NCBI GenBank assembly: GCA_902784435.1
Contig: CACZUR010000006.1
Coordinates: 1-64,000, forward strand
Length of the DNA: 64,000 bases
Direction: 5' to 3'
DNA from: an uncultured Bacteroidia bacterium
GTDB taxonomy: Bacteria > Bacteroidota > Bacteroidia > Bacteroidales > UBA932
The notes under the pieces were generated by a model. The model was not told the origin of the DNA, ran no database searches, and saw only the letters and a program-made list of their open reading frames with translations. Positions 1 to 64,000 of this stretch are shown here, one piece after another; positions within the stretch are counted from its first letter, which is position 1, and every line of letters begins with the position of its first letter. Both the position numbers and the translations under genes were made by a program.

Positions 1-302
1 CCGCCATCGGCCGTGGTGACGGTGATGGTGGCGGAGCCTTCTTTAACGGCGGTCACCAGGCCGTTGGCCACGGTAGCAACGGATGGGTCGGACGTGCTCC
101 AGCTTACGGTCTTGTTGTCGGCGTTGGCCGGAATGACGACGGCGGAGAGCGTTTCGGCCTCACCAACCTTGAGCGACAGCGTGTTGGGCTTCAAGGAGAC
201 ACCCGTTACGGCCACCTTCTGCGGCTCGGGTTCTGCATTTTTCTTACAGCCGGCGCCCGCAAGCAGCAAGGCGCACAGCGAGATAAACAGGGCTTTTTTC
301 AT
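1..302 (-). CDS. BIG2-domain surface lipoprotein (N-terminal part, runs off the left edge)
   Basis: The first 100 residues of a minus-strand gene that continues beyond base 1. It starts with a signal peptide (MKKALFISLCALLLAGAGC) whose lipobox places the lipidated cysteine at residue 19. A bacterial Ig-like group 2 (BIG2) fold follows, recognisable from 'VTGVSLKPNTLSLKVGE', 'SWSTSDPSVATV' and 'GLVTAVKEGSATITV'. BIG2 domains are structural or adhesive modules of exported proteins, so this is probably an outer-membrane-anchored lipoprotein. The product beyond the domain cannot be read. A near-match -7 box (TACCTTGC, one base off) lies about 24 bases upstream of the start on the minus strand. 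Confidence 0.8.
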   Translation of the reverse strand, partial: MKKALFISLCALLLAGAGCKKNAEPEPQKVAVTGVSLKPNTLSLKVGEAETLSAVVIPANADNKTVSWSTSDPSVATVANGLVTAVKEGSATITVTTADG

Positions 303-485
303 GGTTATCGCGTTTAATGTTACCGCAAGGTAGCACAACGCCTTCAACGCCTTTTTGCGCACAAGAGCCCCGCGCAAGATTTAAGGAAATGATAGTTAGA
401 TTTATAGGAATCGTTAGTTAGGACCGTCTTCGTACTGCCGATGTACAAAATATTTCGTATCTTTATCTGCCAATTACTTATGTAT

Positions 486-575
486 ATGAAACGATTCTTC
501 CAACTCCTCTTGGTGGCACTGGCAGCCATCTCCTGCACTTCCCAGCCCCGAGTTAAGTATGTGTGGCTCAATTGA
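486..575 (+). pseudogene. Truncated lipoprotein remnant (29 codons)
   Basis: A 29-codon reading frame starting MKRFFQLLLVALAAISC, a textbook lipoprotein signal peptide with lipobox cysteine at residue 17, followed by only 12 more residues before a TGA. No mature domain is left, so I read it as the 5' stub of a decayed lipoprotein gene; a very small real lipoprotein cannot be excluded. It lies divergent from the BIG2 lipoprotein in a spacer (303-631) where I see no other gene. The spacer also carries TTAGTTAG twice near 395-420. Confidence 0.4.
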
Positions 576-631
576 CAAAAACGGTTGGTAACCATGACAT
601 TATTGGTTGGTCCATATGCAACCTATAACAC

Positions 632-664
632 AAAAAAAGTCCAGGCCTTTGCGAGCCTGGACTT
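632..664 (-). terminator. Rho-independent terminator of tRNA-Leu
   Basis: A 10-bp perfect stem (637-646 with 655-664) with an 8-nt loop. Read on the minus strand it is followed by a run of T, and it lies 4 nt past the tRNA-Leu 3' end. Confidence 0.85.
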
Positions 665-667
665 CTG

Positions 668-750
668 TGCGGATGAGAAGAGTCGAACTTCCACGGGCTA
701 ATGCCCACCACCCCCTCAAAGTGGCGTGTCTACCATTTCACCACATCCGC
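668..750 (-). tRNA. tRNA-Leu (anticodon GAG)
   Basis: The minus strand folds as a class II tRNA. The acceptor stem GCGGATG pairs with CATCCGC, the anticodon stem CCACT pairs with GGTGG around a TTGAGGG loop (anticodon GAG, Leu CUC/CUU), there is a long variable arm, and the T arm carries GTTCGACTC. The discriminator is A and CCA is not encoded. It has its own promoter and terminator. Confidence 0.93.
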
Positions 751-766
751 AAAAGGTTTGGGACTG

Positions 767-798
767 CAAAGATAGGATACATTTTTGAAATCCCCAAA
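767..798 (-). promoter_or_regulatory. Promoter of tRNA-Leu
   Basis: On the minus strand, TTTG (798-795) is separated by 20 bases from TATCTTTG (774-767), an exact match to the Bacteroidota -33/-7 consensus. The mature tRNA starts 16 nt after the -7 box. Confidence 0.8.
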
Positions 799-836
799 TT
801 TTTCGGGAAATATTTTAAAAGCCCAAATAATTTTCT

Positions 837-844
837 TAACTTTG
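837..844 (+). promoter_or_regulatory. -7 promoter box of rpsP-rimM
   Basis: TAACTTTG matches the -7 consensus TAnnTTTG exactly, 61 nt before the rpsP start. There is no clear TTTG at the -33 distance, only a T-rich stretch. Confidence 0.6.
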
Positions 845-905
845 CGGGCTCCCACGAGATGGGGCAATACGCATAACTTTAATTTTTAATTAAAACAGAT
901 TCACA

Positions 906-1439
906 ATGGCTGTTAAAATCAGACTCCAGCGCCACGGAAAGAAGAATTTCGCATTCTTCCACATTGTTGTGGCGGACTCCCGCGCACCGCGTGACGGTAA
1001 GTTCATTGAACAGATTGGCTCTTACAATCCCAACACCAACCCTGCTACCATCATCCTGGATGGAGAAAAGGCCCTGGCTTGGCTCAATGTAGGTGCCCAG
1101 CCCACTCTCACCGCCCGCCGCATCCTCTCCTACGAAGGTGTGCTGCTGCGCAAGCACCTGGCCGAAGGCGTGGCCAAGGGTGCCCTCACCGAGGCTCAGG
1201 CCGATGCCAAATTCGCTGCCTGGAAAGCCGAGCGTGACCAGAAGATCGCTGCCAAGAAGACCGGCATCAAGAACGACGAAATTGCAAAGGCAAAGGCCGC
1301 CAAAGCCGCTGAGGCTCAGGTGAATGAGGCCCGTGCCAAGGCCATCGCCGCCAAGAAGGCAGAGGCCGAGGAAGCTGCCCGCAAGGCCGCCGAGGAAGCC
1401 GCCGCTGCTGCTCCCGCAGAAGAAGCTGCTGCCGAATAA
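906..1439 (+). CDS. rpsP: 30S ribosomal protein S16, with long acidic/basic C-terminal tail
   Basis: Small-subunit ribosomal protein needed for 30S assembly. The first ~85 residues are the S16 fold ('[25 protein letters not shown]' region, '[15 protein letters not shown]'). The product is 177 residues, about twice the length of the E. coli protein, because of an Ala/Lys/Glu-rich, probably helical tail from about residue 105 to the end. Similar tails are known in Bacteroidota S16. No Shine-Dalgarno sequence is visible, as usual in this phylum. The stop overlaps the rimM start by one base (TAATG), so the two are translationally coupled. Confidence 0.96.
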
Positions 1440-1918
1440 TGCTGCAGATTGGCAAGGTTTTAAAATCCAACGGCACAGACGGAGAACTGCTGATCAGCTT
1501 CTTGGACGTCTCCCCGGAGGACATCGACCTTCAGGAACCGGTGTTCATCGAATTCGATGGACTGCCGGTTCCCTTTTATTTTGACTCTTTTACCCGAAGG
1601 GGTACGCAGCGGGCCCTGGTCCGCCTGACCGGTGTCCGTTCTCTGAAGGATGCCGACGAACTTGCCGGTGCCGCCGTCTATGCCGACTATTTTGAGGAGG
1701 AAGATGGGGAAGACCTGAACGGCTGGACGGTCCTGGACCAGGACGGGAAGCCGGTGGGAACGGTGTCGGACTACGAAGACATCCCCGGCAACACCTGCCT
1801 CTGGGTCCGGCGCCCGGACGGCACGGAAGTACTGCTTCCGTTCCACGAAGACCTGGTTATCGGCCTGGAACCGGACAGCACCACCCTCCGCCTGCACATC
1901 CCCGACGGCCTGCTTTAG
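1439..1918 (+). CDS. rimM: Ribosome maturation factor RimM
   Basis: A 159-residue 16S rRNA processing factor that binds S19 and helps mature the 30S head. An N-terminal RimM barrel ('IGKVLKSNGTDGELLISF') is followed by a PRC-barrel-like C-terminal half ('GWTVLDQDGKPVGTVSDYED', 'GTEVLLPFHEDLVIGLE'). It starts on the last base of the rpsP stop codon. The rpsP-rimM pairing is a common gene order. Its stop codon overlaps that of the convergent membrane protein gene by four bases. Confidence 0.93.
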   Translation: MLQIGKVLKSNGTDGELLISFLDVSPEDIDLQEPVFIEFDGLPVPFYFDSFTRRGTQRALVRLTGVRSLKDADELAGAAVYADYFEEEDGEDLNGWTVLDQDGKPVGTVSDYEDIPGNTCLWVRRPDGTEVLLPFHEDLVIGLEPDSTTLRLHIPDGLL

Positions 1919-2652
1919 TCCAGTCCGCCGTTCACGGCATAGTCGGCCTTTACCTCTTCGTAGAAGGCGGCGGCAGACGTTTCCATGTAAGGGACGAGCC
2001 ACAGAAAGCCGATTCCCGCGGTGAAAATACACAGGACTACCCAGCCGATGAAGCTCAGGAGCAGCCAGAAGTAGTCGAACTTGTGGCCGCGCATCATCAT
2101 GCGGCTGCGGTGGATGGCTTCGGTGGGGGTGAGCTCCGGATTGTCGTGCAGGATGTAGGGCGTCATGGCATAGGAGAAAGTCTTGATGATGCCCGGAATG
2201 ACGAAGAGGAGGCTCCACAGGAATACCAGGATCTGCATCCAGAGCATGGCCAGCACCTTGCGCCAGTAATTCTTCTTAAAGGCGATGTCGATGGTGTTGT
2301 CCAGCAATTCCGCATTGCCCGAAAGGAGCAATTTCATGGCGTTGGCGAAGCCCACCGAAAGCGGCAGGAGCAGGAGGATCTGCAGGATGGACAGGATGCC
2401 GGAAGTGCTGTATATGCTTTTCATCAGCCCCAGATAGGTGGGGTCTGAAGCCAGGGACATGACGCTGGTCATAGAATAATAGGGGCCGGTTTGTTCCTGC
2501 AGGTAGCTTTGCAGCCGGAAGGATTGGTAAGTGGCGGGGCCGGTAGCGAGGCTGGCTACCAGGCTGAACAGCAAAGTGACCAGAACGGCCTTTCCCCAGT
2601 TGCCCTTGAGGGCTGCAAGGGCCTGATTTTTAAATTCCTGATTGCTTTTCAT
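1915..2652 (-). CDS. DUF975 family integral membrane protein
   Basis: 245 residues. The N-terminal 'FKNQALAALKGNWGKAVLVTLL' is the hallmark of DUF975 membrane proteins. Several hydrophobic segments follow (around residues 20-40, 95-125, 150-175 and 200-230). The function of the family is not established. An in-frame ATG lies 44 codons further upstream, but I prefer the start at 2652 because it gives the typical family N-terminus and avoids overlap with the divergent lemA. It is convergent with rimM. Confidence 0.8.
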   Translation of the reverse strand: MKSNQEFKNQALAALKGNWGKAVLVTLLFSLVASLATGPATYQSFRLQSYLQEQTGPYYSMTSVMSLASDPTYLGLMKSIYSTSGILSILQILLLLPLSVGFANAMKLLLSGNAELLDNTIDIAFKKNYWRKVLAMLWMQILVFLWSLLFVIPGIIKTFSYAMTPYILHDNPELTPTEAIHRSRMMMRGHKFDYFWLLLSFIGWVVLCIFTAGIGFLWLVPYMETSAAAFYEEVKADYAVNGGLD

Positions 2653-2725
2653 CGGTTTTTTCTCTAAGGTATTGACAAATTTAAACATTTTTTCGAAATT
2701 TGTCATAACCAATACTATTTCAGCT

Positions 2726-3271
2726 ATGACATTGATTATTGTTATTGCCGTTATCGCCCTCCTGGTCCTGTGGGTGATCTCCATTCAGAACAAGCTTGTG
2801 AAAAGCGACGAATTCTGCAACAATGCCCTGAAGCAGATCAACGTACAGCAAATCAGCCGTTACGACGCTCTGCAGGCCCTGATCAAACTCACCCGGGAAT
2901 ATGCTTCCTACGAAGCCGATACCCTTCAGAAGATTATCGATGCCCGCAAGATTGTCTCTTCGCCCTCTCCCACGACAGACCAGATCAACGCCAACGAGGC
3001 CGCCCTGCAGGAGATTGGCGCCAAGCTCATCGCCGTGGCCGAAGCTTACCCGGATCTGAAGGCCAGCCAGAACTATCAGCAGACCATGAAGGATATCAAG
3101 GAATACGAAGAGAACGTCCGTCTGTCCCGTATGACCTTCAACGACACGGTTACCCGTTTCAATCAGGAAGTGCGCGTATTCCCCGCTTCGCTGGTGGCCG
3201 GTCTGCTGGGCTTTGCCAAGCGTGACTATCTGGCCGACGACATCAGCAAGAAAGACTATCCCGTCATCTAG
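2726..3271 (+). CDS. lemA: LemA family protein
   Basis: 181 residues. An N-terminal membrane anchor (residues 1-17, all hydrophobic) is followed by the helical LemA domain: 'NKLVKSDEFCNNALKQINVQ', 'RYDALQALIKLTREYASYE' and the conserved C-terminal 'VRVFPASLVAGLLGF'. LemA proteins have the N-terminus outside and a short transmembrane anchor; their role is unknown, though they are repeatedly found next to DUF2207/TPM-type proteins. I chose the start at 2726 over an upstream alternative because the membrane anchor begins there. The next gene starts 2 bases after the stop, so the two are co-transcribed. Confidence 0.93.
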   Translation: MTLIIVIAVIALLVLWVISIQNKLVKSDEFCNNALKQINVQQISRYDALQALIKLTREYASYEADTLQKIIDARKIVSSPSPTTDQINANEAALQEIGAKLIAVAEAYPDLKASQNYQQTMKDIKEYEENVRLSRMTFNDTVTRFNQEVRVFPASLVAGLLGFAKRDYLADDISKKDYPVI

Positions 3272-3273
3272 CC

Positions 3274-4938
3274 ATGAAGCGCTTTCTGGCTTTCGCGCTC
3301 GCCGTTGCCCTCGGGGTCAGCGGCGCGGCGCAGAGTATCAAGCAAATCCGCGACGTAGACATCCTGGTGGAACTGAACCGGGATGGTTCTGCATGGATTA
3401 CCCAGGTCTGGAATGCCCAGGCGGGCACTTCCGGGACGGAATTCTATATTCCCGTCGACAACCTGGGTCCCATGACCATCAGCGATTTGCAGGTGTCGGA
3501 AAACGGCGTGGCCTATGAGAGCCTGGGAACGAAATGGAATGTAGACAAGGGCCGGAGCTATAAGGCGGGCAAGTGCGGCATCGTCCCCAAGCGGGACGGC
3601 GTAGAGCTGTGCTGGGGCCTGGGAGAGGCGGGAGACCATGTGTGGACCGCCCGTTTCCTGGTCACCGGCCTGGTGCAGGCCTATGACGACGCCGACGCCT
3701 TCAACTTCATGTTCGTGAACAAGGGCATGCAGCCGGCTCCCCGCCATGCGAAGGTCACCGTCAAGCCGGCCTTCGACTGCCCCGGGTGGACGTATGACAA
3801 CACCCGCGTGTGGGCTTTCGGCTTCTATGGAGACATCAACGTGGTGGACGGCACCGTGGTGGCGGAAACCTCCGAGAGCATGAGCTACAGCAGTTCCCTC
3901 ATCGCCCTGGTGAAGTTCGAGAAGGGTGTCTTCGCCCCGTCCGTGGTAAAGGGCGGCCCGTTCCAGGATTTGCTGGACAAAGCCCTGGACGGCAGTTCCT
4001 ACGGAGAGGATGAGGACGACGGTTGGGCTCTGGGCATCTTCGGCTTCCTGTTCCTGGGCGGCTTTGCGCTGCTCATCTGGATGGCCATCGCATCGGCCCT
4101 GGGCTATAAGTGGAAGAAGTCCCTCTTTGGAAAGACCAAGATCGAGGAATGGTACAGGGACGTCCCCCTGGACGGCAATCTCTTTGCCGCGCAGTTCCTC
4201 CTGGCCAAGGGAAAGCGTTTCGAGGTATCGGCCCCGGCCAACAACCTGATCGGTGCTTTCTTCCTGCGCTGGATCCTGAACGGCAGCATCCTCGTGCAGC
4301 CGGATCCCAAGAGCACGAAGCGTGTGAACCTCCTGTTCAAGGCAGACCAGATTTCTTCGGACGAGATAGAGGAAGACCTGTACGAGATGGCGCGCATGGC
4401 CGCCGGCGACAATCAGCTCCTTGAAAAGAACGAGTTCGAGAAATGGAGCACCAAGAATTACTCCAAGGTGACCGCCTGGCCGGACAGGGCCATCGCCCGC
4501 GGCCGCAGCTGGTTCCGGAACAAGGGGTATTTCTCCGGGAAAGACGGGGTGTGCACGGAGGAAGGCGCCCGCGAAGCCTGCCACCTGGTAGAATTCATGA
4601 ACTATCTCAAGAACTTCACGCTCACAGACCAGCGGGAAGCCGGCGAGGTCAAGCTCTGGAAGGAGTACATGGTGTATGCCCAGCTCTTCGGCATTGCCGA
4701 AAAGGTGGCGCAGCAGTTCCGGAAGCTGTATCCCGCGGAATTCGCCAAGATGGCGGAAGACACGGGCCTGAACAGCGCGGAATTCTACAACATGCTGCAC
4801 TGGACCAACGCCATAACGCGCAGCGGCTTCAACAACGCAGCCAACAAGGCCGGCAACATCAGCGGTACCGGCGGCCACTCCTCCTTCGGCGGAGGCGGCG
4901 GCTTCTCCGGCGGTGGTTTCGGCGGCGGTGGCCGCTAA
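3274..4938 (+). CDS. DUF2207 domain membrane protein with Gly-rich tail
   Basis: 554 residues. It has a signal peptide (residues 1-20), an extracytoplasmic DUF2207 domain (about 25-225, 'DILVELNRDGSAWITQVWN'), and a hydrophobic segment near residues 250-275 ('ALGIFGFLFLGGFALLIWM'). A large cytoplasmic domain follows, ending in a glycine/serine-rich tail ('GGHSSFGGGGGFSGGGFG'). DUF2207 proteins commonly sit beside LemA, and the same holds here with 2 bases between genes. That suggests a joint membrane complex of unknown function. A strong terminator follows. Confidence 0.88.
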   Translation: MKRFLAFALAVALGVSGAAQSIKQIRDVDILVELNRDGSAWITQVWNAQAGTSGTEFYIPVDNLGPMTISDLQVSENGVAYESLGTKWNVDKGRSYKAGKCGIVPKRDGVELCWGLGEAGDHVWTARFLVTGLVQAYDDADAFNFMFVNKGMQPAPRHAKVTVKPAFDCPGWTYDNTRVWAFGFYGDINVVDGTVVAETSESMSYSSSLIALVKFEKGVFAPSVVKGGPFQDLLDKALDGSSYGEDEDDGWALGIFGFLFLGGFALLIWMAIASALGYKWKKSLFGKTKIEEWYRDVPLDGNLFAAQFLLAKGKRFEVSAPANNLIGAFFLRWILNGSILVQPDPKSTKRVNLLFKADQISSDEIEEDLYEMARMAAGDNQLLEKNEFEKWSTKNYSKVTAWPDRAIARGRSWFRNKGYFSGKDGVCTEEGAREACHLVEFMNYLKNFTLTDQREAGEVKLWKEYMVYAQLFGIAEKVAQQFRKLYPAEFAKMAEDTGLNSAEFYNMLHWTNAITRSGFNNAANKAGNISGTGGHSSFGGGGGFSGGGFGGGGR

Positions 4939-4943
4939 TAAGA

Positions 4944-4985
4944 TGCAGGTCCGAAGCCGATGGCTCCGGACCTGCAACGTTTTTA
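4944..4985. terminator. Hairpin terminator between convergent DUF2207 gene and xyl operon
   Basis: A 10-bp perfect stem TGCAGGTCCG/CGGACCTGCA (4944-4953 with 4967-4976) extended by inner pairs, followed by GTTTTTA on the plus strand. It ends the lemA operon and may also serve the convergent xylE. Confidence 0.75.
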
Positions 4986-4995
4986 GCCGGGTCTG

Positions 4996-6432
4996 CTATT
5001 TCTTCCGCCAGAGGGCGGTCATGTCTTCCAGCGTCTTGCCCTTGGTTTCAGGCACCAGGCGCCAAACAAACACGGCGGCTACGAGGCAGATGAGGCCATA
5101 CAGCGCATAGGCGAAGAAATGGCCGAAGCTGTCGCCCATCGTCCCCAGTTTCATGTTGTACATGGGTACGAAGGTGGAGCTGACGACGAAGTTGAAAATC
5201 CACTGGAACGCCACGGCCACGGCGGTAGCCTGGCTGCGGATGGTGTTGGGGAAGATTTCTGAAATATACACCCAGCAGATGGGACCCCAGCTGAACATGA
5301 AACAGGCGCTGTACACCATGATGCTCATGACCGGCACCAGGGCCGGAAGGGTAACCACATTGCTCAGGGCCACGCCCAGGGCTCCTATGGCCATGCCCAG
5401 GGAACCGGTGATGAGAAGGGGCTTCCGGCCCAGTTTCTCTACCGTAAAGACGGCCACCAGGGTGAAGGAGATGTTGATCACGCCCATGATCACCGTGAAC
5501 AGCATGTTGTTGCTCACGCCCATGGATTCGAAGATGCGCGGGGCGAAGTACAGCACGGCGTTGATGCCGATGATCTGCTGGAACACGGACAGCATGCAGC
5601 CGATGAACACCACCATGAAGCCATAGGCGAAGAGTTTCTCCGTCTTTTCCACGGCGGTGGCCTTGATATCGGCCAGGATTTCGCGGGCCTTGGCCTCTCC
5701 GTTCACGTTGGAGAGCACCGTGAGGGCTTTTTCGTCCTGCCCGCTCAGGGCCAGATACCGCGGCGTTTCGGGCACCAGCAGGATCAGGAGGGCGAACAGG
5801 CCGGCCGGAACGGCTTCCGACACGAACATCACCCTCCAGCCCACCGCGTTGGTCCAGGCCACCACATCGGGGTCTGAGGCGTGGCTGCGGATGATGAGGA
5901 AGTTCACGAAGTACACCACCAGCTGGCCGAAGATAATGGCAAACTGGTTCCAGGAAACCAGCGTTCCGCGTTTGTTGGCGGGCGCTACCTCGGCAATGTA
6001 CATGGGGCACAGGGCCGACGCCATGCCTACGCCCACGCCGCCCAGGACGCGGTACAGGTTGAAGGCCACCAGCAGGCTCCGGGAAGGGACGCCTTTGGGG
6101 AAGAAGAGGAATTCCGGGTAGTAGGAACCCAGGGCGCTGAGCAGGAACAGGATCCCTGCGATGAACAGGGATTTCTTGCGGCCCAGCCGGGAGGCTGCGA
6201 AACCGGAAAGGAAGGCGCCGATAATACAGCCGATCAGGGCGCTGGAAGTGGTGAACCCGTGGAGGGCGTCGGTGTAAGAGAAATCCCCGGCGCTCTGGAA
6301 AAAGGCCTGGAGGCCCTTTTCCGCGCCGGAGATAACGGCTGTGTCATACCCGAACAGAAGGCCGCCGAGCACGGCTACCAGGACAATCCCGAAAAGGTAC
6401 CCGGCGCTGCCTTGTTGTCTGTATGCGACCAT
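4996..6432 (-). CDS. xylE: D-xylose:H+ symporter (MFS sugar porter)
   Basis: 478 residues, twelve predicted membrane segments. It carries sugar-porter signatures: 'GRKKSLFIAG' between helices 2 and 3, 'PETPRYLA' after helix 6, 'GRKPLLITG' in the second half and the C-terminal 'PETKGKTLEDM'. Family and context identify it as a xylose-type sugar/proton symporter of the inner membrane. It is the last gene of the xylB-xylA-xylE operon and starts one base after the xylA stop. Confidence 0.93.
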   Translation of the reverse strand: MVAYRQQGSAGYLFGIVLVAVLGGLLFGYDTAVISGAEKGLQAFFQSAGDFSYTDALHGFTTSSALIGCIIGAFLSGFAASRLGRKKSLFIAGILFLLSALGSYYPEFLFFPKGVPSRSLLVAFNLYRVLGGVGVGMASALCPMYIAEVAPANKRGTLVSWNQFAIIFGQLVVYFVNFLIIRSHASDPDVVAWTNAVGWRVMFVSEAVPAGLFALLILLVPETPRYLALSGQDEKALTVLSNVNGEAKAREILADIKATAVEKTEKLFAYGFMVVFIGCMLSVFQQIIGINAVLYFAPRIFESMGVSNNMLFTVIMGVINISFTLVAVFTVEKLGRKPLLITGSLGMAIGALGVALSNVVTLPALVPVMSIMVYSACFMFSWGPICWVYISEIFPNTIRSQATAVAVAFQWIFNFVVSSTFVPMYNMKLGTMGDSFGHFFAYALYGLICLVAAVFVWRLVPETKGKTLEDMTALWRKK

Positions 6433-6433
6433 C

Positions 6434-7750
6434 TTACTTGGCGTAAAGGTTCAGGAGGGTTTCGTAGAGTTCCTGCTTGCCGGAAGCTACCTGGGGCTCT
6501 CCGTTCTGCTTGCCATACTCGTAGATTTCCTCCAGGGATGCCTTGCCTTCCTCGAACTTCTTTCCCAGACCGCTGTCGAAGGAAGCGTAACGCTGGGCCA
6601 CCATCTCGCACAGGGGGCTTTCCTGCAGCACGGCGGCTGCATTCAGGAGCGCGTGGGCCATGGCGTCCATGGCGCTGATGTGGGCGATGAAGATGTCCTC
6701 GGGGTCCGTGGAGCTGCGGCGCAGTTTGGCGTCGAAGTTGGTACCGCCATCCTGGAAGCCGCCGTTCCGCAGCACCTGCATCATGGCCTGGGTGAGATCA
6801 TACGGGTCTACAGGGAACTGGTCCGTATCCCAGCCGTTCTGGGCGTCGCCGCGGTTGGCGTCGATGGAGCCCAGGAAACCGTTGTCCACGGCCACGGTGA
6901 GTTCGTGCTCGAAAGTGTGGCCGGCCAGGGTGGCGTGGTTCACCTCGATGTTCAGCTTGAAGTCCTTGTCCAGGCCGTTGGCGCGCAGGAAGCCGATGAC
7001 GGTCTCGGCGTCTACGTCGTACTGGTGCTTGGTGGGCTCCATGGGCTTGGGCTCGATGAAGAAGGTGCCCTTGAAGCCATTTTTACGGCCGTAGTCGCGG
7101 GCGGCGATGAGCATCTTGCCCAGGTGGTCCTTCTCCCGCTGCATCTGGGTGTTCAGCAGGGTGTAATAGCCTTCGCGGCCGCCCCAGAACACATAACCGC
7201 TGCCGCCCAGCTTGATGGTGGCGTCGATGGCGTTCTTGATCTGGACGGCGGCACGGGCCACTACGTCGAACTGCGGATTGGTGGCGGCGCCGTTCATGTA
7301 GCGCTTGTTGCCGAAGACGTTGGCCGTGCCCCAGAGGTTCTTGATGCCGGTCTCTTTCTGCTTCTCCAGCAGATAGTCGGTGATATCCTTCATGCGGGCC
7401 TCGTACTCGGCAATGTCCTCGCAGTCTTCCACCAGGTCGATGTCGTGGAAGCAGTAGTACCCGATGCCCAGCTTCTGCATAATCTCAAAACCGGCGTCGG
7501 CCTTGGCCCTGGCGCGGCAGTAGGGGCACTCGCCCTTGTCCCACTCGTAGCTGCGGGTCTGGCCGCCGAAGGGGTCTGCGGAAGCCTGGCCCAGGGTATG
7601 CCACCAGGCCATGGCAAATTTAAACCATTCCTTCATGGGCTTGCCCATTACCACGCGGTTGGCGTCGTAATAATGGAAAGCCAACGGGTTCTTGCTGTCT
7701 GTTCCCTCGAAAGGGATGGTTCCAATCATCGGAAAATACTCTTTTGCCAT
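6434..7750 (-). CDS. xylA: Xylose isomerase
   Basis: 438 residues, full length for the class II enzyme. It interconverts D-xylose and D-xylulose in the cytoplasm with two divalent metals. Visible active-site landmarks: His102 and Asp105 in 'FHDIDLVED', Glu233 and Lys235 in 'FIEPKPMEP', Glu269 and His272 in '[11 protein letters not shown]', Asp297 in 'SIDANRGD', and Asp308/Asp310 in 'WDTDQFP'. It follows xylB by 4 bases and precedes xylE by 1 base, so the three form one operon. Confidence 0.97.
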
Positions 7751-7754
7751 AATA

Positions 7755-9233
7755 TTAGTAAAGTGTTAGATAAGATTTCCATTTTTCATAGGCCTCTTTG
7801 TACTGGTCTTCGTCTTCCGGGACGATGATATCCAGGCGCTCCAGCGTAGAGAAGGCCTCGCGGTTGTCCTTGTAGATGCCCACGCCGATGCCGGCGCCCT
7901 TGGCCGCGCCCACGGAGCCGTCCGTGTCGTAGAGCTCGATGACGGCACCGGAAACGCCTGCGAGCGTGTTGCGGAAGATGGGGGAGAGGAACATGTTGGC
8001 CTGTCCGGCGTGGATCTTGTCCACCTTCAGGCCCATCTGCTGCATAATCTCAATGCCGTACTGGAACGAGAAGACAATGCCTTCCTGCGCAGCCCTGAGC
8101 AGGTGCGCGGTGCTGTGCTGGGTGAACGATACGCCATGGATGCTGCAGCCCTGCTCGCGGTTTTCCAGCATGCGCTCTGCGCCGTTGCCGAAGGGCAGGA
8201 TGGAGACGCCGCCGGCGCCGATGGGAGCCTGGGCGGCCAATTTGTTCATATCGGCATAGGAAATGCCGTCCGGAGCCACGTTGCGGCGCATCCAGGAGTT
8301 GAGGATGCCGGTGCCGTTGATGCACAGCAGGACACCCAGCCGGGGATCCTGCATCGAGTGGTTCACGTGCGCAAAGGTGTTCACGCGGGAAAGCGGGTCA
8401 TAGTTTACCTGGCCGATAACCCCGTACACCACACCGGACGTGCCGGCCGTAGAGGCAATCTCGCCGGGGTTGAACACATTCAGGCTGAGGGCGTTGTTGG
8501 GCTGGTCGCCGGCACGGTAGGTGACGGGCGTGCCTTCCTTCAGACCCAGGGACTCGGCGGCCTCGCGGCTTAAGACGCCCTGCATGCCGAAAGTGGGCCT
8601 GAGCTGCGGCAACAGACTGGGGTCGAAACCGTAGAAATCCAGCAGTTCCCGGGACGGGCTGTTGGCCTGGAAGTCCCAGAAAATGCCTTCCGAAAGGCCG
8701 CTGACCGTGGTGCACACGCTGCCGGTCAGCCGCATGGCAATATAATCTCCGGGCAGCATGATTTTCCAGATGCGCCCGTACAGCTCCGGCTCATGGTCCT
8801 TCACCCAGGCCAGTTTGGCGGCGGTGAAGTTGCCGGGCGAGTTCAGCAGATGCGGGAGGCAATAGTCCTTTCCCAGCGCCTCAAAGGCCTTTTGGCCATA
8901 GGGAACGGCACGGGAGTCGCACCAGATGATGGACGGCCGCAGCACGTTCATGTCTTTGTCCACGCACACCAGTCCGTGCATCTGGTAAGAGATGCCGATG
9001 GCCTTGATATCGGCCGGTTTTACGTTTTCTGCCTGGTGCAGGACATCGGCCGTCGCCAGTTTCAGGTTGCCCAGCCACATGGCCGGATCCTGTTCCGCCC
9101 AGCCGCTGCGCTTGGAGATGATGGGCGCTTCCTGTTTGGGATAAAAGGCCGAAGCCAGGCACTTTCCGCTCTGGGCGTCCACCAGGGAGGCCTTGACGGA
9201 AGAGGAACCAATGTCGTAACCAAGAAGATACAT
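7755..9233 (-). CDS. xylB: Xylulokinase (FGGY family)
   Basis: 492 residues. It phosphorylates D-xylulose to xylulose 5-phosphate. The N-terminal ATPase motif is '[18 protein letters not shown]'; the FGGY-type C-terminal half includes 'QNGA'-like '[11 protein letters not shown]' and '[19 protein letters not shown]'. I chose the ATG at 9233 because the phosphate-1 motif follows at once; an in-frame extension of 17 codons upstream would be atypical. First gene of the xyl operon, 39 bases downstream of tRNA-Pro with no terminator between, so read-through from the tRNA promoter is possible. Confidence 0.95.
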
Positions 9234-9247
9234 AGCCGCTTTATTTT

Positions 9248-9259
9248 TGCAAACTTGCA
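9248..9259. promoter_or_regulatory. 12-bp palindrome upstream of xylB, possible operator
   Basis: TGCAAACTTGCA is a palindrome with two unpaired central bases, 15 bases before the xylB start and between tRNA-Pro and xylB. The position would suit a repressor site for the xyl operon, but no regulator gene is in the window. Confidence 0.3.
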
Positions 9260-9272
9260 CTAAAATGTTTCG

Positions 9273-9346
<74 letters not shown>

Positions 9347-9356
9347 GATGTATTAA

Positions 9357-9388
9357 CAAATATACGGCAAAATTTGTATCTTTGCAAA
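9357..9388 (-). promoter_or_regulatory. Promoter of tRNA-Pro
   Basis: On the minus strand TTTG (9388-9385) is 20 bases from TATATTTG (9364-9357), and the mature tRNA begins 10 nt later. The -33 box lies inside the 16-bp palindrome that also holds the divergent gene's -7 box. Confidence 0.8.
9377..9384 (+). promoter_or_regulatory. -7 box of the LolD-type ATPase gene, inside a palindrome
   Basis: TATCTTTG is an exact -7 box, 7 nt before the start codon, predicting a leaderless or near-leaderless mRNA. Together with CAAAGATA (9385-9392) it makes a perfect 16-bp palindrome shared with the tRNA-Pro promoter. Confidence 0.6.
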
Positions 9389-9391
9389 GAT

Positions 9392-10042
<651 letters not shown>

Positions 10043-10052
10043 CGGCCCCTAA

Positions 10053-10514
10053 CTACGGTTTGCGCTCCCGGCCTCCCAGCCTGCCAATCTGCTGATGGCG
10101 GAATTTTTCCTCGGCTACCAGCAATTTGGCCACTTTGGCTACGGGAAGGACGCCTTTGTAGCGGGCCACTGCGTCGGCCTCCACTTTTTCACCGGCTTTC
10201 TTGCAGGAAAGGTACTTGTCCAGCAGGGCGTCGGTGTCTGCGCCGTCCGTACCCTGGGCCAGGGCTTTGAAAGCTTCGCCGGATGCCTTGAAGGCCTCGC
10301 GGCGCTGCTTCTGGACCTCGTTGTATACGGGCCAGAAAGCCTGGGCTTCGGCCTCGGTCAGGTCCAGTTCGGAGGTGATGAAAGCCACTTGTTCGGCGCG
10401 CAGCTTTTCTCTCCAGCCTTCCGGATTTCCTTTCTTCTTATGGTCGTTGTTTTGGGCATAGGCCCCTGCGCAAACCAGCGCAAGGACACAGAATACACTA
10501 ATAATTCTCTTCAT
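10053..10514 (-). CDS. Periplasmic Spy/CpxP-like protein of the ECF sigma operon
   Basis: 153 residues. A signal peptide (residues 1-20, ending AGAYAQ) is followed by a helical, charged protein with the '[19 protein letters not shown]' motif. That motif recalls small periplasmic proteins often annotated as sensors of ECF sigma factors, and the LTxxQ family. It is the last gene of a sigma factor/anti-sigma operon and overlaps the previous gene by 17 bases. A stress-sensing or chaperone-like role in the periplasm is inference from this context. Confidence 0.6.
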
Positions 10515-10878
10515 AACTCAGGGATGCTATAAGTTCTACTGAAATGCTGTTGTCGGCCAGAAGATAGCTGCGGATATCCTCGTCCGTGGGTTCCTGCGCC
10601 TCCTTGAGCTCTACCAGCCCGTCGGGATCCAGTTCCTGGGCCAGATAGGAGACATAGTTCCACTGGGCGTCCGTTTCTTCGCTTACTGCAGTTTTCCGGA
10701 GAATCAGATTTCCTGCGGCGGCCAGGAGCACCAGGGAGGCGGCATAGGCAAAGTACGGGGCCAGCCGGCGCACGCCGCGGGGGGCCTGCTCCTGCCGGGC
10801 CGAGGGAATTTGCTGCAGCCGCTGCTCCAGTTGCTGGAAGTAGCCGTCGGGGACGGATATGTCGTTTCTTTTGGTCAT
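10498..10878 (-). CDS. Single-pass membrane protein, probable anti-sigma factor
   Basis: 126 residues. A short cytoplasmic N-terminus ('ISVPDGYFQQLEQRLQQIP'), one hydrophobic segment (about residues 44-61, 'APYFAYAASLVLLAAAG'), and an acidic outer part. 'VPDGYFQQL' resembles the start of small Bacteroidota anti-sigma-like proteins next to ECF sigma genes. There is no zinc-binding HxxxCxxC motif. It begins 6 bases after the sigma factor stop and overlaps the next gene, so function as the membrane-bound regulator of that sigma factor is the likeliest reading. Confidence 0.6.
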   Translation of the reverse strand: MTKRNDISVPDGYFQQLEQRLQQIPSARQEQAPRGVRRLAPYFAYAASLVLLAAAGNLILRKTAVSEETDAQWNYVSYLAQELDPDGLVELKEAQEPTDEDIRSYLLADNSISVELIASLSYEENY

Positions 10879-10884
10879 AACTGC

Positions 10885-11400
10885 TTACTTGGACACGTGG
10901 GCATCCGAAAGGTTTAATTTGATTTTTTCCTGGGCGATGTGATAGGACGCTTTGAGGGCCCCGACGGAGGTTCCGGTGATGGCCGATATGTCCTCGTAGC
11001 TGAGTTCGTCCCACCAGCGCATGATGAAGACCTGCCGCTGCTTTTCCGGCAGCCGGGCCACGGCCTTGGCCAGTTCCCGCTGGGCCTCGGTGCCGTTGAA
11101 ATAGGGGTCGGCCTGGATACGCTGGGCCACCAGTTCGTCGGCCGAAGAGAAGCGAAGGGCCGCCCGCACCTTTTCCCGCCGCAGGTGGTTCAGGGTTTCG
11201 TTGGTGGCGATGCGCCAGACCCAGGTATAAAGCTGCGCCTCCCCCCGGAAAGAGGGAAGCGCAGTCCAGATTTTCAGGAAAATGTCCTGGAGCAGGTCGT
11301 CGGCGTCTTCGTGGCTGCCCACCATGCGGCGGACGTGCCAGTAAAGGCGCTCGCTGTAATCCTTAACTATTTGGTTGAATACCTGCTCAAGGTTTTCCAT
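10885..11400 (-). CDS. ECF-type RNA polymerase sigma factor
   Basis: 171 residues. Region 2 is clear ('RMVGSHEDADDLLQDIFLKIW', residues ~26-46; 'YTWVWRIATNETLNHLRR'), and region 4 follows ('LPEKQRQVFIMRWWDELSYEDIS', 'GALKASYHIAQEKI'). It directs RNA polymerase to a dedicated promoter set when released from its anti-sigma partner. The gene begins at the base next to the transketolase stop codon, so it belongs to the transketolase operon as well as heading the sigma/anti-sigma/periplasmic-protein group. Confidence 0.93.
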   Translation of the reverse strand: MENLEQVFNQIVKDYSERLYWHVRRMVGSHEDADDLLQDIFLKIWTALPSFRGEAQLYTWVWRIATNETLNHLRREKVRAALRFSSADELVAQRIQADPYFNGTEAQRELAKAVARLPEKQRQVFIMRWWDELSYEDISAITGTSVGALKASYHIAQEKIKLNLSDAHVSK

Positions 11401-12354
11401 TTACTTTTTGGCGATGGCCTTTTTCGCAGCCTCCGCAATGTGCGGGGCGTCAAGACCGTATGCGGCCATCAATGCAGAAGGCGTGCCAGACTGGCCGAAT
11501 TTGTCTTCGCCGTTGACGAAAACCACGGGCGTGGGCAGTTCGCGGGCCAGGACACCGGCCACGGCTTCTCCCAGGCCGCCGGCCATGTTGTGCTCTTCCG
11601 CCACGACCACGGCGCCGGTCTTTTTGGCCGATGCGATGATGGCTTGCTCGTCCAGGGGCTTGATGGTGGCCATGTTGATGACTTCGGCCCGGATGCCTTC
11701 GGCCTCCAGGGCCTCGGCGGCCAGGAGGGACTCCCACACGGTGTGGCCGGTGGCGATGAGCGTGACGTCGGCGCCTTCATTGAGGACGATGGCCTTGCCA
11801 ATCACGAAAGGTTCGTCCGGATCCGTGAAGTTGGGTACGGACGGACGGCCGAAGCGCAGGTACACGGGACCGTTGTACTGGGCGGCGGCGATGGTGGCCT
11901 GCACGGTCTGGTTGAAGTCGCAGGGATTCAGGACCACCATGCCGGGCAGGGCCCGCATGAGGGCGATGTCCTCCATGGTCTGGTGGGTGGCACCGTCTTC
12001 GCCCAGGGTGATGCCGGCGTGCGAGGAAGCGATCTTCACATTGGCACAGCCGTAGGCCACTTCCTGGCGGATCTGGTCATAGACGCGGCCGGTCACGAAT
12101 TCTGCAAACGAGCCGATGAAAGGAATCTTGCCGGTGATGGCCAGGCCGGCGGCGGCGCCTACCATGTTGGCCTCGGCAATGCCGCACTGGATGAAACGCT
12201 CCGGGAATTCCGCCGCAAAGGCGTCCATCTTCAGGGAACCTTTGAGGTCTGCGGTAAGGGCCAGGACATTGGGATTGGCCTGTCCGGCTTTCAGAAGACC
12301 CACGCCAAAGCCGCTGCGGGTGTCTTTTTTGCCTGTATCTGTATACTTTTTCAT
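11401..12354 (-). CDS. Transketolase, C-terminal subunit
   Basis: 317 residues. Carries the pyrimidine-binding and C-terminal transketolase domains: 'RFIQCGIAEANMVGAAAGLA' (the catalytic Glu that activates thiamine diphosphate lies in 'GIAEANM'), 'SHAGITLGEDGATHQTMEDIA', and 'EEHNMAGGLGEAVAGVL'. It needs the N-terminal subunit encoded one base upstream. The pair moves two-carbon units between sugar phosphates in the non-oxidative pentose phosphate pathway, downstream of xylulose 5-phosphate made by the xyl operon 2 kb away. Confidence 0.95.
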   Translation of the reverse strand: MKKYTDTGKKDTRSGFGVGLLKAGQANPNVLALTADLKGSLKMDAFAAEFPERFIQCGIAEANMVGAAAGLAITGKIPFIGSFAEFVTGRVYDQIRQEVAYGCANVKIASSHAGITLGEDGATHQTMEDIALMRALPGMVVLNPCDFNQTVQATIAAAQYNGPVYLRFGRPSVPNFTDPDEPFVIGKAIVLNEGADVTLIATGHTVWESLLAAEALEAEGIRAEVINMATIKPLDEQAIIASAKKTGAVVVAEEHNMAGGLGEAVAGVLARELPTPVVFVNGEDKFGQSGTPSALMAAYGLDAPHIAEAAKKAIAKK

Positions 12355-12355
12355 A

Positions 12356-13207
12356 CTAAAAATCTCCTAAGGGGGTTTCACCTAATTCGCTGAGGGCCAG
12401 TTCCAGCTGTTCCGGCTTGGGCACGGAGCCGTGCCACTTGTGGGTGCCGGCCATGAAGCTTACGCCGTGGCCCATTTCGCTCTTGAAGAGAATCATGGTA
12501 GGAATGCCGGTTCCCTTGCCGGCCTTGGCCAGCTCGAAGGCCTGCCGGATGGAGTCGAAGTCGTGGGCGTCGGCCACGATCACTCTCCAGCCCCAGGCTT
12601 CCCATTTGGCGGCCAGGTCTCCCTCGCCGGCCACTTCCTCTACGGGACCGTCAATCTGTTTGCCGTTCCAGTCCGTCATGGCAATGAGGTTGTCCAGCTT
12701 GTGGAAGACGGCCCACATGCCGGCCTCCCAGATCTGGCCTTCCTCGGATTCTCCGTCTCCGCACAGGCAGTAGACGAAGTTGTCGTCCTTATCCAGTTTC
12801 TTGCCCTTGGCCAGGCCGGCGGCGGCGCTCAGGCCCTGCCCCAGGGAACCGGAAGCCTGGAAAATGCCCGGCAGATTCTTGCGCACGGACGGGTGGCCCT
12901 GCAGGCGGGTGCCCATCTGGCGGAAAGTGCCCAGTTCGCTGGCGGGGAAATAGCCCGCACGCGCGAGGACCGAATAATAGACCGGCGTCATGTGACCGGC
13001 GCTGAGAATGAACATGTCCTGTCCCTTGCCGTCCCTTCTCCAGGTGGCGGGATCCTGCTTCATTTCATTGAAATAGAGCGTCGTGAGAACGTCCGTGGAG
13101 CCCAGGGAGCCTCCCGGATGTCCGGATTTGGCCATGCACACCATCCGGAGGATGTCCCGGCGGACCTGTGTGGCAATGCTTTTGAGTTCTTCGTTTGTCT
13201 TAGCCAT
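12356..13207 (-). CDS. Transketolase, N-terminal (ThDP-binding) subunit
   Basis: 283 residues. The pyrophosphate-binding domain: 'MAKSGHPGGSLGSTDVLTTLYF', 'FILSAGHMTPVYYSVLA' and the ThDP motif 'CLCGDGESEEGQIWEAG...N' ending in 'DWNGKQIDG'. Bacteria with split transketolase carry this order of genes. The start at 13207 is 21 nt after an exact -7 box. The gene leads an operon of transketolase N and C, ECF sigma factor, anti-sigma protein and periplasmic protein. Confidence 0.95.
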   Translation of the reverse strand: MAKTNEELKSIATQVRRDILRMVCMAKSGHPGGSLGSTDVLTTLYFNEMKQDPATWRRDGKGQDMFILSAGHMTPVYYSVLARAGYFPASELGTFRQMGTRLQGHPSVRKNLPGIFQASGSLGQGLSAAAGLAKGKKLDKDDNFVYCLCGDGESEEGQIWEAGMWAVFHKLDNLIAMTDWNGKQIDGPVEEVAGEGDLAAKWEAWGWRVIVADAHDFDSIRQAFELAKAGKGTGIPTMILFKSEMGHGVSFMAGTHKWHGSVPKPEQLELALSELGETPLGDF

Positions 13208-13228
13208 TTTTTGTGGAATTCTAGTTTA

Positions 13229-13236
13229 CAAATATA
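13229..13236 (-). promoter_or_regulatory. -7 box of the transketolase/sigma operon
   Basis: TATATTTG on the minus strand (13236-13229) matches the -7 consensus exactly; the transketolase ATG lies 21 nt downstream. Confidence 0.55.
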
Positions 13237-13238
13237 AT

Positions 13239-13338
13239 CATTTATTGTCATTTTTGAGCCATACCGCCATTTTCCCTTTTCCGCGGTGCAGGCGCACAGC
13301 AGGCAGCAGACGGGGAATAGGATACAAAGGCCTTTCAT
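13239..13338 (-). pseudogene. 5' stub of a lipoprotein gene after galM
   Basis: Three bases after the galM stop, an ATG opens 'MKGLCILFPVCCLLCACTAEK', a clear lipoprotein signal peptide with lipobox cysteine at residue 17. About 13 residues later the frame runs through the transketolase promoter and then out of frame into transketolase. I therefore read it as the surviving 5' end of a lipoprotein gene cut off when the present promoter junction formed. The right-hand limit given is where the signal-peptide-like part starts; the 3' limit is arbitrary. Confidence 0.4.
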
Positions 13339-13341
13339 AAG

Positions 13342-14418
13342 CTATTTGACGCTGAAGGCGAAGATGCAGTGGCTGTGGTACGTCTCGCCGGGACGGAGCA
13401 CGGCGCTGGGCCACTGGGGCTTGTTGGGCGTGTCCGGATAGTGCTGGGTTTCCAGGCAGATGCCGGTGCGCTGCTGGTAGGCGATGCCTTTCTTGCCCAC
13501 GACGCTGCCGTCCAGGAAATTGCCGCTGTAAACCTGTACGCCGGGTTCGTCGGTGTACACCTTGAGGTCGATGCCGCTTTCCGGGCAGTAGAGCTCGCAG
13601 GCCACCACGGAGATGTCGCCGGCGGTGTCCAGGCACCAGTTGTGGTCGTAGCCGTTGCCGTTTTTAAGCTGCTGGCAGTCGGCCGCGATATCCTGGCCGA
13701 TGGGCTTGGGAACGGTGAAGTCGAAGGGCGTGCCGGCTACGGGGACGATTTCTCCGGTGGTCATGTAGGTGCTGTCTACCGGCGTAAAGTTGGCGGCGTT
13801 CACATACAGGATGTCGCCTACGATGCTGCGGGTGGGGTCTCCGGACAGGTTGAAGTAGGAGTGGTTGGTCATGTTGATGACCGTGGGAGCGTCCGTGGTG
13901 GCCTCGTAGGCAATGTCTACGGCATTGTCATCGGTGAGGGTATAGGTGACGTAGGCTTTCACGTTGCCGGGGAAGTTGTTGTCCCCGTCCGGGGATTCGC
14001 GCAGGAGCTTGATATGGGTGTCGTCGGCCTCCACCACCTGGTAAAGCTGGTATTGCCAGCCGGTGGGACCGCCGTGCAGGCAGTGGCCGAAGTTGTTCTG
14101 CGGCAGCTGATAGGTTACGCCGTCCAGGGTGATTTTTCCCTGGTTGATGCGGTTGGCATAGCGGCCGATGGCGGCGCCGAAGTCCGAGAGGTTGTTTTCC
14201 GGGTAGTAGTCTTCCACTTTGTCGAAGCCCAGGACCACATCCTGGAGCACGCCGCTGCGGTCCGGAACCTGGATGGCGGTGATGCGCCCGCCGAAGGGGG
14301 TGATGCTCACCTGCATGCCGTTGGCATTGCTGAGGGTGTAAACGCCGGGAACGGCTTCTTTGGGCGTGCAGGCGGCCGCCAGGACGGCGGCACAGAGGGC
14401 AAATAGAATCTTTTTCAT
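13342..14418 (-). CDS. galM: Aldose 1-epimerase (galactose mutarotase), lipoprotein form
   Basis: 358 residues. Interconverts alpha and beta anomers of aldoses. A lipoprotein signal peptide ('MKKILFALCAAVLAAAC', Cys17) means the enzyme is exported and membrane-anchored, as in many Bacteroidota. Family motifs: 'SITPFGGRITAIQVPDR', 'NRINQGKITLDG', 'NNFGHCLHGGPTGW', catalytic 'NMTNHSYFNLSG' (His), 'GYDHNWCLD', and the C-terminal 'CLETQHYPDTPNKPQWP' with the acidic catalytic residue. Its neighbours are xylose and pentose phosphate genes, so a role in preparing pentose or galactose anomers for uptake is plausible. Confidence 0.93.
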   Translation of the reverse strand: MKKILFALCAAVLAAACTPKEAVPGVYTLSNANGMQVSITPFGGRITAIQVPDRSGVLQDVVLGFDKVEDYYPENNLSDFGAAIGRYANRINQGKITLDGVTYQLPQNNFGHCLHGGPTGWQYQLYQVVEADDTHIKLLRESPDGDNNFPGNVKAYVTYTLTDDNAVDIAYEATTDAPTVINMTNHSYFNLSGDPTRSIVGDILYVNAANFTPVDSTYMTTGEIVPVAGTPFDFTVPKPIGQDIAADCQQLKNGNGYDHNWCLDTAGDISVVACELYCPESGIDLKVYTDEPGVQVYSGNFLDGSVVGKKGIAYQQRTGICLETQHYPDTPNKPQWPSAVLRPGETYHSHCIFAFSVK

Positions 14419-14434
14419 ATAGGAGTGGGGTTTA

Positions 14435-14560
14435 TTATTCCAGGATGTAGATGTTAAAGGAATAGGCGGGGGCGACGGCGCTCAGGCGGACGCCCTCCAC
14501 GGCCTTCCGCAGGCCGGTTGCGGCCAGGAGGCACGCGAGGGCAAGAACAAATTTACGCAT
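14435..14560 (-). pseudogene. 41-codon remnant: signal peptide joined to a short tail
   Basis: The minus-strand frame 'MRKFVLALACLLAATG' is a signal peptide, followed by 'LRKAVEGVRLSAVAPAYSFN' and four more residues before tandem stops (TAATAA). The tail looks like the C-terminal strand pair of a larger protein, so an internal deletion is the simplest explanation. It lies 16 bases upstream of galM and 29 nt after a TATTTTTG box (14597-14590), so it may now act only as a leader of the galM transcript. Confidence 0.4.
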
Positions 14561-14624
14561 ATAAATCGGTTGTCAGTTTTTTATGTGCTCAAAAATACAT
14601 TTTTGCTATGCTAAAGGTGGACAA

Positions 14625-14836
14625 ATGAACAATACAAGAAAACAGTTGCTGCATCTGTACTCTTTCTGTTCCTGCTGCCGGCTTTGTCGGCTGCACAGGA
14701 GCGTTTCGAAGACAAATATAACGTTTATGTCTTTAATATAGAAAACGGCCTGCCCGGTAATTTCGTGGACGACCTGTATTGCATGGGCCCTTCCGGCGTG
14801 GCGGCCTTCGACTACTTCCGCCAGCGGGTGTACTGA
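14625..14836 (+). pseudogene. Remnant of a hybrid two-component regulator N-terminus
   Basis: After an ATG at 14625 the sequence must shift frame to read 'ASVLFLFLLPALSAAQERFE' and then 'YNVYVFNIENGLPGNFVDD' before a TGA. The phrase 'IENGLPGNFVDDLY' matches the first propeller repeat of Bacteroidota hybrid two-component sensors ('xxENGLPSNxVxxI'). The rest of the ~1300-residue protein is missing. I read it as a frameshifted, 3'-deleted fossil. It sits in the 14561-14881 spacer, where I see no other gene. Confidence 0.55.
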
Positions 14837-14843
14837 CCTCCCT

Positions 14844-14875
14844 TTTGGCGGTTTGGCTAAATTGCGTTATCTTTG
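14844..14875 (+). promoter_or_regulatory. Promoter of lepA
   Basis: TTTG (14844-14847), 20 bases, TATCTTTG (14868-14875): an exact -33/-7 pair. The ATG is only 6 nt after the -7 box, predicting a leaderless mRNA. Confidence 0.75.
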
Positions 14876-14881
14876 CAGGAT

Positions 14882-16669
14882 ATGAAGAATATCCGCAACT
14901 TTTGCATCATCGCCCATATAGACCATGGTAAAAGCACCTTGGCAGACCGCCTGCTGGAGCTCACCCGTACGCTGAGTGAGCGCGAAATGGCCGCCCAGGT
15001 GCTGGACGACATGGACCTGGAACGCGAGAAGGGTATCACCATCAAGAGCCACGCCATCCAGATGGACTATGTCCGCGGCGGGGAAACCTACAGGCTCAAC
15101 CTCATCGACACTCCCGGACACGTAGACTTCTCCTACGAGGTGTCCCGTTCCATCGCCTCCTGCGAAGGAGCCCTGCTGGTGGTGGACGCCTCCCAGGGCA
15201 TCCAGGCCCAGACCATCTCCAACCTGTACCAGGCCATCGACCACTCCCTGGAGATTATCCCTGTGCTCAACAAGATTGACATGGACAGCGCCCAGCCGGA
15301 GGTGGTCACGGACCAGATCTGCGACCTGCTGGGCTGCGACCCGGAGGACGTACTGCGGGTAAGCGCCCGCACCGGCGAAGGCGTGCATGCAGTGCTGGAT
15401 GCCATCTTAGACCGCATCCCGGCGCCCAAGGGAGACCCTTCGGCCCCGCTGCAGGCCCTCATCTTCGACTCGGTGTTCAACCAGTTCCGCGGCATCATCG
15501 CCTACTTCAAGGTGGTGAACGGTACCCTGCGCACCGGCGACAAGGTGAAGTTCTTCTCCACCGCCAACGAGTACGAGGCCGAGGAAGTGGGCAATCTCAA
15601 ACTCAAGCTCAACCCCACCGGAGAGGTCCGTGCCGGGGATGTGGGTTATATCATCACGGGTATCAAGGCGGCCGTGGAGGTGAAGGTGGGCGACACCATC
15701 ACCCACGTGGAAACGCCTTGCCGTGAGGCCATTGCGGGCTTCGAGGAAGTGAAGCCCATGGTGTTCGCCGGCCTGTATCCCGTAGACGCCTCCAAGTTCG
15801 AGGAACTGCGGGCCACCCTGGAGAAATTCCAGCTCAACGACGCCTCGTTCACCTACGAGCCGGAAAGCTCCCTGGCCCTGGGCTTCGGCTTCCGCTGCGG
15901 CTTCCTGGGCCTGCTGCACCTGGAAATCGTCCAGGAGCGCCTGTTCCGCGAATTCAACATGGACGTCATCACCACCGTGCCCAACGTGTCGTACAAGGTG
16001 TATACCACCAAGGGAGAAGTGGTGGATGTGCACAACCCCTCGGGCCTGCCGCCGGCATCGGTCGTAGATCACATCGAGGAACCCTATATCCGCGCCCAGA
16101 TCATCACCAAGGCCGATTTCTACGGCCCCATCATGAAACTGTGCATGGACAAGCGGGGCACGCTCATCGGCCAGCATTACATTACCACGGACCGCGTGGA
16201 GCTCAATTACGACCTGCCGCTCAGCGAAGTGGTCTTTGACTTCTACGACAAACTCAAGAGCATCTCCAAGGGCTATGCCTCCTTCGACTATCATGTTACG
16301 GACTTCCGCCCGGCCCGCCTGGTGAAACTGGACATCCTCCTGAACGGAGACCCGGCCGATGCCTTGAGCACCCTCATCCACGAAGACCACGCCTACGACT
16401 TCGGCCGCAAAATCTGCCTCAAGCTCAAGGACCTCATTCCCCGCCAGCAGTTCGACATCGCCGTCCAGGCTGCCATCGGCGCCAAAATCATCGCCCGCGA
16501 AACCGTGCGCCAGGTGCGCAAGGACGTTACGGCCAAGTGCTACGGCGGCGACGTCACCCGCAAGCGCAAGCTCCTGGAAAAGCAGAAGGAAGGCAAGAAG
16601 CGCATGCGCCAGATCGGTACCGTCCAAGTGCCCCAAAGTGCCTTCATGGCCGTTCTGAAACTGGATTAG
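14882..16669 (+). CDS. lepA: Elongation factor 4 (LepA)
   Basis: 595 residues. A ribosome-bound GTPase that back-translocates or remodels stalled ribosomes. G1 '[16 protein letters not shown]', switch II '[14 protein letters not shown]', G4 'NKID', then EF-G-like domains and the LepA-specific C-terminal domain ('[23 protein letters not shown]', '[25 protein letters not shown]'). I start it at the ATG at 14882; a TTG three codons upstream lies inside the -7 box. Length and motifs are complete. Confidence 0.97.
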
Positions 16670-16698
16670 GCCCCCCCCTTTGGCTCCGCCTTTGGTGT

Positions 16699-17124
16699 AG
16701 GTGTTGCGCTGTATGGCGCAGGTCATGCTCTGTATGGCGCAGGTCTCGCGCTATATGGTGCAGGTGTCACATTGCATGGCGCAGGTCTAATTCCAGGGCC
16801 GACGCCTGCGCCGTGAATCGCCATTCTGTGCCTTCCCGTGGCGCCGGCCTACCCTCTGAAATTCAGCCTGCGCCATCTGACCCCCGGCCTGCGCCATCTG
16901 ACCCCCGACCTGCGCCGTGAATCGCCATTGTGTGCCCTCCCGTGGCGCAGGTCTCGCATTACATGGTGCAGGTCTCGCGCTATATGGTGCAGGTGTTGCG
17001 CTGTATGGCGCCGGTCTAATTCCAGGGCCGACGCCTGCGCCGTGAATCGCCATTGTGTGCCTTCCCGTGGCGCCGGCCTACCCCCTGAAATTCAGCCTGC
17101 GCCATCTGAGCCCCAGCCTGCGCC
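16699..17124. repeat. GC-rich spacer built of 21-bp repeats and a 109-bp duplication
   Basis: The 516-base gap between lepA and menA. Four 21-bp units of form GGTNTYGCGCTRTATGGYGCA stand in tandem at 16700-16783, three more at 16950-17012. A segment of about 109 bp (16772-16880) is repeated almost exactly at 17001-17109, offset 229. A third partial copy of its centre lies near 16909-16956. The same core also occurs inverted (CCTGCGCCATCTGACCCC, near 16867-16905), so arms in both directions could fold into long hairpins. Short frames through it on both strands look like chance, because the units are multiples of three. Confidence 0.85.
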
Positions 17125-17173
17125 GGCCATCGGCCACACGGAGCCAGATAGTGTACGGCATCGTCTTTTTTTG

Positions 17174-17181
17174 TACCTTTG
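17174..17181 (+). promoter_or_regulatory. -7 box of menA
   Basis: TACCTTTG, exact -7 consensus, 4 nt before the menA ATG; no clear TTTG at -33. Confidence 0.55.
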
Positions 17182-17185
17182 CGCC

Positions 17186-18094
17186 ATGAAACCGAAAGCC
17201 GCCATCCAATCCATGCGCCTGCGCACCCTGCCGCTGTCTACCGGCGGCGTGCTGCTGGGCATTCTCCTGGCCGTGGCCGATTGGAAGGTAGACCCCTGGG
17301 TCGCCGTCCTCATCGTGGTCACCACCGTCTGTCTGCAAATCCTGTCCAACCTGTCCAATGAACTGGGCGACGTCCTCCGGGGCACCGACACGCCCGACAG
17401 GCAGGGACCGGAATACGGCCTGAACGGCGGCGGCATGACCATCCCGGAGATGAAACGGCTGATCGGCCTGTTCGTGGGCCTGTGTGTGGTCTTTGGAACG
17501 GCCATGACCTGGAAGGCCTTCGGCACGCTCTGGGACCTCACGCCCCTGATGGTCCTGCTGCTGGGCGCCGCAGCCATTGCCGGGGCCATGAAATACACCC
17601 TGGGTCCCAACCCCTACGGTTACCGGGCCAAGGGAGACATCTACGTTTTCCTGTTTTTCGGCCTCGTGGCCGTGCTGGGGGCCTATTTCGTGTGCACGCA
17701 GGGCGTGGGCCTGCACTGGAAGCTGCTGCTGCCCGCCGCCGGCGTGGGATGCTTCAGCGTGGGCGTCCTGAACGTGAACAACATCCGGGACATGAAGACC
17801 GACGCCGCCAACCGCGTTACCGTGGCCATCAAACTGGGGCCGAAGAGGGCACGGATATACCAGACCGTGCTCATCGGCCTGGGCTGGGCCTGCATGGCCG
17901 CTTACTGCCTGCTGTGCTGGCCGTCCTGGTGGCACTGGCTGTGGGTCATTACCCTGCCGCTCTACGTGCTGCATCTCCGCGGCGTCTGGACCCGCACCGA
18001 CCGGGCCATGGACCCCATGCTCCCGCTGCTGGTCCTATCCACCTTCGCCCTCTGCCTCCTCATGGGCCTGGGCTTCTGCGTGTTCCTGTTCTGA
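17186..18094 (+). CDS. menA: 1,4-dihydroxy-2-naphthoate polyprenyltransferase
   Basis: 302 residues, about eight membrane segments. It prenylates dihydroxynaphthoate in menaquinone synthesis at the inner membrane. The two Asp-rich prenyl-diphosphate/Mg sites are visible as 'NLSNELGDVLRGTDTPDR' and 'NVNNIRDMKTDAANR', and 'GPNPYGYRAKGDIYVFLFFG' is typical of MenA. The longer reading frame upstream is only the repeat spacer read through; the ATG at 17186 directly after a -7 box is the real start. No other men genes are in the window. Confidence 0.93.
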   Translation: MKPKAAIQSMRLRTLPLSTGGVLLGILLAVADWKVDPWVAVLIVVTTVCLQILSNLSNELGDVLRGTDTPDRQGPEYGLNGGGMTIPEMKRLIGLFVGLCVVFGTAMTWKAFGTLWDLTPLMVLLLGAAAIAGAMKYTLGPNPYGYRAKGDIYVFLFFGLVAVLGAYFVCTQGVGLHWKLLLPAAGVGCFSVGVLNVNNIRDMKTDAANRVTVAIKLGPKRARIYQTVLIGLGWACMAAYCLLCWPSWWHWLWVITLPLYVLHLRGVWTRTDRAMDPMLPLLVLSTFALCLLMGLGFCVFLF

Positions 18095-18157
18095 CAGGCC
18101 CCTGCCGTCGCAGGTCGCGCTGCGACGCTCCCGCACCTGGCCTGCCGTGCCGTTCCC

Positions 18158-18904
18158 TTACCGTTCCAGCCAGGCCAGGAAGTTTTCCACGCGGGCGCGG
18201 GAGACGGTGAAGTCGGTCTCGGCGGGGATGCCGGGCTTGATGGTGATGTGCAGGCGGCCGCCCATGAGGCGGGACACGGAGTCGATGATGGGTTCGGCGA
18301 TGATGCAGCTGCGGGAGATGCGGAAGAAGGCCTGGGGATCCAGCTGCTCGGCAATGGTGTCCAGGGAGTCGTCTACCACGTAGATGGTGCCGCCCACGGT
18401 GACTACGAAGCTGTTTTTGGCCTCGGAATAGAAGTAGGCGATGTCGGCGGTGCGCACCGGCACGATCCGGTTGTTCATCCGGATCAGGAACTTCTCTTTC
18501 CGGGCGCTGTCCAGGAGGCTGCGCATGGCTTTGGCCGATGGTTTGGCGGCCTCCCCGGCCTCCACCCGGGCGATGGCCCTGCGGAGGGCCGGCAGCTCGA
18601 TGGGCTTGAGCAGGTAGTCGATGGCATTGATCTCGAAGGCGTGCACGGCATATTGGTCATAGGCCGTGGTCATGATCACCGGGGCGGGAATTTCCGTCTG
18701 GTTAAACAGGTCGAAGCCGGTGCCGTCGCTCAGCTCCACATCCATGAAAATGACGTCCGGAGCCTCGTGGGAGGCCAGCCAGTCCAGGGTTTCGTGAACG
18801 GAGCCCACCGCCCCCGCCACTTCTATCTGGGGAAAGTTCTCTTGCAGCAGGCGGCACATCAGTGTCCTTGCGCGGGGTTCGTCTTCAATGATCAAGGCCT
18901 TCAT
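18158..18904 (-). CDS. LytTR-type response regulator
   Basis: 248 residues. Receiver domain at residues 1-120 with phosphoacceptor Asp55 ('VIFMDVELSDGTGF'), Thr and Lys partners ('MTTAYDQ', 'YLLKPIE'). LytTR DNA-binding domain at about 135-245 ('FLIRMNNRIVPVRTADIAYF', 'FFRISRSCIIAEPII'). Its start overlaps the end of the kinase gene by 20 bases. It is the DNA-binding half of the LytS/LytR-like pair divergent from the glycan operon. Confidence 0.93.
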   Translation of the reverse strand: MKALIIEDEPRARTLMCRLLQENFPQIEVAGAVGSVHETLDWLASHEAPDVIFMDVELSDGTGFDLFNQTEIPAPVIMTTAYDQYAVHAFEINAIDYLLKPIELPALRRAIARVEAGEAAKPSAKAMRSLLDSARKEKFLIRMNNRIVPVRTADIAYFYSEAKNSFVVTVGGTIYVVDDSLDTIAEQLDPQAFFRISRSCIIAEPIIDSVSRLMGGRLHITIKPGIPAETDFTVSRARVENFLAWLER

Positions 18905-20078
18905 GTCGTTGGAATATTATATCAGGTTGGGATTCCGGGATGACGGGCACGGTGACGGAGAATTCCCGGTCTGTCTCATGGACCAGGATTTCTGCGCCGG
19001 CCAGGTCGCGGAACTGGTTGCGGATGTATTGCAGGCCGATCCCGGTCTTTCGCACGGGCGCCAGCTTGGGAATGCGGTTGTTGGTGACGGTGATGCTGTT
19101 TCCGTCCGTGGTGGCGGTAATGACCAGGGGCCTGTCCTGGCCGATGGCATTGTGCTTGATGGCGTTTTCCAGCAGCAGCTGCAGGGTGCAGGGGACAATC
19201 TTGCCCCGGGGCAGGGGATTTCCCAGCCGGTTTTCGATGACCAGGCCCTCCGGGAAGCGGATTTCCATGAGCTGGCGGTAGGTGGTGGCAAATGCCACCT
19301 CTTCTTCGAGGGGTACCAGCCGCCGGCCTTCGTGGTTCATCATGTAGCGGTACAGGGACGCCATTTTGCGGATATAGGCGCTGGCCTCTTCCCGCGTGCC
19401 TTCCTGGACGATGGCGTCCAGCACGTTCAGGCTGTTGAACAGGAAGTGCGGGTTCACCTGGTTCTTCAAGTTCATGTATCGGAATTCGGCCTCGTGGCGG
19501 CGCGTGCGCTGGGCGCTGGCCTCCCGCTGCATCACGAAGGCGAAATTCACCAGGAAGATGAGCGTAATCATGGAAGTGAACACCAGGACGATGACCACGC
19601 CGGAGTTTTCCAGGAGGAGGTTGCCGGAGTAGTTGAGGTCTGTATACACGCGGATGCCGAACACCAGCGCGATGCAGAACACCAGCCAGCCGGCGTTCTT
19701 GTACCATGACTGCTCCCGCTCATAGCCCGCGGCGCCGCCCGGCGACACCCGGTGCGCAAAGGCATACAGCGCCCAGCCCAGGAGCCCCGTGACCACGAAG
19801 GTGGCTACAGCGTGCTGCAGGATGGGTGGAAGGAATGTCAGGAAGCGCTGCGCCCCCACGTTTCCCAGGATAAAGCCGATGAGGTTGACCAGGATAAGGG
19901 CCGTGACGGTAATTTCCACCGTCAGATTCTCCCGGAAGCAGATGATGCCGGCCAGGGTCATGGTAAGGGCCGTCAGGAGCAGGCTGTCCCGCACCTCCAG
20001 CAGCGAACACAGCATGGTGGCACCCGCATGGAGGAGGGCAAAGCCGAAAATGAGCCAGCCGGTCCCGTTTTTTTGCAT
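18885..20078 (-). CDS. LytS-type sensor histidine kinase
   Basis: 397 residues. About six hydrophobic segments in residues 1-190, then a HisKA_7TM/'His_kinase' module with the phosphorylated His in 'NLKNQVNPHFLFNSLNVLD' and an ATPase domain ('LLLENAIKHNAIG', 'GIGLQYIRNQF'). It signals to the adjacent LytTR regulator. The ATG at 20078 is chosen over a TTG two codons earlier, which lies inside the -7 box. Divergent from the MFS-Sus operon, 148 bases apart, so it may control that operon. Confidence 0.9.
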   Translation of the reverse strand: MQKNGTGWLIFGFALLHAGATMLCSLLEVRDSLLLTALTMTLAGIICFRENLTVEITVTALILVNLIGFILGNVGAQRFLTFLPPILQHAVATFVVTGLLGWALYAFAHRVSPGGAAGYEREQSWYKNAGWLVFCIALVFGIRVYTDLNYSGNLLLENSGVVIVLVFTSMITLIFLVNFAFVMQREASAQRTRRHEAEFRYMNLKNQVNPHFLFNSLNVLDAIVQEGTREEASAYIRKMASLYRYMMNHEGRRLVPLEEEVAFATTYRQLMEIRFPEGLVIENRLGNPLPRGKIVPCTLQLLLENAIKHNAIGQDRPLVITATTDGNSITVTNNRIPKLAPVRKTGIGLQYIRNQFRDLAGAEILVHETDREFSVTVPVIPESQPDIIFQRHEGLDH

Positions 20079-20081
20079 ACG

Positions 20082-20113
20082 CAAATGTACGGAGTTTTTC
20101 CGTTCGTCGCAAA
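20082..20113 (-). promoter_or_regulatory. Promoter of the LytS/LytR-like operon
   Basis: On the minus strand TTTG (20113-20110), 20 bases, TACATTTG (20089-20082). The kinase ATG is only 3 nt past the -7 box: a leaderless mRNA is predicted. Confidence 0.75.
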
Positions 20114-20172
20114 AAAATATCCATTCGGAAGAGTCGCCGGTCCGGGAAGACCTTAATTTATAGAATTAATAC

Positions 20173-20180
20173 TACATTTG
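20173..20180 (+). promoter_or_regulatory. -7 box of the glycan-utilization operon
   Basis: TACATTTG, exact -7 consensus, 45 nt before the MFS transporter start. No TTTG at -33, as expected for a promoter that needs an activator. Confidence 0.5.
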
Positions 20181-20225
20181 CAGTTGCCGTAAACCGGCTA
20201 TAAAACGGCTAAAACTAATAACATT

Positions 20226-21548
20226 ATGTCTCAAAAACGTGATTTGTCCTTTCGCCAGCTGGTGGACCTGAGCTTCGGCTTCTTCGGCGTCCAGATTGCC
20301 TATGCCCTGCAGAGCGCCAATATCAGCCGCATTTTCGCCACCCTGGGCGCGGACCCTCATCAGCTCAGCTTTTTCTGGATCCTTCCCCCGCTGATGGGCA
20401 TGCTGGTCCAGCCGCTCATCGGCAAGTACAGCGACCGCACCTGGTGCAAGATGGGCCGACGCAAGCCCTATCTGCTGGTGGGCGCCCTCATCGCCGTGCT
20501 GGTGATGATTTTCCTGCCCAACGCCGGCAGCCTGCACTTCGGCACCCGGTTGTTCCTGGGCCTGAACATGGCCATGTGGTTCGGCCTGTTCTCCCTCATT
20601 TTCCTGGACACGTCCATCAACATCGCCATGCAGCCCTTCAAGATGATGGTGGGCGACATGGTCAACGAAAAGCAGAAAACGCAGGCCTACAGCATCCAGA
20701 GCTTCCTGTGCAACGCCGGATCCCTGGTAGGTTACCTGTTCCCCATCTTCTTCACCTGGATCGGCATCGCCAACACCGCTCCCAAGGGCGTGGTCCCCGA
20801 CAGCGTCATCTGGAGCTTCTACTGCGGCGCCGCCATCCTCATCCTGTGCGTGCTGTACACCTTCCTCCGCGTGAAGGAAATGCCTCCGCAGGAATACGCC
20901 GAATTCCATGGCATCGACCTCCAGAAAAAGGCCGATGAACCTTCGGAAGGCCTCCTGAAGCTCCTCACCAAGGCTCCCGCCACCTTCTGGACCGTGGGGC
21001 TGGTGCAGTTCTTCTGCTGGGCCGCCTTCCTGTATATGTGGACCTATACCAACGGTGCCATCGCAGACAACGTGTGGCACACCTCCGACACCGCGTCGGA
21101 AGCCTACCAGAGTGCCGGCAACTGGGTGGGCGTGCTCTTCGCCGTGCAGGCCGTGGGCTCCCTGGTGTGGGCCGCCGTGCTGCCGCGCTTCAAGAGCCTG
21201 AAACTGGCCTATGTGGTGAGCCTCCTCATCGGCGCCGTGGGATTTGCCTCCGTGATGTTCATCCACAACCAGTATGCCCTGTTCGTGAGCTACTTCCTCA
21301 TCGGCTTTGCCTGGGCCGCCATGCTGGCCCTGCCCTTCACCCTCCTCACCAACGCGCTGGAGGGCAGCCCGTACATGGGCAGCTACCTGGGCCTGTTCAA
21401 CTGCACCATCTGCCTGCCGCAGATCGTGGCCGCCGCAACGGGCGGCGCCGTGCTGTCCCTGGTGGGCAGCCAGCCCGCCATGCTGCTCATGGCCGGTGTG
21501 TTCCTGGTCCTCGGGGCCGTCTCCGTGAGATTTGTCAAAACCAAATAA
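20226..21548 (+). CDS. MFS oligosaccharide transporter (SLC45/GPH-like), first gene of the glycan operon
   Basis: 440 residues, twelve membrane segments. 'GKYSDRTWCKMGRRKPYLLVGAL' between helices 2 and 3, with its double 'RTWxxxGRRKPY' motif, marks the SLC45/maltose-sucrose transporter group, and 'FGFFGVQIAYALQSANISRIF' is the usual first helix. It should move maltose-size sugars from periplasm to cytoplasm. The 25-base gap to susC and the following tight spacing make it the first of a six-gene operon. Confidence 0.87.
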   Translation: MSQKRDLSFRQLVDLSFGFFGVQIAYALQSANISRIFATLGADPHQLSFFWILPPLMGMLVQPLIGKYSDRTWCKMGRRKPYLLVGALIAVLVMIFLPNAGSLHFGTRLFLGLNMAMWFGLFSLIFLDTSINIAMQPFKMMVGDMVNEKQKTQAYSIQSFLCNAGSLVGYLFPIFFTWIGIANTAPKGVVPDSVIWSFYCGAAILILCVLYTFLRVKEMPPQEYAEFHGIDLQKKADEPSEGLLKLLTKAPATFWTVGLVQFFCWAAFLYMWTYTNGAIADNVWHTSDTASEAYQSAGNWVGVLFAVQAVGSLVWAAVLPRFKSLKLAYVVSLLIGAVGFASVMFIHNQYALFVSYFLIGFAWAAMLALPFTLLTNALEGSPYMGSYLGLFNCTICLPQIVAAATGGAVLSLVGSQPAMLLMAGVFLVLGAVSVRFVKTK

Positions 21549-21573
21549 TTATCTATTAATTAACTACACACTA

Positions 21574-24537
21574 ATGAAAAGGATTTTAACCGCAATCGCA
21601 GTGCTCACGGCAGCCTGCGCTACCGTATTCGCCCAGGGCGGATACCAGGTTAAAGGTGTGGTAGTGGACGCCATCGGCCCCGTTATCGGAGCCTCGGTGA
21701 TCGAGCAGGGAACGTCCAACGGCGTTTCCACCGGTCTGGACGGCGACTTCCTCCTCACCGTTTCCAACGCCAATGCAATAGTGGAAATCTCTTGCATCGG
21801 CTATGCAACCCAAACCTTCCCGGCATCCGCCGTGCCCGCCACCATCACCCTCGCAGAGGATACCCATTTCCTGGACGAGGTCGTGGTCATCGGTTACGGT
21901 ACCGTGAAAAAGAGCGACCTTACGGGCTCTGTCTCCACGGTGAAGGCCGACGAAGTGAACAAGGGCGTCATTACCTCCCCGGCCGACCTCATCCGCGGCA
22001 AGAGCGCGGGTGTGGTGGTTACCGCCGGTACCGGCCGTCCCGGTGACGGTGCGCAGATCCGCATCCGCGGCGGCTCCTCCATCAACGCCTCCAACGACCC
22101 GCTCATCGTGATCGACGGTCTGCCGGTGTCCAACGACGGCATGGGCGGAGCAGACCCCCTGTCCTCCATCAACCCCAGCGATATCGAGAGCTTCACGGTC
22201 CTGAAGGATGCATCGGCCACCGCCATCTACGGTTCCCGCGCTTCCAACGGCGTTATCGTGATCACCACCAAGAAGGGCTCGAGGAACGCTACGGACAACC
22301 GCGTGAATGTGGCGCTGGACCTGACCACGTCCGTCAACACCATCGCCAAGTACAACAGCCTGCTGGACGCCAACGGGCTCCGCAGCCTCATCCGTGATTT
22401 CTACGGGCTCAACTCTGCGGCCGAGGCCGCCATGGGCAACGCCAACACGGACTGGCAGAAGGAAATCTACCGCACGGCTCCCACCGTGGATGCCAACATG
22501 AGCCTCACCGGCCGCATCGGTTCGTTCCTGCCTTACCGTATCTCCGGAGGCCTCACCTCCCAGATGGGTACCCTGAAAGGCACGGAGATGGAGCGTTACA
22601 CCCTGTCTGCCAACCTGGCTCCCACCTTCTTCGACAAGCACCTGTCCGTCAACCTCAACGGCAAGTTCGTGTATTCCCGCAACACCTGGGTGGACGAAGG
22701 TGCCATCGGTGCAGCCAACCACTACGACCCTTCCAAACCGGTCCGTGATGCCAACGGCCTCAACGGCTATACCACCTGGTACGGTACGGGCGGCACCATC
22801 AACACCATGGCCACCAAGAACCCTGTGGCCATCCTGGAAGACATCTCTCGCACCGGCAACACGCGGCGTTTCATCGGCAACAGCCAGTTCGACTACAAAG
22901 TTCACGGTTTCGAGGACCTGCGCCTGAACCTGAACCTGGGTATCGATGTGGCCGGCGCCAACAACACCAACATCACTGCCCAGGGCTCCGAGAGCTCCTT
23001 CCACAACACCAGCGAATCCGGTTTGGGTAGCCACGAAGACTACAACTATACGCGCCGCAACACCACGCTGGAATTCTATGCCGACTACAGCCACACCTTC
23101 GCAGAGAAGCATTTCGTGGACCTGATGGCCGGTTATTCCTGGCAGCACTTCTGGAGCAAGAACCACACGTACAAGTATCGTATCGGGGACGGCGCCGAAA
23201 TGTCCAACAATGACGGCAAAGGCGAACTCTACCTGATCTCCTTCTTCGGCCGTGCCAATTACAGCTTTGCAGACCGTTACCTGATCACCGCCACCCTCCG
23301 CGCCGACGGTACCTCCCGCTTCCAGAACAACAAGTGGGGTATCTTCCCGTCCGTGGCCCTGGGCTGGAACATCAAGAACGAACCCTTCATGAAGAATGCA
23401 GAGAAGCTTTCCACCTGGAAACTGCGTCTGTCCTGGGGTGAAACCGGTCAGCAGGAAGTGGGCAACTACTACGATACCTTCGCCACCTTCCTCACCATCA
23501 ACACCCCCGGTTCCTATTACTTCACCGACGGTGCCAGCTATGCCGCCCCTATCGTGGCCAACGGCTACAGCGCCAACCTGAAGTGGGAAACCACCGTTAC
23601 CTACAATGTGGGTATGGACCTGGGCTTCTGGAACGACCGCCTCACCACGGCCATCGACCTGTACAAGAGAGACACCCGTGACATCCTGAACTTCGTGTCC
23701 GTCCCCGGCGGTTCCAACCTGACCAACATGCTCAATACCAACATCGGTACCATGACCAACATGGGTGTGGAACTGGATGTGAACGCCATCCTCATCGAGA
23801 AGCGGGACATGAGCTGGACCCTGGGTGTCAACGGCGCCTATAACTTCAACAAGGTTACCAAGCTCACCGCTTCGGACGAAAATGCCACGGGCGTGGAAAC
23901 CGGCGGCATCTCCGGCGGTACCGGCAACAACGTCCAGATGATCAAGGTGGGCTATCCCATGCGCACCTTCAACCTGTACCAGCAGGTATACGACAAGCAG
24001 GGACGCCCCATCAGCGGTGTATACGTAGACCGCAACAATGACGGTGTGGTCAATGCCGACGACAAGTATCTGGCCCACCACCCGGCCCCGGACTTCACCT
24101 TCGGCTTCAACACCAGCTTCACCTGGAAGAACTGGACGGCCGCCCTCTCCGGGCACGCCTCCATCGGCAACTGGGTATACAACAACGTGGCCTCCGACAC
24201 CGAAATGCTGGCAGACCTGTATACCAACAACTTCGTGTCCAATCGCGTATCTTCGGCCGTGAACTCCCGCTTCTCCCAGGCCCAGTACCTGTCGGACTAC
24301 TATCTGTATGACGGCTCCTTCGTGAAACTGGATAACTTCACCGTCGGCTATACCTTCCCCAAGGTCATGCAGGTGAGCCCGGAACGTTTCGCTTCCCTGA
24401 ATATCTTCGGCACGGTACAGAATATCGTTACCATTACCAAGTACCCGGGCATCGACCCCGAAATTGCCAATGGTATTGACAACGCCATGTATCCCCGCCC
24501 GAGAACCTTTGTTGCTGGTGTGAAATTCAACTTCTAA
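21574..24537 (+). CDS. susC: SusC-type TonB-dependent outer membrane transporter
   Basis: 987 residues. Signal peptide (1-20), carboxypeptidase-like regulatory domain (about 24-95), 'FLDEVVVIGYGTVKKSDLTG' (99-118) and the plug domain ('RGKSAGVVVTAGTGRPGDGA', 'ILDGSSAT'-like 'LKDASATAIYGSRASNGVI'). A long beta-barrel follows, ending in 'VAGVKFNF' with the C-terminal Phe required for outer-membrane assembly. It imports oligosaccharides with the SusD lid encoded 14 bases downstream. The start at 21574 gives a normal signal peptide; the longer frame overlaps the preceding gene. Confidence 0.96.
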   Translation: MKRILTAIAVLTAACATVFAQGGYQVKGVVVDAIGPVIGASVIEQGTSNGVSTGLDGDFLLTVSNANAIVEISCIGYATQTFPASAVPATITLAEDTHFLDEVVVIGYGTVKKSDLTGSVSTVKADEVNKGVITSPADLIRGKSAGVVVTAGTGRPGDGAQIRIRGGSSINASNDPLIVIDGLPVSNDGMGGADPLSSINPSDIESFTVLKDASATAIYGSRASNGVIVITTKKGSRNATDNRVNVALDLTTSVNTIAKYNSLLDANGLRSLIRDFYGLNSAAEAAMGNANTDWQKEIYRTAPTVDANMSLTGRIGSFLPYRISGGLTSQMGTLKGTEMERYTLSANLAPTFFDKHLSVNLNGKFVYSRNTWVDEGAIGAANHYDPSKPVRDANGLNGYTTWYGTGGTINTMATKNPVAILEDISRTGNTRRFIGNSQFDYKVHGFEDLRLNLNLGIDVAGANNTNITAQGSESSFHNTSESGLGSHEDYNYTRRNTTLEFYADYSHTFAEKHFVDLMAGYSWQHFWSKNHTYKYRIGDGAEMSNNDGKGELYLISFFGRANYSFADRYLITATLRADGTSRFQNNKWGIFPSVALGWNIKNEPFMKNAEKLSTWKLRLSWGETGQQEVGNYYDTFATFLTINTPGSYYFTDGASYAAPIVANGYSANLKWETTVTYNVGMDLGFWNDRLTTAIDLYKRDTRDILNFVSVPGGSNLTNMLNTNIGTMTNMGVELDVNAILIEKRDMSWTLGVNGAYNFNKVTKLTASDENATGVETGGISGGTGNNVQMIKVGYPMRTFNLYQQVYDKQGRPISGVYVDRNNDGVVNADDKYLAHHPAPDFTFGFNTSFTWKNWTAALSGHASIGNWVYNNVASDTEMLADLYTNNFVSNRVSSAVNSRFSQAQYLSDYYLYDGSFVKLDNFTVGYTFPKVMQVSPERFASLNIFGTVQNIVTITKYPGIDPEIANGIDNAMYPRPRTFVAGVKFNF

Positions 24538-24551
24538 TCCGGAGCACGACA

Positions 24552-26192
24552 ATGAAAACCATCAATTATATCATCGGCGTCGTTGCCGCGGCTGCGACAA
24601 TGACTGCCTGCGTGGGCGATCTGAATGTTACTCCCATCGACCCCAACGCCAATACCGTGGACAAGGTGCTTGTCAGTCAGGCTGCCCTTGATTCCTATAT
24701 CTCCGGCGTGTACCTGGGTTTTGCCACTTCCGGTTACTATGGCCCGGACGGCGGCGCTTCCATCTCCGGTCTGGACGGTGGTGCTTCCCAGTACATCCGT
24801 GGTCTGTACCACCTGAACGAGCTCACCACCGATGAGAGCGTCTGCGGATGGAACGACCAAACCATCAAGAACTTCCACTATATGAACTGGACCAAGGACG
24901 ACACCTTCATCTACGCCTTCTATTCCCGCGTACTCATGCAGGTGTCCACCGCCAACGAGTTCATCCGTGAAGCCAGACTCATCTCCGGCATCGACGAATC
25001 CCTCCGCGACCGTTACATCGACGAGGCCCGTGCCCTGCGCGCCCTGGCCTACTATCACGGCCTGGACAACTTCGGCAAGATGCCCTTCACCACGGAAGAG
25101 GACGTAGTGGGCGTGAGCCCCAAGGAAATCTCCCGCGTAGACCTGTACAACTGGCTGGAGACCGAACTCAAGGATATCCTCGCGGCCAATCGCCTTCCCG
25201 GCAAGGATGCCGTCGTGAAGGGCCATGTGAGCATGGGCTTCGTGAAGTTCCTGCTGGCCAAGCTGTACCTGAACGCCGGTGTCTACACCGGTACGGCCCA
25301 TTGGCAGGACTGCGCCAACATCCTGTCCGACCTCATGAAGGACGGCTACTCCCTGCATACCCAGTCCGTAGGCGGCAAGTATTCCGCTTACCAGGAGCTG
25401 TTCCTGGCCGACAACGACCAGCGTACGGACGAGATCATCTTTGCCGTGCAGCAGGATGGTGAAAACACCAAGAGCTACGGTGTTACCAACTACCTGATCA
25501 AAGCCTCCACCGGCGGCACCATGGACGCTACCCAGATCGGCATCGATTCCGGTTGGGGCGGTCTGCGTACCACGCCGGAATTCGTGAGCCTGTTCGACAA
25601 GGACAAGGATGTCCGTTATCTTCTGTACGACACCGAGAAATCCACGGCCGATGTGAACAATATGCCAGAAGGAACCGACAAGGAGAAGAAGGCCAAGGAG
25701 GCTGCCCAGCAGAGTATCCAGAAGCTGGAAATTGACGACATCGGCAACTTTGCCGACGGTTACGGCTTCCAGAAGTTCCTGAACAAGACTTCTGCCGGTG
25801 AAAACGGCAAGGCCCTCGGCTTCGTGGACACCGACTTCCCGCTGATGCGTTATGCCGACGTCCTGCTGATGGCCGCCGAGTGCCAGCTCAACGGCGCTAC
25901 CGGCATCGACGGTCTGAACGCCTTCAACCAGGTGCGTGCCCGTGCCGGCCTGCCGGGTGTCAGCAGCCTCAGCGCCGCCGACATCCTGGACGAACGCGGC
26001 CGCGAACTCTATCAGGAGTGCTGGCGCCGCAACGACCTCATCCGCTTCGGCAAATTCATTTCCGGTTATACCTGGCAGTGGAAAGGCGAAGTGAAAGAAG
26101 GAAAGGATGCCGAAGCATATCGCACCCTGTTCCCTATTCCTACACAGGATCTTCAGGCTAACACCAACCTTACCCAGAATGAGGGTTATTAA
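24552..26192 (+). CDS. susD: SusD-type starch/glycan-binding lipoprotein
   Basis: 546 residues. Lipoprotein signal peptide ending AATMTAC (Cys20). N-terminal SusD-like helical region ('VLVSQAALDSYISGVYLGF', 'RYIDEARALRALAYYHGLDNFGKMP') and the C-terminal RagB/SusD region ('FPLMRYADVLLMAAECQLNG', 'ILDERGRELYQECWRRNDLIRFGKF'). It lies on the cell surface as the hinged lid of the SusC pore and captures oligosaccharides. Confidence 0.96.
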   Translation: MKTINYIIGVVAAAATMTACVGDLNVTPIDPNANTVDKVLVSQAALDSYISGVYLGFATSGYYGPDGGASISGLDGGASQYIRGLYHLNELTTDESVCGWNDQTIKNFHYMNWTKDDTFIYAFYSRVLMQVSTANEFIREARLISGIDESLRDRYIDEARALRALAYYHGLDNFGKMPFTTEEDVVGVSPKEISRVDLYNWLETELKDILAANRLPGKDAVVKGHVSMGFVKFLLAKLYLNAGVYTGTAHWQDCANILSDLMKDGYSLHTQSVGGKYSAYQELFLADNDQRTDEIIFAVQQDGENTKSYGVTNYLIKASTGGTMDATQIGIDSGWGGLRTTPEFVSLFDKDKDVRYLLYDTEKSTADVNNMPEGTDKEKKAKEAAQQSIQKLEIDDIGNFADGYGFQKFLNKTSAGENGKALGFVDTDFPLMRYADVLLMAAECQLNGATGIDGLNAFNQVRARAGLPGVSSLSAADILDERGRELYQECWRRNDLIRFGKFISGYTWQWKGEVKEGKDAEAYRTLFPIPTQDLQANTNLTQNEGY

Positions 26193-26204
26193 CAGAGAGT
26201 AACC

Positions 26205-29200
26205 ATGAAGAAGTTTTTATCTTATATCGTAATGGCAGGACTGGCCGTGCTGGGCGTGGCCTCCTGTGCACAGAAGGAAATGGTGATGTTCGAGCCTGCA
26301 GACGGAACAGCACCGGTCCTTACTTCTTACACCATGGACGATGACGGCGTATACGCAGAGTATACTCCCGGTATCTTCCAGATGGGATTCAACGAAAAAA
26401 TTGCCCCCGTCCATTCCCTGGCTCTGGTAAAAGTGGGTTCCCAGGCGGTCTCCAAGACGCTGGTCTCCAAGGCCACTGCAGATAAGATTACCGTTACCCG
26501 CGCCGAGCTTTGCAAGGCCCTCATGACCTACGGTTACGCGGAAAACGACGTGGTGGACCTTTCCCTGGTGGTCCGTGCCTCCATGCAGGACCAGGCCAAG
26601 GACAACGGCCTCAATGGATACCTGGATTCCCAGGCTGCCATTGACATCGCCGGTTATGAAATCTGGCTTCCTACCGGAGACCCGTATGCCCGCTACACCG
26701 AAAAGAGCCCCTGGACCCTGGTGGGCTCCTTCAATGGCTGGGGCAGCGATCCCGACGTGGAAATGCTCACCAACGGCAGCCTGCACCTGGCTAAGGGCGT
26801 GACCCTGGCCAAGGGCGACGAGGTGAAGTTCCGCAAGGATGGCGGCTGGGATGTGAACTTCGGTTATGCCGAAGGCGTCGAGTCCTATGTCCTGGGCGAA
26901 GAATTTGACGTGGCGCAGAATGGCGCCAACATCGTGATTGCCGAGGACGGCGTCTACGACCTCATCCTGGATGCAGACGGCGCAAAGGCCAAGATTATCC
27001 AGTCTGTCGCTCAGCAGGAAGATCCGTATGCCGCTTATACCGAGGTGAGCCCCTGGAGCGTAATCGGCTCCTTCAACAGCTGGGCCGGTGACGAGGAAAT
27101 GGTCACTAACGGCACCCTGCATGTCTGCAAGGACATCACCCTGGCCGCCGGCGACGAGTTCAAGGTGCGCAAGGATGCCGGCTGGGATGTGAACTTCGGT
27201 TATGCCGACGGCGTAGAAACCTATGAACTGGGTACGGCCTTCGAGCTCAAGCAGGACGGTGCCAACATCAGGGTGCTGGAAGACGGCGCTTACGACATTA
27301 TCCTGGATCCGGAAGCCGCTACCATGAAGATCATCAAGACCCAGGCTGTCTCCATCGACCCGTATGCCGCATACACCGAGGAGAGTGCCTGGAGCGTGAT
27401 TGGCTCCTTCAATTCCTGGGCAGACGACTATCCGATGGTTACCAACGGAACCCTGCACGTGGCCAAGAAGATTGCCCTGGCAGCCGATGACGAATGGAAA
27501 TTCCGCTTCGAAGGCGGCTGGACCGTGAACTTCGGTTATGCCGACGGTGTGGATACCTATGAACTGGGTGTGGATTTCGCCCTGGCGCAGGACGGTGCCA
27601 ACATCAAGGTGCTGGAAGACGGTGAATACGACTTTATCCTGGATCCGGAGAATGCGACGGCCAGGATTATCAAGTCCATCGCCGTGGACGGCGGTGAGCA
27701 GCCCGAACCCGGTCCCGGCCCCGAGCCGGAGCCCGTAGCTGTTACCGGCTGGAACATCATCGGCCTCAACGGCGACTGGGACAACGACGTCCTGGCCACC
27801 CAGAACGGCAATATCTGGACGGCCTACATCACCGCCAATGACGCTACCGAGTTCAAGTGGCGCAAGGACGGCGGCTGGGACGAGAACTACGGCGGCGTCC
27901 TGGAATCCTATGGCGTTCCCTTCGCAGCCGAGGCCGGCGGTGCCAACATCGCGCTTCCTACCAGCGGCTTATACAAGGTGGTCCTGGATACCGACGCCCT
28001 TACCATCACCGTTTACGACGACTTCACCGTCTGGAGCATCATCGGCGACATCAATGAGTGGGCCGGCGACATCGACATGGTGGAAGCCGACGGCAAATGG
28101 GTGGCCGAAGACGTGGTGCTCAAGGGCGGCTGGAAGATCCGGCTGAACCACAGCTGGGACAACAACCGCGGTGGCGTATTCGAGACCCTGGGCGTGCCCT
28201 TCGCGGTCACGGACGGTGGTGACAACATCGACTGCGGCGAAGGCAAGTTCACCGTGGTGTACGATCCTGCAGCAGAGACCATCACCGTCAGCGAAGGCAC
28301 CGTCTGGAGCCTCATCGGCGACTTCAATGAATGGGGTGCCGATGTGGATATGACCGAGGCCGACGGCAAATGGGTGGTCGAAGGCGTAGACCTGAGCGGC
28401 GGCTGGAAGATCCGCAAGAACCACGACTGGGCGGAAAACCGCGGCGGTACCTTTGCCGCCTATGGCGAGCCCTTCGCCGTGGAGAATAATGGCGCCAACA
28501 TCAACTGCGGCGACGGTAAGTTCAACGTGGTGTACGATCCCTCCGCCGAGACCATCACCGTCACCACCGCCGTCTTCGGCTGGTCCGTGATCGGCGTGAA
28601 CGGCGACTGGACGAAGGACTACGACATGGTGGAAACCATGCCGGGCATCTGGATGAGCGCCCCCATCACGTTCGAGAATGAAGGCTGGAAGATCCGCTAC
28701 AACCACGACTGGGCCGTGAACCGCGGCAGCGTGGACCTCACGGCGGAAGGCACCTTCGCCCAGGCAAGCCAGGACGGCGGCAATGTTCCGCTCGCCGGCA
28801 CCTTCCGGGTGGTGTACAACGCCAACAACGAAACCATCGGCACCCTGGTATGGGGCGTGGTGGGCTCCATCAACGGCTGGGGCGGCGACGTTCCCATGAA
28901 CCTGGCCTCCGACGGCAAGTGGTACAGCGTGCCCGTCACCCTCACGGCCGACGATGAAATCAAGATCCGCAAGAATTCCGCCTGGGAAGAGAACTTCGGC
29001 GGTGCCTTTGCAGAGGCCGAAGCTGCCTTCGCAGCCGAAGCCGGCGGCAGCAACATCAAGCCCGGTGAAGGCACGTTCCAGGTCATTTACGATCCCGCTG
29101 CAGCTACGCTCACCCTGAGCAAGCTCTACTGGGGTCTCGTGGGCGAGTTCAACGGCTGGGGCGGAACCCCCGACGTGTTCATGCTCCCGCTGGGCGACGG

Positions 29201-29405
29201 CAAATGGGCGGCTTACGGCCAGGCCATCACCGGTCCCTGGAAGGTCCGTCAGGGCTCTTCCTGGGATGTGAACCGCGGCGGTGTCTTCACGGAGAAGGGT
29301 ACGGCCTTCGAGGCCGTTGCCGGCGGCGACAACATCTCCGTGGCGGGTGAAACCTCCTTCGATGTTATCTACGACGCTGTGGCAGAGACCATCACCGTCC
29401 TGTAG
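26205..29405 (+). CDS. SusE/SusF-like surface glycan-binding lipoprotein with nine tandem modules
   Basis: 1066 residues, lipidated Cys21 (GLAVLGVASC). An N-terminal SusE-like domain runs to about residue 160. Nine related modules follow, starting near Trp170, 284, 396, 516, 610, 701, 793, 883 and 976. Each reads 'W(S/T)xIGxxNxWxxD', then 'WKxRxxxxWxxNxGG', 'GGxNI' and 'YxVxxDPxxxTITV'. The first three modules are ~113 residues, the last six ~92, separated by a Pro/Glu/Gly linker (about 500-511). SusE and SusF of B. thetaiotaomicron have fewer starch-binding modules and less than half this length. Surface binding of alpha-glucan is inferred from family and position between SusD and the GH13 amylase. 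Confidence 0.88.
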   Translation: MKKFLSYIVMAGLAVLGVASCAQKEMVMFEPADGTAPVLTSYTMDDDGVYAEYTPGIFQMGFNEKIAPVHSLALVKVGSQAVSKTLVSKATADKITVTRAELCKALMTYGYAENDVVDLSLVVRASMQDQAKDNGLNGYLDSQAAIDIAGYEIWLPTGDPYARYTEKSPWTLVGSFNGWGSDPDVEMLTNGSLHLAKGVTLAKGDEVKFRKDGGWDVNFGYAEGVESYVLGEEFDVAQNGANIVIAEDGVYDLILDADGAKAKIIQSVAQQEDPYAAYTEVSPWSVIGSFNSWAGDEEMVTNGTLHVCKDITLAAGDEFKVRKDAGWDVNFGYADGVETYELGTAFELKQDGANIRVLEDGAYDIILDPEAATMKIIKTQAVSIDPYAAYTEESAWSVIGSFNSWADDYPMVTNGTLHVAKKIALAADDEWKFRFEGGWTVNFGYADGVDTYELGVDFALAQDGANIKVLEDGEYDFILDPENATARIIKSIAVDGGEQPEPGPGPEPEPVAVTGWNIIGLNGDWDNDVLATQNGNIWTAYITANDATEFKWRKDGGWDENYGGVLESYGVPFAAEAGGANIALPTSGLYKVVLDTDALTITVYDDFTVWSIIGDINEWAGDIDMVEADGKWVAEDVVLKGGWKIRLNHSWDNNRGGVFETLGVPFAVTDGGDNIDCGEGKFTVVYDPAAETITVSEGTVWSLIGDFNEWGADVDMTEADGKWVVEGVDLSGGWKIRKNHDWAENRGGTFAAYGEPFAVENNGANINCGDGKFNVVYDPSAETITVTTAVFGWSVIGVNGDWTKDYDMVETMPGIWMSAPITFENEGWKIRYNHDWAVNRGSVDLTAEGTFAQASQDGGNVPLAGTFRVVYNANNETIGTLVWGVVGSINGWGGDVPMNLASDGKWYSVPVTLTADDEIKIRKNSAWEENFGGAFAEAEAAFAAEAGGSNIKPGEGTFQVIYDPAAATLTLSKLYWGLVGEFNGWGGTPDVFMLPLGDGKWAAYGQAITGPWKVRQGSSWDVNRGGVFTEKGTAFEAVAGGDNISVAGETSFDVIYDAVAETITVL

Positions 29406-29413
29406 TTTTTTCA

Positions 29414-29450
29414 GGCGGGCGCCCCTGACCGGACGCCCGTCTGCCAATTT
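29414..29450 (+). terminator. Hairpin between the SusE/F-like gene and the amylase gene, possible attenuator
   Basis: GGCGGGCG (29414-29421) pairs with CGCCCGTC (29434-29441) allowing one G-U, followed by CTGCCAATTTTT directly before the amylase ATG. In mid-operon this may cut expression of the two hydrolase genes relative to the binding proteins. Confidence 0.4.
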
Positions 29451-29452
29451 TT

Positions 29453-31720
29453 ATGGATATGAAACAGCTGAAATACATCCTTTTGGCCCTTGTGCTGCTC
29501 TGGAACTGCGAGGGCAAGAATCCCGGCGGCGATGCTTCCGTCTCCCTGGGCGTGAATCCTGTGGATCTGGCTTTCGGCAGTCAGGACCATGCCGTGAAAT
29601 ACGTGAACGTGGCTACGCAGGCTTCCTGGACGGCCACGGTCAGTGAGAGCTGGGTGCATCTGAAGAATGCCTCCGGGGCGGGCAACGGCGCCTTCTCCGT
29701 GTCCGTGGATGCCTTTGAAGGCGCTTCGGAGCGCAGCGCTGTCGTCACCGTGAAAGCGGCCGACCAGTCGGCCACCGTAAAGGTGCGGCAGGGCGCAGGC
29801 GATGCGCCCGTGGCCGGTGCGCTGGTTCCGCAGCCGGCGGCCTTCGACGGCACCAAGCGCTCCAATACCGCCTATCAGCTGCTCATCTACAGCTTTGCCG
29901 ACAGCGACGGCGACGGCGTGGGCGACTTCAAGGGTATCCAGAACAAGCTGGACTACCTGGACGCCCTGGGCATCACGGCCCTGTGGCTTTCCCCGGCCCA
30001 TCCTACCAGCTCCTATCACGCCTACGACGTGAACGATTACTATGCGCTGAATCCGCTGTATGCAGTAGGGGAGAAGACATCGGCCAAGGCCGAGCAGGAC
30101 TTCCAGGACCTGCTGGCGGCCGCCCATGCCAAGGGCATTGCCATCTATATGGACTATGTCCTGAATCACAGCGGCAAGGACAACCCCTGGTTCAAGGAAG
30201 CCGTTTCCAATCCTTCCAGCAAGTACCGGGACTACTATTTCATCTGCTCCAACCCTTCTTCCGAATACAAGAACTTCCCCATGCTCAAGGGCACCTCTTA
30301 CCAGTCGGGGGAATGGAAGAGAGTTACCAGCGGAGCGCCTGTCCTCACCATTACCAAGACAGAAGACCCGGTCAAGTCCGGCAGTGCCGAATGGAACATC
30401 TGGATGTGGAAGGAGGGCGGCAACGGTGCCATGGTTCAATTTGTAAATAACGGCGACGGTACCTATTATGCCGTGGTGGAAATGAATGGCAAATATGGCC
30501 TTCTGATCCGCCCGAAAGACAACTGGGATGCCAAATTCGGTGCCGGTCAGGCAGGTAACCCCGTGGAGGGTACTCCTTACCAGCTCACCACCGGGGGCGA
30601 CGACATGTGGTTCACCGGGAACGGCCGCTACAAGATCGAACTCACCAACGTATCCACCCAGACCCTGTATTATATGGGCTGCTTCAGCGACTGGATGCCG
30701 GACCTGAACTACGGCGACGTGTCCACCGCAGAGAACAACGCCTGCTTCCAGGATCTGGCGGCATCGGCCGACAAGTGGATCAACATGGGTGTGGACGGTC
30801 TGCGCCTGGATGCCGTGAAGCACATCTGCGGCGGCATCAACTCCTACAACAATACGTCCAACCAGACCCTGCTGGACAAGTGGTACAACCGCTGCAATGC
30901 CACTTACAAGGCTGCCGGCAAGTCCCTGGGCCAGACACCGGACATCTTCATGGTGGCCGAGGCCTGGGACGGGCACAACATCGAAAAAGGCTACTACAAG
31001 GGCATCAATTCCTGCTTTGAGTTTGACTACGGATACAAAGTGCGCGACATGCTGAACAACCAGAATGCCAGCGGCTTTGCATCGGCCGTGGCGGCCTATG
31101 TCACCGACCATACGGCCGTGCGCCCGGATGCCATCACTTCCTTCTTCCTGTCCAACCACGACCAGGACCGCTTCGGCTCCAACGTGAACAAGAATGCCGC
31201 CCGCATGAAGCAGGCCGGCGCCATCCTCCTGTCCGGCGGCGGCAAACCCTTCATCTACCAGGGCGAGGAACTGGGCTATTACGGAAAGAAGGACGGCGGT
31301 GACGAGTATGTACGTACGCCCATTCTCTGGGACAAGGCCGGTCAGCAGTGCGCCAAGAAGGGCGTGAACAACAAGGTGGACAACGCCATGCTCAAGGCCG
31401 AAATCTCCGTGGAGGCCCAGTCCGGTACGGAAGACTCCATGCTGGAGGTATACCGTACCTGGAGCCGCCTGCGCAACACCTATCCGGCCCTGGCTACCGG
31501 CACCATGAGCGTCGCGCCTGTTTCCGGCAGCACCATCGCCGCCTGGTACATGACCGCCGGTTCCCAGAAACTGCTGGTGATCCACAATGTCGCATCGGCC
31601 CAGAAGAAGGTCACGGTTTCCGACTCCATGGCCCAGCCCGTGGCCGTGCTGGGCACCGCCGCCGCTGCCGGAACGGAGCTCACCCTGGGCGGCAACTCCT
31701 CCGTGGTGTTTGCGCTGTAA
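29453..31720 (+). CDS. SusG-like alpha-amylase lipoprotein (BACON + GH13 with inserted module)
   Basis: 755 residues. Lipoprotein signal with Cys19 ('LALVLLWNC'), or Cys17 if the ATG two codons later (29459) is used. BACON domain at about 30-115, GH13 catalytic barrel from about 138. Catalytic residues: nucleophile Asp453 ('DGLRLDAVKH'), acid/base Glu503 ('FMVAEAWDG'), Asp570 ('FFLSNHDQDRFG'). A block of about 120 residues (about 285-405, 'GNGAMVQFVNNGDGTYYAVV') interrupts the barrel where SusG carries its CBM58 insert. It cuts starch or maltodextrin at the cell surface. Confidence 0.9.
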   Translation: MDMKQLKYILLALVLLWNCEGKNPGGDASVSLGVNPVDLAFGSQDHAVKYVNVATQASWTATVSESWVHLKNASGAGNGAFSVSVDAFEGASERSAVVTVKAADQSATVKVRQGAGDAPVAGALVPQPAAFDGTKRSNTAYQLLIYSFADSDGDGVGDFKGIQNKLDYLDALGITALWLSPAHPTSSYHAYDVNDYYALNPLYAVGEKTSAKAEQDFQDLLAAAHAKGIAIYMDYVLNHSGKDNPWFKEAVSNPSSKYRDYYFICSNPSSEYKNFPMLKGTSYQSGEWKRVTSGAPVLTITKTEDPVKSGSAEWNIWMWKEGGNGAMVQFVNNGDGTYYAVVEMNGKYGLLIRPKDNWDAKFGAGQAGNPVEGTPYQLTTGGDDMWFTGNGRYKIELTNVSTQTLYYMGCFSDWMPDLNYGDVSTAENNACFQDLAASADKWINMGVDGLRLDAVKHICGGINSYNNTSNQTLLDKWYNRCNATYKAAGKSLGQTPDIFMVAEAWDGHNIEKGYYKGINSCFEFDYGYKVRDMLNNQNASGFASAVAAYVTDHTAVRPDAITSFFLSNHDQDRFGSNVNKNAARMKQAGAILLSGGGKPFIYQGEELGYYGKKDGGDEYVRTPILWDKAGQQCAKKGVNNKVDNAMLKAEISVEAQSGTEDSMLEVYRTWSRLRNTYPALATGTMSVAPVSGSTIAAWYMTAGSQKLLVIHNVASAQKKVTVSDSMAQPVAVLGTAAAAGTELTLGGNSSVVFAL

Positions 31721-31768
31721 TAGCAAATGACGCCGATTAACCCGTGTTTGAAAGAACCTTAACTTTCG

Positions 31769-32953
31769 ATGATGAAAAAACTGATGTGTCTTGCCGCCAT
31801 TTTTGCGGTATTTGCCTGCGGGGGCGGCAGTAAGGAGGGACCTTCTTCGGGATCCGGTCCTTCTTCCGGCCCCGAAGGTCCTTCGACGGGCCCCGGGGAC
31901 GGTCCCACGGCCATCGCCACGCCCGCCTTTGCCAAGGGGGCCGATATCAGTTGGGCCTCAGAAATGGAGGCCGGTGGCCGCAAGTTCAAGAAGAAGGACG
32001 GAACTTCGGCCGATTTGCTCTCCGTTCTGGCGGATTGCGGCGTCAACGCCATCCGCTTGCGCGTCTGGGTAGACCCTTACAAAGGCTACAGCGGCAAGGC
32101 CGATGTCGTGGCCATGGCGCGGCGTGTCACGGCCGCCGGCCTGGCGCTCATGATCGACTTCCATTACTCCGACTTCTTCGCAGACCCTTCCCGGCAGCAG
32201 ATTCCTGCGGCCTGGGCGGCCGATAAGGCCGATATCGGCAAGATGGTGCAGCATGTCTCCGACCACACCACGGAGGTGCTGCAGGCCCTGAAAGAGGCCG
32301 GCGTGACGGTGCACTGGATCCAGATCGGCAACGAGACGCGGGGCGGCATGCTCTTCGGCTGCGGAGACCTGGCGTATGCCAACAAGGGCAGCGAGTTCAA
32401 CAACTACGTGAAACTCTCCAATGCCGGCTACGATGCCGCCAAGGCCGTGTATCCCGGGGCCCTGGTGATGCCGCATATCAACAACGCCTTCGTCGACAGC
32501 AACAATACCTGGTGGTTCACCAACTTCAAGAACCAGGGCGGCAAGTTCGATGCCCTGGCCCTGTCGCACTATCCGCAGGAAGCCTGGGCGGGCAATACGC
32601 ACCTTACGGCAGACGATGCCAACAGCCGGGCCATCGCCTTCCTGAAAAAGGCCGTGAGCCAGTTCAAGGTGCCGGTCATCGTCTCTGAAGTGGGCGTCAA
32701 AACCCCGGCAGGGGAGGCCGAGGCCAAGCGTGTGCTGCAGTCCTTCCTCACGGAAGCGCGCAAAATCACCGGCGTGACGGGCGTGTTCTACTGGGAACCG
32801 GAGGTGGACGGCCAGTGGAAGCCTGCCGTCTACGGTGACGCCGCCGCCATCAAGAAGTACACCGACAAGTCCGAAACCTGGAACGCCTACTCCATGGGCG
32901 CCTTTACCACCACCGGCGCTCCCACCTCCGTCATGGACGTCTTTGCCGATTAA
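31769..32953 (+). CDS. GH53 endo-beta-1,4-galactanase lipoprotein
   Basis: 394 residues. Lipobox Cys17 ('AAIFAVFAC'), then a Gly/Ser/Pro/Glu linker (about 18-50) and the GH53 barrel: 'KGADISWASEMEAGG', 'AIRLRVWVDPYKGYSG', 'MIDFHYSDFFADP', acid/base Glu189 ('IQIGNETRGGM') and nucleophile Glu307 ('VIVSEVGV'). It hydrolyses beta-1,4-galactan, for instance pectic galactan side chains, at the surface. Last gene of the operon, 48 bases after the amylase. Beta-galactan activity beside an alpha-amylase is unexpected. Confidence 0.92.
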   Translation: MMKKLMCLAAIFAVFACGGGSKEGPSSGSGPSSGPEGPSTGPGDGPTAIATPAFAKGADISWASEMEAGGRKFKKKDGTSADLLSVLADCGVNAIRLRVWVDPYKGYSGKADVVAMARRVTAAGLALMIDFHYSDFFADPSRQQIPAAWAADKADIGKMVQHVSDHTTEVLQALKEAGVTVHWIQIGNETRGGMLFGCGDLAYANKGSEFNNYVKLSNAGYDAAKAVYPGALVMPHINNAFVDSNNTWWFTNFKNQGGKFDALALSHYPQEAWAGNTHLTADDANSRAIAFLKKAVSQFKVPVIVSEVGVKTPAGEAEAKRVLQSFLTEARKITGVTGVFYWEPEVDGQWKPAVYGDAAAIKKYTDKSETWNAYSMGAFTTTGAPTSVMDVFAD

Positions 32954-33105
32954 TGGCCAGGGGCGGTGCTGACTGCCGGAGACTAATGGCCAGGGGCGGT
33001 GCTGACTGCCGGAGACTAATGGCCAGGGGCGGTGCTGGGTGAAGACTGCCCTGGCCGGATGTGGCGGAGGGTGAGTACTGCCCTGGCCGGTGTTGATGCT
33101 GGGTG
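32951..33105 (+). repeat. 33-bp tandem repeat starting at the GH53 stop codon
   Basis: A 33-bp unit beginning TAATGGCCAGGGGCGGTGCT stands at 32951-32983 and, identical, at 32984-33016. A third copy (from 33017) diverges after ~23 bases. The first unit contains the GH53 stop codon. Downstream, ACTGCCCTGGCC occurs twice in the opposite sense (about 33039 and 33076), so forward and reverse arms can pair, possibly as a termination or 3'-end-protecting structure. First part of the 1.4-kb gene-poor stretch 32954-34385. Confidence 0.85.
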
Positions 33106-33194
33106 AAGGCGGTGATAATTAATTACTTATCGTCGTTTGACTGGCTTTCAATCTGAAACTAAAATATTTTATTTTCTTATAATCGACCTAAAAA

Positions 33195-33225
33195 TTTGTT
33201 TTGCAAATAAAAGATTGTAACTTTG
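33195..33225 (+). promoter_or_regulatory. Orphan promoter without a downstream gene
   Basis: TTTG (33195-33198), 19 bases, TAACTTTG (33218-33225): as good a -33/-7 match as those of the tRNAs. No convincing protein gene follows, so it probably drives a small RNA. Confidence 0.65.
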
Positions 33226-33228
33226 CAT

Positions 33229-33310
33229 TGGACTTCGGTCCATTTGTTAAGTTCGTTTTATATACCGGAAACGCGTCCTTGGGGAGGGGCGCGTTTCTCA
33301 TTTATACATG
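33229..33310 (+). ncRNA. Candidate small RNA with UUCG hairpin and GC stem
   Basis: Just after the orphan -7 box comes GGAC(TTCG)GTCC (33230-33241), an ultra-stable UUCG tetraloop. About 26 bases later an 11-bp stem follows (33268-33278 with 33287-33297, including one G-U), then TCATTTATAC. An RNA of roughly 70-80 nt, stabilised at both ends, is the simplest reading; an open frame of 90 codons across it shows no coding character. The class is unknown to me. The 3' end is a guess. Confidence 0.45.
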
Positions 33311-33508
33311 GCGTTAGCCTCCTCATACGGGCTTTGTGGTGCTTTGTGGTGCTCAATGCAAGCCCTTTTGTGTGGGACATCGTGGTGCTCAATGCAAGAG
33401 TCTTCTCTTTGTGCCAGGCGCGGAAGGGGCCGACTCATGCTAGATTGCTTTGTATGGCAGCACTAAACTTTTTGTTGTGGCTTGTAATTAACTGATATTC
33501 AGCATATT

Positions 33509-33549
33509 ACTGATTTTTATCGGAGCAAATAGCGCCGATAAAAATCAGT
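33509..33549. repeat. Palindromic intergenic element, copy 1
   Basis: A perfect 15-bp inverted repeat (33509-33523 with 33535-33549) around the loop AGCAAATAGCG. Its central 35 bases (33512-33546) recur identically at 49509-49543. A smaller palindrome (CTGATATTCAG) lies about 10 bases before it. The U-rich arm comes first in either direction, which is the wrong order for a rho-independent terminator. Confidence 0.8.
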
Positions 33550-33638
33550 GACTCGTTGATTTTCAAGCACTTATTGATCATGGACAAAATGTCTCCCTGT
33601 GCTTTGTTGGCGCTATGCTTCGTCGGACTTGCTGGGCT

Positions 33639-33960
33639 AATGGGGAAGGTCAACGGGGCGAATGGGGAAGGTCACGGCAGTATTTGGGAAAGGTCTCTTT
33701 TTAGTAGGGGGACCTTCCCCACTAACTATGCGTCGCAGATGCCTCTGTAGCCTTTTTCGTGGGGAAGGTCCCGTCACAAAAATGACACCTTCCCCGTTTG
33801 TTCAGGGGACCTTCCCCATCTGACTGGCACCTTCCCCGTTTGTTTAGGGGACCTTCCCCATCTGACTGGCACTTTCCCCGTTTGTTCAGGGGACCTTCCC
33901 CATCTGACTGACATCTTCCCCATCTGACTGGTGCCTTCCCGTTCTCTCTGGCACCTTGCG
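33639..33960. repeat. GGGGAAGGTC repeat cluster with three 42-bp tandem units
   Basis: GGGGAAGGTC and variants stand on the plus strand at about 33641-33720. From 33705 on the motif appears reversed (GACCTTCCCC) many times. Three 42-bp units begin at 33786, 33828 and 33870 (CACCTTCCCCGTTTGTTCAG and so on), followed by decayed partial units to about 33960. The units are multiples of three and leave minus-strand frames open (14-residue repeats 'QSDGEGPLNKRG'), but nothing else supports translation. Between 33310 and 33508 I see only short repeats such as GTGGTGCTCAATGCAAG (twice). Confidence 0.85.
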
Positions 33961-34124
33961 GTGCACATGCGTTGCTTATGCGGTGCACATGCGAATAGAA
34001 TGGCATCAAGTCGGGGATTGCCGTTTTTCTTAACTGGCTAGTAATGAATTGTTTATGTGTTATGCTCCCGGCCAAAACGTCCGGAGTAAAACGTATAAGT
34101 TCCTGATTTTTAATTGTTTATCGA

Positions 34125-34385
34125 AAACGCTGTTCTGCAGCTCCAGCAGGGGCCCATCCATCAGGGCCACTGCTGTATAGCCACACTGCAGCAGAACACC
34201 ACCGGGGGCGCCGCCGGGACACTACCGCACTGGATACGACAGCTGAGCGGCGAGGGAAACGGCCGCTGGGCCACCACGGCAACGGGGCCGCCACTGCAGC
34301 AGAACACCAACGGGGCACCACCGGGGGGGGGGCACCGCCGGATCGCCGCCGGATTGCCGCCGGGGCGCCGCCCCCCGCCGAAACC
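34125..34385. repeat. GC-rich repeat spacer next to the LytTR gene
   Basis: ACTGCAGCAGAACACCA plus a GGGG-containing tail occurs at about 34185 and 34293. A related inverted form (CTGTTCTGCAGCTCCAGCAG) starts the region, and runs of CCGCCGG close it, abutting the LytTR stop. Frames through it are long on several strands only because stop codons are rare at this GC content. I see no gene. Confidence 0.7.
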
Positions 34386-35195
34386 CTACAGCAGGGCGGT
34401 GACGGACTCGTAGTAGCGTTTGGAGACGGGGATGGGTTTGGCGCCGTCGTGGTCCAGTTTGGCCACGAAGTAGCCGTTGGCATCCTTTTTCAGGAGGTCT
34501 ACCCGGGCGGGGTTCAGGAAGTAGGAACGATGGCAGCGGACCAGGCCGTGGCGCTGGAGCATTTCCTCCAGGGAACGCATGGAACTGCGCAGGGTGAAGT
34601 CCCGTACGCGACCGTTGTCCAGGTGCACCACATGCACGTAATTGTCTTCCGCCTCCACATACAGGACACTTTCGGACGAAACCACCAGTTTGATCCGTTT
34701 TTGCTCGTCCTGGAAGCGGATGAGCGTTTTTTCGTCCACCACCGGCCGGGCATTCTTGTTCAGGACATACAGCTGCACGGCCATGGAAAGGATGGAGAGC
34801 GGATAAACCAGGATGCCGCCCATGTACAGCAGGCACAGGGACATGACCGTGAAGTAGGGCTTTTCCCCGGCCCAGCCGATACCCATGGGAATGGACATGA
34901 ACAGGCCGCAGGCCACGGCTTCTCCCAGGCACCAGAGAATGTACAGCGCCCAGTTGAGGTCGATGATATGCCGAAGGATAAAGAGCAGCATCCGGGACAG
35001 CACCATGACGCCCAGTACGATGAGCGTGCAGATAATCAGGTTCAGGGTGTATCCGCTGCCTTTCAGCGGCTCCAGGAAGGTGGCCAGATTATAGGGTTCG
35101 TAAATGAGTACGAAGAGGAAAAAGAACAGGGGCACCGTGACAATGAACATGGTGTTCACCGGCATGCGGTAAAAGGTTCTGGAGATGGTTTTCAT
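34386..35195 (-). CDS. Membrane-anchored LytTR transcriptional regulator
   Basis: 269 residues. Four hydrophobic segments in residues 1-150 ('MFIVTVPLFFFLFVLIY', 'LIICTLIVLGVMVLS', 'GEAVACGLFMSIPMG', 'VMSLCLLYMGGILVYP') are followed by a LytTR DNA-binding domain (about 165-265: 'IKLVVSSESVLYVEAEDNYV', 'LVRCHRSYFLNPARV', 'ISKRYYESV'-like 'VSKRYYESVTALL'). There is no receiver domain, so it would bind DNA from the membrane, perhaps sensing a membrane signal directly. Divergent from the GT8 gene, with direct repeats between them that could be its own operator. Confidence 0.88.
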   Translation of the reverse strand: MKTISRTFYRMPVNTMFIVTVPLFFFLFVLIYEPYNLATFLEPLKGSGYTLNLIICTLIVLGVMVLSRMLLFILRHIIDLNWALYILWCLGEAVACGLFMSIPMGIGWAGEKPYFTVMSLCLLYMGGILVYPLSILSMAVQLYVLNKNARPVVDEKTLIRFQDEQKRIKLVVSSESVLYVEAEDNYVHVVHLDNGRVRDFTLRSSMRSLEEMLQRHGLVRCHRSYFLNPARVDLLKKDANGYFVAKLDHDGAKPIPVSKRYYESVTALL

Positions 35196-35214
35196 AATCC
35201 CAATGTTGATGGGA

Positions 35215-35298
35215 CAAAGTTACGAAAAAACTTTCATTCGTCCCAAAAACGGCATTTTCGTCCCAAAATAGGTGTTTTTGTCACATTCCGTTCGTCCC
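35215..35298. promoter_or_regulatory. LytTR promoter overlapped by TTCGTCCC direct repeats
   Basis: Minus-strand promoter: TTTG (35247-35244), 21 bases, TAACTTTG (35222-35215). TTCGTCCC occurs at 35237-35244 and 35257-35264 (20 bases apart, two helical turns) and again at 35291-35298. LytTR proteins bind paired direct repeats about two turns apart, so this is a candidate autoregulatory operator overlapping the -33 box. Confidence 0.6.
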
Positions 35299-35333
35299 TA
35301 TAACATTTATTTTTCTGCGTGGGAGAATCGGCC

Positions 35334-35341
35334 TAATTTTG
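35334..35341 (+). promoter_or_regulatory. -7 box of the GT8-acyltransferase operon
   Basis: TAATTTTG matches TAnnTTTG; the GT8 start is 26 nt downstream. Confidence 0.55.
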
Positions 35342-35367
35342 CAGCGTACCCAAACAAAAGAAAAGTG

Positions 35368-36339
35368 ATGAAAACCGTTATTCCTATCTTTTTTTCTGTG
35401 AACGACGCCTACTCGCCGTTCGTGGCTACAGCCATCGCCTCCATCAAGGCCAACGCCTCCCGCAATTACAATTACCATATCCATATCCTGGCCGACGACA
35501 TTTCCCCTGACAATGAAACCCGGCTGCAGCAGTTCTCCGACGACATTTTCGAGGTAAAGGTGTGCCCTCTCACGGAGCGCATCCAGCAGCTCCCGGGCAT
35601 TGACAAGCTGCAAAGACACCGTTTCCAGGCCTTCGATTCCCTGACCATTTACTTCCGCCTGTTCATTCCGGACCTGTTTCCGGAGTACGACAAAGCCATT
35701 TATCTGGACGCCGACCTGGTGGTTCCGGGCGACATCTCCCTCCTGTACCGCGAAAAGCTGGAAAGCAAGCTGGTGGGAGCCGTGGCCGATTATTCCATCC
35801 AGAAGATCAGCCCTTTCATGCATTATATAGACACGTATGTGGGGGTGGACCATCAGAATTACGTGAACTCCGGTGTGCTGCTGCTCAACTGCAAGGGGCT
35901 GAGGGAGGAGCGTCTGCTGCCCCGTTTCCTGAGCTGGCTGGACAAGTACGGCCTGGAGACCGTAGCCCCCGACCAGGACTATCTGAACGCCCTGTGCTGG
36001 GGTTCCATCCACTACCTGGACCCGGAATGGAACGCCATGCCCTCCGAATGCCTGAGCGTGATGGACGACCCCCAGATCGTGCACTTCAACCTGGCGTCCA
36101 AGCCCTGGCTCAACGAGAGCGTTCCCTTTGACGACTTGTTCTGGCACTATGCCGCCCTGTCAGGCTACGAGGCCGAAATCCGTACCCGCCAGCAGCGTTT
36201 CCTGCAGGACGCTTCGGCCGTAAAGAAATACAAAGGCGCCATCCGGACGCTGATGATGATGGCGGCCCGGCTGTGCCACAGCGAACGGTCTTTCCGCAGC
36301 ATCATCGAGACCCGGCAGGAGCTTAGGCTATGCTGCTAG
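35368..36339 (+). CDS. Glycosyltransferase family 8
   Basis: 323 residues. GT-A fold of family 8: 'IPIFFSVNDAYSPFVATAI' at the N-terminus, the metal/nucleotide-sugar motif DAD at 114-116 in 'AIYLDADLVVPGD', 'YVNSGVLLLNCKGLRE', and 'DQDYLNALCWGSIHYLDPEWN'. GT8 enzymes in this setting usually add galactose or glucose to lipopolysaccharide or capsule. The substrate cannot be told. The ATG at 35368 is preferred to an upstream frame that crosses the promoter. It overlaps the next gene by 10 bases. Confidence 0.9.
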   Translation: MKTVIPIFFSVNDAYSPFVATAIASIKANASRNYNYHIHILADDISPDNETRLQQFSDDIFEVKVCPLTERIQQLPGIDKLQRHRFQAFDSLTIYFRLFIPDLFPEYDKAIYLDADLVVPGDISLLYREKLESKLVGAVADYSIQKISPFMHYIDTYVGVDHQNYVNSGVLLLNCKGLREERLLPRFLSWLDKYGLETVAPDQDYLNALCWGSIHYLDPEWNAMPSECLSVMDDPQIVHFNLASKPWLNESVPFDDLFWHYAALSGYEAEIRTRQQRFLQDASAVKKYKGAIRTLMMMAARLCHSERSFRSIIETRQELRLCC

Positions 36340-37223
36340 TTACGCCGGAACGCCCCGCTGCCATCGAAAACATCCGCCGGGCGTCGGCAGAAGGCCGGTT
36401 CAACGACAGCGTAGAACCGCTGGACCCGGTCCTGGACCCGGAGGAACTCAAGGCCGATATCCTCCGCTACGTGGCCCGTCTGGACAGCCCGGTATTTGCT
36501 ATGAAAAACTTCCTGGCCCGCCTGATCGTAGACGGGTGGATGCACCGCTTCAGCGAAGGGATTGACGAAATCATCGGCCTGGAAAAGCTCTCCGGCCTGC
36601 AAGGCCCTGCCTTTGTGACCGCGAGCCACTTCAATCCCTTCGACAGCGGCATCCTGCGCACCCTGAGCCGCCTGAGCGGCCGCGACCGCCTGGTGGCCGT
36701 GAGCCAGGGCGCCAACTTCCGGATGCCCGGTCTCAACGGTTTCGTGCTCCGGAACATCGACGTCATTCCCCTGCTGGGGGAGCCCTCCTACATGAACGGG
36801 CCCTTCCGTGCCCTGCTCCAGCGTCATCTGGACAAAGGCCGGTTCATCCTCATCTACCCCGAGCAGTCCATGTGGTTCAACTACCGGAAGCCCCGCCCCG
36901 GCAAGCGCGGGGCCTACCTTTTCGCTGCACAGCACCGCCTGCCCGTCATCCCCACGTTCGCCCAGCTGCAGGAGTATGGCGGGGAATCGGCCCCGGGCTT
37001 CGGGAATGTGCGCGTGGTCCTGCACGTGCTGGACCCTCTTTACCCGGACCCTTCCCGCACCGACCGCGAGAACAGTTTCGCCCTGTGCCGGCAGGACTAC
37101 GAGGCCCGCGTCGCCTGCTATGAACGCTGCTACGGCAAGCCCCTGGACTACAGCTTTACGCCCTGGGATATTGCCGGATGGCGAGGAAACACAGATTCTT
37201 TTCCGATTTGCCGAAAAAAATAG
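36330..37223 (+). CDS. PlsC-like lysophospholipid/lipid acyltransferase
   Basis: 297 residues. The HX4D acyltransferase motif is His100-Asp105 in 'TASHFNPFDSG', and the second block is 'ILIYPEQSMWFNYRKPRPGKRG' (Glu178 of the usual EGT/PEG motif). It transfers an acyl chain to a lysophospholipid or lipid-linked sugar at the inner membrane. Translational coupling to the GT8 gene suggests joint work on a glycolipid or lipid A derivative, which is inference. Confidence 0.82.
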   Translation: MLLVTPERPAAIENIRRASAEGRFNDSVEPLDPVLDPEELKADILRYVARLDSPVFAMKNFLARLIVDGWMHRFSEGIDEIIGLEKLSGLQGPAFVTASHFNPFDSGILRTLSRLSGRDRLVAVSQGANFRMPGLNGFVLRNIDVIPLLGEPSYMNGPFRALLQRHLDKGRFILIYPEQSMWFNYRKPRPGKRGAYLFAAQHRLPVIPTFAQLQEYGGESAPGFGNVRVVLHVLDPLYPDPSRTDRENSFALCRQDYEARVACYERCYGKPLDYSFTPWDIAGWRGNTDSFPICRKK

Positions 37224-37231
37224 TATATTTG
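37224..37231 (+). promoter_or_regulatory. -7 box of ppdK
   Basis: TATATTTG, exact -7 consensus, directly after the acyltransferase stop and 55 nt before ppdK. No TTTG at the -33 distance. Confidence 0.55.
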
Positions 37232-37286
37232 CATGTTTGTAAAGCAAATTATTTAAAATTAATCATAAACCAATCATAAAACCTTT

Positions 37287-40010
37287 ATGGCAGACATTAA
37301 GAAAAGAGTCTATCGTTTCGGTGGAAAGCACGCCGAGGGCGATGGCAAAATGAGAGAGCTTCTGGGTGGCAAGGGTGCCAACCTGGCAGAGATGAACCTC
37401 CTGGGAATGCCCGTTCCCGCCGGTTTCACCATCACCACCGAGTGCTGCACCGAGTATTATCGTCTGGGCGGTGGCTACACCCCCGAACTCCGCGCAGAGG
37501 TGGCCGATGCCCTGGCAGCCACGGAAAAGATCATGGGCAAGAAGTTCGGTGACCCGAACGATCCGCTCCTGGTCAGCTGCCGCTCCGGCGCCCGCAGCTC
37601 CATGCCCGGCATGATGGACACCATCCTGAATATCGGCCTGTGCTCCGCCACCATCCCCGGCATGATCAAGAAAACCGGCAACCCCCGCTTCGTGTACGAT
37701 GCCTACCGCCGCCTGATCATGATGTACTCCGACGTCGTGATGGAGAAGGCAGAGGGCATTGAGCCCGCCGACGGCATGGGCATCCGCCAGCAGCTGGACC
37801 GCATGATGGACGACGTGAAGAAAGCCAACGGTTACAAGAGCGACACCGAGCTCACCGCAGAGCAGCTCAAGGACCTGGCCGAAGCTTTCAAGGTGCGCAT
37901 CAAGGAAGTGCTGGGCGTAGAATTCCCGGACGATGCCAAGGCGCAGCTTTGGGGTTCCATCGGCGGCGTGTTCAAGAGCTGGAACGGCAAACGCGCCATC
38001 CGCTATCGCCAGATCGAGCATATTCCGGACGATTGGGGCACGGCCGTGAACGTGCAGTCCATGGTGTTCGGCAACATGGGAGACACCTCCGCTACCGGCG
38101 TGGCCTTCTCCCGCAACCCTGCCAACGGTGACAACAAGTTCTATGGCGAATGGCTCATCAACGCCCAGGGCGAGGATGTGGTGGCCGGTATCCGTACCCC
38201 CAACCCCCTGAACGAAGCCACCAAGAGCGAAAAGAACAAGAATCTGGCTTCCCTGGAAACCGCCATGCCGGAGGTTTACAAGGAACTGGACGACATCCGC
38301 AAGCATCTGGAAGACCACTTCCAGGACATGCAGGACATTGAATTCACCATCCAGGAAGGCAAGCTGTGGATGCTGCAGTGCCGCATCGGCAAGCGCACCG
38401 GCCTGGCAGCCCTCCAGATGGCCGTAGATATGGTGGAGGAAGGCCTCATCGACGAAAAGACCGCCGTGATGCGCGTAGCCCCCGCCCAGCTGGACGAGGT
38501 TCTGCACCCCATCCTGGATCCCGCTTCCGAGAAGAAGGCCGCCGTCCTGGCACAGGGTCTGCCCGCTTCCCCGGGCGGCGCCGTAGGCCAGATCGTGTTC
38601 ACCTCCGAGGATGCCATCGCCTATGCCAAGGCCGGCAAGAAGTGCATCCTGGTCCGTGAAGAGACCTCTCCCGAAGACATCGACGGTATGCACGCCTCCG
38701 TGGGTATCCTCACCGAGCGCGGCGGCATGACCTCCCACGCCGCCCTGGTGGCCCGTGGCTGGGGCAAGTGTTGCATCGTGGGCTGCGACGCCCTCAAGAT
38801 CAACTTCAAGGACAAGACCGTGAGCTTCGCCGGCGTGGACAAGAAGTTCAAGGAAGGCGAGTGGCTGTCCCTGAACGGTGCCAAGGGCCTGGTGTACGAA
38901 GGCGCCATCGAAACCATGGATGCCAGTGAGAACCCGCTCTTCGCCAAGTTCATGGGCATGTGCGACAAATTCCGCAAGCTGGGTATCCGCACCAATGCCG
39001 ATACGCCCGAAGATGCCGCCCGCGCCCTCAAGTTCGGCGCCCAGGGTATCGGCCTGTTCCGTATCGAGCACATGTTCTATGGCCGCAACTCCGAAACCCC
39101 GCTTTCCAAGCTCCGCAAGATGATCCTCTGCGACACCGACGCCGAGCGCAAGGCCGCCCTCTCCGAGCTGGAGCCTTACATGAAGGCCGCCGTGAAGGAG
39201 ACCCTCCGCGTGATGGACGGCAAACCGGTCGTGTTCCGTCTGCTGGATCCGCCGCTGCACGAGTTCGTGCCCCAGGGCGAAGACAAGAAGAAGGAACTGG
39301 CCAAGGATCTGGGCATTTCCGTGAAGGAAGTGGAGAAGCGCGGCGAAAGCCTGCACGAGGTGAACCCCATGATGGGTCACCGCGGCGTACGTCTGCACGT
39401 GAGCTTCCCGCTCATCGCCGAAACCCAGTACCGCGCCATCTTCACCGCCACCGCAGAACTCCAGAAGGAAGGCCTGCACCCGCACCCGGAAATCATGATC
39501 CCCGTGACCATCAGCGCCCGTGAGCTCAACTTCCAGAAGGTCATCTGCGACCGCATCAAGGCAGAGGTAGAGGCCAAGACCGCCCAGCTCATCGACTACC
39601 AGTTCGGTACCATGATCGAAATCCCCCGTGCCGCCCTTACGGCAGACCGTATGGCCCGCACCGCGGAATTCTTCAGCTTCGGTACCAACGACCTCACCCA
39701 GATGACCTTCGGCTTCAGCCGCGACGACATCGGCACCTTCATGGGTGACTACCTGGGCAACAAGATCCTGGATTCCGATCCGTTCCAGACCATCGACGTC
39801 AAGGCCGTGGGCCAGTTGGTGAAGATGGGCGTGGAGCGCGGCCGCAGCATGCGCGCCGGCCTCCAGTGCGGTATTTGCGGTGAGCACGGCGGAGACCCGA
39901 AGTCCATCGAGTTCTTCAACACCATCGGCATCGACTATGTGTCCTGCAGCCCGTTCCGCGTGCCCATCGCACGTCTGGCCGCTGCCCAGGCACAGATCAA
40001 GCAGGCCTAA
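37287..40010 (+). CDS. ppdK: Pyruvate, phosphate dikinase
   Basis: 907 residues, full length. It interconverts pyruvate + ATP + Pi and PEP + AMP + PPi. N-terminal ATP-grasp domain ('GGKGANLAEMNLLGMPVPAGFTI' region, 'VSCRSGARSSMPGMMDTILN'), central swivelling domain with catalytic His484 in 'GGMTSHAALVARGWGKCC', and PEP-binding TIM barrel ('FRLLDPPLHEFVP', 'GTNDLTQMTFGFSRDD') with the catalytic Cys region 'GLQCGICGEHGGDP'. In anaerobic Bacteroidales it serves PPi-linked glycolysis or PEP regeneration. Single-gene transcription unit with its own -7 box and terminator. Confidence 0.97.
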   Translation: MADIKKRVYRFGGKHAEGDGKMRELLGGKGANLAEMNLLGMPVPAGFTITTECCTEYYRLGGGYTPELRAEVADALAATEKIMGKKFGDPNDPLLVSCRSGARSSMPGMMDTILNIGLCSATIPGMIKKTGNPRFVYDAYRRLIMMYSDVVMEKAEGIEPADGMGIRQQLDRMMDDVKKANGYKSDTELTAEQLKDLAEAFKVRIKEVLGVEFPDDAKAQLWGSIGGVFKSWNGKRAIRYRQIEHIPDDWGTAVNVQSMVFGNMGDTSATGVAFSRNPANGDNKFYGEWLINAQGEDVVAGIRTPNPLNEATKSEKNKNLASLETAMPEVYKELDDIRKHLEDHFQDMQDIEFTIQEGKLWMLQCRIGKRTGLAALQMAVDMVEEGLIDEKTAVMRVAPAQLDEVLHPILDPASEKKAAVLAQGLPASPGGAVGQIVFTSEDAIAYAKAGKKCILVREETSPEDIDGMHASVGILTERGGMTSHAALVARGWGKCCIVGCDALKINFKDKTVSFAGVDKKFKEGEWLSLNGAKGLVYEGAIETMDASENPLFAKFMGMCDKFRKLGIRTNADTPEDAARALKFGAQGIGLFRIEHMFYGRNSETPLSKLRKMILCDTDAERKAALSELEPYMKAAVKETLRVMDGKPVVFRLLDPPLHEFVPQGEDKKKELAKDLGISVKEVEKRGESLHEVNPMMGHRGVRLHVSFPLIAETQYRAIFTATAELQKEGLHPHPEIMIPVTISARELNFQKVICDRIKAEVEAKTAQLIDYQFGTMIEIPRAALTADRMARTAEFFSFGTNDLTQMTFGFSRDDIGTFMGDYLGNKILDSDPFQTIDVKAVGQLVKMGVERGRSMRAGLQCGICGEHGGDPKSIEFFNTIGIDYVSCSPFRVPIARLAAAQAQIKQA

Positions 40011-40026
40011 GCGGGCCTCTGCTCCT

Positions 40027-40065
40027 AAAAAAACTCCGGCTTTTCAACGAGCCGGAGTTTTTTTT
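40027..40065. terminator. Bidirectional terminator between ppdK and phoH-like gene
   Basis: ACTCCGGCT pairs with AGCCGGAGT around an 8-nt loop, flanked by A6 on the left and T8 on the right, so it works for both convergent genes. The phoH-like stop codon overlaps its right edge. Confidence 0.9.
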
Positions 40066-41410
40066 ATAGCAGTTTGGAAGCGATTTCCGAGAGCATGGAG
40101 CGCTCGCCTTTGCGCAGGAACACGTGCTGGAACAGGAACTGCCCCCGCATCTTTTCTCCCAGGTGGGTGAGGCCGTTGCTCCACTGGTCCAGGTACGGCT
40201 GGTCTATCTGGAACACGTCTCCGGTGAACACCATCTTGGTGCCTTCGCCGGCGCGGGTGATGATGGTCTTCATCTCGTGCGGCGTCAGGTTCTGGGCTTC
40301 GTCCACGATGAAGAACACCTTTCCCAGCGAGCGGCCGCGGATATAGGCCAGGGGCAGGATAAGGAGGCGTTCCTCCTTGATCAGGTTGTCCAGCCGCTGT
40401 GCTTGCCGGCTGCCCGGCTTGAAGCAGTGCCGGATTACCTCCAGGTTGTCCATCAGGGGCTGCACATAGGGGCTCATCTTGGACTTCTGGTCTCCCGGCA
40501 GGAAGCCGATGTCCTGCCCGCCCAGCACCACGGTGGGGCGTGTAAGGAGGATTTGGTCGTATTGGTCTTCCTGCTCCAGGGCCGATGCCAGGGCAATCAG
40601 GGTCTTTCCCGTACCGGCCCCGCCGGTGAGGGAAACCAGCGGGATGTGCGGGTTCAGGCAGGCATCCATGGCAAACTTCTGCTCGTCGTTGCGGGGCTTG
40701 ATGCCATAGGCCTGCTGGGTGCGCACGAGCACAATCATCTCTTCCCGGGCATCGTAACGGGCGCACACCGTAACGCCGCCGTAATTGAACTTGTAAAGCT
40801 GGTTGGGGACGGGTTCCTTGTCTCCCACCTCCAGCCAGGGAATGCAGTTGTCCTGGCCGTAGCACAGGCGCTGCAGGGCCTCCGAAGACGCCTCTACCTC
40901 AATGACTTCCCGCTCCAGGGAGTCCATGACCTCGTTGTCCATGCGGTCCGTGAGGTAATCCTGGGCCTCCATGCCGGCCGCCATGGCCTTCAGGCGCAGG
41001 TTGATGTCCTTGGTGACCAGGGCCACAAAGCGGTCCGGGTTGTTGTCCCGCACCCAGATGGCCGTGGACAGGATGCGATGGTCCGGGATATCGTCCCGGA
41101 AAAGGGTCTGCAGATCCTCGGAGAAAGGATGGTTGGGCTCGATCTTGATGTAGCCCAGCTTTTTTCCCAGCGCAAAGCCCCGCGGTCCGGGCTTCTGCCC
41201 TTCCGACAGCAGGTCAATCTCCCGCATGAACGCACGCGCGTTGAAATTGATGGTGTCGTCTCCTTTTTTGAATTTGTCCAGTTCCTCGATGACGGCGATC
41301 GGGATCACGATGTCGTTGTCCTGGAACTGTTTTACGCTTTGGTAGTCGTGCAGGACGATGTTGGTGTCCAGCACAAAGATTTTGGACTTGGTTCTGGTCT
41401 TAGTCTTCAC
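40064..41410 (-). CDS. PhoH family protein with N-terminal PIN domain (PhoH2/YlaK-like)
   Basis: 448 residues. PIN ribonuclease domain at about 10-150 ('IFVLDTNIVLHDYQSV', acidic Asp15 and 'IEELDKFK') and a PhoH ATPase domain from about 240 (Walker A 'GGAGTGKTLIALA', 'RPTVVLGGQDIGFLPGD', Walker B 'VFFIVDEAQNLTPHE', 'FTGDVFQID'). Such PIN-PhoH proteins unwind and cleave RNA; the cellular role is unsettled. The start overlaps the end of the upstream gene by 11 bases, indicating a two-gene operon. Confidence 0.92.
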   Translation of the reverse strand: MKTKTRTKSKIFVLDTNIVLHDYQSVKQFQDNDIVIPIAVIEELDKFKKGDDTINFNARAFMREIDLLSEGQKPGPRGFALGKKLGYIKIEPNHPFSEDLQTLFRDDIPDHRILSTAIWVRDNNPDRFVALVTKDINLRLKAMAAGMEAQDYLTDRMDNEVMDSLEREVIEVEASSEALQRLCYGQDNCIPWLEVGDKEPVPNQLYKFNYGGVTVCARYDAREEMIVLVRTQQAYGIKPRNDEQKFAMDACLNPHIPLVSLTGGAGTGKTLIALASALEQEDQYDQILLTRPTVVLGGQDIGFLPGDQKSKMSPYVQPLMDNLEVIRHCFKPGSRQAQRLDNLIKEERLLILPLAYIRGRSLGKVFFIVDEAQNLTPHEMKTIITRAGEGTKMVFTGDVFQIDQPYLDQWSNGLTHLGEKMRGQFLFQHVFLRKGERSMLSEIASKLL

Positions 41411-42530
41411 CTTCCAGTGTATTTAACAGAGATTCAAGGATTTGCGGAATGTCTACCTTCTGGGTGAGGCGGATGCCCTCGCGCCCGGGCACGGGATGGC
41501 CCAGGGGATAGTACACGACATCCTGGAGGATGAGTTCTGCGTCTACGTAATCATAGTCTATGTTGGCAATCTGGATCACGACGCCGGGCACCTCCGAGAA
41601 AAGCACGCGGACGGGCATTTCGTCGCCGTAGGCCTTGCAGATGTCGTGGATGCAGACATCGGCCCCGGTGATGGGCGCCATGGAACGGAGGGCCGTCAGG
41701 AGGCCGCCTTCGCCCACCGTGACGCCGGCCTTAACAATGCCGTCTTCCACCAGTTCCCGCACCACCTCATAGCAGTCCATGAAATAGTCTGCGTCCTGGA
41801 TTTCCGGGGCCGTGGAAGGGCTGGTGCCCAGCGCCTGGGCCAGGGCCGACCCGCCCAGCCGGTAGTCGCAGGGGTCGAAGGGAATGTAGATGAGCCAGTC
41901 CGATGCTTCCGGGAACAGCCCGGCGGGAATTTTGCGGCGGCGGGAGATGCGGGGGTTCACCGTGCGGTAGGGAAGGTCCCTGAGGAGGCTTTCCTCTTCC
42001 GGGACATCCAGTTCTTCCTCCTCCGCCACCGTGGTGGCTTTGAACGAGACGGAAGGCTGGCCGCTCACCACGCTGTAGCGGTTGATTTTCACCCCCAGGG
42101 CGTCTATGTAATTGCAGGCATCCTCTACGGAAAAATAGAAAGACGCCGGCAGGCCGATTCCCTTGTCCGTCCACTTCCAGTCCGCCTTCAGGCTCAGGTC
42201 CGGCAGGCGGAAGTGCCCGCCCATCCAAATGGCGTCCACGAGCGCCTGGGCCACTTTCCCTACCGTATAAGGTCCGGCAAAGGGCAGCGGGAAATCCCGC
42301 TTTTCCAGCGCTTCGATGGCCGATGCATACGCCTCTGCCAGGTTTTCGTCGTAGGTTTGGTTGTCCGGTGCCGGGTCCGGGCTTTCGTCCGCCAGCGTAG
42401 GGGCGTCTCCGTCCGCTTCCAGCGGAGGGTCTGCCATACATTCCCGCAACATCTTCTCCGGAGTAAGCGTCATTTGCACCCCGTCGATGATGTAATTGCT
42501 GCTTAACAGGTCCGTTTTCCCCATATTCAT
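41400..42530 (-). CDS. AIR-synthase/PurL-related protein of unknown function
   Basis: 376 residues. The C-terminal half resembles the AIR synthase/FGAM synthase C-terminal fold: 'VVRELVEDGIVKAGVTVGEGG', 'LLTALRSMAPITGADVCIHD' and 'VLFSEVPGVVIQIA' match the 'HDVSEGGLxxAL' and 'LFxExxxR' blocks of that family, though with altered key residues (no His-Asp in the first block). An acidic N-terminal region and 'MGGHFRLPDLSLKADWKWTD' precede it. Its activity as a purine enzyme is doubtful. It overlaps the PhoH gene and is divergent from folC. Confidence 0.6.
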   Translation of the reverse strand: MNMGKTDLLSSNYIIDGVQMTLTPEKMLRECMADPPLEADGDAPTLADESPDPAPDNQTYDENLAEAYASAIEALEKRDFPLPFAGPYTVGKVAQALVDAIWMGGHFRLPDLSLKADWKWTDKGIGLPASFYFSVEDACNYIDALGVKINRYSVVSGQPSVSFKATTVAEEEELDVPEEESLLRDLPYRTVNPRISRRRKIPAGLFPEASDWLIYIPFDPCDYRLGGSALAQALGTSPSTAPEIQDADYFMDCYEVVRELVEDGIVKAGVTVGEGGLLTALRSMAPITGADVCIHDICKAYGDEMPVRVLFSEVPGVVIQIANIDYDYVDAELILQDVVYYPLGHPVPGREGIRLTQKVDIPQILESLLNTLEGED

Positions 42531-42534
42531 ACGC

Positions 42535-42563
42535 CAAATGTAGCGATAATTTTTGTAACTTTG
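42535..42563. promoter_or_regulatory. Divergent -7 boxes of the AIRS-like gene and folC
   Basis: Minus: TACATTTG (42542-42535), 4 nt from the AIRS-like ATG. Plus: TAACTTTG (42556-42563), 6 nt from the folC ATG. Both predict leaderless mRNAs; neither has a clear TTTG at -33. Confidence 0.55.
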
Positions 42564-42569
42564 TGCAGC

Positions 42570-44012
42570 ATGGAAGAAAGTTTTACCGAATTAGGCTACC
42601 AGAAGCTGGTACAGGACATATTCCGCCGCTTTCCCTCCGTCCAGAAGGACGGCTTTACCGCCGGTGCATACAAACCCGGCCTGGAGCGGATGGAAGCCTT
42701 CGACCAGGCCCTGGGGAATCCCTCCCGCAAGTTCCGCAGCATCCATGTGGCCGGCACCAACGGCAAGGGTTCCGTGGCCAACATGCTGGCATCGGCCCTG
42801 AGCGCCTGCGGCCTCCGGACAGGGCTTTTCACCAGCCCGCACCTCATGGACTTCCGTGAGCGCATGGTCATCGCCGGCGGCACCAGCAAGGGCGAAGAGG
42901 CCCCTAAGGGAGCATCGGCAGCTTCACTCATCCCCAAGGAATACGTCTTCCAGTTCCTGAACCGCTGGATGCCCTGGATCATCCAGTACGGTCTTTCCTT
43001 TTTCGAGATCACTACTGCCTTGGCTTTCAAGTGGTTCGAAGACATGCAGGTAGACGTTGCCGTCATCGAGGTGGGGCTGGGCGGCCGCCTGGATTCCACC
43101 AACATCCTGGTGCCGGAGCTTTCCATCATCACCACCATCGGCCTGGACCACTGCGAGCTGCTTGGAAATACCCTCCCGCAGGTGGCCGCGGAAAAGGCCG
43201 GCATCTTCAAACGCGGCGTGCCGGCGCTGGTGGGGGAGACGCAGGCGGAAACCGCGCCCGTTTTCAAGGAAAAGGCCTGGATGTTCTGCCCGCTCACCTT
43301 CGCGGACGAGCAGTCTCCCACCCTGTGGAACCGCCACAGGGAAATCCTGAAAGAGATGGATCTCAGGGCCGATGTCCAGGAAAAGAACCTCCGTACGGTG
43401 CTCTGCGCCCTGGATATCCTGCGCGACGGCCCGCTGGGCCTGGCCCTGGGCCGGGGCCTCTTCGGCATGGCGCCGGACTGGGAAGACACCCTCGTCGACG
43501 GCATCGTCCATACGGCCGCCCGCATGGGGTTCCACGGCCGCTGGGAGCGCCTGTCCACCCAGCCTTACGTGCTGGCGGATATCGGCCACAATCCCCAGGC
43601 GCTGGACAACAATTTCCGACAGCTGGAAAAACTGGTGGCCCGGGGGGATTTCTCCTCCCTCATTATCGTATACGGCATCATGGCCGACAAAGACCTGGAC
43701 GCCATCCTGCCGCTGATGCCCCGCAACGCCACCTACATCTTTACCACGCCCCAGACGCCCCGCGCCCTTCCGGCCGACGACATCCTGGAAAAATTCCGTG
43801 CCTTCAGCGAGGCCGCCGGCGACAATGCAAAAGCCCGTACCTTCGCCTTCTCCTCCGTGCGCCAGGCCGTCCAGATGGCCATTCAGCTGGCCCAGCGCCT
43901 GGGGGTGCAGCTCAGCCGCAGCGCATCGGCCGAAACTCCGGCCCCGCCGCTCATCTATATCGGCGGAAGCACTTTCGTGGTGGCCGAAGCCCTGCCGCTT
44001 TTCCGGCGCTGA
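42570..44012 (+). CDS. folC: Bifunctional dihydrofolate/folylpolyglutamate synthase
   Basis: 480 residues. It adds glutamate to dihydropteroate and to folates. P-loop 'HVAGTNGKGSVANMLASAL', 'LFTSPHLMDFRERMVIAG', 'FFEITTALAFKWFEDMQVDV', 'EVGLGGRLDSTNI', 'IGLDHCELLGNTLPQVAAEKAGI' and 'VLADIGHNPQAL'. The ATG at 42570 follows a -7 box; a TTG three codons earlier is inside that box. Between 'VIAG' and 'LIPKEYV' there is an extra stretch of ~15 residues (SKGEEAPKGASAAS) not expected in the family, matching insertions in the next gene. The C-terminal region also has extra Ser/Ala-rich residues. Confidence 0.95.
   Translation: MEESFTELGYQKLVQDIFRRFPSVQKDGFTAGAYKPGLERMEAFDQALGNPSRKFRSIHVAGTNGKGSVANMLASALSACGLRTGLFTSPHLMDFRERMVIAGGTSKGEEAPKGASAASLIPKEYVFQFLNRWMPWIIQYGLSFFEITTALAFKWFEDMQVDVAVIEVGLGGRLDSTNILVPELSIITTIGLDHCELLGNTLPQVAAEKAGIFKRGVPALVGETQAETAPVFKEKAWMFCPLTFADEQSPTLWNRHREILKEMDLRADVQEKNLRTVLCALDILRDGPLGLALGRGLFGMAPDWEDTLVDGIVHTAARMGFHGRWERLSTQPYVLADIGHNPQALDNNFRQLEKLVARGDFSSLIIVYGIMADKDLDAILPLMPRNATYIFTTPQTPRALPADDILEKFRAFSEAAGDNAKARTFAFSSVRQAVQMAIQLAQRLGVQLSRSASAETPAPPLIYIGGSTFVVAEALPLFRR
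42879..42926 (+). repeat. In-frame insertion element in folC
   Basis: About 45 bases coding for TSKGEEAPKGASAAS, an extra loop relative to FolC proteins. CCTAAGGGAGC (42903-42913) is the exact reverse complement of GCTCCCTTAGG (47939-47949) in the macroglobulin copy. The peptide pattern APxGAS is shared with all macroglobulin copies. Confidence 0.6.
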
Positions 44013-44063
44013 GCCCGGAGGCACAGTAATTGAAATAGACAGAGTAATCAATGTCGCTTTGCC

Positions 44064-47000
44064 ATGAAACGCATCCTCCTCTCTGCAGTGATGGCCCTCA
44101 TTGCGGCCGTTCTGCCTGCCCAACACCAGATTGCTAAAGCCCAAACTATGAACGGATATCAACTTGCGTCGCTCTGGAAAGAGTACACGGCCGCTTCCAA
44201 GGCGGACCTCCCGAAGAAAGAAGCCGCTGCCCTGGAAAAAATCAAGGCCGAGGCTCTGGCAAAACACCTTCCGGTAGACTTCTACGACGCCGCCACGCTG
44301 TACGTGAACGTGGTGCAGCGGCGGGACTGGAAGCAGCACGATGCCCTTCGCAGCACCCTGGCCAAGGAAGTGGAGCAGTTCAATGAGCCCATTGTCACCT
44401 TCCTGTGGATGATGGAGTGGGACAGCGCCTCCAAGTCCCGGCTGCTGGACTATGTGAAAGCCCATCCGGATGGCTTCCAGGGCAATCATCCATCCCTGCA
44501 CAAGGGTATTGACGGCATGCTGAACGGAGCGCTGCAGCACTTCGTGCAGACGGATAAGGAGTATGTGCTGTGGCGGCTGTATTCCCGCAATGACGACGTC
44601 TACAGCCTACTGAAGGCAGAACTGGGCGGAAGATATCCCGCGGACGGCATCCTGGAGTATATCAAGGCGTCCGACAAGTACTATTCCACGCGGGAGGAAG
44701 AATGCGCTGTGATGCAGGAGCTCATGGACCGCTACCAGGGTACAGCGCTGGGACTTTTCCCGGAGTCGGCGCTGCTGAGCCTGCGTTTCGACGCCCTGGA
44801 CAGCCGCAAGGCCCCCGCCGGGGACTATGAAGCCCTGTATAAGGATTGTCGGGCATTTGAAAAGCGGCGCGCCGCCTTCAAGGGGGAGGAAGCCGTCCTG
44901 GCCAAAGCCTGCGAGCGGGTGGAAGGCCTTGTGGACAGGCTTACCCAGACGGGTCTGTCCCTGGACGCCAACCAGCAGGAAATTTGCCTGGTGTTCCAGA
45001 ACCTGCCCGGGGCCGAAGTCAAGCTTCGGCAGGAAAAGAAAGTGCTCCAGACCTGGAAGGTGAAGAATACCGCCCGCAGTTTTTATCTGAGAGATACCGT
45101 GAAACTGGCCATGCCCGTGCTTCCGGACGGCAGTTATACCGTTGAGGCCGTCCAGGGAGACGATCTGGCCACCGACGAATTCGAGCAGTATACCCTCTCC
45201 ATCGCCACCCGCACGGACAGCCGCGGCCGGTGCGTGTACGTGACCGACTATGAGACGGGCGTTCCGCTGCGCAGCTTTACCCTGCGCCTTTATAAAAACG
45301 GCAGGGAACTGGCCTCCTCCACCATGGCACAGGACGGGTTTACGCCCATTCCCCAGGCCTTCCTCCGGCACATGGACAAGTCCGACGCCACTTTCCGCGT
45401 GGTGGCGGAATCCGGCACGCGCAAAACCCGCCGTCTGGCCCTGCAGAGCAGTTTCAGGCCCTCCAACCATCACTACGACTACACCCGCTGCAACATTTAC
45501 AAAGACCGGGGCGCCTACAATCCCGGCGACACGGTGAAGTTCAAGGTCATCGTGTATAAGGGAGACCCGGAATACAGCCTGGAAGTGGAGAGGGACAAGA
45601 AAGTGGAAGTGCGCCTGCACGACTCCGAAGACAATGTCCTGGAAACCCTGACGCTCACCACCAATGCGTGGGGCTCGGTTTCCGGCTCCTTCGTACTGCC
45701 TACGGGGCTCCGCAACGGCCGCTTCGAACTGGAAGTGGTGGGTATCGGGGCCGATTGGTTCCGCGTGGACGAATTCGTCCTGCCTTCCTTCGACCTCAGC
45801 TGGGACCGGCTGGACGACGTTTACTTCGTGGGCTCACAAGTGCCTGTGAGCGGAAAACTCATCAGTTATTCCGGTCACAAGCTCAGCGGTGCCCGCATCC
45901 ACATCCAGGTAAAGCATTACGGCTCCACCATCCTTCAAGAGGATATCCCTGTGGCCGATGACAACACGTTCCGCTTTGCGTTCAAGGCCAAAGACACCGG
46001 CTACTATAGTATAGAAGCTGCCGTGACGGACGCCACCGGTGAGACGCTGGAATTCACTCAGGGGTACTACATCGGTGACGAACTCCAGATAGAGGCCACT
46101 GTCCCGGACAAGGCCGACGACAACCTGCTTCCGGCCGAAGAAAAGGATCGGGAACGGTATTGGATGCGCTCCACGCCGCGTTACACCATTGAAACCACCC
46201 TTTTGAAAATGAAACTACAAGCCCGGGACGAGGGCGGCAACCCCGTTCCGCTGCAGGTGCACTATGAAGTGCTGGACGGTGCCGGACTGGCCATTGCCAG
46301 CGGGGACACCCCCTCCGGAGAACTGTTCTCCGTGCAGCTTCCCGGCGCGGGCCTGTACCGCGTGAAAGCCCGGGTCCAGGCGCTCAACGCGGCCGGCGCC
46401 ACTGTGAGCAAAGAGCAGATTTTCCGCATCTTCTGCATTCCTGAGGGGAGCCGTACGCTGTTCAAGGACGTGGCCCGCGTGTTCCTCGCCGGCCCCCTGA
46501 CGGTCGCTTCCGGCGCCAATATATCGGCCCGGATGGGTACCACCGAGGGCGATGCCTGGGCCGTGGTCACCCTGTACGGGAAAGAGCGCCAGGTGCTGTA
46601 TCACCAGATGCTGCACGTCTCCAATGACGCAGTGGCAGACATCTCCCTGCCGTACCTGGATTCCTATCCGGATGCCGTGCGCCTGCAGGTGTTCTATTTC
46701 ATTCACGGAGACAGCGTGAAGTTCGACCGACAGTATCGGCGCGAAAAGGATAAATACACCCTGCCGCTGCAGTTCACCCGCTTTGTGGACAAGGCCTTCC
46801 CCGGCGTGGAATACAGCTTTGCCGTGAAAACGGCCGTGGGCGTCGAGGCCCTGGCTGCCGTCTGGGACAAGAGCATGGACGCCATCGCCACCAACGACTG
46901 GCCGCTGGTAAACACCCGCGACGTCAATGTGGAGAGCGTATACGTGAGTTCTGTCTGCGGCCACGTGGGAACTGGCAGTAACGACGATGTGGTGGCCTAT

Positions 47001-49391
47001 GGCTACGGTGGAATACGGACCAAGGGCCTTGGGCGCGCCAGAAATAGTGCCGTGATGATGGACGTGGAAATGGCCGCCGCTCCCGCTCCCATGGAGGGAA
47101 TGGACATGGAAGAGGCCGTGCCCTTCCAGTTGGCGGAATCCAAGCCGCAGTTCGGCGTGCTGGACGATGTCCAGGTGCGCGAGGAATTCTCGTCGGCCCT
47201 CACCTTCCAGCCGCATCTGTATCCGGCGGCCGACGGCACCGTGAACTTCAGTTTCCGCACCTCGGACAAACTGAGCACCTTCTATGTACGCGTGTATGCG
47301 CACGACGCGCTCATGCACAATGCCATCTGCGAGGGTGAAATGGTGGTGTCCCTGCCCGTGAAAGTATCTCTGCTGGAGCCCCGTTACCTGTACGCCGGAG
47401 ACAGCTGGCAGGCCGCCGTCACCTTGTCCTCCATGGCCGATGAACCGGTTTCCGGCACCATCGCCCTCAAGGTAGGGGACACCGAGCAGCAGCTGCCCGT
47501 CACGGTAGGTCCCGGCGAGACGCTGGTGAGAAGCTTCACCGTAGCCGCTCCCGAGACGGCCGGCGAACTCACTGTCACCGCGGGCTTCAAGGCGGCCGAT
47601 TTCTCCGACGCCGTCCGTGTGAAGATTCCCGTGAGTCCCGCCGCCCAGGTTCTCACCGAAGCCCATTCCGCCGTGCTCCGCGCCGGCATGGACCGCGAGG
47701 CCCTGCTGCAGGAACTCCGCGCCCGTTTTGTGAACGTGCCTGGCGGAAAGGCCTCCCTGAAGGAAATTACCATCCTGGACATGGTTCGCGAGGCCATTCC
47801 CGCCCACGTGGAGCCCTCCGGCGCCGACGTTCTGTCGCTCTCCGAGGCCTGGTACATCCGCCTGATGGCGGATCGCCTGAACGGCGCCGAATCCGATGCG
47901 GAGGAAGATGCTCCTGCGGTCGCTGATAAGAAGGCCGATGCTCCCTTAGGAGCCTCTTCCTCTGATAGCGTCTCTGATGCGGAGCTTTTGGAGAAGGTCA
48001 TGGCCTGCAGGAATGCCGACGGCGGCTTCGGCTGGTTCGAAGGCATGAATTCCAGCCCCGTGATTACGGCGGTGATGCTGGAGCGCTTTGCCAAGTTGCG
48101 GGATCGTGGATTCGCGGTGCCGGATGTGGTATCGGCCGTGACGTTCCTGGATAAGGTGCAGTTCGGCGACGTGCCGCCCGTGTGGCGCGGCGGCCTGTCT
48201 GACGACCAGTATGTATACGTGCGTTCCATGTACTCCGAGGTGCCGTTCCAGGTGTCGCCCAACACGCAGGGCGGCAAGAAGCGCCTGGCGGAATTCAAGA
48301 AGAGCGTAAAGGCCAACCTGACGCCTTCCAAGGCCGATGGCCGCGGCCTCAAGGGCCAGATTCTGGCCAAGGCCCGCCGGCTGCTCACCCTCCGCAACCT
48401 GAACGGGCGCGAGGGCGGCATCGCCCTGGCCAAGGCCTGGGGCATCACGCTTGGGACATCGGCCAAACTGTCGGCCTCCATCAAGGCCGATGTGGCCTCC
48501 CTGCTGGAGTATGCCGTAGAGCACCGCGACGGCGGCTGGTACTACCCCAACGCCGTCATGCCGTGGCGCGGCCTGCTGGAGAGCGAGGCCTATGCCCACG
48601 CCCTGCTTTGCGACCTCATGAAGGTGGAGGCTTCTGGCGGGGCCGTCGGGAACGCCCCTTCGGTCGCTGATAAGAAGGCCGATGCTCCTTCAGGGGCGTC
48701 CCCGTCGGCCAGTAATAAGAAGGCCGATGCTCCCTCAGGGGCGTCCCCGTCGGCCGCCGAAGTGGCCGATGGCGTGCGCCTGTGGCTGATGCTCCAGAAG
48801 GAAACGCAGAAGTGGGATGCCGAGCCTGCGTTCATCGACGCCATTACCGCCATCCTGGATGGCTCCGAGGCCGTCCTGAACACCCGGGTGCTGGCACTTT
48901 CCGCCACGTTCGAGGCCCCGTTCAAGGACATCAAGGCCAGCGGGAACGGGTTCACCATCGGCAGGACCTTCTTCCGTGACGGCGTGGAGATCAAGCCCGG
49001 AGACCCGGTGAAGGTGGGCGACAAGATCCAGATCCGCTATAGCGTCTGGAACGCCGAGAACCGCTCCTTCGTGAAGGTGTCCGCCGGCCGAGAGGCTTCC
49101 CTGAGCCCCGTCCAGCAGTTGTCCGGCCACGTGGGCTACGGCTTCATCCGCCCGCTGCGGTCCGGCTTTATCTGGGGCTTCTACCCCCAGGGCTACCGCA
49201 ATGTGAAGGCCGCCTGCACGGAGTACTACTTCGACAGCTATCCGGAGGAGAAATCCGAGCTCTCCGAGGAGTTCTTCGTGGTCCGCTCCGGTGCCTTCGT
49301 GGCCCCTGTCGTCACCATCGAGTCGCTGTACGCCTCCCACTACCGTGCCAACGCCGCCTATCACGGTATCCTCACCTCCACGGCCGACTAA
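44064..49391 (+). CDS. Alpha-2-macroglobulin family protein (large, no thioester motif)
   Basis: 1775 residues. Signal peptide (1-19). An N-terminal helical region precedes macroglobulin domains: 'GRCVYVTDYETGVPLRSFTL', 'YKDRGAYNPGDTVKFKVIVY', 'LRNGRFELEVVG' and the A2M core 'REEFSSALTFQPHLYPAADG' with 'KLSTFYVRVYAHDALMHNA'. An alpha-alpha-barrel (thioester-domain-like) region follows from about residue 1240 ('MACRNADGGFGWFEGMNSSP'). I see no CxEQ thioester, so trapping would have to be non-covalent. It probably guards the envelope against proteases or acts in periplasmic quality control. Two low-complexity linkers (about 1280-1305 and 1525-1570) carry the repeated ADAPSGASPSA insertion. It starts 52 bases after folC. 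Confidence 0.9.
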   Translation: MKRILLSAVMALIAAVLPAQHQIAKAQTMNGYQLASLWKEYTAASKADLPKKEAAALEKIKAEALAKHLPVDFYDAATLYVNVVQRRDWKQHDALRSTLAKEVEQFNEPIVTFLWMMEWDSASKSRLLDYVKAHPDGFQGNHPSLHKGIDGMLNGALQHFVQTDKEYVLWRLYSRNDDVYSLLKAELGGRYPADGILEYIKASDKYYSTREEECAVMQELMDRYQGTALGLFPESALLSLRFDALDSRKAPAGDYEALYKDCRAFEKRRAAFKGEEAVLAKACERVEGLVDRLTQTGLSLDANQQEICLVFQNLPGAEVKLRQEKKVLQTWKVKNTARSFYLRDTVKLAMPVLPDGSYTVEAVQGDDLATDEFEQYTLSIATRTDSRGRCVYVTDYETGVPLRSFTLRLYKNGRELASSTMAQDGFTPIPQAFLRHMDKSDATFRVVAESGTRKTRRLALQSSFRPSNHHYDYTRCNIYKDRGAYNPGDTVKFKVIVYKGDPEYSLEVERDKKVEVRLHDSEDNVLETLTLTTNAWGSVSGSFVLPTGLRNGRFELEVVGIGADWFRVDEFVLPSFDLSWDRLDDVYFVGSQVPVSGKLISYSGHKLSGARIHIQVKHYGSTILQEDIPVADDNTFRFAFKAKDTGYYSIEAAVTDATGETLEFTQGYYIGDELQIEATVPDKADDNLLPAEEKDRERYWMRSTPRYTIETTLLKMKLQARDEGGNPVPLQVHYEVLDGAGLAIASGDTPSGELFSVQLPGAGLYRVKARVQALNAAGATVSKEQIFRIFCIPEGSRTLFKDVARVFLAGPLTVASGANISARMGTTEGDAWAVVTLYGKERQVLYHQMLHVSNDAVADISLPYLDSYPDAVRLQVFYFIHGDSVKFDRQYRREKDKYTLPLQFTRFVDKAFPGVEYSFAVKTAVGVEALAAVWDKSMDAIATNDWPLVNTRDVNVESVYVSSVCGHVGTGSNDDVVAYGYGGIRTKGLGRARNSAVMMDVEMAAAPAPMEGMDMEEAVPFQLAESKPQFGVLDDVQVREEFSSALTFQPHLYPAADGTVNFSFRTSDKLSTFYVRVYAHDALMHNAICEGEMVVSLPVKVSLLEPRYLYAGDSWQAAVTLSSMADEPVSGTIALKVGDTEQQLPVTVGPGETLVRSFTVAAPETAGELTVTAGFKAADFSDAVRVKIPVSPAAQVLTEAHSAVLRAGMDREALLQELRARFVNVPGGKASLKEITILDMVREAIPAHVEPSGADVLSLSEAWYIRLMADRLNGAESDAEEDAPAVADKKADAPLGASSSDSVSDAELLEKVMACRNADGGFGWFEGMNSSPVITAVMLERFAKLRDRGFAVPDVVSAVTFLDKVQFGDVPPVWRGGLSDDQYVYVRSMYSEVPFQVSPNTQGGKKRLAEFKKSVKANLTPSKADGRGLKGQILAKARRLLTLRNLNGREGGIALAKAWGITLGTSAKLSASIKADVASLLEYAVEHRDGGWYYPNAVMPWRGLLESEAYAHALLCDLMKVEASGGAVGNAPSVADKKADAPSGASPSASNKKADAPSGASPSAAEVADGVRLWLMLQKETQKWDAEPAFIDAITAILDGSEAVLNTRVLALSATFEAPFKDIKASGNGFTIGRTFFRDGVEIKPGDPVKVGDKIQIRYSVWNAENRSFVKVSAGREASLSPVQQLSGHVGYGFIRPLRSGFIWGFYPQGYRNVKAACTEYYFDSYPEEKSELSEEFFVVRSGAFVAPVVTIESLYASHYRANAAYHGILTSTAD
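47925..47966 (+). repeat. In-frame insertion element in macroglobulin gene, copy 1
   Basis: GATAAGAAGGCCGATGCTCC followed by CTTAGGAGCCTCTTCCTCTGAT, coding DKKADAPLGASSSD. It is preceded by GCTCCTGCGGTCGCT, shared (with two changes) with copy 2. Confidence 0.65.
48669..48755 (+). repeat. In-frame insertion element in macroglobulin gene, copies 2 and 3
   Basis: Two 42-bp units (48669-48710 and 48714-48755), separated by AGT, differ at only two bases. They code (D/N)KKADAPSGASPSA twice. Each contains GCTCC-YTCA-GGGGC and GGGG-CGT-CCCC, short self-complementary cores. Confidence 0.8.
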
Positions 49392-49508
49392 CGGGCTTTG
49401 GCGCCTGGCCTGCCTGGTCCCGTAGACTGCACGGCCCGTGGCCTGCCTGCGCCAAATGCCTTTCGGCATCGGCATGGTTTATAATTGGCTGATAATCAGC
49501 GAGTTGTT

Positions 49509-49543
49509 GATTTTTATCGGAGCAAATAGCGCCGATAAAAATC
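49509..49543. repeat. Palindromic intergenic element, copy 2
   Basis: 12-bp perfect arms (49509-49520 with 49532-49543) around AGCAAATAGCG, identical over 35 bases to 33512-33546. A small palindrome CTGATAATCAG lies just upstream, as in copy 1, so the homologous unit is longer than the core. It stands downstream of the macroglobulin gene. The adjoining 49392-49480 is another GC-rich spacer with repeated GCCTGCC words. Confidence 0.8.
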
Positions 49544-49579
49544 TATAAGTGCCTGATATAGATGCATTTACGTATCATG

Positions 49580-49615
49580 AAAAAAGCGCCGGCGGAAAAC
49601 CGCTGGCGCTTTTTT
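49580..49615 (-). terminator. Terminator of tRNA-Val (bidirectional hairpin)
   Basis: AAAAAAGCGCC-GGCGG pairs with CCGC-TGGCGCTTTTTT around AAAA. The T run on either strand lets it end both tRNA-Val and transcripts from the left. Confidence 0.85.
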
Positions 49616-49618
49616 GTG

Positions 49619-49693
49619 TGGGCGGTACTGGATTCGAACCAGTGACCCCCTGCTTGTAAGGCAGGTGCTCTGAACCAACTGAGCTAACCGCCC
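49619..49693 (-). tRNA. tRNA-Val (anticodon TAC)
   Basis: On the minus strand the acceptor GGGCGGT pairs with ACCGCCC, the anticodon stem CCTGC pairs with GCAGG around CTTACAA (anticodon TAC), and the T arm is CTGGTTCGAATCCAG. Discriminator A; CCA not encoded. Confidence 0.95.
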
Positions 49694-49704
49694 GAAAGGG
49701 AATG

Positions 49705-49735
49705 CAAAGGTAGTAAGAATTCCCGAAATTCCAAA
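49705..49735 (-). promoter_or_regulatory. Promoter of tRNA-Val
   Basis: On the minus strand TTTG (49735-49732), 19 bases, TACCTTTG (49712-49705). The mature tRNA starts 11 nt after the -7 box. Confidence 0.8.
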
Positions 49736-49745
49736 TTTTTTGTGC

Positions 49746-50168
49746 CTAAATGTGCCCGCCGCCTTCGGCTTCCAGTTCCTTGTCCACTTTGTTCTTTTCT
49801 GCCATCAGCAGGTCCAGGAGCCAGTCTTTCTGTTCATCTACAAGGCCCAGGTCGCGGCAGGCACTCTCGTAACGGGCCAGGACGGCTTCCTGGTAGCGGT
49901 GATAGCGCATGGACTTGAGGATTTCCTCTTCTATGGTTTCGTGTTCAATCTCGTAGCTGTCTTTGTAGTACTGTTTGTACACTTTCTCCGAACTGTAACG
50001 GAGGCAAAAGTAAAACAGCCCCGTTGCCAGGATTACGATTCCCAAAATGCCTACGACAAGGGGGACTTTCTGGATAAGGCCCAGCAGCCCCAGCGTAGAC
50101 CCGGCAAGGAACATGACAAGGGCAGCGAGTTCGGCGCGATGCCGTTTAACTATTGAGGAAATCTTCAT
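49746..50168 (-). CDS. Small two-TM membrane protein, last gene of the regulatory operon
   Basis: 140 residues; not recognised. Two hydrophobic segments (about 13-32 and 37-58) are followed by a charged helical tail ('YEIEHETIEEEILKSMRYHR', 'LDLLMAEKNKVDKELEAE') that could form a coiled coil in the cytoplasm. It overlaps the upstream TPR gene by 23 bases, so it is translationally coupled and probably works with that protein. No homology-based function can be given. Confidence 0.65.
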   Translation of the reverse strand: MKISSIVKRHRAELAALVMFLAGSTLGLLGLIQKVPLVVGILGIVILATGLFYFCLRYSSEKVYKQYYKDSYEIEHETIEEEILKSMRYHRYQEAVLARYESACRDLGLVDEQKDWLLDLLMAEKNKVDKELEAEGGGHI

Positions 50169-51477
50169 AATCGGGGAGCACGTTGGTGGTGCGGTTTTGT
50201 AAAATCTTTATCTTGAAATCGTTCTCGGACTCTTTGGAATCCATGGCTTTCTGGAAGGCTCGGCGGGCTGCAAGGGCCTCGTTGTTCTTGCGCCGCATAT
50301 CGTCCAGATTTTCCCTTAACTGCCACTGTTGCACCAGGATGGAAGCGAATGCTATGGCAAACATCACCAGGAAACCCAGAAGGATGGTGAGCTGATTCTG
50401 GGACTTCAGCCGCTGGGCCTCTTCCCGCAGCTGGGCATTGTTCATTTCGGCATCCAGGATGGCCAAGTCTTCATTCTGCACCTTGATATAGACGGAGTCT
50501 TTGTCGTGCATCAGCCGCTCCAGTCTGTCATAGGCCTGGTCGAAGGCCCCCATGTCGGCATAAATCCCGTGGATTTGCTTGTTGCGCGAGAGGCGGGAAT
50601 CCAGGGAATCGGCCATGGAGAGCGCCTGCTGGAACAGCCGCTTGGAGCGAAGGAAAGTGACATCCAGGCCGAAGCGGGTATTGGGATCCATCTGCAGCGT
50701 GTACAGCGGATCCTCTGAGATGGCCTGATAGCACTTCCAGAAATGCTCCATCCGGCCCTGTGCATAGGCCAACTGTGCCTCTGTGAACAGGACTTTCAGG
50801 CGGAGGGAGGGGAAGAAAGACAGGTATTGCCGGGCCTTGTCCAGGTAATCCTGCGCCTGGATAAACTGCTCCATCTTCACGTTTTCCTGGGCCAGCAGGA
50901 TGTACAGGTTGGGAAGGTCCTGCTCTGCCCGGGCGTCGCGGCTCAGATGGGCGGCCTTTTCCAGGTTCTGAATGGCCAGAAAGGAGTTGTCGCGGTAGCT
51001 TTGAATGAGCCCCAGAATGCGGTAGGAGTACATTTTTCCCACCGGTTTTTTCTCGGCCGATGCCAGTCTTTCCATGGCCCTGGCCTCCAGCATGGCCTCC
51101 GAGATGCGGTCCAGTTCTACCAGGAATTCACAGTACTCGTGCAGGGTGGAAAAATAGAACTCCCGGAGGTCCTTCCTGTCGGAGAGCAACTCTTTGATTT
51201 CCGCCACGCACGCATCCATGCGCCCGTATTCTCCCAGGTGATAGCGGACGGGCATTTCCAGCGACAGCGCCAGGCACTTGTAGCGGAAATTCCCCTGGGC
51301 GACGCCGGCCTGGTACAGGGAATCGGCCAGGAACAGATTCTCCGGATTGAACTCCTGCATGCGCCCGTAAGCGTAACGCAGGAAGGTTTTCTGGTCTACC
51401 CGGAGGCGGTTCACAATCTGCCCCGGGGCGGCCAGGCACAGAAGTGCGGCCAATGCCGATATAAGAATCTTTTTCAA
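50146..51477 (-). CDS. TPR membrane protein resembling a histidine kinase without a kinase domain
   Basis: 443 residues. Signal peptide (1-19), helical TPR-like repeats over about 30-345 ('AEQDLPNLYILLAQENVKME', 'FIQAQDYLDKARQYLSFF'), one membrane segment (about 362-382, 'LTILLGFLVMFAIAFASILV'), then a short coiled coil. The layout matches the sensor half of the histidine kinase encoded just upstream, but the protein stops where the kinase would begin. It may be a decoy or co-sensor. 6 bases separate it from the kinase gene. Confidence 0.7.
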   Translation of the reverse strand: MKKILISALAALLCLAAPGQIVNRLRVDQKTFLRYAYGRMQEFNPENLFLADSLYQAGVAQGNFRYKCLALSLEMPVRYHLGEYGRMDACVAEIKELLSDRKDLREFYFSTLHEYCEFLVELDRISEAMLEARAMERLASAEKKPVGKMYSYRILGLIQSYRDNSFLAIQNLEKAAHLSRDARAEQDLPNLYILLAQENVKMEQFIQAQDYLDKARQYLSFFPSLRLKVLFTEAQLAYAQGRMEHFWKCYQAISEDPLYTLQMDPNTRFGLDVTFLRSKRLFQQALSMADSLDSRLSRNKQIHGIYADMGAFDQAYDRLERLMHDKDSVYIKVQNEDLAILDAEMNNAQLREEAQRLKSQNQLTILLGFLVMFAIAFASILVQQWQLRENLDDMRRKNNEALAARRAFQKAMDSKESENDFKIKILQNRTTNVLPDYEDFLNS

Positions 51478-51483
51478 AGTGGC

Positions 51484-53424
51484 TTACTGGGAAGGAGGCG
51501 TTGTGGGGAGGAGGAAAATGAAGCGTGCGCCGCCGGCCGTGTAGGAGGGATCTACATAGATTTTGGCGCCCATGAGGGTGGCGATTTCGCGGCAGATACT
51601 CAGGCCGAGGCCCGTTCCCTGCGCGTATTCATTGAGCTTGGTGAAGCGCTCGAAAATCCTTTCCACATCTTCCGGCGGAATGCCCGTACCAGTGTCGGTT
51701 ACGGCGTAGGTAAGATAACCGGGATTGGAAGCAAGGGAGCTGGAAACCACGATGGAGCCCTGTGCAGTGTGCTTGCAGGCGTTGGTAATGAGGTTGATCA
51801 GGATTTGCTGCACGCGGCGGGGGTCCGTGGTGAAAGTGAAGGGCTCTTTCTCCTCCGGGACATAGGTAAGGGTGACACCGGGCTGCAGCCGGTGCTCCGA
51901 GCTGGAGATGGCCGCCAGGGCCATGGCGTCTTTTTCTCCGGAATCGTAGGAGATGCTGTATTTCCCGCTGTCCATGTCCGACGCATTGAGAATGTCGTCC
52001 AGCAGCATGGTGAGCATATGGGTGTTGTTCACGATGTGGGAGGAGAACTCGTCCTTCTCTTCTGGTGCGAGGGCTCCGTCCGGGAGGGACAGCAGCTGGG
52101 AGAAGCCTACGATGGCGTTCAGGGGCGTACGTACCTCGTGGCTCATATTCTGGATAAAGCGCGTCTTGGCTTCATCGGCCAGCTTTACCTTCCGGTTGGC
52201 TTCCAGGAGCTCCTCGTTGTGACGGCCGAGCGCCCGCATATGCACGACGAGGAAGGAGATGATGGCCACCAGGATGGCGATGGCCAGCAGGAGCACCAGG
52301 CGGTTGATGTTGGCCATTTCCTCTTTCTTGCTGGCCAGTTCTTCCTGCAGGGCGACATTCCGGAGACGGGAATCCATCTCGGCTATCCTGGAGCGGTTGG
52401 ACTGGGCAATCTGCCGTTCGAATTTCGCGACAATCAGCCGTTCAATCTCAAAGCCCTGCTCCTTGTAGTCGTATTGTTCGGCCACATTGGCAATGTACTT
52501 GATTTCCCTGGTCCGCGCTACGGAAAGCTTGCTGATGGAACTGGCGTCGAACTTTCCGTCCATGATGGAGTCCAGGGTTTTGAGCACCAGTTCCGCCGTG
52601 GGGCTGATGCTGATAAGCTGCGGATCCCTCAGGCAGTAATCCCTGTACCGATGGAAATCCTGCCTGCGTTTCTCGTAGGCGGCTATCTTGGCCAGGTGGT
52701 AGGCGCAGCGCAGGCTGTCCAGATGGGTGATGGCGCTATTGACGGCTTTGTCTACGTTGATTTTAACGGAGTCTGCGCCAATCACATAGGTGTCTGACAG
52801 GTCGCAGTACATCCGGGATGCGCTCTGGCGCTTTACCACTGGGTCTTTGGACTCTTCGTAGATCTGGAGACCCTTCAGGATATAATGCTTGGCATTGATA
52901 TAGTCTCCCTGGGCCACATACAGTGCCACCATGTAACGCTGGCTCATCCAGATACCGTAGGTGTCTTCCCTTTGCTGGGCCGTCATCTGCAGCTCCTGCA
53001 GCAGCTCCATGGTGCGGAGCGTCTTGTCGTGGTTGTAGAAATAATTCTGGAGAATCTCGTAGGAATAATAGAAGTACTGCGGGTAGCCGTTTCTGTCGGC
53101 GGCCGCCTTGGTTTCTTCCTGCAAGGCCAGCATGGCGGCATCCTGCTCGTCGGTGGTGACGGTATGGTTGGGAATATGCCGACTGGCGTCCTTCAGGCGC
53201 TCTACATAATATAAGGTCTCGGATTTTTTGTCTTCATAGAGCAGAGCGCGCTGGAGCAAGGCCTCGTTCACCTCCTGGAATCCTTCTTTCCCCACCATCT
53301 TATCGGCCTGCATGAAATAGGCATAGCAGGAGTCGTGCAGCTGGTAAGGGTTGTTTTGGGCAAAGGAAAGGGAGGCCGTTCCCAGAACGGCCGTTAACCA
53401 GGCTGTGAGGCGGAGGTGTCTCAC
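51484..53424 (-). CDS. TPR-type sensor histidine kinase
   Basis: 646 residues from a GTG start. Periplasmic TPR-like sensor (about 25-375), one membrane helix (about 383-403, 'LVLLLAIAILVAIISFLVV'), then HisKA with His429 ('NMSHEVRTPLNAIVGFSQLL') and HATPase ('LINLITNACKHT', 'DTGTGIPPEDVERIFERF', 'GTGLGLSICREIA'). An in-frame ATG-like extension (to 53466) exists, but the GTG at 53424 overlaps the receiver gene's TGA as GTGA and gives a clean signal peptide, so I prefer it. Cognate of the stand-alone receiver upstream. Confidence 0.9.
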   Translation of the reverse strand: MRHLRLTAWLTAVLGTASLSFAQNNPYQLHDSCYAYFMQADKMVGKEGFQEVNEALLQRALLYEDKKSETLYYVERLKDASRHIPNHTVTTDEQDAAMLALQEETKAAADRNGYPQYFYYSYEILQNYFYNHDKTLRTMELLQELQMTAQQREDTYGIWMSQRYMVALYVAQGDYINAKHYILKGLQIYEESKDPVVKRQSASRMYCDLSDTYVIGADSVKINVDKAVNSAITHLDSLRCAYHLAKIAAYEKRRQDFHRYRDYCLRDPQLISISPTAELVLKTLDSIMDGKFDASSISKLSVARTREIKYIANVAEQYDYKEQGFEIERLIVAKFERQIAQSNRSRIAEMDSRLRNVALQEELASKKEEMANINRLVLLLAIAILVAIISFLVVHMRALGRHNEELLEANRKVKLADEAKTRFIQNMSHEVRTPLNAIVGFSQLLSLPDGALAPEEKDEFSSHIVNNTHMLTMLLDDILNASDMDSGKYSISYDSGEKDAMALAAISSSEHRLQPGVTLTYVPEEKEPFTFTTDPRRVQQILINLITNACKHTAQGSIVVSSSLASNPGYLTYAVTDTGTGIPPEDVERIFERFTKLNEYAQGTGLGLSICREIATLMGAKIYVDPSYTAGGARFIFLLPTTPPSQ

Positions 53425-53840
53425 TTCTGTTTGCTTTCCACGATGGACATCTGCGTTACCACGCAAGTAAGCAGCTTCTCCATGATGATGGGCTTGGTAA
53501 TGAATTCGTTGGCGCCCTCGTTAAAGCCTTTGACAATGTCCTCGTTGGAGTTCAGGGCGCTCAGGATGACAATCTGGATGTCGGCAGTGGCCGGGTTGGC
53601 CCTTAAGCGGCGGATGACTTCGAATCCGTCGATGCCCGGCATCATCAGATCCAGCAACATCAGGTCCGGTTTTTCCTGGGCAACGGCATCCAGCGCAGCC
53701 TGGCCGTTGGCGGCCGTGCGCAGCTTGAAATTGAAACGGGAGAGCATTTTCTGGACCAGGAGCAGGTTCAGCGGGATATCGTCCACTGCCAGTACGTTGT
53801 ACTTGGAATAGTCGTGGTCTTGTGCGTAAAGAGGAACCAT
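53421..53840 (-). CDS. Stand-alone receiver-domain response regulator
   Basis: 139 residues, receiver domain only: 'NVLAVDDIPLNLLLVQKML', phosphoacceptor Asp64 in 'PDLMLLDLMMPGIDGFEVIR', 'ILSALNSNEDIVKGF', 'EFITKP'. No output domain, so it acts by protein-protein contact, perhaps as a phosphorylation sink or by binding the membrane AraC protein encoded 8 bases upstream. It overlaps the kinase gene by 4 bases. Confidence 0.9.
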   Translation of the reverse strand: MVPLYAQDHDYSKYNVLAVDDIPLNLLLVQKMLSRFNFKLRTAANGQAALDAVAQEKPDLMLLDLMMPGIDGFEVIRRLRANPATADIQIVILSALNSNEDIVKGFNEGANEFITKPIIMEKLLTCVVTQMSIVESKQK

Positions 53841-53848
53841 ATATCAGT

Positions 53849-55189
53849 TTACAATGTTTTCTTGGCTACCCAAACCTTTGGGGTGTACCCGGTAATGCGC
53901 TTGAAGGTGGTATTGAAGGACGGAGCGCTTACGAAACCGCAGGCTTTGGCTATCTCTTCCTGCGTAAAGTCCTCGTGCAGTGGAATGAACTGCTCTGCGT
54001 AGTCTATCCTGAGGATATTCAGCAGTTCCGGGAAACCCAGGTTATAGGTTTTGTTCACCATCTTGGAGATGTAGGTCTTGTTGGTGTGCAGGCGGTCTGC
54101 CACGTCTGCCAGGGTAAGGCCGGGCATCAGGAAAGCCTGCTCGTCTATCATCAGGTGCTGGAAGCGCGATACCAGGCTTCCATCGTCCCAGGATTTGCTC
54201 ACGGCGTTGAAGATGGCCGATGCCAACTGGGGCGCCCCCGGTACTTTGGTGCTGGCGTGCAGGGTGTCGATGTCGCCCTGCGTGCCCAGTTTGGCCAGTA
54301 CCTTGGACAGGGACGGGGCATCCAGTTCACCGGCCATGTCCAAAATCATCTGCTGGATGACTTCGTTCTTGTCTACGGAAGAATAATTGTAACGGAAGGC
54401 GGAATAGGCCTCTTCCCGGCTGACGTCCATCTTGGAGCTGAACAGGGCCCAGAACGACGCCCAGGCCACATTGACGCCAAAGATGGCCGATAAAATGGCG
54501 GGCACCCAGTCTGCAGTTGCGTAGGGAACGATTTCCTGCAGGGCGCTCTTGAGGACCACGACGGTGGCCGACAGGGCGATGATAATGATCTGGAGCTCCA
54601 GCACCCGGACGCGGCCTTTGTGACGGAAATAATCCCGCAGCACCTTCAGGCTCAGATTCTCGGAAATCCAGTTATAGATGCACAGTCCGTAGAAGAACAG
54701 CAGTTCCGAAAGGAGCGCGATACGGTAGAATTCCACCGAGCACAGATAGTAAATGCGCTCCAGGCTGGAAGGAAACAGCAGCGGGTCCCGGTGACCATAT
54801 TTATATAGATTGGTCAGAAACAGGTTGGTACGCTCCAGCCCCATCATGTTGGTAAGGATGAAGCTGCAGCAGAACAGACTGGCCGGGATGATGATCCACA
54901 GCATGTACTGCGGCTTGTGCACATAGCCGGGTTTCAGGTGAATCAGGTACATGGCCGCTACCGGCAGCAGGGAAAGGGCGCACAGCTGCATCAGGAGCAC
55001 CGACAGGGCATACTGTCCATAAACCTTGCCGATGATGTCGTCTGCGATGCAGGTGAGCAGCGCAATGACCAGCAGCCACATGAAATTGCGATGTGTGCGC
55101 GGGCGTTTGGCCAGCAGGGCATGATAAATGATGCCGGAGATGCACATCACCGCGGGCATGAGGAATATGGGGGACAGGGCGTTATTCAT
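53849..55189 (-). CDS. Membrane-bound AraC family regulator (copy 1)
   Basis: 446 residues. Six or seven membrane segments in residues 1-265, a linker, and a C-terminal AraC HTH domain ('LTLADVADRLHTNKTYISKM', 'FTQEEIAKACGFVSAPSFNT', 'FKRITGYTPKVW'). The ATG at 55189 is chosen over one 11 codons upstream, which lies in the promoter region. It heads a five-gene operon with receiver, kinase, TPR and small membrane proteins, and is paralogous to the regulator at 56563-57876. Probable control of the fimbrial genes around it. Confidence 0.9.
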   Translation of the reverse strand: MNNALSPIFLMPAVMCISGIIYHALLAKRPRTHRNFMWLLVIALLTCIADDIIGKVYGQYALSVLLMQLCALSLLPVAAMYLIHLKPGYVHKPQYMLWIIIPASLFCCSFILTNMMGLERTNLFLTNLYKYGHRDPLLFPSSLERIYYLCSVEFYRIALLSELLFFYGLCIYNWISENLSLKVLRDYFRHKGRVRVLELQIIIIALSATVVVLKSALQEIVPYATADWVPAILSAIFGVNVAWASFWALFSSKMDVSREEAYSAFRYNYSSVDKNEVIQQMILDMAGELDAPSLSKVLAKLGTQGDIDTLHASTKVPGAPQLASAIFNAVSKSWDDGSLVSRFQHLMIDEQAFLMPGLTLADVADRLHTNKTYISKMVNKTYNLGFPELLNILRIDYAEQFIPLHEDFTQEEIAKACGFVSAPSFNTTFKRITGYTPKVWVAKKTL

Positions 55190-55474
55190 CTTGCCAGGTT
55201 TTCGGGGGTAAAGGTAGGGCAAGATTTTTACTCGTGCAATTATAATTTAGACAATAATTGATAATAATTGTGCATTTGTTAAATTTTGTTTTTGAAACGT
55301 ATAATATTGGCCCTATAAGCCTGTATTTGATTGAATTTCGGGCCTTCATGACGGGCTTTTCCGGCGGCTTTTCTCTTTAAGAATTCAAAATTTTTAACAG
55401 ATTATTTTGATTTGAAAAATATTATGCATACCTTTGTGTCGGGGCGTTCCCCGCATGTCATTTTTTTACGAAAT
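55190..55474. promoter_or_regulatory. Divergent control region between AraC operon and fimbrillin operon
   Basis: A(C/T)AATAATTG stands twice in tandem (55251-55260, 55261-55270), with an inverted half-site CAATTAT at 55237-55243. A minus-strand promoter can be read as TTG (55239-55237), 20 bases, TACCTTTA (55216-55209), one base off consensus. The repeats would suit binding by AraC-type regulators encoded on both sides. Confidence 0.45.
55406..55436 (+). promoter_or_regulatory. Promoter of the fimbrillin-AraC operon
   Basis: TTTG (55406-55409), 19 bases, TACCTTTG (55429-55436), an exact -33/-7 pair; start codon 38 nt downstream. Confidence 0.75.
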
Positions 55475-56563
55475 ATGAAAGCACAGTCCTTTTTTTGTTT
55501 GGCCCTCTTAATCCTTTCAGGTGTCACCTCCTGTTCTCAGAAGGAGGACCTTCCTTCGCAGCGCAATGACAATGACCAGCGGAAAATGGGCTTCGACATC
55601 ACTGTAACACGTGAAGGAAAGGCTGTCCAGGCCAAGTCCATTGCCGGCAGGGCCGCTACCAAGGGCAATGTCTCCGAGGAAGAGAAATTGGCCACCATGA
55701 ACGCGGACATTCCCTTCGGTCTGGTGGGCATAGACCTGGAAACCAATACCCTCTTAATCGACAACAAGTCCGTTTTCAACCACGGTTCCGGCTACACCGG
55801 TCTGCTGGATGGGGGGCTTTGGGAGCTTCCTGCTACGGTGGCGTTCAGTGCGTATTACCCTTATGTACACAATGTGGAGTATGACGACGAACTCACATCC
55901 TACTCCATTCCTTTTACCGGCAATGAAACCCAGGCCGGTCCGTTGGTGTCCAAGACAGTGGAACGCGCCATCAACCAGCTCAATATGCTCCCGTTGGAGT
56001 TCCGGCACATTACCAACGACATCGGCTATAAGATCTGCGACGTCACCACGGATTCCCAGCTGCAGGGGCTCATCCACCTGCGTAAGCTCACCGCCACCAA
56101 CGTGGCGTCGGCCGGTATCTTCGTGAACGATATCACGCTCAGTCGCGGCATCTGGCATCGGCAGGGTTATTACCGGGATATTGTCCTGTTCGAGGGAGAC
56201 GCCGTGCTGGGCGTGGGCTCCCAGAACGAGAAATTCGTGGGCGCAGACTCCCTGACGGACCGGATGGCAGACAGCAACCGTTATTATTCCATTCCGGACG
56301 AGATAGAAGTGGGCAAGCAGTGCGTAGAGCTTCTCTACGATGTAGATGCCTTCACGGTGGGCGGTTTTACCTATCCGGCCATGAAAAACCAGGTTGCCCG
56401 CTACATGCTGTATGGCGTACTGCCGGACAACCTGTTCGAATACGGGAAACAGTACACCTTCCACCTGGGACTGGACACCGGCAAACTTTACAGTCAAATC
56501 GCGTTTTCCGCCAGTGTTAGTGATTGGGAAACCAAGATCTACGAGAACAATGACGAATTCTGA
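55475..56563 (+). CDS. Fimbrillin-like lipoprotein (Mfa/FimA-like superfamily)
   Basis: 362 residues. Lipobox Cys20 ('LLILSGVTSC'). After a short linker comes a fimbrillin-like beta-rich body: 'MGFDITVTREGKAVQAKS', 'PATVAFSAYYPYVH' and 'LEFRHITNDIGYKICDVTTD' follow the pattern of Bacteroidales fimbrillin-family proteins that are exported as lipoproteins and polymerise after N-terminal cleavage. It could be a minor or anchoring fimbrial subunit. Its stop overlaps the ATG of the AraC regulator by one base. I start it at 55475 because the signal peptide begins there. Confidence 0.75.
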   Translation: MKAQSFFCLALLILSGVTSCSQKEDLPSQRNDNDQRKMGFDITVTREGKAVQAKSIAGRAATKGNVSEEEKLATMNADIPFGLVGIDLETNTLLIDNKSVFNHGSGYTGLLDGGLWELPATVAFSAYYPYVHNVEYDDELTSYSIPFTGNETQAGPLVSKTVERAINQLNMLPLEFRHITNDIGYKICDVTTDSQLQGLIHLRKLTATNVASAGIFVNDITLSRGIWHRQGYYRDIVLFEGDAVLGVGSQNEKFVGADSLTDRMADSNRYYSIPDEIEVGKQCVELLYDVDAFTVGGFTYPAMKNQVARYMLYGVLPDNLFEYGKQYTFHLGLDTGKLYSQIAFSASVSDWETKIYENNDEF

Positions 56564-57876
56564 TGCTGTATAACCTGGTCATCTTCCTGCCCGCGTTCAC
56601 CTGCCTGTTCTGGGCCATTTTGCATGGCTTTCTGGCATCCAGGACGGGCACTTTTTTCCTGGTTCTTATACTCCTTTTCTTTCTGGGCGGCTTCCTTTTT
56701 ACGGACGCCTGTTATACTGCAGAGGGGCTTTCCCTGCATGCACAGTCCCGTGTGGCCATCCTGGAAATGGGCACGGCGCCCTGTGTCATCCCCTTTCTCT
56801 GGCTGTATCTGGACAAACAGCGTAAAGACAGCGTGTACGATCCTCTCTGGATGGCCTGGCTCATTTTCCCGGCCGCCCTTCTCGCGGCCAGCATTCTCCT
56901 GAACTTTGTGTCGGGAGATGCAGTGCTGGAAGAATTCCTGCAGCGCCTGAACACGGAAGGCCCTGCCGCCGCCGCTTCTTATATAGGCAAGCCCGTGTAT
57001 TCCTACTATATCTGGACAGAATGGGTTTTCCGGGGTTCACTGCTGTTGGAGTTCCTGATATTTCTGGTCTATTTTATCCGCGTGGCGGCCAAAGCCGGAT
57101 GGAAATTCCTTGCCGTCCGGGCGTTTTTTGTCAAGGGAGGCCGAATCCAGGTGGCGCATGTACAGTTTGCCCTGTCATGCTTCTTCCTTTTTCCGCTGCT
57201 GATAAAAGTATCTTTTTTCAAGTCTTATCTGAACCTGCATCCCTGGATTCCTCTCCTGGAAAGTGTGCTGGTCTTTGTGTTCCTGTTCCTGTTTGCCTTT
57301 ATAGCCCTGTTCAGTGCCCGTGAAACCATTTCGCTGGAAGAAATCCTTAGCGTCATGCGTTACAACTATAACCGGGAAACCAAGGCCAATGTCGTGGGGC
57401 GCCAGATGGAAGACTTGCTCTCTGAGGCGGAAGAAGACACCCTGGAAAGCCTCAAACCCAAGGTGAGCGGTGTTTCCGGCAACCAGGATGGAAAAGTAGC
57501 TAAAGCCATTCTGTCGGCCATGACCACATCCTGGGACGAAAAAAGCCTGCTGGCGCGTTTCCAACGGCTTATCGTGGAAGAAAAATTGTTCCTGGTACCC
57601 GGCCTCAGCCTGGATGAAGTCTCAGAGAAACTGCATACCAACCGCACCTATATTTCCAAACTGGTAAACACCTCCTACGAGATGGGATTCCCGGAATTCC
57701 TGAATCAGCTAAGGATAGATTATGCAGAGGAATTCCTGCTTTCCCATCCGGAAATGAGCCAGGCCGATGTAGCCAAGGCCTGCGGCTTCCTCAGTGCTTC
57801 GTCTTTCAATGTGGCCTTCAAGCGTATTACCGGCATGACCCCGCGTATGTGGATGGCCAGCCATGTGCGTAATTAG
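56563..57876 (+). CDS. Membrane-bound AraC family regulator (copy 2)
   Basis: 437 residues. About seven membrane segments (residues 1-250) and a C-terminal AraC HTH ('LSLDEVSEKLHTNRTYISKL', 'SQADVAKACGFLSASSFNVA', 'FKRITGMTPRMW'). It is closely related in layout and motifs to the regulator at 53849-55189. Being translationally coupled to the fimbrillin-like gene (TGATG), it probably senses or controls that fimbrial system from the membrane. Confidence 0.9.
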   Translation: MLYNLVIFLPAFTCLFWAILHGFLASRTGTFFLVLILLFFLGGFLFTDACYTAEGLSLHAQSRVAILEMGTAPCVIPFLWLYLDKQRKDSVYDPLWMAWLIFPAALLAASILLNFVSGDAVLEEFLQRLNTEGPAAAASYIGKPVYSYYIWTEWVFRGSLLLEFLIFLVYFIRVAAKAGWKFLAVRAFFVKGGRIQVAHVQFALSCFFLFPLLIKVSFFKSYLNLHPWIPLLESVLVFVFLFLFAFIALFSARETISLEEILSVMRYNYNRETKANVVGRQMEDLLSEAEEDTLESLKPKVSGVSGNQDGKVAKAILSAMTTSWDEKSLLARFQRLIVEEKLFLVPGLSLDEVSEKLHTNRTYISKLVNTSYEMGFPEFLNQLRIDYAEEFLLSHPEMSQADVAKACGFLSASSFNVAFKRITGMTPRMWMASHVRN

Positions 57877-57910
57877 GACGGCCGTTTGAAGGGGGGGATG
57901 CCTCTTTTTT

Positions 57911-57945
57911 TTTGCATTTTTCAAAAATCGTACATAAATTTGTAC
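57911..57945 (+). promoter_or_regulatory. Promoter and palindromic operator of the toxin-antitoxin pair
   Basis: TTTG (57911-57914), 20 bases, TAAATTTG (57935-57942). The palindrome GTACA-TAAATT-TGTAC (57930-57945) encloses the -7 box, as expected where antitoxin or toxin-antitoxin complex represses its own promoter. Antitoxin ATG at 57959. Confidence 0.7.
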
Positions 57946-57958
57946 AAAATTTTGAACG

Positions 57959-58213
57959 ATGCAAGTAACTACCATTTCGAGTTTTCGGGCCAATATTAAG
58001 CAGTACTACGACAATGTGCTCCTCACAGAGGAGCCTCTCATCATTACCAAGGGAGAGACAGGAGCTGTACTCATCCCGCTTCCGGAATACAATGCCATGC
58101 AGCGCCGGCTGGAAATCCTTAGTAACAGCTCCGTAATGAAGGATATCCGGGAAGGTATCCTTCAGATGGCTGCGGGGCAAATGATAGAGGTAACGGACAT
58201 TGACGCGCTATGA
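57959..58213 (+). CDS. Phd/YefM-type antitoxin
   Basis: 84 residues. The N-terminal DNA-binding fold is that of Phd/YefM: 'TTISSFRANIKQYYDNVLLT', 'PLIITKGETGAVLIPLPEYNAM'. The C-terminal part ('REGILQMAAGQMIEVTDIDA') would wrap and neutralise the toxin. Its stop overlaps the toxin start by four bases (ATGA). The palindrome over its promoter is the likely autoregulatory site. Confidence 0.9.
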   Translation: MQVTTISSFRANIKQYYDNVLLTEEPLIITKGETGAVLIPLPEYNAMQRRLEILSNSSVMKDIREGILQMAAGQMIEVTDIDAL

Positions 58214-58959
58214 AACTGTACCTGAGCCCCAAAGCCCAATACCAGTATCAGTGTCTGAAAGGCCGGAGTGTGCCGTATGCAGAGCAGGTAAAGTCACTTC
58301 TGAAGGATATTCAGGCGCATCCGCTCTCCGGCCTCGGATCTCCTGCCCCGGTAAATCCCTCCATTCCCAATTACTGGGAACGCCGCTTCAATGGAAGCGG
58401 TATGCTGCTGTATTGTTATGAGGAAGGGGAAGATTTTGTAGTGGTCATCTCTGTCATCAACGATCTTCTGCCTTCCCATGAAGAATTGCCGGTAAAGCTA
58501 CAGGCATATTCAAAACAGGATTATGCTGCAGTCATCAGGTTGATGGAAGCCAACCGGCACCATGGAGACGATCCCAAAGTGGGAATATTCTGGTATAATG
58601 TAGCCTGGAAAGAGCTCTTTGGAGTGGTTTCCCATCCAGTAAGGGACTATACAAGAGCCAACGCCTCCGATGGACGTATTACCTGTTCGGAGATGCATGA
58701 AGATATCTGGCGCAAAGAGTATAACCGACAAAGATTCCACGGAGATGGGAAAGGCCCTTTTATTGGAGCCTATGAAAATAAGCCCCGTGGAAGGGTCTTT
58801 TATCTACCGGATCAAGATAGGTTTGAGATTGCCGTAGGTCAGTGGTTTAATGATTACCCGGAGGCGAAGCAACTGATAATGGAGGAGTTCAACCTTCCTG
58901 AAGAAAAGACGGTGGTTAAGTACGCCGTCCATTGGGATATCGGCCAAAAGTGGATGTAG
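58210..58959 (+). CDS. YoeB/RelE-like toxin fused to an extra C-terminal domain
   Basis: 249 residues, against 80-90 for YoeB. Residues 1-95 follow the YoeB/Txe pattern: 'KAQYQYQCLKGRSVPYAEQV', 'LLKDIQAHPLSGLGSPAPVN', 'NYWERRFNGSGMLLYCYEEG', 'FVVVISVINDL'; the usual C-terminal His-Tyr is replaced by 'ND'. Residues ~105-249 form a second domain I do not recognise ('VGIFWYNVAWKELFGVVSHP', 'ITCSEMHEDIWRKEYNRQRF', 'GRVFYLPDQDRFEIAVGQWF', 'DYPEAKQLIMEEFNLPEE'), rich in aromatic and charged residues. RNase activity on translating ribosomes is inferred for the N-terminal part only. Confidence 0.75.
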   Translation: MKLYLSPKAQYQYQCLKGRSVPYAEQVKSLLKDIQAHPLSGLGSPAPVNPSIPNYWERRFNGSGMLLYCYEEGEDFVVVISVINDLLPSHEELPVKLQAYSKQDYAAVIRLMEANRHHGDDPKVGIFWYNVAWKELFGVVSHPVRDYTRANASDGRITCSEMHEDIWRKEYNRQRFHGDGKGPFIGAYENKPRGRVFYLPDQDRFEIAVGQWFNDYPEAKQLIMEEFNLPEEKTVVKYAVHWDIGQKWM

Positions 58960-58990
58960 CCGTTTTTCTTAAACGACTGAATTACTGTTA

Positions 58991-59038
58991 TTTACGAATT
59001 TTCCTCCCGGCAAAACTGCCGGGAGGAAAATTCGTAAA
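58991..59038. repeat. 22-bp perfect inverted repeat between convergent genes
   Basis: Arms 58991-59012 and 59017-59038 pair perfectly over 22 bp around AAAC, with a GC core (CCTCCCGGCA/TGCCGGGAGG) and AT-rich outer parts. In both directions the U-rich arm comes first and A-rich last, so it is not a classic terminator, though it sits between the toxin gene and the convergent lipoprotein gene. The sequence before it (GCCGTTTTTCTTAA...) resembles that near 34018. Confidence 0.8.
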
Positions 59039-59088
59039 AGTCTTATAATCAAAGACTTGGCAGAAACGCTACGGCAAGGCTTGATACC

Positions 59089-62000
59089 TTAGTACTGCAC
59101 CCGCTCCTTGATTTCCACATTCCGGATTTCCCAGGTGCCGGCTCGGCCGGGATTCTCCTTGTCTATAACCATGACGGGATATCCGGTATTCTCCGTAGTC
59201 TCCGTAGTCAGGATGCGTTCGGTCCCTCCTTCTCCACCGTTATCCACAGCATAATACAGCGGATGGCCTTCCGCGTCCTCTTTTTGGACTTCGGTACCGC
59301 CTACGCTCGTGTAGTCGAAGAGCAGACGGAAGTGTTCGGTCAGATAGTCTGCCGGAATGTCTACGGAAGTACGTACAAAGACCCAGTTGTAACCGTCCGG
59401 ATAGTGCTTGATGGTAGCGTCTGCCCAGTTGGCACCGCCGTCCTTGGAGATCATCACTTTAACGTCATTCCTCATATGGGTTCCGGCCTCTTGCATGTCG
59501 GAGAACGTTACGGAGTTGTAGAAGTATTCGCCGGTGTGCTCGAAAATGAGCGTTGCACCTGCCGAGGACGAAAGATCAATCTCCTTGGAAATCAATTGTG
59601 CATGGGACGCAAGACTCTTGTTGTGATAGTCCGTAACAGTCTTTGCATTTTCCGGATCCCATCGGCTGGTGGGAGCTTCGACAGAACCGTATGCCGATGC
59701 GGCAGCTCCGTTACCGGAGTTTTGCTGCTTGTTATAGTAGGCATACCATACACCGCGCGGCTCGTAGCTGTTGCCGGCATTGTATGTAGTGTAGGTGTCA
59801 AAGTCTTCGTGACGGTCAACGCCTTGGACGGTCACCGTTTCGGTGTATGTATAGTCTCCCAGCGTCGGACCCAGGAAGGTTTCGCTGTGATAGACCGTAC
59901 CCGGTTCCGGATGATTGGCCACCACCTGGATGTCAAACGAGATGGACTGGCTTGTGGCGGCGCAGTCTCCGCCGGAAGCCGATGCGGTAGCGGTGACACG
60001 GACCGTTCCGGCCGTGGTGCCTCGCAGCTGTACATATCCGTCAGAATCTGCCGTAGATTCGTTCAAAACGGCTACCGCTCCTCCATCGCTGCTAGCAGTC
60101 GAATAAGTGAATGTCACCGTTCCGGTATAGCCGTCCTTTGTGCTTGCAACGGCCAGCGGTCCCTGCACGATCTGGTCGACGCGGATAACGTGCGGCGGCT
60201 CGTAGTCCCACTGGACGGACAGTTCGCTCGGGGTGCCGCTTGTTACGTTGACGGTATAGGAATCCGAGGCCGATGCATAGGCGCCCGTAGCGGCAACGGA
60301 GGCCGTGACCGTGGCGGTGCCGGCTGCGACAGCCGTGACCAGGCCCGTCGTCGGATTCACCGTTACAACGCCCGAGGGAGAAACAGAATAGGTAATGGCA
60401 CCACTGGAAGTGGTTGTGGCCTTTACTGTTGCGCTGCCTCCCACGGCAAGCTGCAGCCCCTTGAACGGGAATTTCACCTCCGGAGTGATAAAGTCGTTGG
60501 TGAAGGTATCCTTGTTGATATAGTCATTCTCCACATCGTCGAAGACAACGAAGTAGGGAGCGTCTTCTGTCGGGAACACCCAGACCGTAGTGGCGCTGTT
60601 GGCCTGAAGAGTCCGGAATTGACATACGAAGGTCTTGTTACCTTCGGAATCGGTTGCCGCCCGGTTGTACTCATTCCAGGTCACAGTCCGGCGGAAGTAA
60701 TACCCGCGGTTGGACGTATTGCCCGGAATATGGGAATAACCGTACGCCGCCACAAGAGCCTTGTCCTTGTCCGCTGCCGGGAGAGCCTTGGGATAAAGTG
60801 TATTATTCTCTTGTTCCACATAGAAAACCAGCGGGAACCGATGCTCCGTCAGACCGGCGGGGATGGTGAAGCGGACATTGAAGTCCGTATCTTCCGTCTT
60901 GGCCACGATATCGTCGGCATCCACCTTAAGCGCGAAAGGATGACGGAGAGTCAGGGTGAGCACACGCGAAAGCCCGTCGTTGTTTTTGATAACGAGATCC
61001 TGCTTGTAAACATCGCCTTTCTTGAGCGAGGAGAGGTCGGTCAGCCTTACCGTAACCTTGCGCCAATCCTCCCACGTGGCCGAAGTTTCGTCTGCATCAG
61101 AAATGACGATGTCCGGCCGCAGGGTTTCCACCTCTTCTACCACTACCGAATTCCGCTTCACAACCCAGTTGCCGTCCGAGGGATCGCGCGGCTTGATGGT
61201 CACATCGCCGTTGGCGGGAGTGCTGCCGCTCAGGTTCTTGTAGTAAAAAACGAATTCCGTTCCGCCGGTGATGAGCGCATCCGTAGTACTCACAAACAGA
61301 TGGCTGTCGCCGGAAGAGATGTTGGTCAGTTCCTGTGCCAGGGTGGAGCCATGGAAGTTATTCAGGGCGATGCTGTGCACGGCTTCATAAACCGTATTCT
61401 TGCCCGGCCCGGTGACCTTAGAAATCGTGAATACGTATTGGAAGTTGCGAAGGATGTCGTAATACTCCGTAATCCCAAATTCTTCGTTATTGAAAACGAA
61501 GTCTGCCTTATAGTAGTAGGTCCCGGAGCCATACTGGGCCTTCATGATGATAAAAGGATTACGCTTGGGACGGTAAGAGCATTCATACAGGTAGTCCGCG
61601 CCGCTTGGCGAAATCCAGAGAGATTCCATTCCGGCCGAAGAGGACTCATTGTAATAAGACGTCAGGGCGTCGTACTCAAAATCGGCTGGCATGTACCCGT
61701 GATATCCTTTGCTTTCGGTGAGCCAGGTATAGGGGTTGGCCTGTCCGGAGGCCGATGCATAATCTGCGAAACGGTCGTATTTGATGCGGATCAAGTCTCC
61801 GGTAATATAGTCGTCGGCGTTGTTGTTGAAGGGGGCGACAGTGCCTTTGCTGGGCGCGTCGAATACCTTGAATCCCAGCAACGTGAAGTTGGGAATGCCG
61901 CCATCGGGCAGTTTTACCAGCACCTTGGCAAAATTGCGGATCATCTGGATGTTGCTGAAATGGGTGTTGCGGGTAATGGTGTTCACATACATGCGGCCCC

Positions 62001-62499
62001 AGTAGGCTACATTGGTGTTTTCCGTTACCAGATCGTGGACGAAAGAGGCTTCGTCCACCCTCGCGAAGTCCCCATTGATGGCACGTTCCAGACCGTCGTC
62101 GGCTGCACTGAGGGCAATGAACTGGATGTAGCAGTCCCGCTGTGCTTCTCCGGTGAGCTGCACGTGGAAGGGATAGCCGCTTACGCCGGGATCGTAGGTG
62201 AATGTGGGGTCCGTATCAGCCTCGGACGGGCCAGGACGGGCAGCGGCCACCTCACGGAGGATGTCGCTGTCGTCGAAGACGGCAACATAGAGTTTGGCGA
62301 TGGTTACGTCACCTACCTCGCCGAAGGCCTTGGTGGCCCAGCCGGTTTCCCCTTCGGGAAGGTCCAGCGAGCCGCTGATGAACACTTTCCCGTCTACGGG
62401 GCCGTTGTCAGGCTCTTCGATTTCCTCCCTGATGCAGGAAACGAGCGTCAGGGCCAGGAGCAGGAAAGCGTATCGTAAATATCCTAGTGTGTTCGTCAT
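59089..62499 (-). CDS. Large fimbrial/surface lipoprotein with BIG2 domain
   Basis: 1136 residues. Lipobox Cys22 ('LLLALTLVSC'). The N-terminal third ('FGEVGDVTIAKLYVAVFDDS', 'YIQFIALSAADDGLERAING') resembles the DUF4906-type fimbrial proteins of Bacteroidales. A BIG2 domain lies from about residue 690 ('LQLAVGGSATVKATTTSSGA', 'VTVNPTTGLVTAVAAGTATV'), then another Ig-like region and a C-terminal jelly-roll-like part ('LISKEIDLSSSAGATLIFEH', 'WADATIKHYPDGYNWVFVRT'). Likely a tip or surface adhesin. It starts 14 bases after the upstream gene and belongs to that operon. Confidence 0.75.
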   Translation of the reverse strand: MTNTLGYLRYAFLLLALTLVSCIREEIEEPDNGPVDGKVFISGSLDLPEGETGWATKAFGEVGDVTIAKLYVAVFDDSDILREVAAARPGPSEADTDPTFTYDPGVSGYPFHVQLTGEAQRDCYIQFIALSAADDGLERAINGDFARVDEASFVHDLVTENTNVAYWGRMYVNTITRNTHFSNIQMIRNFAKVLVKLPDGGIPNFTLLGFKVFDAPSKGTVAPFNNNADDYITGDLIRIKYDRFADYASASGQANPYTWLTESKGYHGYMPADFEYDALTSYYNESSSAGMESLWISPSGADYLYECSYRPKRNPFIIMKAQYGSGTYYYKADFVFNNEEFGITEYYDILRNFQYVFTISKVTGPGKNTVYEAVHSIALNNFHGSTLAQELTNISSGDSHLFVSTTDALITGGTEFVFYYKNLSGSTPANGDVTIKPRDPSDGNWVVKRNSVVVEEVETLRPDIVISDADETSATWEDWRKVTVRLTDLSSLKKGDVYKQDLVIKNNDGLSRVLTLTLRHPFALKVDADDIVAKTEDTDFNVRFTIPAGLTEHRFPLVFYVEQENNTLYPKALPAADKDKALVAAYGYSHIPGNTSNRGYYFRRTVTWNEYNRAATDSEGNKTFVCQFRTLQANSATTVWVFPTEDAPYFVVFDDVENDYINKDTFTNDFITPEVKFPFKGLQLAVGGSATVKATTTSSGAITYSVSPSGVVTVNPTTGLVTAVAAGTATVTASVAATGAYASASDSYTVNVTSGTPSELSVQWDYEPPHVIRVDQIVQGPLAVASTKDGYTGTVTFTYSTASSDGGAVAVLNESTADSDGYVQLRGTTAGTVRVTATASASGGDCAATSQSISFDIQVVANHPEPGTVYHSETFLGPTLGDYTYTETVTVQGVDRHEDFDTYTTYNAGNSYEPRGVWYAYYNKQQNSGNGAAASAYGSVEAPTSRWDPENAKTVTDYHNKSLASHAQLISKEIDLSSSAGATLIFEHTGEYFYNSVTFSDMQEAGTHMRNDVKVMISKDGGANWADATIKHYPDGYNWVFVRTSVDIPADYLTEHFRLLFDYTSVGGTEVQKEDAEGHPLYYAVDNGGEGGTERILTTETTENTGYPVMVIDKENPGRAGTWEIRNVEIKERVQY

Positions 62500-62513
62500 A
62501 TCCCAAGAGGCAG

Positions 62514-64000
62514 TTATAGCATCGGAGTGAATTTGTAGGAATTATCCCCAAGCGGGGGCGTATCGCCCCAGTACCAGGCGTCGTAGACACAACGGCATGC
62601 GCCGTCAGAGTAATTCGTCGTGTTTTTAATAATTTTACCCTGATTATAATAGTAGCCGCTTGCCGCCCAGTAGCACGCGCTTGCGTCAGTGGTGTTAAAG
62701 AGAACTGGGATAGTTTCGTCCGCCTGTCTGGAAATAATAAACATAATCTCCGCTTCTGTCGGCAGTCTCCACCGGCCGGCCGGATATCCGCCTTCCTGGT
62801 AAGTGGCACACTTCTTTTTGGCTTCCTCAAATGAGAGTCCGAAACCATCTGCACCATATTGGGAAGCATGGGCGGAATTAACTAGATAGTAGGGGGCAAT
62901 GATATTGTTTTTACTATGGTCCGTCTGCCCGATTTTTATCTGGTTTGCCATTTCGCCCCAGGCTGCTGTGGTAATTGCATACCGCCTGACCTCCGTGTAA
63001 GGTGTAGTATAAGCACCCATCCCGGTAAGGTAATCCACCAATTTGGGCGTTCCGGTAAAATCGTTATCAACCCTGGGGTCGCCAATGCGATACTTCGGGT
63101 TTGTGGCGGTTGTCGATGCGCCCTCCACGACATTGACCGAATAACTGTCGTTGTTTTCATGGAAAGAGGACAAATGGACGGCCGTCAGTTTATTCATCGT
63201 CAGATTCGCCCCGGTAGGAGTACTATACATATTTCCATAGGGGGTGTATACCATGTAAGAACTTTCTCCATTTTGGAGATCACGGTTCTGTTCCATACGA
63301 TTCCTTGTACCTACAAAGCCATATCCCGCGGCAGGCGTCGTATAGTTAGCCCCCCTATAATAAGAAGCGCTTCTGTAATAGCCTGTCCATCCAGCAGCCG
63401 TGTGTGCGTAGGCGTTGGCAAAAGGAGCCGGCGCAACAAGCCTGAAATAGCCGTCTACAAAAGCATTTCCACCGTCCTTCGTATCAATATAGATAGGCGG
63501 TCGCTGCGTGAGTTTGATGGTCTCCGTTTTCCCATCGGCGTTTTGGATAACGGCCTCTATGTCCCAGGCTACGTACATGTCGCTCAGGGAATGCTCAATC
63601 TTCAGGTACGAATTGCCGTCGTCGTCCCATTCATTCCAGCTTGTGGTAATGCCCAGGGCGCTGATGGCGTCGTCCGATGTGGCCGTGTAGGTTTCCATGT
63701 CAGTTCCTGCGGCAGTCCTTCGGATATACTGTACCTTGGTAATTTTGCTGCGGGATACACCCGTTTCTACCAGCGGGGAGGACGAGATATAGTAATAGCG
63801 GGCCGTCGTCTCATTGTCGATGGTCTGCTCCGGCTCATCTACCACCAGATACTGGTAGGTATGAAGGTCTGCCGGAATGTCTCCCTGTCCGCCGGCGCTG
63901 ATGGAGAAATTAATCCAGTTCATTACCGAATAAGAGCACTCGTTTACCCAGACGGGATCTTCCTCCTCCCGGGCCCCCAGAGTGTTAATGTTCACAAGGA
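62514..64000 (-). CDS. Fimbrial/surface protein, C-terminal part (runs off the right edge)
   Basis: The frame is open to the window end, so only the last ~495 residues are seen; a GTG at 63995 is an internal codon, not a supported start. The visible part is rich in Tyr, Thr and Asn. It ends in a lectin-like/DUF1566-like module: 'CATYQEGGYPAGRWRLPTEA', 'FNTTDASACYWAASGYYYNQ', 'GACRCVYDAWYWGD'. Such modules close fimbrial tip and surface proteins in Bacteroidales. It is co-transcribed with the BIG2 lipoprotein gene. Confidence 0.65.
   Translation of the reverse strand, partial: LVNINTLGAREEEDPVWVNECSYSVMNWINFSISAGGQGDIPADLHTYQYLVVDEPEQTIDNETTARYYYISSSPLVETGVSRSKITKVQYIRRTAAGTDMETYTATSDDAISALGITTSWNEWDDDGNSYLKIEHSLSDMYVAWDIEAVIQNADGKTETIKLTQRPPIYIDTKDGGNAFVDGYFRLVAPAPFANAYAHTAAGWTGYYRSASYYRGANYTTPAAGYGFVGTRNRMEQNRDLQNGESSYMVYTPYGNMYSTPTGANLTMNKLTAVHLSSFHENNDSYSVNVVEGASTTATNPKYRIGDPRVDNDFTGTPKLVDYLTGMGAYTTPYTEVRRYAITTAAWGEMANQIKIGQTDHSKNNIIAPYYLVNSAHASQYGADGFGLSFEEAKKKCATYQEGGYPAGRWRLPTEAEIMFIISRQADETIPVLFNTTDASACYWAASGYYYNQGKIIKNTTNYSDGACRCVYDAWYWGDTPPLGDNSYKFTPML

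Follow-up and report, generated by a model that had tools for sequence, protein, structure and literature searches.

Short hairpins with a fixed loop and a variable stem are dispersed through the genome of an uncultured rumen Bacteroidales bacterium, mostly within unrelated protein-coding genes whose reading frame they preserve. We consider it probable that these are short mobile elements in which the loop is the fixed part, and that the stem is made at insertion as an inverted duplication of the target.

The window analysed, a stretch of 64,000 nucleotides of this genome, carries such sequences in two neighbouring genes:

42561 to 44012, plus strand: folC, host gene of a decayed copy (NCBIfam TIGR01499 folC, 285 bits against a cut-off of 163)
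42885 to 42926, minus strand: probable decayed half element in folC (one arm and part of the loop), antisense and in frame, encoding SKGEEAPKGASAAS; core match at 42900-42919 on the minus strand
44064 to 49391, plus strand: alpha-2-macroglobulin-like gene carrying three copies (Pfam MG2 and bMG10 over cut-off, A2M below)
47897 to 47966, plus strand: macroglobulin copy 1, full hairpin (left arm 47897-47923, loop 47924-47939, right arm 47940-47966)
48641 to 48710, plus strand: macroglobulin copy 2, full hairpin (left arm 48641-48667, loop 48668-48683, right arm 48684-48710)
48714 to 48755, plus strand: macroglobulin copy 3, a tandem repeat of the loop and right arm of copy 2 at a spacing of 45

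A first-pass annotation of the window had noticed an extra loop in FolC, and SKGEEAPKGASAAS does stand at a site that in most of 80 relatives is occupied by no more than a short turn; five of them carry insertions of the same family there, in either orientation. The FolC proteins of two further loci (L172 and L183) have other repeats at this site. The motif is indeed present three times in the adjacent macroglobulin gene, and its last two units (48669-48710 and 48714-48755) are 42 nt each and differ at two bases, as had been said. The exact reverse complement of folC positions 42903-42913 (CCTAAGGGAGC) was also correctly recognised in the macroglobulin gene, but it lies at 47940-47950 and not at 47939-47949; the related stretch is longer than these 11 nt, with 19 of 20 nt matching. 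The small GCTCC-YTCA-GGGGC hairpin proposed for the units is not the main fold. Instead, each of the two full macroglobulin copies forms a hairpin of 70 nt, of which the 42-nt unit is the right half. Copies 1 and 2 match our covariance model R1 at E 1.3e-15 and 1.6e-15, and each has 21 of 27 positions paired, G-T counted. From its sequence, we read the antisense folC copy as a decayed half element, probably the relic of an inner deletion. Tandem copies, with arm and loop repeated, occur at three places in the genome (contig C9 near 124548-124662, contig C10 near 57906-57998, and the window at 48641-48755); in these, the partner is matched only by the arm nearest the centre. The window holds three tRNA genes as well, all on the minus strand (668-750, 9273-9346 and 49619-49693; Rfam).

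The suggestion that a short self-complementary element has spread within genes while keeping the frame is borne out by its presence at dozens of genomic positions, mostly in unrelated genes. The genome assembly (G000 below) comprises 42 contigs and 2.23 Mb, with 82.6% completeness. A search with a 20-nt core, allowing at most 3 mismatches, returned 21 matches versus 2 for a reversed control; with a 26-nt core the counts were 32 and 0. Local duplication plus coincidence is rejected, since these genome-wide counts are too high for it. With the covariance model, 42 matches were obtained in G000, of which 40 have an E value no higher than 7e-8, and we refer to this dispersed set of about 40 copies, which includes the FolC and macroglobulin segments, as family 1. 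A full copy is a hairpin with a conserved centre, TRAWARRAAGGCCGAT, forming a 16-nt loop, and arms of about 15-33 nt. The arms are complementary within a copy and different between copies: CATTCCCCTGTGATTTTTT pairs with AAAAAATCACAGGGGAATG in one, for example, and CAAGGAGGACGGCACTCCT with AGGAGTGCCGTCCTCCTTG in another. The arms of a clearly intergenic copy (L081) are rich in AT and do not resemble the arms of copies in coding sequence. Across an alignment of 25 of the 30 copies found (five were omitted, three of these being low-pairing or overlapping), 163 of 675 cells were changed on both sides and 15 of 675 on one side. The covariation score was reached by none of 500 shuffles. When the family-1 model was applied to 101 genomes from 41 genera, it matched in six, all of one genus and G000 among them; in one relative (G028) the 12 matches are spread over 11 places.

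A second family, with a loop of 38 nt, TCCGCGTCGCTTCGCGACCCTGTACGGGCAAATGCTCC, is present in some of the relatives that carry family 1. At E 1e-5, its model has matches in no fewer than 87 of the 400 genomes examined from the genus, with 11 candidates scored per genome, so that copy counts are lower bounds; among 393 genomes of the order (206 genera) it matched once, in G000 itself. As for viral vectors, neither loop pattern had an exact match in viral contigs. When twelve copies of family 2 are aligned, two-sided changes appear in 70 of 264 cells, and one-sided changes in none. The fetched loci yielded 77 copies, of which the 75 with a stem of at least 18 were used for identity and pairing. 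Loop identity among them is 0.93 and arm identity 0.55, and yet the arms pair almost throughout (1548 Watson-Crick, 21 G-T and 38 other among 1607 positions). The 38-nt loop is the same in both members of 98 pairs of copies, and the median arm identity of these pairs is again 0.55 (63 pairs at 0.60 or below, 4 at 0.90 or above); therefore the arms are not inherited with the loop by simple descent.

A conserved loop on a covarying stem might also mark a structured RNA motif kept in mRNAs, and the covariation pattern itself speaks for this. We find such a motif very hard to credit, however, since the copies lie in both orientations to the gene, sister species do without them, G-T pairs are few (21 of 1607), and Rfam searches of the window and 11 loci yielded nothing but tRNAs at gathering score.

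The origin of the stem can be followed at sites that are filled in one relative and empty in another. Over shared 17-kb loci, two sister genomes (G219, locus L173, and G328, locus L168) are 93.4% identical, and an outgroup (G223, locus L171) is 89.8-90.0% identical to each. Only three insertions could be polarised, in IleS, in DnaX and at macroglobulin site a, and we take all three as gains because the outgroup is without the loop at each. The empty IleS site in G328 reads ...TGACAGAAGGGGAAACCCTTTCT followed by GTCAATGAG, with G223 the same except for the first base shown; the filled site in G219 reads ...TGACAGAAGGGGAAACCCTTTCT, loop, AGAAAGGGTTTCCCCTTCTGTCAATGAG, an addition of 57 nt. The longest exact stretches of the left arm at the two empty IleS sites are 23 and 22 of 23 nt, and those of the right arm 8 and 8. 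For DnaX, GCGGGAGCAGAGGCTCC stands in both sisters of G219, and G219 has in addition ATCT-loop-AGAT-GGAGCCTCTGCTCCCGC; here the empty sites hold 17 and 17 of 21 nt of the left arm, and 7 and 7 of the right. At macroglobulin site a, the outgroup already has the whole right arm (21 of 21 nt exact, and 11 of the left arm), to which the other two loci add the loop and an inverted copy. Thus the insert at the three polarised sites consists of the loop plus an inverted copy of an arm that the empty site already contains.

An inverted repeat of 7-11 bp extends across 5 of 5 empty sites, whereas one as long does so at 0-4.1% of other positions in those loci. Arms were included in this control; for IleS and DnaX, nothing emerged from a version that required the loop to lie over the point of insertion. 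A swapped-arm test of 13 family-1 sites had a mixed outcome: 5 of 26 results were at the lowest possible p, where about 1 was expected, and the rest were without signal. The insert at each of the three polarised sites lies between direct repeats of 3-5 nt, which could be microhomology; the main duplication is inverted.

These direct repeats would also suit the opposite history, in which the seemingly empty sites are deletion products of older copies and the host arm is a remnant, uninformative on the birth of the stem. Inner deletions do occur and leave remnants, among them the window's folC copy and, probably, L139. Nevertheless, this history appears distinctly improbable to us: the loop is missing from the outgroup at all three sites, IleS would need the same deletion in two lineages, and the empty IleS and macroglobulin linkers are of ordinary length.

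It is possible, though on balance unlikely, that the whole hairpin transposes, arms included, that the arms then diversify, and that conversion or selection for pairing keeps them complementary. The FolC inserts, at 75-99 nt, are long enough for two new arms, and at two sites (macroglobulin site b and a methyltransferase site) neither arm was found in the sister's linker. Conversion between arms could also account for the mirrored arm changes at the sites in the M16 peptidase and UvrA. Moreover, a partial arm consensus is kept: the arms have a common purine-to-pyrimidine pattern, for which our own, unproven reading is target preference together with selection on the peptide. Transposition of the whole hairpin is harder to reconcile with identical 38-nt loops whose arms have a median identity of 0.55, or with the full arm that pre-exists at three empty sites. 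One-sided intermediates are, in addition, nearly absent across copies, although orthologues in sister species accumulate one-sided changes; insertions common to three sisters (prephenate dehydrogenase; L323, L366 and L370) differ mostly by one-sided substitutions.

Other sources of the arms were considered and set aside. The lack of one-sided intermediates across copies and the evidence from orthologous copies disfavour compensatory drift in situ. Copying from elsewhere in the genome was rejected, as a search with 15 arms found nearly nothing beyond their own element; with E 0.05 as the limit, a single 19-nt stretch (E 0.014, region L242) was all that turned up. Nor do the arms appear to be internal quasi-palindromes, with no signal in family 2 (592 of 1000 shuffles were as high) and a weak one in family 1 (58 of 1000).

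If the stem is made from the target, as we favour, insertion would take place at a short inverted repeat that the host sequence naturally contains, a-m-a', and would turn it into a-m-L-m'-a' (or a-m'-L-m-a'). Because L is added and the host segment m is copied inverted, a stem of about 20-27 bp would arise at once. Most simply, the target is probably folded single-stranded DNA that is opened at or near its loop, with L joined at the opening and gap filling across m giving the inverted copy. Alternatively, a replicative template switch returning at the pre-existing inverted repeat would yield the same product. Staggered-cut fill-in on double-stranded DNA gives direct duplications, and cut-and-paste transposition, as usually described, leaves a direct target duplication. 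After insertion the stem would decay, mostly by one-sided substitutions and internal deletions. A broader proposal, which we hold about as readily as we doubt it, is that this is a new class of mobile element, in which the loop alone is inherited and the stem is taken from the target each time as an inverted target-site duplication. Folded single-stranded DNA would be their substrate, and the linkers of essential proteins would go on being rewritten by them across the genus.

The host genes are identified with varying support. FolC and MurE are over their NCBIfam cut-offs, a truncated stretch of IleS reaches 612 of 621 bits, and short pieces match UvrA, UvrD/PcrA, AtpG, DnaX and prephenate dehydrogenase below the whole-protein cut-offs. 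Pfam matches identify the M16 peptidase and an MRM3-like substrate-binding domain. The remaining host genes are named tentatively from their sequence.

The frame is fixed for each orientation in most copies, and copies occur in both orientations to the gene. G000 has at least 37 distinct hairpins, any copies with the same sequence around the loop being counted as one. Of these, 33 can be read through in one canonical frame, the other 4 are in no long frame, and no hairpin is open solely in a different frame. For family 2 the canonical frame is open in 66 of 77, with 6 open in none and 5 only in others. Sense copies encode peptides of the type ...KKADAP... or ...SASLRDPVRANAP..., and antisense copies ...GASAF... 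or ...GAFARTGSRSD.... Several linkers have been invaded repeatedly, often by different families (FolC, IleS, AtpG, both macroglobulin linkers, UvrA and MurE). Most survivors are in flexible protein linkers and use the frame that gives a soft hydrophilic peptide; presumably selection removes the rest.

Since inverted chimeras are a known artefact of libraries and assemblies, and the genomes here are mostly metagenome assemblies, fold-back chimeras have to be weighed too. We regard this as very implausible, as chimeras would not be expected to keep a fixed frame in most copies (33 of 37, and 66 of 77), to appear as shared, decaying copies in sister species from different assemblies, or to have two different loops confined to one genus among the genomes searched.

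Other palindromic repeats occupy some of the same linkers: those of IleS in G038, G057 and G054 (L102, L108 and L105), of FolC in L172, of macroglobulin site b in L131, L142 and L194, and of MurE in G057 (L264). The peptides from these include CHSERSEES, SVISSEVEKS, DQVGNDA, SVIPGSDRES and LRYAQND. The M16 peptidase gene is apparently split into two overlapping frames in G028 and G219, and in G000, G328, G223 and G422 both parts are joined in frame via an element (loci L060, at G000 C20:85926-85995, L367, L388 and L301, compared with L398 and L229).

Known systems resemble these elements in part. MITEs own their terminal inverted repeats and make direct target duplications. The present elements are likewise small, dispersed and presumably non-autonomous, but copies with the same loop have different inverted arms, and the host DNA is duplicated in inverted form. 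Quasipalindrome template-switch mutation uses one arm of an imperfect inverted repeat as the template for the other, as seems to happen here, but it adds no fixed sequence, whereas here a constant loop is inserted at the turn. Rickettsia palindromic elements, to which the first-pass annotation had compared the unit, keep one conserved sequence over the whole palindrome, stem included, in contrast to the values found here (loop 0.93, arms 0.55). The comparison stands as an analogy, and they are the nearest analogue; they are not the same family, as here the loop is fixed and the stem site-specific. A review of MITEs gives them about 150 bp, several families, in-frame positions in unrelated protein genes and a conserved peptide per family (PMC10969869). 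Within that description, the likeness lies in in-frame insertion into unrelated genes with a family-specific peptide (here 33 of 37 and 66 of 77 copies), and the differences in length (about 70-85 bp here), fixed loop, site-specific stem and phylum.

REP elements with RAYT (Y1) transposases are described as having GTAG or CGTC tags, family-specific stems of 5-13 bp and mostly intergenic positions (PMC3733652). On that account they share with our elements short palindromic repeats in high copy, whereas here most stems reach at least 20 bp, the stem is specific to the site, and most copies are in genes. G000 has three Y1_Tnp genes; no element hairpin lies within the three Y1 loci of about 3.2 kb, and two copies sit about 3.5 kb either side of the Y1_Tnp gene on contig C4. 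The repetitive hairpin-forming elements of sponge mitochondria are reported to have conserved stems, variable loops and multiple invasions (PMC2800124). Multiple invasions are the likeness; the conserved loop and variable stem here are the reverse. No equivalent was found in the open-access literature on inverted target duplication, variable stems with conserved loops, rumen Bacteroidales palindromes or quasipalindrome transposons.

If our reading is true, these elements would imply a different insertion chemistry, in which an element builds its own hairpin from host DNA; the signature it leaves could be sought in any genome. They would also offer datable examples of short disordered linkers entering essential enzymes (IleS, UvrA, MurE, AtpG, DnaX and FolC), which bears on the origin of protein loops. 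The two loops would be ready probes for the mobilising enzyme.

A possible third family is seen at L134 (15538-15689), L195 (14599-14728), the folC site of L183 and the methyltransferase site of L399 (G223). Its loops are about 75-108 nt, its near-perfect arms differ between copies, and three of the four have GGGAGGGGCC-like stretches. At the UvrA site, G179 (L348) and G180 (L339) have similar arms and opposite loop orientations, and the middles of their arms differ in mirrored fashion.
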